From Bacteroidota bacterium (lineage in GTDB: Bacteria > Bacteroidota > Ignavibacteria > UBA10030 > UBA8401): 35,394 nt of DNA. A program made the translations under genes and the position numbers. Of the stretch, positions 1-35,394 are shown in pieces (the stretch's first letter is position 1; every line of letters starts with the position of its first letter). The notes below the pieces were generated by a model, which saw nothing but the letters and a program-made list of their open reading frames with translations, made no database searches and had not been told where the DNA came from. Location of the stretch: contig JAJYOI010000029.1 of the NCBI GenBank assembly GCA_021796275.1, positions 1-35,394 of the forward strand, read 5' to 3'.

Positions 1-758
1 GGTGCCCGCCCGCCGTACGTGTCAACGATAATTTTTCTTCCAGTCAAACCGGTATCACCGTGCGGCCCGCCGACTTCAAATCGTCCGGTAGGATTGACAA
101 AATATTTTGTCTTTTTATCAAGAAGATGACTTGGAATAATTTTTTTAATGACATAGTGAATCACATCTTCGCGAATCCGTTTTTGCGAAACTTCGGCATC
201 GTGCTGTGTAGAAACAACAACAGCATCAACGCGGATCGGAGTTCTGCCGTCGTATTCAATCGTCACTTGTGATTTCGCATCGGGGCGAAGATACGGCATA
301 AGCTTTGGCTGTTTCTTGCGAAGCTCGGAAAGTTTGTGCACCAACTGGTGGGCGAACATGATCGGCATCGGCATGTACTCCGGCGTTTCATCATTCGCAT
401 AGCCGAACATCATTCCTTGGTCGCCTGCGCCGCCGGTATCAACTCCCAGCGCAATATCGGGGGACTGAGAGTGAATGCTGGAAATGACGCCGCAGGAATC
501 CGCGTCAAATTTATATTCAGCTTTGGTATAACCGATCTCACGGATTGTCTGGCGCACAATTGTTGGAATATCAACATACGCTTTCGTGGTAATTTCTCCG
601 CCGACAACTGCAAGCCCGGTGGTAACAAATGATTCACATGCAACGCGGGAATGTTTATCCTGAGTAAGCAGCGAATCCAATACTGCATCCGAAATCGCAT
701 CACACACTTTATCGGGATGCCCTTCGGAAACAGATTCAGAGGTAAAAAGATAACGCAT
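1..758 (-). CDS. metK: S-adenosylmethionine synthetase, C-terminus cut by window edge
   Basis: Makes S-adenosylmethionine from methionine and ATP in the cytoplasm. Starting at the ATG at 758, 252 codons are visible, about two thirds of the usual 380-400 residues. The N-terminal signature GHPDKVCD (residues 13-20, ATP and Mg binding) and the central [12 protein letters not shown] hexapeptide-type motif are both present. The last visible residues, VDTYGGRA, lie just before where the family's glycine-rich GGGAFSGKD loop is expected, so the cut is only the window edge. A clear AAGGAG lies at 769-774, ten bases before the ATG. A weak candidate promoter (TTGATT at 823-818, AATAAT at 799-794, 18 bp apart) precedes it. 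No SAM riboswitch is recognisable in the roughly 80-base leader. The identification is firm. Confidence 0.97.
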
Positions 759-837
759 GAAAAGAATGCTCCTTAATTATGAACGATGAAAAAATTATTT
801 TCTAAATTCGGTTTGCGAATCAATGGAATCGGACAGT

Positions 838-1812
838 TCAATAATATTCCAACTCCGATGAATCCCCGATGTTAATGCGCTTGAATCCGCCTTTCACAAG
901 AGCGTTGTTGCCGATAATGGAATCTTCCAGCAGCGCCGATTGCACTGAAGCATTTTCACTGATGATAGAATTTCTGATGACCGAGTCAACGACGGTAGCG
1001 CCTTCAGCAATTGTAGCGTAGGGACCAATAATAGAATTTTTTACAGAAGCACTCGGCGAAATGAAAGCCGGCGGCATCACGACAACATCCGCCTCTGCCT
1101 TAGGCACAGATTGTTTTTCCAGTAAATGACGATTTGTTTCCAGCAACGTTTCCGGCTTGCCGCAGTCGTACCATCCGTCAATCTTATGCGTCGTAACTTT
1201 TTCGCCGCGGTCAATCATCATCTGTAATCCATCGGTAAGCTGGAACTCGTTCTTTGTCCGCACATTGTTCTTGATGATCTCTTTCAAACAATCCAACAAA
1301 ATGTCCGGATGCTTGACATAATAGAGTCCGACCAAGGCAAGATTGCTTGTCGGCTTCTCAGGCTTTTCAATTAAGCGCGAAACAAATCCGTTCTTCAATT
1401 CTGCAACTCCGAAACGCCGCGGATCTTCAACTTCTTTCACTCCAAGTACAGTATGACCGTTTTGTACCATTGCAGAAAGATCAACATCGAACACTGTGTC
1501 TCCCAAAATAATGAGGATCGGATCTTTCGAGATTGTGTGACGCGACAAATAGATTGCATGACCTAACCCTAACCGTTCTTCCTGTTCGACAAAATCAACT
1601 TGAATAGAATAATTTGCGGTGATGTATTCCTTGATCTTGTCGCCCAAATAACCGACAACAATTGTCGCGGCATCAAATCCATCAGCGATCACCTTATCCA
1701 TAATGTGGCCGATGATCGGCTTGCCGGCAACATTGATGAGCACTTTCGGAATTGTGAACGTGTGCGGACGCAGTCTGCTTCCTATGCCTGCAACCGGAAT
1801 GATGGCTCTCAT
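838..1812 (-). CDS. Sugar-phosphate nucleotidyltransferase with left-handed beta-helix tail
   Basis: A 324-residue NDP-sugar pyrophosphorylase-type enzyme that would join a sugar-1-phosphate to a nucleotide, feeding cell-wall or LPS sugar synthesis. The N-terminus has the nucleotide-binding signature PVAGIGSRLRPHT followed by PK and VAGKPI, resembling GalU/RmlA enzymes. The Mg-binding Asp lies in ILGDTVFD (LGD motif), and EKPEKP and GWYDCGKPETL match the sugar-binding part. The last 80 residues carry hexapeptide-like repeats (ISPSASV, IIGPYATI, SIISENASV, SIIGNNALV), a left-handed beta helix. The frame is open up to 1935, but the ATG at 1812 gives the conserved MRAIIPVAG start and leaves room for a promoter at 1855-1883, so the upstream 41 residues are rejected. 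The exact sugar and nucleotide cannot be told from sequence alone. Confidence 0.88.
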   Translation of the reverse strand: MRAIIPVAGIGSRLRPHTFTIPKVLINVAGKPIIGHIMDKVIADGFDAATIVVGYLGDKIKEYITANYSIQVDFVEQEERLGLGHAIYLSRHTISKDPILIILGDTVFDVDLSAMVQNGHTVLGVKEVEDPRRFGVAELKNGFVSRLIEKPEKPTSNLALVGLYYVKHPDILLDCLKEIIKNNVRTKNEFQLTDGLQMMIDRGEKVTTHKIDGWYDCGKPETLLETNRHLLEKQSVPKAEADVVVMPPAFISPSASVKNSIIGPYATIAEGATVVDSVIRNSIISENASVQSALLEDSIIGNNALVKGGFKRINIGDSSELEYY

Positions 1813-1854
1813 AAATTTCTTATTTCCCTTGTTTTTGCTGATATTTGAGTATGA

Positions 1855-1883
1855 AAGATAGCGAAGAATCCTACAAGAATCAA
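1855..1883 (-). promoter_or_regulatory. Sigma70-like promoter of the nucleotidyltransferase gene
   Basis: On the minus strand TTGATT (1883-1878) is followed after exactly 17 bp by TATCTT (1860-1855). The predicted transcript starts near 1848, giving a leader of about 36 bases to the ATG at 1812. The same hexamer pair with the same spacing precedes tmk. Confidence 0.55.
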
Positions 1884-1915
1884 TTTTCGTTCCGCACAAA
1901 GTTTCAGCGCGGCAA

Positions 1916-1944
1916 TTGCAGAAGAAACATTTCATCAGTATATT
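1916..1944 (+). promoter_or_regulatory. Sigma70-like promoter of the MOSC gene
   Basis: TTGCAG (1916-1921), 17 bp, TATATT (1939-1944). The -10 box ends only 15 bases before the ATG at 1960, so the transcript would be nearly leaderless; no Shine-Dalgarno is seen. It is arranged back to back with the promoter of the upstream minus-strand gene. Confidence 0.5.
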
Positions 1945-1959
1945 GACCGCACAAATCTT

Positions 1960-2388
1960 ATGGCAGATTCAGGAATTGTAGCTTCGATCCAGCTCTGTCC
2001 CGGACACCGAAAACCAATAAGGCTTGTCGAATCCGCAAGCGTAATTGCCGGCAAAGGCATTGACGGCGATATGCATGCAATTGCCGAAAGCTCCCGTCAG
2101 ATTCTTTTGATTGAAAAGGAAACGCTCGATGAATTGCAATTGACGCCCGGCGACGTGAAAGAGAACATCACTACACAAAAAATCAATCTGATGCGGTTAC
2201 ATTTTAAGCAGCAGCTTCGTATCGGCAATTCGGTAGTGCTTGAAATTACAAAGCCGTGTTCTCCGTGCAGCCGAATGGATGAAATTCGACCGGGACTTGG
2301 CGGGCAGCTTGCAGGAAAACGAGGAATGTTAGCCCGCGTTATAAGCGGCGGAACAATCAAAACCGGCGACTGCATTCTCATTCAATAA
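1960..2388 (+). CDS. Stand-alone MOSC domain protein
   Basis: A 142-residue protein that is essentially one MOSC domain, the fold found at the C-terminus of eukaryotic molybdenum cofactor sulfurase and in bacterial YiiM/YuaD-like proteins. The family is thought to bind or transfer sulfur on molybdenum cofactor or to carry Mo-cofactor-dependent reductions; the actual substrate of small stand-alone members is mostly unknown. Supporting motifs are GIDGDMHA (residues about 33-40), an ITT element, and the conserved cysteine segment KPCSPCSRMDEIRPG (about 99-113) followed by GKRGMLARVISGG. No other molybdenum cofactor gene is in the window. It is followed 30 bases later by waaA on the same strand, so the two may share a transcript, although no functional link is known. 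Confidence 0.85.
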   Translation: MADSGIVASIQLCPGHRKPIRLVESASVIAGKGIDGDMHAIAESSRQILLIEKETLDELQLTPGDVKENITTQKINLMRLHFKQQLRIGNSVVLEITKPCSPCSRMDEIRPGLGGQLAGKRGMLARVISGGTIKTGDCILIQ

Positions 2389-2418
2389 TCAAACACTCTG
2401 CTGTTCAACTAAACCGCA

Positions 2419-3744
2419 ATGATCTTTGCACCGATGATCTTCTGGAAAATTTTTTACAACACCGTTATCGTGCCCTTCATGTGGACAGCATTTCACATTG
2501 GAGGGTTGTTCAATAACAAAATCCGGCGCGGCATTGCCGGGCGAAGAAAACTTTTCGCAGCGCTTGAAGAACGCGCTGCGCAGCTTTCCCCGCACACACG
2601 ATTATGGTTTCATGCTTCGTCTATGGGAGAATTTGAACAAGCAAAGCCGATTATCGCCGAACTGAAGAAATCATATCAGGATATTTCCATCGTCGCAACT
2701 TTTTTTTCGCCATCGGGATATGAGCACTCGAAAAATTACAAATCTGCCGATATTATTTCATACCTACCGTTCGATACACACACCGCCACGAACAAATTCA
2801 TTTCCATCATTAAACCGACTGCGGCAATAATGGTGCGCTATGATACCTGGCCGAATATAATTTGGGCACTGAAAAAAAACGGCATTCCAACCTTTATTGC
2901 CAATGCAACAATGAAGAAAAACTCCTCGCGCAAGTTTCCCGTCCTTCGCCAATTCCATCATTCGCTTTACAACTGTTTCACTCATATTCTTACCGTCTCG
3001 GAAAATGACACATCGTCGTTTGCGGATTTTGACACAACGACTCCGATCATCACAGCTATCGGCGACACACGTTTTGATCAGGTCATGATGCGAAGTGTTG
3101 ACGCTCAAAAGAAAAATCTCCTTCCGCCGTCTGTCATTGCAGGAAAAAAAATCTTTATCATCGGTCAAAGCTGGGAAGCCGATGAAGAAATCGTCCTGCC
3201 GGTTGTCTTCAAACTCCAGGAACAAATTCCGGAGTTATTGACTATTCTTGTCCCTCACGAACCCACGGTTGAACATCTTGAATCACTTGAATATCAGCTA
3301 AGCGGAAAATCAACGTTCATCCGCTTTTCCGACCTCAATGAATTCCATAATGAACGTATCATTTTAATAGACAGTGTCGGCGTGCTTGTGCCTTTATACC
3401 GCTATGCGCACATAGCGTATGTTGGCGGCAGCTTTCGTCAAGGAGTTCACAATGTGTTGGAGCCGGCAGCATTTTCTCTTCCGATTATCTTTGGACCGAA
3501 ACACGACAATTCGCAGGAAGCGATCGCGTTAACGAAACGCAATGCGGCTTTCGTCATTGAAGATGATAAACAACTCTACAGAATTATGCGGACACTGCTT
3601 GAGAGCGAAACTATTCGCACAACCGCCGGCAAAAGTGCCAGAGCCTTCGTTGATGAAAACATCGGGGCAACCCGGCGTTTTCTTGCCTACCTCACACCAT
3701 TTCTAAGTTCTGCACAAGGGAAACAACCGACTGATGCGGCGTGA
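2419..3744 (+). CDS. waaA: 3-deoxy-D-manno-octulosonic acid (Kdo) transferase
   Basis: Transfers Kdo from CMP-Kdo onto lipid A precursor at the inner face of the inner membrane, starting the LPS core. The 441 residues match the GT30 family length. An N-terminal hydrophobic segment (about residues 8-30) would anchor it to the membrane. The conserved block HASSMGEFEQ (66-75) contains the catalytic glutamate E71, and the C-terminal half has the CMP-Kdo-binding GGSFRQGVHNVLEPA block followed by PIIFGPKHDN. The gene starts 30 bases after the MOSC gene without a clear ribosome binding site; an alternative start five codons downstream (2434) is possible. Its presence is direct evidence for a Gram-negative outer membrane with Kdo-containing LPS. 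Confidence 0.95.
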   Translation: MIFAPMIFWKIFYNTVIVPFMWTAFHIGGLFNNKIRRGIAGRRKLFAALEERAAQLSPHTRLWFHASSMGEFEQAKPIIAELKKSYQDISIVATFFSPSGYEHSKNYKSADIISYLPFDTHTATNKFISIIKPTAAIMVRYDTWPNIIWALKKNGIPTFIANATMKKNSSRKFPVLRQFHHSLYNCFTHILTVSENDTSSFADFDTTTPIITAIGDTRFDQVMMRSVDAQKKNLLPPSVIAGKKIFIIGQSWEADEEIVLPVVFKLQEQIPELLTILVPHEPTVEHLESLEYQLSGKSTFIRFSDLNEFHNERIILIDSVGVLVPLYRYAHIAYVGGSFRQGVHNVLEPAAFSLPIIFGPKHDNSQEAIALTKRNAAFVIEDDKQLYRIMRTLLESETIRTTAGKSARAFVDENIGATRRFLAYLTPFLSSAQGKQPTDAA

Positions 3745-3783
3745 TCTACACCATCGTATTTGCCACTGCAATCCATTCGCTTG

Positions 3784-3852
3784 AAGCTGACAAAAATTAT
3801 TCCGCTCGCTAAAGCTGCGGCGTGCAGCAATTTTCAACCTTCCCGTCAGCTT
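3784..3852. repeat. Nested inverted repeat (cruciform or structured RNA) downstream of waaA
   Basis: AAGCTGAC (3784-3791) pairs perfectly with GTCAGCTT (3845-3852). Inside it AAAATT (3793-3798) pairs with AATTTT (3829-3834), and GCTGC (3814-3818) pairs with GCAGC (3824-3828) around a five-base loop. Three nested arms over 69 bases are more than a simple terminator, and there is no T-run directly after it. The stretch 3745-3934 otherwise shows no gene I can support. Confidence 0.45.
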
Positions 3853-3934
3853 TACTTCCATTTTTAGTTCCAAACGCGTTTTGAGATAACAATTTTTTAA
3901 TCTTCCCAATCTTTTTCTTCTTCTAAAAAATTCT

Positions 3935-4198
3935 TACATTTGTACGCCAATTCGGCAGTCTTGCCGAATCAAAACCAAAATCCAGAACCAAAAGCTTCGT
4001 CAAGCAGACTGCCGCGAAAACCAAAAGATCAGAATCCTTGGGAAAAAACGAGGATAGCAAGAAGAGAGGACAGCGGGATAAGGAGGTGAGAAGTTTTTTC
4101 CCCGAGAATAGAGATTGTACCCGTCTTCTTTGCATCCGTCCCAAAGCTGATTTTTCCATTCATATTTTTCCAAAAACCATTTACAAAAAGGAGATAAC
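3935..4198 (+). promoter_or_regulatory. Promoter and long structured 5' leader of the TonB receptor gene
   Basis: A likely -10 region, TTACATTTG with TACATT at 3935-3940, follows a T-rich stretch and closely resembles the larC upstream region (both read AAAAATTCTTAYATT). The leader to the ATG at 4199 would be about 250 bases. It contains a perfect hairpin TTCGGCA/TGCCGAA (3951-3957, 3962-3968), a competing 9-bp pairing CGGCAGTCT/AGACTGCCG (3953-3961, 4006-4014), the direct repeat AAAACCAAAA (3971-3980, 4017-4026) with a third ACCAAAA at 3987-3993, and ATCCT/AGGAT (4034-4038, 4051-4055). It does not match the cobalamin, TPP or SAM riboswitch cores that I know. A good ribosome binding site AAGGAG is at 4188-4193. 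Confidence 0.45.
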
Positions 4199-6661
4199 AT
4201 GCGAAGAACAATCTTGGCAATTCTCGGAACTGCGCTCGTTCCATGCCTTTTACTCGCCCAGCATGGCAAAGTGACGGGTATCGTGAAGGACGCAGAAACA
4301 AATGAACCTCTTCCCAGTGTAACGGTAGTTGTTGTCGGGACAGTACTGGGAACACCTACCGATGCAAACGGGAAATTTGTACTGCTCAACGTTCCGGTCG
4401 GAGATAAAAGCATTAGAGCGGCTGCCGTTGGGTACAGTTCAGAGACAAAAACGGTGAGCGTAACGGATGGCGGAGAAGCAACTGTCGAATTCGCGTTGAA
4501 GACAAATCCGATTCAAACTTCGCCGGTTGTGATCACAGGATTCAGAGCAGTAGAAAAAGAAACACCTGTTGCATTTTCTAATGTCACTGCGATGGCTATT
4601 AAGCACGAATACACCGTTCAAGATGTACCGATGATTCTCAAAACTCTTCCCGGCGTCTATGGATGGGCTGACGGAGGCATTGGATTAGGAGATGCCAGCG
4701 TTTCGATTCGCGGCTTCTCTCAAGACAGAGTTCAAACAATGATCAACGGAATTCCTGAAAACGATCCTGAATCGAGAAGAATCTATTGGAATGATTTCCC
4801 CGATCTTCTTTCGAATGTCAGCTCAATTCAGGTTCAGCGCGGCGTAGGCAATTCGTTGTACGGATCAAGCGCGCTGGCGGGAAGCATCAATATCGAAACG
4901 GCAGATTATTCGGCGGCTCCAAGTTTCGCAGTAACTACCGGCTACGGCAGTTATAATTTGAGCAAAGTTTCTGTTGCCGCCAATACCGGATTGATCAATG
5001 GTAAATATGCCGCCTATGCCCGCGTCTCGCATCTCAAAGGAGACGGTTACAGAGATTATTCGTGGGCAGATTATTGGGGATATTTTATTGGCGGCGCAGT
5101 GTACTTTGACAAGGTGACGCTGAAACTGAACTTCTATCAATCTCCAGAAGTGAACCACTACTCGTACATCTATCCTTCGCAAAAACAAATTGATCAGTAC
5201 GGAAGAACGTACAATCCTATGGGAACGAACGACCCGCAAGGTCAGCGGTACAATTATAATCAATTCAATCAGCCGCATTACGAACTTCACTTGAATTACG
5301 CCGTCACGCCGGAAGCAAACTGGAGCACAAGCTTGTTCTATGTTCGCGGCAACGGATTTGGTTCACATTGGACAGGATTTGGTTCTGCAAATGCCTACTT
5401 CCCAAACTATGCTGTGAAAAATGGGGCGGGCAAATATGTTATCGTGACAAGTACCGGCGATTCTCTCACCTCGGTGCAAACTGCATACAGGTATGTCACC
5501 GATAATTATCAGTATGGACTGCTCTCCAATATCACATACAAACTTGGCAACAACGATCTCGCTGCCGGCATTGAACTTCGGCAGTGGAATGCACGGCACT
5601 ACGGCATTCTTGATTACACGTCGGCAACTCCCGCGAACTTTGCGCCCGGAACCGATTTCGCTCACTTCTATGATTACAACGGGAACAAGTTTGTCTTCGC
5701 AGGTTTTATCCATACACTCTGGAGGCTTGAAAAATTAAATTTGATGGCAGACCTCCAATATTCTGCACCGACATATTATCTCACAGAAAAATTTGTCGGA
5801 AGCAGCGCAACAAATGTTTCGGCAGGCGTCACACCCAGAACAACGCCGCTCAACAATTATAAATCGCCGTTTTCGTTCTTAACGCCGAGGCTCGGTGCAA
5901 CGTATAACATCACAGAGTCAATGAATGCTTTTGTGAATTTTAGTCAGGCGAAGGAAGAACCGGCACAGGGCGCAGTTTACAATAGCGGACTTCTGCGGAC
6001 CGACTTGAATCCGGAATTCTTGAAAGCAGATATTGAACTTGGTCTTGCTTATGCTACGGATATGTACCACTTCAAACTTGATTATTTCACAATGAATTTC
6101 TCGAACGAATTAATCAATGTGTACGACCCCACAAATCCAAGCGCAGATGCAAACGGAAATACATTGGCAAATGCACAGCATACAACACATCAAGGAGTTG
6201 AGTTTGACGGAGTTGTATCCCTGATGAATAATCTGCAGGTGAATGCGAACTTCACCTATTCAAACAATCAATTTACGGATCAGGTAGTGCAGACCGGAAA
6301 AACGACATCGCAAAGTTATTCCGGCAAGTACTTGCCGAATTTTCCGGTCACCATGGTGAATGTCGGCGTCAACTATAGTTACATGAACGCGTTTATCAAT
6401 TTCTCAGTGAACAATGCCGGGAAGCAGTACATCGACAACCTGAATAATTTCGGCACGATTCCTTCCTACACATTGCTCAATGCAATCATCGGTTATTCGT
6501 TCAAGAATGTGTTCAGCACAAAATCCATCGATTTCACATTGAATTGGAATAACCTCGCGAACACACAGTACTATGCCTACGGTACCGTGTTCGGTACAAC
6601 ACCGGAATATTTGCCGGGAGCTCCTGCGAATTATTTCGCGACGTTGAATTTCAACTGGTAA
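4199..6661 (+). CDS. TonB-dependent outer-membrane receptor with carboxypeptidase-like N-terminal domain
   Basis: An 820-residue outer-membrane transporter. Residues 1-20 are a signal peptide ending at LLLAQ. Residues about 22-100 form a carboxypeptidase-regulatory-like beta-sandwich (GKVTGIVKDAETNEPLPSVT... GYSSETKTV), typical of FCB-group receptors. The plug domain follows (about 120-235), with LKTLPGV, VSIRGFSQDRVQTMINGIP and QVQRGVGNSLYGSSALAGSINIET. The rest is a 22-strand-type barrel rich in aromatic residues, ending in NFNW, a typical outer-membrane C-terminus. Substrate cannot be assigned: there is no adjacent SusD homologue, so it is not a Sus-type glycan pair, and siderophore, vitamin or metal ligands are all possible. 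It has its own promoter and long leader and a strong terminator, so it is a single-gene unit. Confidence 0.92.
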   Translation: MRRTILAILGTALVPCLLLAQHGKVTGIVKDAETNEPLPSVTVVVVGTVLGTPTDANGKFVLLNVPVGDKSIRAAAVGYSSETKTVSVTDGGEATVEFALKTNPIQTSPVVITGFRAVEKETPVAFSNVTAMAIKHEYTVQDVPMILKTLPGVYGWADGGIGLGDASVSIRGFSQDRVQTMINGIPENDPESRRIYWNDFPDLLSNVSSIQVQRGVGNSLYGSSALAGSINIETADYSAAPSFAVTTGYGSYNLSKVSVAANTGLINGKYAAYARVSHLKGDGYRDYSWADYWGYFIGGAVYFDKVTLKLNFYQSPEVNHYSYIYPSQKQIDQYGRTYNPMGTNDPQGQRYNYNQFNQPHYELHLNYAVTPEANWSTSLFYVRGNGFGSHWTGFGSANAYFPNYAVKNGAGKYVIVTSTGDSLTSVQTAYRYVTDNYQYGLLSNITYKLGNNDLAAGIELRQWNARHYGILDYTSATPANFAPGTDFAHFYDYNGNKFVFAGFIHTLWRLEKLNLMADLQYSAPTYYLTEKFVGSSATNVSAGVTPRTTPLNNYKSPFSFLTPRLGATYNITESMNAFVNFSQAKEEPAQGAVYNSGLLRTDLNPEFLKADIELGLAYATDMYHFKLDYFTMNFSNELINVYDPTNPSADANGNTLANAQHTTHQGVEFDGVVSLMNNLQVNANFTYSNNQFTDQVVQTGKTTSQSYSGKYLPNFPVTMVNVGVNYSYMNAFINFSVNNAGKQYIDNLNNFGTIPSYTLLNAIIGYSFKNVFSTKSIDFTLNWNNLANTQYYAYGTVFGTTPEYLPGAPANYFATLNFNW

Positions 6662-6691
6662 GTCAGCTTCGCAAAAGGATTGACTCTTTCC

Positions 6692-6734
6692 AAAAACGTC
6701 CCGTTACTTCAAAGTGTAACGGGACGTTTTTTTT
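6692..6734 (+). terminator. Strong intrinsic terminator after the TonB receptor gene
   Basis: A perfect 16-bp stem (6692-6707 with 6716-6731, core ACGTCCCGTTAC/GTAACGGGACGT) around an 8-base loop, running into a T-tract that ends at 6734. It separates the receptor from larC. Confidence 0.92.
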
Positions 6735-6773
6735 CACTGCATTCTTGCGCTCGTCTTCTTTACGAAAAATTCT

Positions 6774-6779
6774 TATATT
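6774..6779 (+). promoter_or_regulatory. Likely -10 element of larC
   Basis: TATATT 35 bases before the larC ATG, inside AAAAATTCTTATATTC. No -35 TTG lies 17 bp upstream, but the 15 bases around it match the TonB receptor upstream region almost base for base, suggesting a shared promoter type. Confidence 0.35.
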
Positions 6780-6813
6780 CATAGAAGTAACGCCGAAAAA
6801 AATTTCCATCACT

Positions 6814-7998
6814 ATGAACATTGCATACTTCGATACGTTTGCAGGCATCAGCGGCGACATGACGCTTGGCTCTTTCATTCACGCCGGCGTTCCGCTTTCA
6901 TATTTGCAAGAAGAATTGAAAAAGCTCCGCGTAGAAGGATACACGCTGCACAGCCACAGCATTGAACGCAGCGCTATTTCCGCAATTAAAATAGATGTTG
7001 AAGTAGACCATGAACATCACCACGAACATTCGCACGAGCCTCACTCACACCGAAGTTTAACGGATATTCTCTCTCTCATCAAATCATCAAAGCTGCCGGC
7101 GCGGGTTCAAAACCGTGCGGAAAAAATTTTCACGGTGATCGGAAAAGCAGAAGCGAAAATTCACAACACGACGATTGAGACGATACACTTTCATGAGGTC
7201 GGCGCTGTGGATTCCATCGTTGACATTGTCGGAACATGCATCTGCTTGGAATATTTCGAGATCGAACAATTGTATTCGTCTCCGGTTCGTGTCGGCAACG
7301 GAGGCTTCGTGAACACGCAGCACGGAACAATGCCGATCCCGGCTCCTGCTACAGTGGAAATCCTTAAAGGGTACCCGACTGTTCTCACCGACATTCCTCA
7401 CGAACTAACGACGCCAACCGGCGCAGGAATTATCAAAACGTTGTCTTCAGGAATGCTTTCTCTTGAACAACTCGACATAAAGTTCATCGGCTATGGAGCC
7501 GGAACGAATGAGATTTCTCAGGTACCGAATCTTCTGCGCGTGTTTATCGGCGAACTGCATTATGCGCACGAATATGACGAACTTGTTTCCGTCGAAACGA
7601 ATATTGACAACATGAACCCTGAAGTGTATCCATTCGTGATTGAACAGCTTCTCACCAAAGGTGCACACGACGCGTATCTTGTACCTGTGATCATGAAAAA
7701 AGGCCGCCCCGGCATTGTGCTTTCCGCATTGGTGAATCGTGGGAATCTCGATGCGGTGTTGAACATTATTTTTTCCCAAACAACAACTCTCGGCGTACGC
7801 ATTCAACAAGTTGAGCGGCGAAAACTTCAGCGCGGATCGAAAATCATAACGACGCGTTTCGGGCAGGTAAAAGTGAAATCTGTGATTGCTGATGGAACCG
7901 AGCGGCTTGTACCGGAATTCGAAGAATGCAAACGCATCGCGCTGGAAAAAAATATTCCGCTGAAAGATGTGTACCGTCAGATTGAATCGGAATTGTGA
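6814..7998 (+). CDS. larC: Nickel-pincer cofactor biosynthesis protein LarC
   Basis: LarC is the CTP-dependent nickel insertase that completes the nickel-pincer nucleotide cofactor of lactate racemase and related LarA-type epimerases. The 394-residue product starts with the family signature YFDTFAGISGDM and has a histidine-rich stretch at residues 66-79 (DHEHHHEHSHEPHSH), a likely nickel site, then FHEVGAVDSIVDIVG, GNGGFVNTQHGTMPIPAPA and ETNIDNMNPE in the C-terminal domain. Some Lactobacillus larC genes need a programmed frameshift; here the reading frame is single and continuous. The ATG at 6814 is chosen because it begins the conserved core, although the frame is open from 6745. larA, larB and larE are not in the window. 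A gap of 35 bases separates it from priA. Confidence 0.93.
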   Translation: MNIAYFDTFAGISGDMTLGSFIHAGVPLSYLQEELKKLRVEGYTLHSHSIERSAISAIKIDVEVDHEHHHEHSHEPHSHRSLTDILSLIKSSKLPARVQNRAEKIFTVIGKAEAKIHNTTIETIHFHEVGAVDSIVDIVGTCICLEYFEIEQLYSSPVRVGNGGFVNTQHGTMPIPAPATVEILKGYPTVLTDIPHELTTPTGAGIIKTLSSGMLSLEQLDIKFIGYGAGTNEISQVPNLLRVFIGELHYAHEYDELVSVETNIDNMNPEVYPFVIEQLLTKGAHDAYLVPVIMKKGRPGIVLSALVNRGNLDAVLNIIFSQTTTLGVRIQQVERRKLQRGSKIITTRFGQVKVKSVIADGTERLVPEFEECKRIALEKNIPLKDVYRQIESEL

Positions 7999-8033
7999 CG
8001 AAACGTTGCGGATTGCAGTAAAGCGTTTTTCCC

Positions 8034-10559
8034 ATGAATCAAAAACTTGTTGATGTTGCGCTTCCTCTTCCTCTCCCTCAATCGTTCACGTATGTTCTTC
8101 CACCGGAACTGGTTTCATCCGCGAGACCGGGCTGCCGCGTGCTTGTTCCCTTCGGCACAAAAAAACTGACGGGCATCATTGTCGGCTTTCCTGATCATTC
8201 TTCACTCACGTCGCTGAAACCGATTCACGATATTCTCGATACACAGCCGTCCGTTTCCGAAGAACTGTTACGGTTAGCGCGCTGGATTTCCGATTATTAT
8301 TGTGCTCCGCACGGCGAAGTGTTGAAAGCTTTTCTTCCTCAGGGTATTTCGCTGGAAAGCAAACGCATCGTCTCATTGCTCAATTCCGCTGCGGCTGAAG
8401 TGCAATTGTCAAAGATATCTTCAGGACAGAAACATCGCGCCGCTCCGCAGCGGACAAAAATTCTTAAGACGCTGTTGAATGGAGAGAAGTTTTCTGTTGC
8501 TCAGATCCAAAAGAAGACCGGCGTAAAAAACATTTCTGCGGTTCTCTCGGATCTCGAAGCAGCCGGTATTGTATCGGTCACTGAATTTCTTCCGCCGCAA
8601 TCGACAAAACCGAAACTCGCAAAGTTCATCGTTCGAAAAGAAATTCCGGCTGACACAGTTGTCAGAGGAAAATTGCAGCAAAAACTTCTTCTTCGCCTGA
8701 ACGAGGCAGGCAATGAACCGTATCCGTTGCAGCGTTTGCTGAAAGAAACGCACGCATCTCTTACGGCGCTCAAGTCGCTTGTAAAAAAAAATCTCGTTGA
8801 TATTTTCCTTCAGGAAGAATTGCGCAAAGAAGAATTCAGCGACGACAGTTCAATCATTGCAATCGAGAATGTTCAACTCAACAGCCACCAGCGCGATGCG
8901 CTTGCAAAAATCTCGCAAGCGATTACCGTGGGCGAACAAAAAACTTTCCTTTTGCACGGTATTACCGGCAGCGGCAAAACACAGGTTTATATTGAAGCGA
9001 TCAGTGCAGCACTGGCGGAAGGAAAAACCGCAATTGTGCTTGTTCCCGAAATTTCTCTTACGCCGCAAATTGTCCGCCGCTTCCGCCTGCATTTTGGCGG
9101 CGACGTGATCGTCATGCACAGCAAAATGTCTGCCGGCGAACGGTACGATGCGTGGCGGCTTGCGCGCGAAGGGAAATATAAAATTGTCGTCGGTCCGCGT
9201 TCGGCAATTTTTGCTCCCCTCAACAATCTCGGGCTTATTGTTGTCGATGAAGAGCATGAAGCGTCCTACAAACAGTACGACGCGACACCGCGCTACAATG
9301 CGCGCGATGCTGCAATTATGCGGGGAGTGTTGAATACTGCCGTTGTCGTGCTCGGCTCTGCGACGCCGTCTGTAGAGTCGTTTTTCAACGCGCGGTCCGG
9401 AAAATACACGCTGCTCGAACTGCCGAAGCGAATTGATAACGCCGTCCTCCCTTCCATCACTATCGTCAACATGATTGAAGAGCATCAGCGGGTGTACGAG
9501 CAGATGAAAATGCGCGCGAAGGAGACTGGCAGAAAAGCATTCGAAAACGGATTTCATTCGGTTTCAAAACTGCTGGAAGAAAAAATCCGTGAACGTCTCG
9601 AAAAAAAAGAAGGTGTTATTCTGCTGCAAAACCGCCGCGGCTTCGCACCCTTTCTTGAATGTATGGAATGCGGCTATGTGGCACGGTGTGAACAATGTGA
9701 TGTGACGATGACATATCATCTCACAAAAAAACATTTGCGCTGTCATTACTGCGGAACGGTGAAGCCGATCCCCGATACGTGCCCGAATTGCCACGGCTTT
9801 CTTCTCAAGCTGCAAGGCTTCGGCACTCAACGCGTGGAGCAGGATTTAGCGCAGCTTTTCCCGGACGCAAAAATTCTCCGAATGGACCTGGACACAACAA
9901 CTCGCAAAGGCTCACACGACCGCTTGCTGCAAAAATTTTCTCACGGTGAGGCGGACATTCTTCTCGGCACACAAATGGTTGCCAAAGGACTCGACTTTCC
10001 TCGCGTGACGCTTGTCGGCGTTATCTCTGCGGATACACAAATGTCGTTGCCGGATTTTCGTTCGGCAGAACGAACCTTCCAGCTGCTCACGCAAGTTGCA
10101 GGCCGTGCAGGGCGAAGCTCATTACGCGGCGAAGTGGTAATTCAAAGTTTTCAGACAGCACACTACAGCTTGAAGCATGTTCTCACACACAACTATGCCG
10201 GATTTTACGAAGAAGAATTACAGTATCGTCAACAAGCGCTCTATCCTCCGTTCGTGCGTATTGCACTTATCGAAATCAAAGGCGAAGACGAAAAAAAAGT
10301 TCAAGACGCAATGCATCGCTATGTCGCACTGTTGCGAAATGTTGACTCACACAGCATCGTTTTGGGTCCATCGGCCGCAGTTATTTCAAAAATCAAAAAC
10401 CATTACCGCTGGCATTTAATCATCAAAGCCCCGCGCATCGCAGACCCGAATGGTTCGCGTATGCGTTCGGCAATTTTATCGGCACATCGCGATCTTGAAA
10501 AAACAATGCCCGGCGGAGTTAAGATCATCATCGACATCGATCCCCAGGGAATCATGTAG
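8034..10559 (+). CDS. priA: Primosomal replication-restart helicase
   Basis: PriA recognises stalled or collapsed forks and reloads the replicative helicase. The 841-residue product has the N-terminal DNA-binding region starting VDVALPLPLPQSFTYVLP, a DEAD/H-type ATPase with Walker A GITGSGKT (about residues 310-317) and Walker B VVDEEHEASYKQYD (about 402-415), GSATPSVES (motif III), and the C-terminal helicase part with QVAGRAGRS. Two CxxC zinc clusters lie between the helicase lobes (CMECGYVARCEQC, then CHYCG and CPNC, about 541-590). Length is somewhat above the E. coli protein (732) because of extra sequence between the 3'-binding and helicase domains. No clear ribosome binding site is seen. 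It probably follows larC on one transcript. Confidence 0.97.
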   Translation: MNQKLVDVALPLPLPQSFTYVLPPELVSSARPGCRVLVPFGTKKLTGIIVGFPDHSSLTSLKPIHDILDTQPSVSEELLRLARWISDYYCAPHGEVLKAFLPQGISLESKRIVSLLNSAAAEVQLSKISSGQKHRAAPQRTKILKTLLNGEKFSVAQIQKKTGVKNISAVLSDLEAAGIVSVTEFLPPQSTKPKLAKFIVRKEIPADTVVRGKLQQKLLLRLNEAGNEPYPLQRLLKETHASLTALKSLVKKNLVDIFLQEELRKEEFSDDSSIIAIENVQLNSHQRDALAKISQAITVGEQKTFLLHGITGSGKTQVYIEAISAALAEGKTAIVLVPEISLTPQIVRRFRLHFGGDVIVMHSKMSAGERYDAWRLAREGKYKIVVGPRSAIFAPLNNLGLIVVDEEHEASYKQYDATPRYNARDAAIMRGVLNTAVVVLGSATPSVESFFNARSGKYTLLELPKRIDNAVLPSITIVNMIEEHQRVYEQMKMRAKETGRKAFENGFHSVSKLLEEKIRERLEKKEGVILLQNRRGFAPFLECMECGYVARCEQCDVTMTYHLTKKHLRCHYCGTVKPIPDTCPNCHGFLLKLQGFGTQRVEQDLAQLFPDAKILRMDLDTTTRKGSHDRLLQKFSHGEADILLGTQMVAKGLDFPRVTLVGVISADTQMSLPDFRSAERTFQLLTQVAGRAGRSSLRGEVVIQSFQTAHYSLKHVLTHNYAGFYEEELQYRQQALYPPFVRIALIEIKGEDEKKVQDAMHRYVALLRNVDSHSIVLGPSAAVISKIKNHYRWHLIIKAPRIADPNGSRMRSAILSAHRDLEKTMPGGVKIIIDIDPQGIM

Positions 10560-10581
10560 AAAATTCTGTCCCATCATAAAA

Positions 10582-10617
10582 ACACAAAGGCGAGAATCAG
10601 ATATCTCGCCTTTGTGT
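10582..10617. terminator. Bidirectional stem between priA and the Yip1-like gene
   Basis: A perfect 14-bp inverted repeat (10582-10595 with 10604-10617, arms ACACAAAGGCGAGA / TCTCGCCTTTGTGT) with an 8-base loop lies between two convergent genes. The T-tract is weak on both strands, so it may rely on stem strength alone. Confidence 0.7.
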
Positions 10618-10640
10618 GCAACGCACATCGCGGCAGAGTT

Positions 10641-11408
10641 TCAGAAACCCAAATTAACAAACACTGAAATCGCCGTCCACACCGCCCAAATCACCGCGAC
10701 GCCGGTTAATGCTTTACCAAGCGAGACTGTAAACAGCTTTCCTAAACCGATTGAAACAATTCCAAGATACCAGAACGTCATAATATTTATTGACGACAAA
10801 AATTTGTGCATTTTATTCATCGGATCAAAATCCGACACAGCAAGCGCCAGACTTGGCGTCGCATGCATTGAACCCATGGCAACAACAAGAATGAGCGTTA
10901 ACAGCGACCCAACTGCCATGATGTACATTGAAAGCCCGACAACTTCCACCACTTTACCGTACGTCGCTCCGGATTTAAATCCGAATTTCCCTAACAGCCA
11001 AAATGCCAGCGCAGAAAGAAACAACGTTGCAAACATCACAAGAACAACTCCAACCGAACCGAAGATCAAAAACATTGGTGAGCCTGGCTTCGGTGAATAT
11101 TCTGCCGCCTTATCTGCTTGCTCTTGTGTCAGCTTTCCGGCGGCAATTTGCTGCTGAACATATTTATCACGCTGCCGCGCCATTTCATCCTGAATCGGCG
11201 GCTGCGTAAATGCGACAAAAGTAAACACAATTCCGATCACGGTAGTCAGCAATAAGGGAAGCGCCCAATTTGATGTTTGCTTTGGTGCCTTTGCCACGTA
11301 CTCAAACAATTCCCCCGGCGACGCAAACACATTCATCAGCTTGTCGCTGAAACCCATTTCCGCCGCCGCTGATTCCGGCTGTGAAGCAGTAGCATTTTGT
11401 TCTTCCAT
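10641..11408 (-). CDS. Yip1-family integral membrane protein of unknown role
   Basis: A 255-residue polytopic membrane protein with a soluble N-terminus and about five transmembrane segments (around ALPLLLTTVIGIVFTF, FLIFGSVGVVLVMFA, VGLSMYIMAVGSLLTLIL, FWYLGIVSIGLG and LTGVAVIWAVWTAISVF). The N-terminal block FSDKLMNVFASPGELFEYVA is the typical opening of bacterial Yip1-domain proteins; their function is not established. The frame is open from 11549, but the ATG at 11408 is preceded by AAGGAG at 11421-11416 with a seven-base spacer and lies downstream of a good promoter. Residues around 70-105 form a charged, glutamine-rich loop (QPPIQDEMARQRDKYVQQQ) that would sit outside the membrane. Confidence 0.78.
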   Translation of the reverse strand: MEEQNATASQPESAAAEMGFSDKLMNVFASPGELFEYVAKAPKQTSNWALPLLLTTVIGIVFTFVAFTQPPIQDEMARQRDKYVQQQIAAGKLTQEQADKAAEYSPKPGSPMFLIFGSVGVVLVMFATLFLSALAFWLLGKFGFKSGATYGKVVEVVGLSMYIMAVGSLLTLILVVAMGSMHATPSLALAVSDFDPMNKMHKFLSSINIMTFWYLGIVSIGLGKLFTVSLGKALTGVAVIWAVWTAISVFVNLGF

Positions 11409-11457
11409 GATGTGGCTCCTTGTAGTGTGGTACGTATATTGTTCTGACGACGACGGA

Positions 11458-11486
11458 AGTATAACAAAATCAAATTCAATTTTCAA
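11458..11486 (-). promoter_or_regulatory. Sigma70-like promoter of the Yip1-like gene
   Basis: On the minus strand TTGAAA (11486-11481), 17 bp, TATACT (11463-11458). This is the closest match to the sigma70 consensus in the window. It is back to back with the tmk promoter. Confidence 0.65.
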
Positions 11487-11490
11487 TGAA

Positions 11491-11519
11491 TTGATTCTGC
11501 GCTTTCTATCTTCTATCTT
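11491..11519 (+). promoter_or_regulatory. Sigma70-like promoter of tmk
   Basis: TTGATT (11491-11496), 17 bp, TATCTT (11514-11519), about 50 bases before the tmk start. Hexamers and spacing are identical to those of the nucleotidyltransferase promoter at 1883-1855. Confidence 0.58.
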
Positions 11520-11569
11520 ACAAGAAGAGTAACAAAAATTTACTGTCACATCGGTTGTTCACAGGCATT

Positions 11570-12205
11570 ATGTTCATTTCATTTGAAGGTCTCGACGGTT
11601 CTGGAAAAACAACGCAGGCGAACTTGCTTGTAGATACTCTGCGGGCACAGCATCACGCGGTAGATTTTATTCGTGAGCCGGGAGGCACGGAAATTTCCGA
11701 ACGTATCCGGGAAGTTCTTCTCGACAAAAAACATCTTGGAATGAATGAAATTACCGAGCTGCTGTTGTTTTCCGCGGCACGGGCGCAGCTTGTGTTTCAA
11801 AAAATTCAGCCGGCACTGCTCGAATCCCGGTTTGTTGTCTGCGACCGTTATGTCGATTCCACCACGGCGTACCAAGGCTACGGGCGCGGGCTGCATCTTG
11901 ACGCAGTTCGGGCAATCAATGCGGCGGCAACATTCGGCGTTATGCCGGAAGTAACATTTCTGATCGATGTTTCCGTAGAAGAAATTGTTGAACGGCGGAA
12001 ACGGAGCGGCACACCGATGGATCGCATGGAAAGTTCAGGAACAAAATTCTATGAACGCGTTCGCCGCGGTTACATAGCAATGGCGCAGAATGAACCGCAT
12101 CGCTTTGTCGTCGTTGACGGCAGTCAGTCCATTGAGGCAATCAAAAAAATAATTTGGGGAGAAGTTCTACGAAGAACATCAACACAAAAAGCCACAGCGA
12201 AATGA
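11570..12205 (+). CDS. tmk: Thymidylate kinase
   Basis: Phosphorylates dTMP to dTDP for DNA synthesis. The 211-residue product has the P-loop GLDGSGKTTQ (residues 7-16), the dTMP-binding REPGGTEISE, the DR(Y) motif CDRYVDSTTAYQG, and a LID-region arginine cluster (ERRKRSG...DRME). The ATG at 11570 gives the normal MFISFEGLDG start; an in-frame ATG at 11555 would add five residues, and no ribosome binding site decides between them. It is expressed from its own promoter and converges with the M14 peptidase gene, 22 bases apart. Confidence 0.96.
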   Translation: MFISFEGLDGSGKTTQANLLVDTLRAQHHAVDFIREPGGTEISERIREVLLDKKHLGMNEITELLLFSAARAQLVFQKIQPALLESRFVVCDRYVDSTTAYQGYGRGLHLDAVRAINAAATFGVMPEVTFLIDVSVEEIVERRKRSGTPMDRMESSGTKFYERVRRGYIAMAQNEPHRFVVVDGSQSIEAIKKIIWGEVLRRTSTQKATAK

Positions 12206-12227
12206 AATTGAAGGGGGAATTGGAGAC

Positions 12228-13517
12228 TTAATTTGCTTTCATCGCCTTTAAGAGAGTATCAACATCAACACGCCGCTCCATTCTAACGAGGCTGCCATCC
12301 AAATATTTCCCGCTTCCGTCAATCGTTTCAAATGTTTGCGAAGTGCTGAGATCTCCAATGTCTGCAATGCGGCCGCTGCGGTGAATAGCGCCGTCCTCAC
12401 CCACTCTCTCTTCCATGTTGATGCCGATGTCAACAAGAACTGGTGCTACTCCGTTTGAATATTTCAGCGTAACGCCGCGGACAATGATGTCATAAAGATT
12501 CTGCGTGTTCTGCGGCAGTGATTCATAGTCTGCAATGTTCGCCTTCTCGTACACATTCGTTGCAATGGAATACCAGATCCCAAGCAGAGCGACACAGTTT
12601 AATTTTCGAATGTACATCTTTTCGGGATCATCTTTCCAGCCGCCTGATTCGATAAGCACGGTACTTGTTCCCCACGTTTGAATATTGTCTCCGAAAGCGC
12701 GCGGCTCGTATGAATCGTCGTACCGTGAAATGTGCCCCGCAATGTACGGCGAAAAAATATTTACCAATTCGGCGGCGACTTTTTTTGCCCGAACTCGCAC
12801 TGCGTTGTCGGTCTTCTCATAATTGACTGCAGGAGCAAGCAAAGCGATTGTTGCAACCTTGCCGGATATGCCGACCGTGTAGCGCGGTTCCTGATCGTGA
12901 AGATTAAAACCGAATTCCGGAGAAAGGCTGTCGTGTGCCGCTTTCAAAATTTTGGCTTCGTTCGTCTGCAAACGCTTCGCATCGCGATTGATATCGATGC
13001 CATGTACGCTGCGCCGCTGAAATCGTTCCGCGCCGTCAGGATTCAGCATTGGAATAATGAGCAACGTTGTTTCGGAGAAAATCTTTTTCACTTCCGGAGT
13101 TTCCAGATGTCCGCTGATGTATGACAGCGCATCGAGCAATCCCATTGTTGCCGTCGGCTCGTCGCCGTGCATTTGCGACCACATGAAGATTTTCTTCTTC
13201 CCGTTTCCTAACGCCAGCAGATTGATGGAGCGACCTTCATCCGAAACGCCTAATTGTTTCACCGAAAGTACTGCGGGCATTGCGTTCCTGAGGCTGTCAA
13301 GAACTTTCATCATGTCGTCGTGTTTGAATCTTCGTGTGGCAATCTGCATCGCTTTGTAGGTATCGTATGAATCGTATAATGAACGAACAAACGAAGAAAC
13401 TTCTCCGAAAGAATCGTTTGTGCCTTGCGAAAATGTTGACCCAGCCATAGTTGTTATCAAAAAAAATGTGAGAAAGATTTTCCCGAAGTACGGGATGCGA
13501 TAAAACTGCATTTTCAT
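12228..13517 (-). CDS. Secreted M14-family zinc carboxypeptidase
   Basis: A 429-residue peptidase expected to cleave C-terminal residues from peptides or peptidoglycan stems outside the cytoplasm. Residues 1-30 are a signal peptide (hydrophobic 13-27, ending TFSQ). The M14 zinc ligands are visible as HGDE (H117, E120) and H207 in FNLHDQEP; NRD (177-179) gives the substrate-binding arginine, and the catalytic glutamate is likely E290 in IESGGW. The C-terminal 110 residues are an extra domain with VLVDIGINMEERV, possibly a small beta sandwich. A GGAAG at 13525-13521 lies nine bases before an in-frame ATG at 13511 and only three before the ATG at 13517, so the true start may be two codons downstream. 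Specificity is not readable from sequence. Confidence 0.9.
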   Translation of the reverse strand: MKMQFYRIPYFGKIFLTFFLITTMAGSTFSQGTNDSFGEVSSFVRSLYDSYDTYKAMQIATRRFKHDDMMKVLDSLRNAMPAVLSVKQLGVSDEGRSINLLALGNGKKKIFMWSQMHGDEPTATMGLLDALSYISGHLETPEVKKIFSETTLLIIPMLNPDGAERFQRRSVHGIDINRDAKRLQTNEAKILKAAHDSLSPEFGFNLHDQEPRYTVGISGKVATIALLAPAVNYEKTDNAVRVRAKKVAAELVNIFSPYIAGHISRYDDSYEPRAFGDNIQTWGTSTVLIESGGWKDDPEKMYIRKLNCVALLGIWYSIATNVYEKANIADYESLPQNTQNLYDIIVRGVTLKYSNGVAPVLVDIGINMEERVGEDGAIHRSGRIADIGDLSTSQTFETIDGSGKYLDGSLVRMERRVDVDTLLKAMKAN

Positions 13518-13561
13518 TGTCTTCCGTGACAGAATAAAAAGCGATAAATCATGAATGTGAA

Positions 13562-13590
13562 AATATAGATTATTTCAGTGATATCGGCAA
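13562..13590 (-). promoter_or_regulatory. Sigma70-like promoter of the M14 peptidase gene
   Basis: On the minus strand TTGCCG (13590-13585), 17 bp, TATATT (13567-13562), with a predicted leader of about 40 bases. It diverges from the tig promoter. Confidence 0.5.
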
Positions 13591-13609
13591 GAGTTTGTGA
13601 ATAGTTACA

Positions 13610-13638
13610 TTGATTTTCGGGGCTATCTTTCGTATTTT
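13610..13638 (+). promoter_or_regulatory. Sigma70-like promoter of tig
   Basis: TTGATT (13610-13615), 17 bp, TATTTT (13633-13638), giving a leader of about 65 bases before the GTG start. A TATCTTTC element also occurs at 13624-13631. No heat-shock CIRCE repeat was seen in the region. Confidence 0.5.
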
Positions 13639-13711
13639 AAGAAGAATTATGCGACGATTTTGTGCGCCACACTGTGGCATGCCAAAGAGAATATCACCAA
13701 AGGAGTGTTGA

Positions 13712-14992
13712 GTGGAAGTTACCATTAATAATGTTACCGATTGTGATCGTGAAGTAGAAATCAGCCTCTCGCTGGAAGAACTTGTTCCATATTTTGAAGC
13801 AGCCTACAAGAAAGCTGCACCTTCAATTGAAATCAAAGGCTTTCGCAAGGGCAAAGTGCCGATGTCGTTAATCAAAAGAATGTACGGCGACAGCATCGAA
13901 TATGATGCGCTCGATGATATTGCCAACGATTCGTTCAAGAAAACAATGGAGGAACGGAACATTCAGCCCATTGGTACCCCCAACCTGGTGGATATGAAAT
14001 ATAAACGCGGCGAACCATTCACATTCAAAATCAAATATGAAGTGAAGCCCGATTTTGAATTGAAAGATTACAAAGGCATCGAAGTCGAAAAGAAAATACA
14101 TCGCATCACTGAAAAAGAAACCGCAGCAGAAATCGAGCGCTTGCGCAACATCAACGCTTCATACGAAGAAGCAAAAAAAGTGGACGGTACAGAGTTTATG
14201 GTGACTGCGGATTTACAAGACCTCGACGAAAGCGGCACGCCGCTCATCGGCAAGAAAAGTGACGGTGTAAAGATTTATCTCAACGAGCCGGGCACCGAAA
14301 AGGAAATCAAACAGGCGCTCGCACATGCGGAGCTTGGCGGGGTGTATGCTGCAAAGTTCACGCATCAGCACGACGATCACTCACACAATGTTCACCTGCA
14401 AATTACGGTCAGGAAAATAGAAAAAGTGATCCTGCCTGAATTCAACGATGAGTTTGTGAAAAAAAACACCAAGGGGAAATATTCCTCAAGTACAGATTTT
14501 CAGAAAGCGATTCACGAAGACCTTCAGCGCTACTGGAACGAGCAAACGGAAGATCAATTTGTCAATGACCTGACAAGAGAAATAGTCCGCCGTCATGACT
14601 TTGCGGTACCCGAAACGCTCGTGAGCGGTTTCATTGATTCCTACATTGAAGATGCAAAGAATCAGCAATCGAATAAAAAACTTCCGAAGAATTTTGATGA
14701 GAAAAAGTACCGCGAATCGCTCCGCCCGACTGCCGTCTGGCAGACAAAATGGGCACTGATACGGGAACAAATTCTGAATAATGAAAAGATTGAAGTGAGC
14801 GACGCCGAAATTGAAGCAATGGCAGAAAAAGAATCCGCAAAGCTCGGTATCGATAAAGAACGGCTTGTTCAATTTTATAAATCGTCCGAGGCGTCGCGTG
14901 AACGTATGGTCAATGAAAAGCTCATTGAACTTCTGAAAAAATCGGCTGTTGTAAAGGAAGTTGAGAACGCGGATATTCCCGCTGAAGCATAA
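13712..14992 (+). CDS. tig: Trigger factor, ribosome-associated chaperone
   Basis: Binds the ribosome near the peptide exit and shields nascent chains. The 426-residue product has the ribosome-docking signature GFRKGKVP in the N-terminal domain (about residues 44-51), a PPIase-type middle domain (about 160-245), and a long helical C-terminal arm domain. The middle domain contains an unusual His-rich loop HQHDDHSHNVH (about 218-228). The start is GTG with AGGAG at 13701-13705, six bases upstream. It is the first gene of tig-clpP-clpX, a widely conserved proteostasis cluster; 46 bases separate it from clpP. Confidence 0.97.
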   Translation: MEVTINNVTDCDREVEISLSLEELVPYFEAAYKKAAPSIEIKGFRKGKVPMSLIKRMYGDSIEYDALDDIANDSFKKTMEERNIQPIGTPNLVDMKYKRGEPFTFKIKYEVKPDFELKDYKGIEVEKKIHRITEKETAAEIERLRNINASYEEAKKVDGTEFMVTADLQDLDESGTPLIGKKSDGVKIYLNEPGTEKEIKQALAHAELGGVYAAKFTHQHDDHSHNVHLQITVRKIEKVILPEFNDEFVKKNTKGKYSSSTDFQKAIHEDLQRYWNEQTEDQFVNDLTREIVRRHDFAVPETLVSGFIDSYIEDAKNQQSNKKLPKNFDEKKYRESLRPTAVWQTKWALIREQILNNEKIEVSDAEIEAMAEKESAKLGIDKERLVQFYKSSEASRERMVNEKLIELLKKSAVVKEVENADIPAEA

Positions 14993-15038
14993 AACGTTTT
15001 TTCAATTTCCATTTTTGACGAAAGGATGAAAACAAGAA

Positions 15039-15677
15039 ATGATCGGACCGGAAAAAAAGTTTGACATCTACAACCAACTGGTTCCAATGGTGGTCGAACA
15101 GACCAGCCGCGGTGAGCGGGCATACGATATCTTTTCCCGCTTATTGAAAGAACGCATCATCTTTGTCGGCACAGCGATTGACGATGTGGTTGCCAGTTTG
15201 ATTGTTGCACAACTGCTGTTCCTTGAAGCAGAAGATCCGGACAAAGACATTCATCTGTATATCAACAGCCCGGGCGGAAGCGTGTACGCCGGGCTTGCAA
15301 TTTACGACACAATGCAATACATCCGTCCGGATGTCTCAACGATTTGTGTTGGTATGGCGGCAAGCATGGGCGCGGTGCTGCTGCTGGCGGGAGCAAAAGG
15401 AAAACGCAAAGCACTTCCCAATTCGCGCATTATGATTCATCAGCCGTGGGGCGGCGTGCAAGGTACCGCTTCTGATATCAGCATTCAGGCAGAAGAAATT
15501 CTCAAAACAAAATCGCGGATCAATGAAATTATAGCGCGGCATTCCGGAAAAACTCCGGAAGAAGTCGGACGAGACACAGACCGCGATAACTACATGTCGG
15601 CCGATGCAGCAAAAGAATATGGATTGATCGATCTTATTCTCACGAAAAAATCAAACAACGGCAAAAAAGAAAAATAA
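15039..15677 (+). CDS. clpP: ATP-dependent Clp protease proteolytic subunit
   Basis: Serine peptidase that forms the barrel of the ClpXP complex. The 212-residue product has the catalytic triad S109 (GMAASMG), H134 (MIHQPWGG) and D183 ([11 protein letters not shown]), and the oligomerisation and substrate-binding segments INSPGGSV and GTASDI. An AAAGGATG ribosome binding region precedes the ATG at 15039. The lysine-rich tail ([10 protein letters not shown]) is a few residues longer than in E. coli. It lies between tig and clpX on the same strand. Confidence 0.98.
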
Positions 15678-15736
15678 TTCCTCTCGATTGTGAGCGATGG
15701 AAAAGCCATTGCCCGCACTCATTAAACATTCCGCGT

Positions 15737-16996
15737 ATGAGTCAGAAACAAAAAACCGATGAGAAAGTGAAATGTTCCTTCTGCGGCAGGGGACCGGAAG
15801 AGGTGAGCAGCATCATTGCAGGCCCCGATGTGTACATTTGCGACCTCTGCGTCTCGACGTCCGTTGATATCATTCGCAGCAACATTGCTGCCTTTCCGAA
15901 ACGCAAAGGAAAAGCAAAGCAAGTGCTTTCACCGACGCAGATCAAAGAAGCGCTCGATGAATACGTGATCGGGCAGGAGTTTGCAAAAAAAACTCTGGCT
16001 GTTGCAGTTTACAATCATTACAAGCGCATTGATGCACAAGAACATGCCCCTATTTTTGATGATGTCGAAATTGAAAAGAGCAACGTATTGCTCATCGGAC
16101 CGACCGGAACCGGTAAGACTCTGCTTGCGCAAACGCTTGCAAGAATTCTCGATGTCCCTTTCGCCATTGCCGATGCAACAACTTTGACTGAAGCCGGGTA
16201 TGTCGGCGACGATGTTGAAACAATTCTGGTGTACCTACTGCAAAACGCAGAATACAATGTTGAACGCGCTGAGCGCGGAATTGTGTACATAGACGAGATA
16301 GACAAGATTTCCCGCAAAAGCGACAGCGCCTCCATCACCCGCGATGTTTCCGGTGAAGGTGTTCAGCAAGCGCTGCTGAAAATTTTAGAAGGAACGATTG
16401 CCGGTGTTCCGCCAAAAGGCGGACGTAAGCATCCGGAACAAAATCTTATCAGTGTAAACACAAAAAACATTCTCTTCATCTGCGGCGGCGCGTTTGAAGG
16501 ACTCGACAAAATCATTGCGCGACGCGTCAGTCAAAACCCCATCGGCTTCGGCGCCGATATCCGCGGAAAAAAAGAATACACCACCGACGAATACCTCCGG
16601 CAGGTCGAACCGGATGATTTGCTGAAATTCGGATTGATACCGGAATTTATCGGCAGGCTCCCGATTATTTCAACACTGCATTCATTGTCAGAAGACGCGC
16701 TGTTGAATATTCTGACTGAACCGAAAAATGCGCTCGTGAAACAATTCAAGAAGTTATTCAAAATGGAAAGCGTGGAATTGGAATTTGAAGAAGCGGCGCT
16801 GCGCGCTATTGTTCAAAAAGCCGATCAGCGCGGCACCGGTGCCCGTGCGCTCCGATCCATCGTTGAAGACACAATGCTCGACATCATGTATGAACTTCCT
16901 TCACAAACCGGTGTAAAAAAATGTATCATTACGAAGGATGCAATTCTGAAGAAAAAAGAACCGATGTACGTTGTTGAAGAACGCAAGTCTGCCTAA
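15737..16996 (+). CDS. clpX: Clp protease ATP-binding subunit ClpX
   Basis: AAA+ unfoldase that recognises, unfolds and threads substrates into ClpP. The 419-residue product has the N-terminal C4 zinc-binding domain (C13, C16, C35, C38), Walker A GPTGTGKT (about residues 120-127), Walker [10 protein letters not shown], the [23 protein letters not shown] pore/sensor region, and the IGF ClpP-binding loop as NPIGFGAD. All ClpX hallmarks are intact. It begins 59 bases after clpP without an obvious Shine-Dalgarno and is followed by a weak terminator. Confidence 0.98.
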
Positions 16997-17001
16997 ACAC
17001 G

Positions 17002-17035
17002 CCGGCATTTCACCAATCGCTCGACGCCGGTTTTT
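17002..17035 (+). terminator. Candidate intrinsic terminator after clpX
   Basis: CCGGC (17002-17006) pairs with GCCGG (17026-17030) and is followed directly by TTTTT. The stem is short and the loop 19 bases, so it would be weak; position six bases after the clpX stop supports it. Confidence 0.5.
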
Positions 17036-17117
17036 CTCCCGCCTTTTTCGCTATAACCAGAAGGAACTTTACAGCACCTTTCAAGAGTTTAATTGCTATA
17101 CTTTTGAGGAACCCATG

Positions 17118-17573
17118 ATGAGAAGAATTATTTTTTTCTGCTGCTGGTTTGGCGTTCTGAATTTTGCTTCGGCGCAAGACCGCGGTTTCGGTGCTGGCAT
17201 TATGGTCGGAGCGCCGACGGGAATTACAATGAAATTGTGGCAAAGCCATTCCGCCGCAATTGACGGCGCAGTTGCATGGTCGTTTGAACGATCGTCCTCG
17301 TTGCAAGTGAACCTTGATTACGTCGAGCACAGCTTTGGCGTTATCAAAGTGGAAAAAGGTTCGCTGCCTTTTTATTATGGCATTGGCGCGCGCGTGCAAG
17401 CGGGCGGCGATGCGGCTCTCGGCGTTCGTATTCCTCTGGGATTGGATTATCTTTTTGCTCATGATCCGCTCGATGCATTCGTCGAAATTGCTCCGATCCT
17501 TCAAATTGCCCCGTCAACAACGTTCGATCTCGATGGCGCTATCGGCGTCCGATTTTTCTTTGGCCAGATGTAA
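17118..17573 (+). CDS. Small outer-membrane beta-barrel-like protein
   Basis: A 151-residue secreted protein of unknown function. Residues 1-18 form a signal peptide ending ASAQ. The mature part alternates polar and hydrophobic residues with glycine-rich turns and starts GFGAGIMVGAPTGITMKLW, a pattern seen in small eight-strand outer-membrane barrels; it ends IGVRFFFGQM with aromatic residues as expected for barrel insertion. The ATG at 17118 lies seven bases after GAGGAA (17106-17111); the ATG at 17115 is an equal alternative. The frame is open upstream to 16971, inside clpX, but that part has no coding look. No function is proposed. Confidence 0.7.
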   Translation: MRRIIFFCCWFGVLNFASAQDRGFGAGIMVGAPTGITMKLWQSHSAAIDGAVAWSFERSSSLQVNLDYVEHSFGVIKVEKGSLPFYYGIGARVQAGGDAALGVRIPLGLDYLFAHDPLDAFVEIAPILQIAPSTTFDLDGAIGVRFFFGQM

Positions 17574-17601
17574 ACCATTCTCTCTCACACAAAAAATTAT
17601 T

Positions 17602-17931
17602 ATGAAAACCGTCGGGCTTCTTACCATTTCAAATATTTTCATGACCTTTGCATGGTACGGACATTTAAAATTCCGCGATGTTGCGTTGTGGAAAGTCGTC
17701 CTCGTCAGCTGGGGAATAGCTTTTCTCGAATATTGCTTTCAGGTACCGGCAAACAGAATCGGATCATATCAATTCAACGCGGCACAATTAAAAACAATTC
17801 AGGAAGTTATTACGCTTACCGTGTTCAGCGTTTTCTCCGTGCTGTATCTTAAACAGGATTTGAAATGGAATTACTTTGTCGGCTTTGCATTGATCGTTGC
17901 GGCGGCATATTTCATTTTCAAAAAATGGTGA
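17602..17931 (+). CDS. DUF486 family four-helix membrane protein
   Basis: A 109-residue protein with about four transmembrane segments (LLTISNIFMTFAWYGHL, WKVVLVSWGIAFLEYCF, VITLTVFSVFSVLYL, YFVGFALIVAAAYFIF). The motif EYCFQVPANRIG and QLKTIQEVITL are hallmarks of DUF486, a small group assigned to the drug/metabolite transporter superfamily. No substrate is known for the family. The frame is open far upstream, but the ATG at 17602 matches the usual family start and the upstream translation lies over another gene. It begins 29 bases after the preceding barrel-protein gene. Confidence 0.88.
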   Translation: MKTVGLLTISNIFMTFAWYGHLKFRDVALWKVVLVSWGIAFLEYCFQVPANRIGSYQFNAAQLKTIQEVITLTVFSVFSVLYLKQDLKWNYFVGFALIVAAAYFIFKKW

Positions 17932-17980
17932 ACACAATCCGACATTTCAAGGAAATATCCGTCTTAGCATCTAAGCGAAC

Positions 17981-18505
17981 GTGGATCAACAGATTGAAAT
18001 AATTCACGACGACATCACAAAACTTCACGTCGATGCGATTGTGAACGCCGCGAACAGTTCTTTGCTCGGCGGCGGTGGCGTGGATGGAGCAATCCATCGC
18101 GCGGCGGGACCGCAATTGCTTGAAGAATGCCGTGTGTTGCATGGCTGCGAAACCGGAGAAGCAAAAATCACAAAAGGCTATAATCTTCCGGCAAAATTTG
18201 TTATTCATACCGTGGGACCAATTTGGCATGGCGGTACTCACAACGAAGATGATTTACTTGCACGATGTTACAGAAACAGTCTGCAAGTCGCGGAGCTGCA
18301 GCGCGTGGCGACCATTGCGTTCCCCTCAATCAGCACGGGAGTGTACGGTTTTCCTATTGAACGCGCTTCACGAATTGCCCTGCGTGAGATGAGCGAATAT
18401 CTCGCACACACTACACAGGTGAAGAAAATTATCGCTGTCTGTTTTTCACAACACGATTACCAGATTTATTTATCGTCAGCACAAGAATCGGATGGAAAAA
18501 GATAA
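17981..18505 (+). CDS. Macrodomain protein (YmdB-type ADP-ribose hydrolase)
   Basis: A 174-residue single macrodomain. Members of this class hydrolyse O-acetyl-ADP-ribose and remove ADP-ribose from modified proteins. The N-terminus [24 protein letters not shown] contains the adenine-binding Asp and the catalytic-loop [18 protein letters not shown] and the distal loop [14 protein letters not shown] complete the ADP-ribose pocket. The start codon is GTG at 17981, with no good ribosome binding site. No ADP-ribosyltransferase gene (DarT, ART-type) is adjacent, so it is more likely a housekeeping hydrolase than an antitoxin. Confidence 0.93.
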
Positions 18506-18535
18506 TTACAATGTAATCACTATGCAGGAGGTGAT

Positions 18536-19006
18536 GTGAAAAAAATATTGAAATGGAGCGCCATCGTTGTCATTGCGGGACTTATCGTCGTCCAATTTTT
18601 TCGCCCCGACAGAACCGATCCACCGGTCAACCCGTCAGAATCCATCGAGGCTGATTCCACCGTACCTGCCTCTGTAAAATCAATTTTGCGCACATCCTGT
18701 TACGATTGTCACTCTAACGAGACTGTGTGGCCATGGTACAGCAATTTTGCGCCATCTTCATGGCTTGTTGCAGACGATGTCCGCTCCGGACGACGGCACT
18801 TGAATTTTTCACTCTGGGGAAAATATCCATTAAGCAGAAAAGTTGCAAAAGTCAGCGGCATCTTCGATCAGGTTTCAAAAGGTGATATGCCGCTGGGGCA
18901 ATATTTGCTTCTCCATCCCAACGCGAAACTTACACCGGTCGAGCGCTACACGCTTCTGAATTGGACACAGGACGAAAACGACAGATTAACGGGAGGCAAT
19001 AACTGA
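18536..19006 (+). CDS. Haem-binding domain (cytochrome-like) protein, membrane anchored
   Basis: A 156-residue protein with one N-terminal hydrophobic helix (about residues 6-22), acting as anchor or signal, followed by a periplasmic domain with a single haem-attachment motif CYDCH (55-59) in SCYDCHSNETVWPWYSNFAPSSW. This is the pattern of the haem_bd domain found in many FCB-group and proteobacterial proteins, with WPWY and a conserved C-terminal block LTPVERYTLLNW. It is probably a c-type haem protein of the periplasm, redox partner unknown. The start is GTG at 18536, just after a full AGGAGG (18526-18531); an ATG two bases upstream (18534) is followed at once by TGA and cannot encode the protein. 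Confidence 0.85.
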   Translation: MKKILKWSAIVVIAGLIVVQFFRPDRTDPPVNPSESIEADSTVPASVKSILRTSCYDCHSNETVWPWYSNFAPSSWLVADDVRSGRRHLNFSLWGKYPLSRKVAKVSGIFDQVSKGDMPLGQYLLLHPNAKLTPVERYTLLNWTQDENDRLTGGNN

Positions 19007-19030
19007 CGTGGTATATAAGATGGCATGTAA

Positions 19031-19065
19031 AACAACGAAGCCCTGTTTTACAGGGCTTCGTTGTT
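19031..19065. terminator. Bidirectional terminator stem between convergent genes
   Basis: A perfect 15-bp inverted repeat (19031-19045 with 19051-19065, arms AACAACGAAGCCCTG / CAGGGCTTCGTTGTT) with a TTTTA loop, lying between the haem-binding-domain gene (plus) and rdgB (minus). T-rich sequence after the stem is modest on either strand. Confidence 0.75.
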
Positions 19066-19115
19066 CATGTATTCAGATTCAGATGTACAAACTCGATCTG
19101 GGTGATGAATCGTAG

Positions 19116-19718
19116 TTACTTGTTTTCAGCTACGATGGTTCTCAAAAGTTCTGCCGCCTTCTTCAGCGCCGACGCACGGTGGCTGATTTTGTTTTTCTCT
19201 TCAAGCATCATTTCAGCGTACGTTTTTTCCTGCCCGAGCGGAACAAAAAGCGGATCATAGCCGAAACCGTTCGCACCGCGCGGCGCTTCAAGAATATTCC
19301 CCTCGACTCTTCCTTCAACAATTTCTTCGATCCCTTTTCCAACGATGGCAATCACTGTGCGGAAGCGTGCATTGCGGCGGCGAAACGGAACGGCTTTCAT
19401 CGCCCACAAAAGCTTTCTGTTGTTATCTTCATACGTTGCATCCTCACCGGCGTACCGCGCAGAATATACACCCGGCTTCAATTCAAGATAATAGCATTCC
19501 AATCCTGTGTCGTCGGCAAGAGAAAGAACGCCCGCCGCTTCGTACGCCGTGCGCGCTTTTTTCAGCGCATTGCGTTCCAGCGTCGGTTGATCTTCAGCGA
19601 CTTCCGGCACATGTGGAAAATCATTCAATGTTAGAATTTCAAAATCAGACGCAGTCAGGAAGTGTTTGATCTCTTCAACTTTATGACGATTGCGCGTCGC
19701 TAACAGCAGTTTTTTCAT
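19116..19718 (-). CDS. rdgB: Non-canonical purine NTP pyrophosphatase (Ham1/RdgB)
   Basis: Hydrolyses dITP, ITP and XTP to monophosphates, keeping deaminated purines out of DNA and RNA. The 200-residue product has the N-terminal LLLATRNRHKVEEI, the metal/substrate segment LADDTGLECYYLELKPGVYSARYAG, GFGYDPLFVP and KNKISHRASALKK, all Ham1 hallmarks. Its start overlaps the stop of the upstream PQ-loop gene by four bases (ATGA), so the two are translationally coupled. It is the last gene of the minus-strand run starting near radA. Confidence 0.97.
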   Translation of the reverse strand: MKKLLLATRNRHKVEEIKHFLTASDFEILTLNDFPHVPEVAEDQPTLERNALKKARTAYEAAGVLSLADDTGLECYYLELKPGVYSARYAGEDATYEDNNRKLLWAMKAVPFRRRNARFRTVIAIVGKGIEEIVEGRVEGNILEAPRGANGFGYDPLFVPLGQEKTYAEMMLEEKNKISHRASALKKAAELLRTIVAENK

Positions 19719-19981
19719 CGTGTTTTTCTCCGGGGAAATAATCCGTAATACAAATTGATGCCGCTGGCAAACGTTGTGTATCCATTCAGCAGAATCAGCG
19801 GATTATTATGAATAGCAATCGCTTGCAACATCAGCAACAGTGCTCCTGCAAAATACATCACAAGAAACGATTTCTGCATCGAAACCGTGCCCGCCTTGAC
19901 CGTTGTAATTGTTTGCGGAATCCAGCACACGCCCAAAAAGAAAAATCCCCCGTAGCCAAGAAGATCGTCAAATGACATCAT
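19715..19981 (-). CDS. Three-helix PQ-loop membrane protein (SemiSWEET-like)
   Basis: An 88-residue protein with three predicted membrane helices (LGYGGFFFLGVCWIPQTI, SFLVMYFAGALLLMLQAIAI, LILLNGYTTFASGINLYYGL). The first helix ends in a PQ motif (WIPQTITTVKAG), the mark of the SWEET/PQ-loop group; bacterial SemiSWEETs are homodimeric sugar transporters of this size. The small LAB_N-type membrane proteins are a distant alternative with the same three-helix plan, so the substrate is open. The frame also has a TTG one codon upstream (19984), but ATG codons at 19981 or 19978 are more likely. It is tightly packed between guaD (24 bases) and rdgB (overlap). Confidence 0.78.
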   Translation of the reverse strand: MMSFDDLLGYGGFFFLGVCWIPQTITTVKAGTVSMQKSFLVMYFAGALLLMLQAIAIHNNPLILLNGYTTFASGINLYYGLFPRRKTR

Positions 19982-20005
19982 CAAAAAATATTTCTTTCCT
20001 TTTAG

Positions 20006-20476
20006 TCAGTATCGAATTTTATCCTGCTTCGTCTCCCATTCTCGAAATACAATCAACGCTTCGTCACGCATCTTTTGAGCCATGGGAATCTTGCGTTCAC
20101 TGAAAGCCCGCTCGAGCTCTTCATAAATGAAACGATCGTCGAATCCGATATGCGCCGCATCGCTACGTGTGCTGCCGAAATATACCGTATCGGGCCGTGC
20201 CCAGTAAATCGCGCCAAGACACATTGGGCATGGTTCGCATGTTGTGTACAGATCACATCCTTCCAACTGAAACGTGTTCAGCGTGCGGCATGCTTCACGA
20301 ATGGCAACAACTTCCGCGTGAGCCGTCGGATCATTTGTTGAAGTGACAATATTAGTTCCACGCGCAATGATAGCTCCGCCTTTTACGATGATGGCGGCAA
20401 ATGGTCCCCCCTTCCCCTCGGCAATATTTTTGCGCGAAAGTTCAATTGCTTCTTGCATGAATGATAATTGAAACAT
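20006..20476 (-). CDS. guaD: Guanine deaminase (CMP/dCMP deaminase fold)
   Basis: Converts guanine to xanthine and ammonia in purine salvage. The 156-residue product has the zinc and catalytic motifs HAE (53-55) and PCPMC (82-86), and its surrounding sequence (GGPFAAIIVK, SNDPTAHAEV-type DPTAHAEVVAIR, CEPCPMCLGAIYWARP, GFDDRFIYEEL, SERKIPM, ending KIRY) follows Bacillus-type GuaD much more closely than the tRNA adenosine deaminase TadA. The C-terminal IRY fits the swapped tail that closes the partner active site in GuaD. Neighbours on the same strand are radA upstream (29 bases) and the PQ-loop gene and rdgB downstream, forming a small purine-related run. Confidence 0.88.
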   Translation of the reverse strand: MFQLSFMQEAIELSRKNIAEGKGGPFAAIIVKGGAIIARGTNIVTSTNDPTAHAEVVAIREACRTLNTFQLEGCDLYTTCEPCPMCLGAIYWARPDTVYFGSTRSDAAHIGFDDRFIYEELERAFSERKIPMAQKMRDEALIVFREWETKQDKIRY

Positions 20477-20505
20477 AAAGCTCTGCCTCAGAAAAAAAAT
20501 CGCCG

Positions 20506-21867
20506 CTACCCCAAAAGTTCTTTCAGCGCTTCGGTGATCGATTCAACGCCGATAATTTCGATTCCGCCTTTTGATTGCTTCACATGTTTGATGTTGTTCT
20601 TTGGGACGACAATACGCTTAAAGCCTAACTTTGCCGCTTCCTGCACGCGCCGCTCGCTGTGAGACACGGTGCGAATCTCGCCGCCAAGCCCGATTTCACC
20701 AACCGCAACAGTTTGTGAATCAGCGGGCACATCGCGGAGCGACGATACAATTGATGCGGCAATGCCTAAATCAGCAGCCGGCTCGTCAATACGAATGCCG
20801 CCGGCAACATTCACAAACACATCCTGCGTTCCTAAATTCAATCCGCCGCGTTTTTCCAGCACAGCAAGAAGCATTTGCAGACGGCGAAGATCAAAACCGG
20901 TTGCAGTGCGCTGCGGTAATCCATAACTCGTGGTCGTGACAAGCGCTTGAACTTCAATCAAAATTGGACGCGTGCCTTCCATGCTTGCAACAATTGTCGA
21001 ACCGGATGTGCCGTACGCCCGTTCGGATAAAAACACTTCCGACGGATTCTTCACTTCGCGCATGCCGTTATCGTGCATTTCAAAAATGCCGATCTCGTTT
21101 GTCGAACCGAAACGATTCTTCGTCGCGCGCAAAATGCGGTAGGAATAATGCTGTTCACCTTCAAATTGCAACACTGTATCAACCATATGTTCAATCACGC
21201 GTGGTCCGGCAATCACGCCTTCCTTTGTTACGTGCCCTACAAGGAACATCGGAATATTTTTTGTCTTCGCAATGCGCGTCAACAGCCCAGTTGCTTCACG
21301 TACCTGTCCGACGCTTCCCGGCGCACTTTCCAAATCGGGACGGAACATCGTTTGAATTGAATCAACAATAATTAATTCCGGTGAGCCGCGCTCAATAATT
21401 TCTATGATGAGTTCGAGATTTGTTTCGGGAAGAAGAAGAACAGAAGCCGAGTGCTGCCCAAGACGATCAGCGCGCAATTTAATTTGCTTGAGCGATTCCT
21501 CGCCGGTAATGTACAAAACAATTTTCTCCTTGAGCATCAACGCAACTTGCATCATTAACGTTGATTTGCCGATGCCCGGATCGCCGCCGAGAAGGATGAC
21601 AGAACCTGCAACAATTCCTCCGCCGAGCACGCGGTCAAACTCCGACATTCCGGTCACGAAGCGCGCCTCCTCGTGGCCATCGACCTGAGTTAACGGAACC
21701 GGTTCAAGTTTTGAAGCAACGCTGCCAGATTTTCTCGCAACGCGCGCCGGCACAGGCGCTTCTTCAACAAAGGAATTCCATTCATTGCAGTTCGGACATT
21801 TGCCGGTCCACCGCGGTGAAACGTAGCCGCAATTCTGACACACATATTTAGTGATAACTTTCGGCAT
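20506..21867 (-). CDS. radA: DNA repair protein RadA
   Basis: A branch-migration ATPase that helps RecA process recombination intermediates. The 453-residue product has the N-terminal C4 zinc finger CQNCGYVSPRWTGKCPNC, Walker A GGDPGIGKS, the KNRFG motif specific to RadA/Sms (ATKNRFGSTNEIG), and a C-terminal Lon-protease-like domain without a catalytic serine-lysine pair (TATGFDLRRLQMLLAVLEKRGG, GEIGLGGEIR). No Shine-Dalgarno is seen before the ATG at 21867. The gene starts 20 bases after the HEPN gene and is followed by guaD, so it is probably cotranscribed with both. Confidence 0.97.
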   Translation of the reverse strand: MPKVITKYVCQNCGYVSPRWTGKCPNCNEWNSFVEEAPVPARVARKSGSVASKLEPVPLTQVDGHEEARFVTGMSEFDRVLGGGIVAGSVILLGGDPGIGKSTLMMQVALMLKEKIVLYITGEESLKQIKLRADRLGQHSASVLLLPETNLELIIEIIERGSPELIIVDSIQTMFRPDLESAPGSVGQVREATGLLTRIAKTKNIPMFLVGHVTKEGVIAGPRVIEHMVDTVLQFEGEQHYSYRILRATKNRFGSTNEIGIFEMHDNGMREVKNPSEVFLSERAYGTSGSTIVASMEGTRPILIEVQALVTTTSYGLPQRTATGFDLRRLQMLLAVLEKRGGLNLGTQDVFVNVAGGIRIDEPAADLGIAASIVSSLRDVPADSQTVAVGEIGLGGEIRTVSHSERRVQEAAKLGFKRIVVPKNNIKHVKQSKGGIEIIGVESITEALKELLG

Positions 21868-21887
21868 TGAGGAATGCGGGAAGAATT

Positions 21888-22253
21888 TTACACAACAATC
21901 TTTGACTGCAGCGACTCGAACAATTCAAGATACTGTGGCAAGCGGGAATAGACTTCATCAGCGGTTGTTTCGTTGTACGTGTGAACAGTCATATTCCTGT
22001 CGTCTATCATTTGCAGCCATCGCTCGTCATCCGTGATTACCCCAAATGCATACGCCTCACGCAAACATTCCTTCGGTGAACGGCAAATAATTTTCTGTTC
22101 ACGCAGAAATACCTGAATCAATTTCCACGCAAGCTCTGTTGTAAACTCAAAACGTTTGATTGATGAATCCCGATTGGCAACTGTTTTTTCAGCCTGAAGA
22201 ATTTCTTTCAGCCGGGCTAGCGATTTGATGTAGGACGGGTAAATTTCCTTCAT
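21888..22253 (-). CDS. HEPN-fold nucleotidyltransferase-partner protein (HI0074/HepT-like)
   Basis: A 121-residue all-helical protein of the NTase substrate-binding (HI0074) group, related to HepT toxins. The core FEFTTELAWKLIQVFLREQ is the family hallmark, and residues 86-93 (R86, H91, Y93 in RNMTVHTY) make a complete RX4HXY motif, the putative RNase motif of HEPN toxins whose tyrosine is the AMPylation target in the Shewanella HepT/MntA pair. It overlaps the upstream nucleotidyltransferase gene by four bases (ATGA), so the two are translationally coupled. A role as toxin is inferred from these motifs and gene pairing; many HI0074-type pairs have no proven toxicity. Confidence 0.88.
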   Translation of the reverse strand: MKEIYPSYIKSLARLKEILQAEKTVANRDSSIKRFEFTTELAWKLIQVFLREQKIICRSPKECLREAYAFGVITDDERWLQMIDDRNMTVHTYNETTADEVYSRLPQYLELFESLQSKIVV

Positions 22254-22543
22254 ACAGAAATTTCCTTTGCATACGACAGTACATTTTTTCGGTACGATTC
22301 ATCAACGGTCATCAAATCCACCACATCAATTCCCTTCAGAGTCCTGATTTCCTCCACTTCATTCCGTATCTTTGCCATAATGAGCGGCGGAACTTTTTCT
22401 TTTCCAACAACAGCAATATCAATGTCGGAAGTATCAAGAGAAGTGCCTTTTGCCTGCGAGCCAAACAGAACAACTCTATAGTCCGAGGGTAAATACTTCC
22501 TGATAATTGATGTTGTTTGCCCGATAATTGTTAAGGTGTTCAT
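22250..22543 (-). CDS. MNT-type minimal nucleotidyltransferase (antitoxin-like)
   Basis: A 97-residue polymerase-beta-fold nucleotidyltransferase. It has the complete GSX10DXD active-site motif (G28-S29, D40, D42) and a third acidic residue around D73-D76 (GIDVVDL). In type VII toxin-antitoxin systems this enzyme (MntA) AMPylates the tyrosine of the HEPN partner. The ATG at 22543 starts the conserved core; the frame is open up to 22576 with ATGs at 22561 and 22576, and no ribosome binding site decides. Gene order here is MNT first, HEPN second, with a four-base overlap. Confidence 0.87.
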   Translation of the reverse strand: MNTLTIIGQTTSIIRKYLPSDYRVVLFGSQAKGTSLDTSDIDIAVVGKEKVPPLIMAKIRNEVEEIRTLKGIDVVDLMTVDESYRKNVLSYAKEISV

Positions 22544-22657
22544 AATTGATTTCCCGGTCATACCACGTTTCAGCAAAAGGTTGATCAGACCATGTCTGAC
22601 AATATAGAAGAATGGCGGAGAGATTCAATAGAAACATCGCGAAAGCTTTTTTCTGTG

Positions 22658-22686
22658 TTGACTATCCTTCACAATCTTGGTACTTT
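22658..22686 (+). promoter_or_regulatory. Sigma70-like promoter of the RlmI-type gene
   Basis: TTGACT (22658-22663), 17 bp, TACTTT (22681-22686). The box ends nine bases before the ATG at 22696, so the mRNA would be leaderless or nearly so. This supports 22696 rather than 22612 as the start. Confidence 0.45.
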
Positions 22687-22695
22687 GATACTACT

Positions 22696-23880
22696 ATGAC
22701 AAGCATTGTGCGCAAAAAAAATATAATCTTGAAAAAACATGAGGAGCGGCGACTGCTGAACGGGCATCAGTGGATATTCAGCAATGAAATTCACGCCGCC
22801 AATGGTGCGCCGAAAAGCGGCGATATTGTCGAGATTCTTCGGCATGACATGAAAAAACTCGGCGTCGGATTTTACAACCCGCACTCGCTTATCGCTGCGC
22901 GCTTTCTTACCGCCGATGATGAAGAAATTGATTTTCAGTTCTTTGAACGGCGCATTCGCTCCGCTCTTGCGCTGCGCGAGAAATTGTACCCGAAAAGCGG
23001 AACGTTCCGTCTTGTGAACAGTGAAAGCGATTTTCTTCCCGGCGTTATTATTGACAAGTATAACGAATATCTTTCCATCCAGACATTTTCCGCAGGAATG
23101 GACGAGCGCCTTACGCTTCTCTGCGACGTTCTCGTTTCGGTTTTCTCTCCCCGCGGTATTGTCGAGCGCAACGAATCGCCGCTCCGTTCGCTTGAACAGC
23201 TTCCACAGCGCAAAGGAATTCTCCGCGGATCTGTTGATCCGACAATTATCGAATTGAATTCGCTCAAATTTCGTGTTGATGTTTTGGAAGGGCAGAAAAC
23301 AGGGTTCTACCTTGATCAACGTGAGAACCGGACGCTCGTCAGGCCGTACGCAAAACATGCAACGGTGCTCGATTGCTTCTGCAATGAAGGCGGCTTCGGA
23401 ATGTACGCGTCGCACTTCGGCGCAAAAGATGTGACTTGTGTTGACAGTTCAGAATTTGCGATCGAGAAATGTAAAGTCAATGTTATGCTGAATGAGCTTC
23501 AAAATATCTCCTACCATTGCGCTGATGCATTTCAATTTCTTTCTTCCGCGCACCAACAAGAGAAGCGCTACGATGTCATTATTCTCGACCCGCCGTCATT
23601 CGCAAAGAACAAAAAGACCGTTGCGACCGCTGTCAAAGGCTACAAAGAAGTAAACGCCGGCGCGCTCGCACTGCTGAACAGCGGCGGTATTTTGATCACC
23701 GCGTCGTGTTCGCATCATATTTCAGAAGAAACATTCTTAAACGCGGTACAAGAGAGCGGTGTCAAAGCAAAAAGAAAATTGAGATTACTCCAAACCGCAG
23801 GCGCGGCTCCCGATCACCCAACGCTGGTCGCTATGCCAGAGACAAAATATTTAAAGCTCGCCGTATTTTCTGTGGAGTGA
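22696..23880 (+). CDS. rlmI: Class I SAM-dependent rRNA methyltransferase, RlmI type
   Basis: Probably makes m5C in 23S rRNA. The 394-residue product has an N-terminal PUA-like RNA-binding domain (KKHEERRLLNGHQWIFSNEI), the EGQKTGFYLDQRENR signature of COG1092, a SAM-binding VLDCFCNEGGFGMYAS, the motif DPPSFAKNKK, and the catalytic cysteine in TASCSHH. All fit the RlmI/RlmO group; which cytosine is methylated cannot be read. The frame is open from 22612, but the extra 28 residues (rich in aromatic residues, no homology signature) overlap the promoter. The divergent minus-strand MNT gene starts 150 bases away. Confidence 0.9.
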   Translation: MTSIVRKKNIILKKHEERRLLNGHQWIFSNEIHAANGAPKSGDIVEILRHDMKKLGVGFYNPHSLIAARFLTADDEEIDFQFFERRIRSALALREKLYPKSGTFRLVNSESDFLPGVIIDKYNEYLSIQTFSAGMDERLTLLCDVLVSVFSPRGIVERNESPLRSLEQLPQRKGILRGSVDPTIIELNSLKFRVDVLEGQKTGFYLDQRENRTLVRPYAKHATVLDCFCNEGGFGMYASHFGAKDVTCVDSSEFAIEKCKVNVMLNELQNISYHCADAFQFLSSAHQQEKRYDVIILDPPSFAKNKKTVATAVKGYKEVNAGALALLNSGGILITASCSHHISEETFLNAVQESGVKAKRKLRLLQTAGAAPDHPTLVAMPETKYLKLAVFSVE

Positions 23881-23930
23881 AACCAATTTTAGTGTTAAAA
23901 GGTTAAAATGATGAAGAGAATGAGGCAAGA

Positions 23931-24680
23931 ATGAAACGGTTGTTTAAGTCAAAAGTTGCATGGGTGGCAGCGGCAGGATTGAGCATGATCACAGTCACGT
24001 CAGCACAATCATTCCAAAATGGATTTCTATCATTTCACAAATTTTCCCAGCATTCTGCGCCCGATACCTCGATCGTTTTCCAGTCGCCGAACGGCGATGC
24101 ATTGCAACCTTCACCTGCATCTGCACTGTATAATGCGTACGGTATGGATATTCTTCTTTCCAACAGCGGACTCGGACTCGGCGCATTTTATCGCCACCAG
24201 TACACGAGAGATATTTATGGAACGGTGGCACTTTCCATTTCGGAAGCAAAAGATGATAACGAAGTTGAATATGTTGATTTTTACGGACAGACGTATGTTC
24301 CCGGAAAAATCAATCGTTTTCTTTTAGTTCCTCTTCACGTTGGTGTGCAATACCGGCTATTCGCTGACGAGATTGTAGATAATTTCCGTCCGTATGTTAA
24401 TGCCGGCATGGGACCCACGCTTGTTTTTTCCACACCGTACGATAAAGAATTTTTCAGCAGCCTTGGCTATGGCCAGGCGCATTACACGCTTGGCGGCTAT
24501 ATTGGCCTCGGCGCTTTTTTTGGGATTGACAAGGATAATCTTTCCGGCGTGAATATTCGGTACTACTTCATCCCGTTTGCGAAAGGTCTTCCCAGCATGC
24601 AGGACGAGTTAGGCAACATCATTACGAAAAAAGATTTCGGTGGATTTTTCATCACGCTCAATTTCGGTTCGCTGTACTAA
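23931..24680 (+). CDS. Outer-membrane beta-barrel-like protein, unknown function
   Basis: A 249-residue protein with a signal peptide (residues 1-26, ending TSAQS) and a mature part of alternating polar and hydrophobic strands with many aromatic residues: GLGLGAFYRHQYTRDIYGTVALSISEA, RFLLVPLHVGVQYRLF, RPYVNAGMGPTLVF, YTLGGYIGLGAFFGI, and the C-terminal GGFFITLNFGSLY. This is the typical pattern of an 8-10-strand outer-membrane barrel, with the RPYVNAGMGP signature common in such proteins. No specific family is recognised. It stands alone between the RlmI-type gene (50 bases) and the convergent uvrA. Confidence 0.75.
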   Translation: MKRLFKSKVAWVAAAGLSMITVTSAQSFQNGFLSFHKFSQHSAPDTSIVFQSPNGDALQPSPASALYNAYGMDILLSNSGLGLGAFYRHQYTRDIYGTVALSISEAKDDNEVEYVDFYGQTYVPGKINRFLLVPLHVGVQYRLFADEIVDNFRPYVNAGMGPTLVFSTPYDKEFFSSLGYGQAHYTLGGYIGLGAFFGIDKDNLSGVNIRYYFIPFAKGLPSMQDELGNIITKKDFGGFFITLNFGSLY

Positions 24681-24717
24681 AAAAGCTGTGCCGTTATTTT
24701 CGTCGTGATCTTTTTTC

Positions 24718-27609
24718 TTACAAAATCTTTTTCAAAAACTTTCCCGTATGTGACGCCGCCACGCGTGCAACTTCTTCAGGTGTTCCTTCTGCAATAATTT
24801 TTCCACCGCTTTCTCCGCCGCCTGGACCAAGATCAATCAGATAATCGGCACATTTGATAACGTCGAGATTGTGTTCGATGAGAAGCACTGAATGTCCGGC
24901 CGCAATTAATGCGGTAAAACATTTCAGCAGCTTCGCGATGTCATCAAAATGCAAGCCGGTGGTCGGCTCGTCAAAAATGAACAGCGTGTGCCCTTCTCCG
25001 GAGGAGTCCTTTGCGACTTGTTCAGAACTCAGATGCGCGGCAAGCTTTACGCGCTGCGCTTCGCCGCCGGAAAGCGTCGTTGCCGCCTGCCCAAGCCGCA
25101 AATACCCCAATCCGACATCATCGAGTACTTTCAGCCTTTGCGCGACACGCTTTCCCGTCGGCTTGCGGCTGAAAAATTCAATCGCTTCGTTGACCGTCAT
25201 GGAAAGAATGTCATCAACATTTTTTCCGTCATATCGGACGGCAAGCGCTTCTTCTTTGTATCGCTTTCCCTTGCAGCTTTCACATACGAGATACAAATCC
25301 GCCATGAACTGCATTTCAATTTTTTGAACGCCGTCCCCTTCGCACGTTTCACATCTGCCGCCCGGAACATTGAACGAGAAAAATCCCGGCTGGTAACCAT
25401 GTACTTTCGCCGTCTGTGTGTTCGCCAGCAAATCGCGGATGGCGTCAAACGCCTTGATGTACGTAACAGCATTCGAGCGCGGTGTTCTTCCGATTGGCGA
25501 TTGATCAACTAATTCAACCCCGTTCAACGCTTCGACGCCGAAAAGATCCGCCGCACCGTTAATCCTGCCGGCTTTCGTTTCAAATCGCTTCTTGATTCCC
25601 TCAAACAGCACGTCGTGCACCAGCGTGCTTTTCCCCGATCCGCTGACGCCAGTTATACAGACAAGCATGTTGAGCGGAAATTCAACATCGATATTTTTCA
25701 GATTATGGTGGAACGCATTCTTCAACTTCAGCGATTTTCCTGAACCTTTCCGCCGCGAAGCGGGAATGGGAATGTGCAATTCCCCGCTTAGATATTTTCC
25801 GGTGAGCGAAACTGAAGATGGCGACACAGGGTGAGCGGCGGCTTCCGCAGCAGTGCCGAAGAATGTTACTTCGCCTCCGCGTTCGCCGGCAGACGGTCCC
25901 ATATCAATCAGCACATCGGCGGCGCGCATCATGTCGGCATCGTGCTCGACAACAATGATCGTGTTGCCGAGATCGCGGAGCGATTTCAAAATACGGATGA
26001 GGCGGTCATTATCAACCGGATGCAAACCGATGCTCGGTTCATCCAGCACGTACACCGAACCGACAAGCGACGAGCCGAGTGACGTCGCAAGATTGATGCG
26101 CTGCGATTCGCCGCCGGAAAGTGTGGACGATAAGCGGTCAAGCGTCAAATATCCCAAGCCGACCTCAACCAAATAGCGAAGGCGTTTCTGAATTTCATCG
26201 AGAATGCGGCGGCTGATGCTCATCTCAAAATCAGTAAGTGTGAGAGCTTTGAAAAACGCATCGGCATCATCAATCGTCATGTGAACAACGTCGCCGGCGG
26301 TTTTGTCATTAATTTTGACAGAGCGTGCTTCCTTACGCAGACGACTTCCACCGCATTCATCGCAGAGTGTGTAACCGCGGTACTTGCTGAGCAAAACGCG
26401 GTACTGAATTTTGTACGACTTGCGCTCTACCATCTTGAAAAATCCGTTGATGCCGTCGAAGCGTCTGCCGAATCCGTTCATGACAACATTCAACTGTGCA
26501 TCGGTGAGATCGCTGAACGGAACGTTCACCGGTACGTTCGCTTCGTACGCAATCGCGAGCAAATCGCGGAGATTTTCCCGAAACTTCGGCGTTGTCCACG
26601 GTTGAATTGCTCCGTCGCGAATTGTTTTGTTTTTGTCCGGTACGATCAAATCCATATCCAAACCGACCGAACGGCCAAAGCCCTGACATTTCGGACACGC
26701 ACCGACCGGACTATTGAACGAAAAAAGCTGCGGCGTCGGCTCTTCGTAGCGCATGTGTCCGTCCGGACATTCGAAATGCTGATTGAAGCGCAGCCACGTT
26801 TCCGACGCAAGATCAAACACCGCCGCGTAACCTTCCCCTTCTTCAAAAGCGGTTTGAATGGAATCAGCAAGCCGTGTTTGACTGTCGCTTGCAGCGCCAT
26901 GTCCCATTTCCTTTTCTTTTTTTCGAAGCACAAAGCGATCAACAAGAACGAAAATATTTTTCTTTTCTTTCGGCATAAATTTCTGCTCGTTTAAATCAAT
27001 CGCTTCGCCGTTCACAACAAATCGGAAGAAGCCGCGTTTCTTCAGTGCATCAACTTCTTGTTTTGGAGATCGGTTTTCATGATTTGGGAAGGGGAATGCA
27101 ATATAAAATTTTGCGCCGTCGGCAAATTGATTGAGGCGGTTTACAACGGTGTGCACGGAATCGCGCGACACCAGTTTTCCACACACTTCGCAGTACGTTT
27201 TTCCGATCCGGGCAAAAAGAAGGCGAAGATAATCATACACTTCCGTTGTCGTGGCAACTGTTGAACGCGGGTTGCGTGTATTCGTTTTCTGTTCAATCGC
27301 AATTGCCGGACTCAGTCCCTGAATCATATCCACATCCGGCTTATCCATGCGTTCAAGAAATTGACGTGCGTACGCGGAAAGACTTTCGACGTAACGGCGC
27401 TGCCCTTCGGCATAAATCGTGTCGAAGGCGAGACTCGATTTTCCCGAACCGCTTACGCCGGTGATCACGATAAACTCGTTGCGTGGAATTTCAAGGCTGA
27501 TGTTTTTCAGGTTGTGAACGCGCGCACCGCGGACGGAAATGACTTTCGCAGCACCTGAACTCTGCAGCGCAGTTCTTGGCTTCGACGATATTGTTGATGA
27601 TTTTGGCAT
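24718..27609 (-). CDS. uvrA: Excinuclease ABC subunit A
   Basis: Damage-recognition ATPase of nucleotide excision repair. The 963-residue product has two ABC ATPase modules: Walker A GVSGSGKSS and GVSGSGKST, signatures TLSGGESQRINLA and TLSGGEAQRVKLA, and Walker B VYVLDEPSIGLHP and LFIFDEPTTGLHF. Zinc modules are visible as CDECGGSR and as CETC...CESC in the C-terminal half; the first module has CPDGH in place of the usual CPxCG, with CPKC as its second pair, so one ligand may be histidine. An in-frame TTG at 27630 would add seven residues, but the ATG at 27609 has AGGA upstream and is more likely. A palindrome lies in its leader. Confidence 0.97.
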   Translation of the reverse strand: MPKSSTISSKPRTALQSSGAAKVISVRGARVHNLKNISLEIPRNEFIVITGVSGSGKSSLAFDTIYAEGQRRYVESLSAYARQFLERMDKPDVDMIQGLSPAIAIEQKTNTRNPRSTVATTTEVYDYLRLLFARIGKTYCEVCGKLVSRDSVHTVVNRLNQFADGAKFYIAFPFPNHENRSPKQEVDALKKRGFFRFVVNGEAIDLNEQKFMPKEKKNIFVLVDRFVLRKKEKEMGHGAASDSQTRLADSIQTAFEEGEGYAAVFDLASETWLRFNQHFECPDGHMRYEEPTPQLFSFNSPVGACPKCQGFGRSVGLDMDLIVPDKNKTIRDGAIQPWTTPKFRENLRDLLAIAYEANVPVNVPFSDLTDAQLNVVMNGFGRRFDGINGFFKMVERKSYKIQYRVLLSKYRGYTLCDECGGSRLRKEARSVKINDKTAGDVVHMTIDDADAFFKALTLTDFEMSISRRILDEIQKRLRYLVEVGLGYLTLDRLSSTLSGGESQRINLATSLGSSLVGSVYVLDEPSIGLHPVDNDRLIRILKSLRDLGNTIIVVEHDADMMRAADVLIDMGPSAGERGGEVTFFGTAAEAAAHPVSPSSVSLTGKYLSGELHIPIPASRRKGSGKSLKLKNAFHHNLKNIDVEFPLNMLVCITGVSGSGKSTLVHDVLFEGIKKRFETKAGRINGAADLFGVEALNGVELVDQSPIGRTPRSNAVTYIKAFDAIRDLLANTQTAKVHGYQPGFFSFNVPGGRCETCEGDGVQKIEMQFMADLYLVCESCKGKRYKEEALAVRYDGKNVDDILSMTVNEAIEFFSRKPTGKRVAQRLKVLDDVGLGYLRLGQAATTLSGGEAQRVKLAAHLSSEQVAKDSSGEGHTLFIFDEPTTGLHFDDIAKLLKCFTALIAAGHSVLLIEHNLDVIKCADYLIDLGPGGGESGGKIIAEGTPEEVARVAASHTGKFLKKIL

Positions 27610-27664
27610 TGAGGTGGTGATCCTATTCAAAGAAAAGAATAATCACTCAGAGCTCTCTATAGCC

Positions 27665-27691
27665 GTCATTCCCGCGAGTTTTCGGCGGGAA
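27665..27691. repeat. REP-like palindrome in the uvrA leader
   Basis: GTCATTCCCGCGAGTTTTCG then GCGGGAA: a 7-bp perfect stem (27669-27675 with 27685-27691) with a 9-base loop, starting with the GTCATTCCCGC that begins many dispersed bacterial palindromic repeats. It lies between DctM and uvrA and downstream of a TATCTTTC element (27718-27711) that could be the uvrA -10. Only one copy is in the window. Confidence 0.5.
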
Positions 27692-27780
27692 GAGCGCCAA
27701 GCAATTACTGGAAAGATAAAACAAATTTTAGTTTTCAGCCATAGGCTTAAGTGCGGCAGTTGTAAAAAATAAGCGCCGTA

Positions 27781-29061
27781 CTACTTCACACCTAATAATT
27801 GTATCAATCCCAAACTTAGTTCCGGAACATACGTAATGATCATCAGCGCGGCAAAAAGTATGGCAATGAACGGCAGCGTTGCAAGCGTGACTTTGCCGAT
27901 TGATTTTTCAAAACGAAAACTTGAAATGAACAGATTCAATCCCACCGGCGGAGTGAGATAACCAATTTCAAGGTTCGCAAGAAAAATAATGCCGAGGTGA
28001 ACCGGATCAACGCCGTACTGTCTTGCAATCGGAATAATGAGCGGAACAACAACAATGATGGCGGAGAAAATGTCCATCATCATTCCAACAATGATAAGAA
28101 AAAGATTCAGAATGATGAGAAAAATCAATTTGCTGGTGATGACGCTGCTGATGAATTCAAATAATCGCTGCGGCACCTGCTGATCAATGAGGAAGCTCGT
28201 CAACCCCATTGCCGTGGCAAGGATCATCAGAATTGCGCCGACGAGAATCATGCTTTCTTTCATCACGCGAGGAACATCGCTGAACAATTTCAGATCGCGG
28301 TAGATAAAAACTTCGACGACCAAAACGTAAAATGCCGTCACGGCGGCGGCTTCGGTTGCCGTGAACATTCCGGAATAGATTCCAATGATAATGACAAATG
28401 GAAGCGGCACTTCCCACGCGGCATCTTTCAACGCACGCCAGACTTTTTTCCACTCGAACGGATGGCGCTGAACTTTTGTTGCGACACCTTGCCGGACACT
28501 GTAGACAGAAAGAATGATCACCAACAAAATTCCCGGCACAATTCCCGCCAAAAATAATTGGCTGATGGAAACTTCTGAAACGATACCGTACAAAATAATC
28601 GGCAGACTCGGAGGGAAAAGCAATCCAAGACTGCCGGAAGTTGTGACGAGTCCGAGCGAAAATTTTTCAGAATATTTTTCCGAAATCAAAATCGGATAGA
28701 CAAGTCCGCCGAGAGCGACAATTGTGATGCCAGATCCGCCGGTAAATGCGGTAAAGATTGCGCACGCTGCCAACACGACAATCGCAAGTCCGCCTGGAAG
28801 CCAGCCGACCAATGCTTGTGTGAGCGCAACGAGACGTTTCGGCGTGTTGCTTTCTGCCAGCATATATCCGGCAAAAGTAAAAAGCGGAATTGCAAGAAGC
28901 ACCGGCTGACTTGCAAGGCGGTACATTTCAACAATGATCGCCGCCGTGTCAATACCCTGGGAGGAAAATCCAACAAGCGCAATGGAACCGATGACAGAAA
29001 AAAGCGGTGCGCCAAACAACATGAGCGCGATGAATGCGAGAACAACAATGATGATCGGCAT
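27781..29061 (-). CDS. dctM: TRAP transporter large membrane subunit (DctM)
   Basis: The translocating subunit of a tripartite ATP-independent periplasmic transporter, using a sodium or proton gradient to import the ligand delivered by DctP. The 426-residue product is almost entirely hydrophobic with about a dozen helices. Family signatures are visible: LASQPVLLAIPLFTFAGYMLAES near the N-terminus, GGSGITIVALGGLVYPIL, TTSGSLGLLFPPSLPIILYG, and NLEIGYLTPPVGLNLF near the C-terminus. The start overlaps the DctQ stop by one base, so expression is coupled. Ligand is discussed with DctP. Confidence 0.95.
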   Translation of the reverse strand: MPIIIVVLAFIALMLFGAPLFSVIGSIALVGFSSQGIDTAAIIVEMYRLASQPVLLAIPLFTFAGYMLAESNTPKRLVALTQALVGWLPGGLAIVVLAACAIFTAFTGGSGITIVALGGLVYPILISEKYSEKFSLGLVTTSGSLGLLFPPSLPIILYGIVSEVSISQLFLAGIVPGILLVIILSVYSVRQGVATKVQRHPFEWKKVWRALKDAAWEVPLPFVIIIGIYSGMFTATEAAAVTAFYVLVVEVFIYRDLKLFSDVPRVMKESMILVGAILMILATAMGLTSFLIDQQVPQRLFEFISSVITSKLIFLIILNLFLIIVGMMMDIFSAIIVVVPLIIPIARQYGVDPVHLGIIFLANLEIGYLTPPVGLNLFISSFRFEKSIGKVTLATLPFIAILFAALMIITYVPELSLGLIQLLGVK

Positions 29062-29606
29062 TAAACGCTCGCCTTCTCCGCCAATGGCGGATCAGCCTTC
29101 GGCGGAATCTTCATTGTCCAGTCGCCGCGGATGATTTCAACCGTACGCTGCAGCGCAACAACGAAAAACCGAAATGATATCAATCCATATCCGATTGGAA
29201 TGACAACGACAAAATACCACGTGGGCAGATTGAGAATAAGTGTGCTGTCCGGATCAATGCCGATCTGAATAAAGGCAATCGCCGCATTCAACAAAAAATA
29301 ACAGATGACTCCCGCAAACAACGAAGTCAGAATAGAAAGAATTTTCTGGAACTTGGCAGGAATGAACTTTGTCAGGAAATCTACTTTGATGTGCCGGTCA
29401 TCGCCAGTCGCAATTGTAGCGCCAAGAAAACCAAGCCACAGCACGAGGTGGCGCAGAAGAATATCGCCCCACTCAATGCTCGTGCCGAAAAAATTTCTCA
29501 GCACTACCTGACCGAACGACATCAAAATCATTGCGCTGAGAACGAGCACCAGCAGCCATCCGGCAATCCGGGCGATAACGCGATCAACGAATAACAGTGC
29601 TTTCAT
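29061..29606 (-). CDS. dctQ: TRAP transporter small membrane subunit (DctQ)
   Basis: The four-helix partner of DctM. The 181-residue product has helices at about residues 14-36 (IAGWLLVLVLSAMILMSFGQVVLR), 48-66, 90-115 and 125-150. The FFGTSIEWGDILLRHLVLWLGFLGA and ATGDDRHIKVDFLTKFIP segments are the recognisable DctQ signatures. Its start overlaps the dctP stop by four bases and its stop overlaps dctM by one, so P, Q and M are translated as a block. The C-terminal 25 residues are a charged cytoplasmic tail. Confidence 0.93.
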   Translation of the reverse strand: MKALLFVDRVIARIAGWLLVLVLSAMILMSFGQVVLRNFFGTSIEWGDILLRHLVLWLGFLGATIATGDDRHIKVDFLTKFIPAKFQKILSILTSLFAGVICYFLLNAAIAFIQIGIDPDSTLILNLPTWYFVVVIPIGYGLISFRFFVVALQRTVEIIRGDWTMKIPPKADPPLAEKASV

Positions 29607-30610
29607 TTCGCACCATTGTGCTCGGTGCGGAAATCGGCGAGCGCTTTCTCAAGCCGTTGTAAAAGGTCAGCCGAATATAATTTTCCCACCATATATTGTC
29701 GCGCAGTCTTTCCAATTTCATCATACTGCTGTGCATCTTTTTGCGACGCTGGTTCCGTAAACGTGATGTGATTTCTCTTCAAAATTTGGAGCGACTTGTC
29801 GTTATCTTTGCGGCTAAGTTCGGTGAGCTTCTGAAGATATTTCTTTCCGTCGGTAAGAAGAATCTGCTGAAGGTCGGAAGGTATCTTGTCAAATTCCCGC
29901 TTCGAAATCAGCACAGCACCCATTGAATTTGCCAAAGGAACGTCGAGCATGTATTTCACACTGGTGAACCATTGCAATGATACTGCTGCCAGCGGAGAAG
30001 TATACACGCCGTCAATCAATCCGGTTTGCAGAGACGTCAGCACATCGGTGATGGAAAGCGGGAACGGTTTCACTTCGAGCGCTTTAAATGTCGCTTCTGC
30101 CACCGGATCGCCTTCCCACATCCACATTTTCACGCCGTCAAGATCGCGCACTTTCGTGATCGGTTTGTTCGTGAAAACGTACACGTATCCAACTTCAGCC
30201 CAGCCCAGCAAAACAAATCCGTTGTCTTCGAATGCTTTCCGAAACTCGCCGTCGAACTTGTCGAGAATGTAATCAACTTCCGCATGGCTTTTGAACAAGA
30301 ACGGCGAATCGAGAATGCGGACTTCGGGCGCAATCTTCCCCATGCCGACACCGGTGAACCCTGCACTGTGATATTGGCCGAGTCGGATTTTGCGAAGTAC
30401 ATCCTGCTCGTCGCCGGCAACACCGCCCGCATAAATTTTAAATCCGAGTTTGCCGCCGCTTTCCTTTCGGACAGCATTGTCATATTCGTGCATGACGTTC
30501 ATCCACGTGCTTCCTTCCGGCGCAAGCGTGGCGAACTTGATAGTAAATTCTTGGGAGAACGCTACAGAAGTAAAAAGGATAAAGGAAAAAAGATAAAGGA
30601 GTTTTTTCAT
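29603..30610 (-). CDS. dctP: TRAP transporter periplasmic solute-binding protein (DctP)
   Basis: The periplasmic receptor of the TRAP system, 335 residues with a signal peptide (1-19, ending AFSQ). The body follows the DctP family: IKFATLAPEGSTWM, GGVAGDEQDVLRKIRLGQYHSAGF, and VLTSLQTGLIDGVYTSP. In typical members the segment after GLK is IRV, whose arginine clamps the ligand carboxylate; here it reads DGVKMWMWEGDPVAEATF, with tryptophan near that place and no arginine nearby. The ligand may therefore not be a simple carboxylate. The gene lies 30 bases after the TatT gene and overlaps dctQ by four, making a four-gene TPAT-type operon. Confidence 0.93.
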   Translation of the reverse strand: MKKLLYLFSFILFTSVAFSQEFTIKFATLAPEGSTWMNVMHEYDNAVRKESGGKLGFKIYAGGVAGDEQDVLRKIRLGQYHSAGFTGVGMGKIAPEVRILDSPFLFKSHAEVDYILDKFDGEFRKAFEDNGFVLLGWAEVGYVYVFTNKPITKVRDLDGVKMWMWEGDPVAEATFKALEVKPFPLSITDVLTSLQTGLIDGVYTSPLAAVSLQWFTSVKYMLDVPLANSMGAVLISKREFDKIPSDLQQILLTDGKKYLQKLTELSRKDNDKSLQILKRNHITFTEPASQKDAQQYDEIGKTARQYMVGKLYSADLLQRLEKALADFRTEHNGAK

Positions 30611-30640
30611 AGTGTTTTTTTCTGGGCAATAAACAGTATC

Positions 30641-31519
30641 TTAAAATAATTCTGATTCTTTCGCGAGCAGCAATCGCGCTTTCTTTTTTGCAACGGCATT
30701 CACCAATCGCTGTTCGGGAAGAATATCAATCGGCGCGTCTTCTACCGTTTTCAATAACGATTCGAACAACTGTTGATTTTGTACCTGCACGGCGTAACTG
30801 CGGGCATAATAGACGTACGTAAGCAAAAATTTGTTTTTGCTGATCTCAAGGCATCGTTCGAAATGCTCTTTCGCTTTCTCCGGATTGCCGCCAAGAACTT
30901 TCGGCGTTGTGGCAAGGATCATTCCAAAATACAAATGTGCACTTCCGTAATAATATTGCTCGTCATGATGAAGCACAAACTCCATCATCGCATTTACTTT
31001 ATACAAATCAACAAGCACGGCAGGATCGTCGAGGCTGAGATTGATCAAATTGCCCCACGCATTTGCTGTCCAGAAAATAAACGGAACATCGTCATCGGAA
31101 AATGATTCGAGACTTTTTGTGAACGCCGCGGGATTTTCATCGAACGCAACATCGAATGCTTTGTTTTTCCGTAATACCTCCAGCCCGTAATCGCGGGCGC
31201 GCGTATAAAACATTTTTGCCCGCTCAATCCCGTTAACAGAATCGTCTTCCACAAAACCGAGCGCATAGCCGGTATAGCCTTGCGTCAGCATGAGAAGAAG
31301 ATGGTCGTTGCCGGGGTCGGATTTGTGAAGCGCTTCGAGCAGTTTCAAATCGGAAGCAATCGCCTGTTCCGCCAAACCGAGATCGGATTCCTCGAACACG
31401 GCTTCCATACCTTTGTCGAGAATTCCGGTTGTGGATTTGACTGCAATCGCTTGAAAAACGCCGCACGACCAGCTTTGAAAGCCGAGCAGAAACGCTGCTA
31501 CCATTATTCCTTTATTCAT
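30641..31519 (-). CDS. TatT-like TPR lipoprotein of a TPAT transporter
   Basis: A 292-residue protein of the TRAP-associated TatT family, known from Treponema pallidum Tp0956, where a trimer of helical TPR-like repeats partners the P subunit. The N-terminus has a hydrophobic segment followed by C19 (SWSCG), a relaxed lipobox. The body is helical with repeat-like units (TQGYTGYALGFVEDD, ERAKMFYTRARDYGLEVL, YGSAHLYFGMILATTPKVLGGNPEKAKEHFERCLEIS). The last of these, KVLGGNPEKAKEHFERC, is a family hallmark. The frame is open up to 31582, but the ATG at 31519 gives the signal peptide and has its own promoter. It is the first gene of the operon with dctP, dctQ and dctM. Confidence 0.88.
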   Translation of the reverse strand: MNKGIMVAAFLLGFQSWSCGVFQAIAVKSTTGILDKGMEAVFEESDLGLAEQAIASDLKLLEALHKSDPGNDHLLLMLTQGYTGYALGFVEDDSVNGIERAKMFYTRARDYGLEVLRKNKAFDVAFDENPAAFTKSLESFSDDDVPFIFWTANAWGNLINLSLDDPAVLVDLYKVNAMMEFVLHHDEQYYYGSAHLYFGMILATTPKVLGGNPEKAKEHFERCLEISKNKFLLTYVYYARSYAVQVQNQQLFESLLKTVEDAPIDILPEQRLVNAVAKKKARLLLAKESELF

Positions 31520-31529
31520 ACGTGAATTC

Positions 31530-31558
31530 AATATAGAAAAAAGAGGAAATTTTTCCAA
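31530..31558 (-). promoter_or_regulatory. Sigma70-like promoter of the TatT-DctPQM operon
   Basis: On the minus strand TTGGAA (31558-31553), 17 bp, TATATT (31535-31530). It ends ten bases before the TatT ATG, so the mRNA would be nearly leaderless. It gives the transporter operon expression independent of the sugar kinase upstream. Confidence 0.52.
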
Positions 31559-31585
31559 AGGGAGGCGAAACGAAAGGTGCAATGG

Positions 31586-32551
31586 TCACATTTTCTTTAG
31601 CCGCTTAACGAGAACGCGCTCGCTTAAACGCTGCACTTCTTCCATTGATGCTTTTGCCACTGCCCATTCTTGCGCGTTCGCGGCGCCAGCGGCGGCACCC
31701 CACGCGAGACATCGTTCAAATTTCCAGCCTTGAAGAAATCCATACAAAATTCCTGCGGTCATTGCATCGCCGGAACCGACGGGATTCACAGCGTGAATTT
31801 CGGGCGGGAGAATTTTCCAAAAATGTTCCTTGATTGCCGCGTATGCCGCATGTGCACCATTGGTGATAACTGTATATTGAATCCCGCGATCAAGAAGCAT
31901 TTGCAATCCTTTCTGGAAATCGAGATCGTCATTGAGAGTTACGCCGAATGCTTCTTCAAATTCCTTCCGGTTCACTTTCACAAGTGTGGGAACTGTTTCG
32001 AGCGCCGACAAAAACGCGCGGCCGTACGAATCGAGCACGCTGCACACACCGAGGTGGTTCGCACTGACGATGATCCTGCTGAACACATCGTCGGAAGATG
32101 GCGAAGGCGAACTGCCGGCACAAACAATCCACCGGGCAATAAGCTCATCAGCTTTAGGCTGAGGGCTTCTGGCAATGAACTGCCTGCAACGTTCTACCAA
32201 ACGATTCGCCTCGTCGGGAGAAATTTCCGGAGGCGGATCGAAGAATGATGTTGCAGTTCCGTCCGCTTCGCGGTACGTGATACCTTCGCGGGTCGGAGAT
32301 TTTGTTTGCACAAAGTCGTGAGCGATTTTTTCTTCCGAAAGAATTCGCGCAAGAATCGCTCCCGTCTCGCCGCCGATAAATCCTGTGGCGGTTGTTGAAA
32401 TGCCGAACCATGTCAACTGGCAGGCGACGTTATTTCCTTTGCCGCCGGCGGCTATTTCACTCTTCGACGCCCGATGAATTGACCCGCGCTGAAGTGAATC
32501 AATGTACAGCGTTTTATCAAGCAGCGGGTTTAATGTAATTGTTGTGACCAT
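31586..32551 (-). CDS. PfkB-family sugar-phosphate kinase (1-phosphofructokinase-like)
   Basis: A 321-residue kinase of the ribokinase superfamily. The N-terminus TITLNPLLDKT and the early GGKGNNVA motif place it in the 1-phosphofructokinase/tagatose-6-phosphate kinase branch. The C-terminal NPVGSGDAMTAG holds the anion hole and catalytic Asp. FruK, LacC and 6-phosphofructokinase PfkB share these signatures, so the substrate (fructose-1-phosphate, fructose-6-phosphate or tagatose-6-phosphate) is uncertain; no PTS genes are nearby to favour fructose-1-phosphate. It sits between the amylase gene (77 bases upstream) and the TatT gene, on the same strand, so a role in sugar use is possible. Confidence 0.88.
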   Translation of the reverse strand: MVTTITLNPLLDKTLYIDSLQRGSIHRASKSEIAAGGKGNNVACQLTWFGISTTATGFIGGETGAILARILSEEKIAHDFVQTKSPTREGITYREADGTATSFFDPPPEISPDEANRLVERCRQFIARSPQPKADELIARWIVCAGSSPSPSSDDVFSRIIVSANHLGVCSVLDSYGRAFLSALETVPTLVKVNRKEFEEAFGVTLNDDLDFQKGLQMLLDRGIQYTVITNGAHAAYAAIKEHFWKILPPEIHAVNPVGSGDAMTAGILYGFLQGWKFERCLAWGAAAGAANAQEWAVAKASMEEVQRLSERVLVKRLKKM

Positions 32552-32628
32552 AACAACGTTTTTACTAATGAACTAATGTTGTACGAGCCGCAATTTTGAC
32601 AACGAAAACTTAAGACGGGGCACTTGCT

Positions 32629-34038
32629 TCATTCGTTAACAACATAGACTCTGTATCCCATCGCAGGAACAATCACCGGGATAGATTTTTCCGGCGACAC
32701 GCTGATATCCCACATATCTCCGGTAAACACTTCGGCAAGATGAATTTGTTTGCCGATAGAAAGTTTCGGACCCGAAAAATCCAATGTGATCATTGCGTTG
32801 AATTTTGAAAAATTATACACAACCAATATCGTATCGCTTCCGGCAATGCGTTCAAAAGCATAGACGTAACGGTCATTGTATGTCGGAATACGAAGCATTT
32901 TTCCGTCACGCAGTGCAGGATGTTCGCGGCGTATTTCGAACAACCGTGTATAAAATTTTCGGAAGTCATCTCCCCCTTTCCAGTTAATCGGCGTTTTTTC
33001 AAAAAGAGAAAGCTTCTTCGGATTCCCGATTTCCTGTCCGTCGTAAATGAGCGGAATGCCGGGAATTGTGTTGACAATAACTGCCGCCAACTTTGCGCCT
33101 TCTTCGCCGAACTTTACCACGTCAGGGTTATCCCAAGCATTCTTGTCGTGATTCGAGCTGAAACGCATCCGCAGCGAGCCTTGCGGGAATGTCACTTCCT
33201 CACGATTCAATTCTTTGTCAAGTGCGTATGCGGTGAGCTTTCCCGTCATCATCGGGGAAAGTATATCGTAGATATTCCAACTATAGGTGACATCGAACGC
33301 TTTCACATGCTGCGCCGGATCGGAGCCTTCGGAAAGCATCATCACCGGTTTAATGCTATCGAGCGCCGCGCGTGCTTCTTCCCAAAAAGGAAGCGGCACT
33401 AATTCGGAGACATCGCAGCGAAATCCGTCAATGCCGACATCGCGAACCCAGTATTTCATCATATCAATCATGTATTGCCAAAGCTCGTGGTGCGAATAAT
33501 CAAGATCGGCAACATCGGTCCAATCCGGATTGGGAGAAATTATTTTCCCTGTGCTGTCTTTTGTAAACCAGTCTGGGTGTTCCTTAATGAGTTTGCTGTC
33601 CCACGATGTGTGGTTTGCAACGAGATCAATTATAAGATGAAAACCAAGCACATGCGCCCGGTGAAGCAATCGTTTGAAATCGTCCATCGTTCCGTACTCA
33701 GGATTGATGCCGTAATAATCCTGCACGGAATACGGGCTGCCGAGCGTTCCTTTCCGCTTCACTTCGCCGACAGGATGAATCGGCATGAGCCAGAGGATGG
33801 TAACGCCCAACTGTTTTAGCTCGGGAAGTTTTTTTTCGATGCCGGCGAATGTTCCTTCGGGAGAAAAAGAGCGGGGATATATTTCATAAATAATGCCGTC
33901 GCGAACCCATTCCGGAGAAGAGCGCGCGTGCATGATTGAAAGTTTCCGCGCGCGTGTGCTATCGAATGACTGCGCCGCAAGGTAGGAGGCGGCAAGAAGA
34001 ATCACCACAATGAGAAGAATGAGTCTCATAAGTTTCAC
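32629..34038 (-). CDS. Secreted GH13 family alpha-amylase-type glycosidase
   Basis: A 469-residue GH13 enzyme with a signal peptide (about residues 1-22, ending LAAQ). The four conserved regions are clear: DLVANHTS (138-145), GFRCDV with nucleophile D209, the acid/base E237 in LSEGSD, and SSNHDKN with the stabilising D298. IYEIYPRSFSPEGTF and WLMPIHPVGE are the usual N-terminal barrel segments, and a C-terminal all-beta domain (about 380-469) follows. It would hydrolyse alpha-1,4-glucans or related oligosaccharides in the periplasm or outside. The start is GTG (34038) or the ATG at 34029; neither has a ribosome binding site. A terminator-like hairpin lies just upstream (34056-34076). Confidence 0.92.
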   Translation of the reverse strand: MKLMRLILLIVVILLAASYLAAQSFDSTRARKLSIMHARSSPEWVRDGIIYEIYPRSFSPEGTFAGIEKKLPELKQLGVTILWLMPIHPVGEVKRKGTLGSPYSVQDYYGINPEYGTMDDFKRLLHRAHVLGFHLIIDLVANHTSWDSKLIKEHPDWFTKDSTGKIISPNPDWTDVADLDYSHHELWQYMIDMMKYWVRDVGIDGFRCDVSELVPLPFWEEARAALDSIKPVMMLSEGSDPAQHVKAFDVTYSWNIYDILSPMMTGKLTAYALDKELNREEVTFPQGSLRMRFSSNHDKNAWDNPDVVKFGEEGAKLAAVIVNTIPGIPLIYDGQEIGNPKKLSLFEKTPINWKGGDDFRKFYTRLFEIRREHPALRDGKMLRIPTYNDRYVYAFERIAGSDTILVVYNFSKFNAMITLDFSGPKLSIGKQIHLAEVFTGDMWDISVSPEKSIPVIVPAMGYRVYVVNE

Positions 34039-34055
34039 GTAAAAGTGACGGAATT

Positions 34056-34076
34056 AAAAATCCCGTTCTACGGGAT
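34056..34076 (-). terminator. Terminator-like hairpin just before the amylase gene (possible attenuator)
   Basis: On the minus strand ATCCCGT (34076-34070), AGA loop, ACGGGAT (34066-34060), running directly into TTTTT (34060-34056). It lies 18-38 bases upstream of the amylase start, not after ftsZ, whose own terminator is further upstream at 34199-34142. A TATCTTTC element (34109-34102) lies upstream of it and could be a -10 box, though no good -35 is present. Confidence 0.6.
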
Positions 34077-34141
34077 CGTTGCCTGTGAGTAAAAAAGTAC
34101 CGAAAGATAAGGACGGATGCAAATTAAGGAGTGTTCATAGG

Positions 34142-34199
34142 GTTTCTGTTTTTCAGAAACACAAACGCTCCGCCGCTTCAAGCAGACGGAGCGTTTTTT
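34142..34199 (-). terminator. Double hairpin terminator of ftsZ
   Basis: Reading from ftsZ, a perfect 10-bp stem (34196-34187 with 34172-34163, core ACGCTCCG/CGGAGCGT) with a 14-base loop leads into TTTGTGTTT, followed at once by a second 7-bp hairpin GTTTCTG/CAGAAAC (34142-34148 with 34154-34160). The stronger T-run is on the plus strand, so it may stop transcription both ways. Confidence 0.75.
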
Positions 34200-34231
34200 A
34201 CAACTCACCCAATTCAAAATGTCGAACGAAA

Positions 34232-35394
34232 TCAATCCATGATCTTCCGCAAAAATGCCGGCTTATCCGATTCTTCACGCTCGAACGATGAATGCTGCGG
34301 CGGCTTCGAATCATCGGCGCGGAAACCCGGCGTCGGCAACTGCAATCCCTTGCGAAGATATGCCGGTTCGTTCAGCTTCTGAAGATCGTGCACACCGCTC
34401 GGAATATGATCGAGCACGCGCACGTTTTTTGCCTGCTTTGCTGCGATTGATTTTCTGTTGAATCCCGTTGCAATCACCGTCACCATCAATTCATCCGTCA
34501 TGCGGTCGTCAATCACCGCGCCGAGAATAACGTTCGCGTCGTCGCCAGCCGCTTCGTGAATGATGGTTGTCGCTTCGTCCACTTCCACCAGCGACATATT
34601 TTTTCCGCCGGTGATATTCACCAGCACGCCTTGCGCACCGGAAATCGAAACTCCTTCGAGCAACGGACTGGATATTGCAGAATTCGCGGCTTCGACAGCG
34701 CGGTTCTCACCGGTTGCAATTCCGGTTCCCATCAACGCGTCTCCCATCTCGCGCATGATTGTTCTGACATCCGCAAAATCAAGATTGATAAGACCCGGCA
34801 CAGTAATCAACTCTGAAATTCCGCGTGTCGCATTGAAAAGCACCTGATTGCAAATTTCGAACGCTTCCGACAGCGGCGTTGTCTTTTCGACAATGTCGAG
34901 AAGTTTCTGATTCGGAATCATAATGAGCGTGTCCACTTGTTTTTTCATTTCTTCGAGGCCGTAGTCTGCCTGTGCCGATCGTTTTTTCCCTTCGCAATTG
35001 AACGGCTTCGTCACAATGCCGACAACCAGCGCGCCCTGACTTTTTGCAATGTTGGCAACAACAGGACCCGCTCCGGTTCCTGTGCCGCCGCCCATGCCTG
35101 CGGTGATGAATACCATATCGCTGCCGGCAAGTGTGCGTGCAATTTCATCGCGGTCCTCTTCTGCCGCCCGATGGCCGATCGTCGGATCGGCTCCTGCGCC
35201 AAGCCCGCGCGTGAGATTTTTGCCGATCTGAACTTTGATCGAAGCATCGCTTCGCTCGAGGGCTTGGGTATCCGTATTGACGCCGATAAAATCAACGCCG
35301 TTCAGCCCTTTGGTGATCATGCTGTTGATGGCATTACCTCCGCCGCCGCCAACGCCCACAACGCGAATCTTCGCGAGGGATTGCAGTTGCCGAC
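34232..35394 (-). CDS. ftsZ: Cell division protein FtsZ, N-terminus cut by window edge
   Basis: Tubulin-like GTPase that forms the division ring. The visible part is 387 codons, beginning within the first conserved block ([17 protein letters not shown]), so only the first few dozen residues are missing beyond 35394; a GTG at 35359 is internal, not the start. The GTP-binding signature [11 protein letters not shown] and the T7 catalytic loop [11 protein letters not shown] are intact. The C-terminus has the expected binding peptide DKPAFLRK (34267-34244) and an extra copy-like motif NEPAYLRK (34372-34349) at the start of a 30-residue linker. Division and cell-wall genes would be expected just beyond the right edge. 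Confidence 0.98.

Follow-up and report, generated by a model that had tools for sequence, protein, structure and literature searches.

Import through the TRAP permease subunits DctQ and DctM is secondary and ion-coupled, with the solute being captured by the binding protein DctP. TPATs, in which a TatT lipoprotein is the partner of such a system, have been reported from spirochaetes and some proteobacteria, amounting to ∼36 species in a 2018 review (PMC5812351). The TPAT of Treponema pallidum is encoded by three genes, the Q and M subunits being fused, and according to this review its TatT is a membrane-anchored trimer of which the pore meets the cleft of DctP; a hydrophobic pore of TatT and a proposed role with lipids are likewise given there (PMC5812351). 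The sterol-binding protein BstC belongs to the same Pfam family as TatT (PMC10942540). In the canonical binding protein SiaP, Arg147 grips the substrate carboxylate, and its loss abolishes high-affinity binding; this Arg is retained in 96.8% of the family, while Tp0957 of T. pallidum carries an Ala at this position and Csal_0678, which also lacks the Arg, binds ethanolamine (PMC4646407).

The tatT-dctP-dctQ-dctM operon

The window analysed here, i.e. the whole stretch of 35,394 nucleotides, contains the genes tatT, dctP, dctQ and dctM as one minus-strand block in this order, with the following features:

30641..31519, minus strand: tatT, TPR-type T-component and predicted lipoprotein of 292 amino acids with an ATG start and Cys19 at the lipobox position (PF16811, sequence matches to Tp0956 and 8g52, fold)
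29603..30610, minus strand: dctP, TRAP solute-binding protein of 335 amino acids, signal peptide without lipobox Cys (PF03480, NF037995, alignments)
29061..29606, minus strand: dctQ, small membrane subunit of 181 amino acids, a separate gene (PF04290, SiaT/DctMQ structure matches)
27781..29061, minus strand: dctM, large permease subunit of 426 amino acids (PF06808, TIGR00786)
30107..30130, minus strand: codons of the KMWMWEGD signature motif within dctP (alignments)
31530..31558, minus strand: probable tatT promoter TTGGAA-N17-TATATT (conservation and motif counts)

A gap of 30 bases separates tatT from dctP, while dctP and dctQ overlap by 4 bases (ATGA) and dctQ and dctM by a single base (TAATG); the coordinates and spacing given in the earlier note were thus confirmed from the sequence. 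The product of 30641-31519 matched the Pfam TAtT family PF16811 over the full length of the profile (positions 1-263 of 263; E 1.7e-81) with 273.8 bits, the cut-off being 26.5 bits, and its sequence matched Tp0956 at 5.5e-9 and the T-component 8g52 at 2.9e-18. Its AlphaFold2 single-chain model (mean pLDDT 92) retrieved only TPAT T-components and BstC in Foldseek at E ≤ 1e-3, with Z-scores of 30.2 to 4di3_A, 29.9 to 3u64, 29.6 to 8G52 and 19 to BstC. Its proposed membership of the TatT family was therefore upheld by the profile score as well as by a fold with a Z-score of about 30 to Tp0956. DctP matched PF03480 (E 5e-42), NF037995 (1e-90) and, by sequence, Tp0957; its single-chain AlphaFold2 model (pLDDT 93) matched TRAP binding proteins broadly, and among these Tp0957 (3u65) with a Z-score of 33.5. 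DctQ was recognised by PF04290 (E 5.6e-25) and by matches to SiaT/DctMQ structures, and DctM by PF06808 (E 1.3e-91) and TIGR00786 (1.6e-112). At these scores, chance as a source of the Pfam assignments is excluded. All three domains of a DctP-type TRAP transporter are hence present, and a TatT gene is co-encoded with them. Judged by profiles, by the sequence matches to Tp0956 and Tp0957 and by the predicted folds (4di3/3u64 and 3u65, respectively), the block is a genuine TPAT, a four-gene TRAP import system with TatT as a putative lipoprotein partner.

TatT carries a signal peptide followed by a Cys that is invariant among its relatives (Cys19 kept in all 72 ungapped sequences); the lipobox of the window copy itself, SWSC, is weak. 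Because this Cys is absent from the signal peptide of DctP, TatT is probably the anchored and DctP the mobile partner. Two long open frames suggestive of TatT fusions (L072 and L075) were dismissed, since in both the signal peptide directly precedes mature TatT and the remainder is an upstream frame.

By its components, this TPAT would be a secondary importer driven by an ion gradient, in which soluble DctP delivers the solute to the DctQ-DctM permease. TatT, as a predicted membrane-anchored periplasmic lipoprotein, would work together with DctP by picking up or shielding the solute before handing it over, as has been proposed for T. pallidum.

Promoter, neighbourhood and distribution

The promoter-like sequence TTGGAA-N17-TATATT ends 10 bases before the tatT ATG, and it is kept in a congener in which the surrounding intergenic DNA has diverged. 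Furthermore, 25 of 91 unique loci have TTGRA-N15-20-TATATT ahead of tatT, compared with 0/94 coding sequences, 0/91 reverse complements and a mean of 0.25 after shuffling. Together, the conservation in the congener and these counts support the earlier suggestion that the operon has its own promoter. In about half of the lineages (42 of 83 unique loci), the histidine kinase gene of an OmpR-type pair is found upstream of tatT in divergent orientation, at a distance of at most three genes. The genus of the window lacks an adjoining two-component system; the kinase homologue closest to it there (77% identity) maps to a different contig, next to a response regulator. This pair of the same genome (L205:3922-6147, contig C134) is homologous to the one that flanks tatT in the relatives. 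The link between the two-component system and tatT may reflect regulation or merely ancestral gene order.

Elsewhere the neighbourhood varies. At KSB1 loci, LemA and CstA often take the place of the two-component pair upstream of tatT; in L146, L154 and L165 they directly precede tatT-dctP, with no DctQM adjoining. Upstream of tatT in the window, and on the same strand, a PfkB-type hexose kinase and an alpha-amylase are encoded (31586-34038), and a PfkB-type kinase also adjoins tatT in the congener G001. Across the loci compared, no enzyme was conserved beside the operon that would indicate the substrate. Farther away, at 23931-24680, the window encodes a secreted protein of 249 amino acids that has no Pfam match, converges on uvrA and is shared within the genus (80% for G001).

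In the genome from which the window derives, TatT and DctM each occur once, and both are encoded in this operon. Among 60 relatives of the same genus, family and order, mostly of the same family or order, TatT was found in 56 and DctM in 58, and in most of them the DctM of the operon is the only strong one of the genome. Two of the four genomes without TatT (G041 and G058) also lack DctM; in the other two (G002 and G020) a contig end cuts the operon, which led us to reject a true absence. The same applied to G018, where TatT is split into fragments located at the ends of contigs. The gene order is almost invariant, with tatT being convergent with dctPQM in the exception G049. When 395 genomes were drawn evenly across the phylum, only 23 had TatT, almost all from this order and one other family of the class, which makes the conservation lineage-specific. 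Within the lineage, even 1.7-Mb genomes retain the system. No TatT was found on plasmids. In a named collection, which overlaps the other genome sets so that the counts are not independent, we found 389 relatives of the window DctP. The best 80 of these were from MAGs labelled Ignavibacteria or Bacteroidota, Kryptonia, KSB1 and Calditrichota, plus one Elusimicrobia record. These nearest relatives support the FCB-group host that had been presumed from the sequence. Phylum labels in the corresponding tree are rough, as the MAG titles carry old names, and, one Calditrichota/KSB1 clade apart, the tree gives no grounds to claim either transfer or strict vertical descent. Read from these sequence surveys, the TPAT is neither an oddity of one genome nor a stray acquisition; it is a core system found across the order, mostly in a single copy, and usually the sole TRAP importer. 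Our literature search on TRAP transporters or TPATs in Ignavibacteria or Kryptonia returned nothing relevant, nor did we find a description of the core status that the system holds across the lineage.

Where the operon is broken, its partners persist in the genome. In L128 (Chrysopegis), L162 (KSB1) and L176 (Calditrichaceae) tatT lies away from dctP, and exactly one TatT is encoded elsewhere in each genome. In the KSB1 loci L146, L154 and L165 it is dctQM that does not adjoin tatT-dctP; DctM is found elsewhere, with two matches per genome, leaving it ambiguous which permease is used. This co-persistence supports a joint function better than adjacency alone. In the Candidatus Chrysopegis locus (L128:3849-5924), a gene that by eye resembles TonB-dependent receptors lies directly upstream of dctP, in the usual place of tatT, which is on another contig.

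The binding site of DctP and its candidate solutes

In the alignment, DctP of the window has Trp163 at the position of SiaP Arg147, within the motif KMWMWEGDP. Its Val143 occupies the position of the GFR-motif Arg, a residue that contacts the ligand in SiaP. The selectivity Arg is thus missing, as in Tp0957. This Arg is a common rather than a defining feature of TRAP binding proteins; membership by domains stands, the Arg-less state being shared with a 3% minority that includes Tp0957. Trp was present at the Arg147 site in 57 of 57 alignable core-operon members of the order and in 81/81 of the named set (the two sets overlap); the search patterns used to gather the latter did not contain the motif. 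KMWxWEGDP is the motif of all TPAT binding proteins of this class that were compared, and at the GFR-motif position all members aligned have Val or Ile instead of the Arg. Glu139, Tyr144, Glu166 and Asp168 are likewise conserved. As a control, the ordinary TRAP operons of G027, G030, G035, G040 and G055 retain Arg at the position of Arg147 and lack an adjoining TatT. In a few relatives (L206-L210), ordinary Arg-type TRAP operons cluster, by eye, with genes for SDR dehydrogenases and KduI-like proteins, a setting that suggests those operons take up sugar acids.

On sequence grounds, loss of the Arg excludes the canonical salt bridge, which argues against simple organic acids; it does not prove a hydrophobic substrate, since the Arg-less Csal_0678 binds ethanolamine (PMC4646407). 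Nor does TatT by itself imply a non-carboxylate substrate. In a second, divergent TPAT of G040 (L065:4581-8404, contig C17), TatT has 28% identity and DctP is of the Arg type (KVRSQES); TatT and the loss of the Arg are therefore separable. We consider it likely that this core TPAT imports a solute other than a carboxylate, probably one that is hydrophobic or neutral and would pass from TatT to DctP, the substrate, the TatT trimer and its interface with DctP all being putative. A hydrophobic or neutral substrate is the reading that we favour. As its lineage usually has no other TRAP transporter and keeps the system even in genomes of 1.7 Mb, its role is probably general, such as the uptake of lipid-like nutrients or the recovery of envelope lipids, and not niche catabolic. 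It is conceivable, and we propose this with less confidence, that the operons represent a distinct and anciently inherited TPAT class, marked by KMWxWEGDP and the exchange of Arg for Trp, which would serve as a core importer of envelope lipids or hydrophobic solutes in Ignavibacteria-type Bacteroidota, Kryptonia, KSB1 and Calditrichota, in many lineages under the divergent OmpR-type two-component system.

One alternative, which we regard as rather unlikely, is a TPAT whose solute is small and polar, cationic or neutral (amine, polyol or neutral sugar), with TatT only docking and concentrating DctP. In binding proteins, aromatic residues frequently stack against cations or sugars. The conserved acidic residues Glu139, Glu166 and Asp168 lie beside the invariant Trp pair and, together with Tyr144, make a cationic or polar neutral solute possible, in line with the ethanolamine ligand of Csal_0678 (PMC4646407). 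The window operon also follows the amylase and PfkB sugar kinase genes; this neighbourhood is confined to the genus, however, and we rejected it as a hint at the substrate. Moreover, the TatT relatives studied in other systems either contain a hydrophobic pore or are sterol binders (PMC5812351, PMC10942540). An ordinary organic-acid TRAP transporter with an incidental TatT, in which the Trp would be a local exchange made up for elsewhere, would suit both the Arg-type TPAT of L065 and a DctP fold for which most of the closest structures bind organic acids (for example receptors for isethionate, sialate and dicarboxylates), but it is very unlikely, given that both Arg positions are fixed as hydrophobic residues in every member examined from several phyla, that ordinary TRAPs of the same genomes keep the Arg, and that in SiaP its loss abolishes high-affinity binding (PMC4646407).

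In the deep branches of Bacteroidota and in neighbouring phyla, the TPAT is the default and usually the only TRAP system, and its fixed signature departs from the carboxylate rule. KMWxWEGDP provides a sequence rule to separate this TPAT class from ordinary TRAPs, and the question of TPAT cargo becomes testable in harmless environmental bacteria.

Comparison with described systems

The closest described system is Tp0956/Tp0957/TatQM of T. pallidum, which likewise combines TatT, an Arg-less DctP and QM in one operon, and to which the window TatT and DctP are matched in fold (3u64/4di3 and 3u65). The four-part layout had been called best known from this organism; the kinship of TatT and the TRAP subunits stands, whereas the identical four-gene layout does not, as there are three genes in T. 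pallidum with Q and M fused (PMC5812351) and the window has separate Q and M genes. The window DctP further differs by a plain signal peptide without lipobox and by Trp instead of Ala at the Arg site, and the system comes from an environmental (MAG) lineage in which it is kept across the whole order. By sequence (2.9e-18), the closest solved TatT is the T-component of the 'bacterial TPAT family transporter' 8G52, for which we found no describing paper; its fold is tied with that of Tp0956 (Z 29.6), but its identity to the window TatT is only about 24%. BstC of Methylococcus capsulatus (7T1S) shares the Pfam family (PMC10942540) and, at a Z-score of 19, the fold, yet it has 14% identity and partners with BstA (RND) and BstB instead of a TRAP permease. 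Finally, the canonical DctP-type TRAP transporters, such as SiaPQM, have DctP, DctQ and DctM subunits homologous to the window proteins, but they lack TatT and conserve the substrate Arg.
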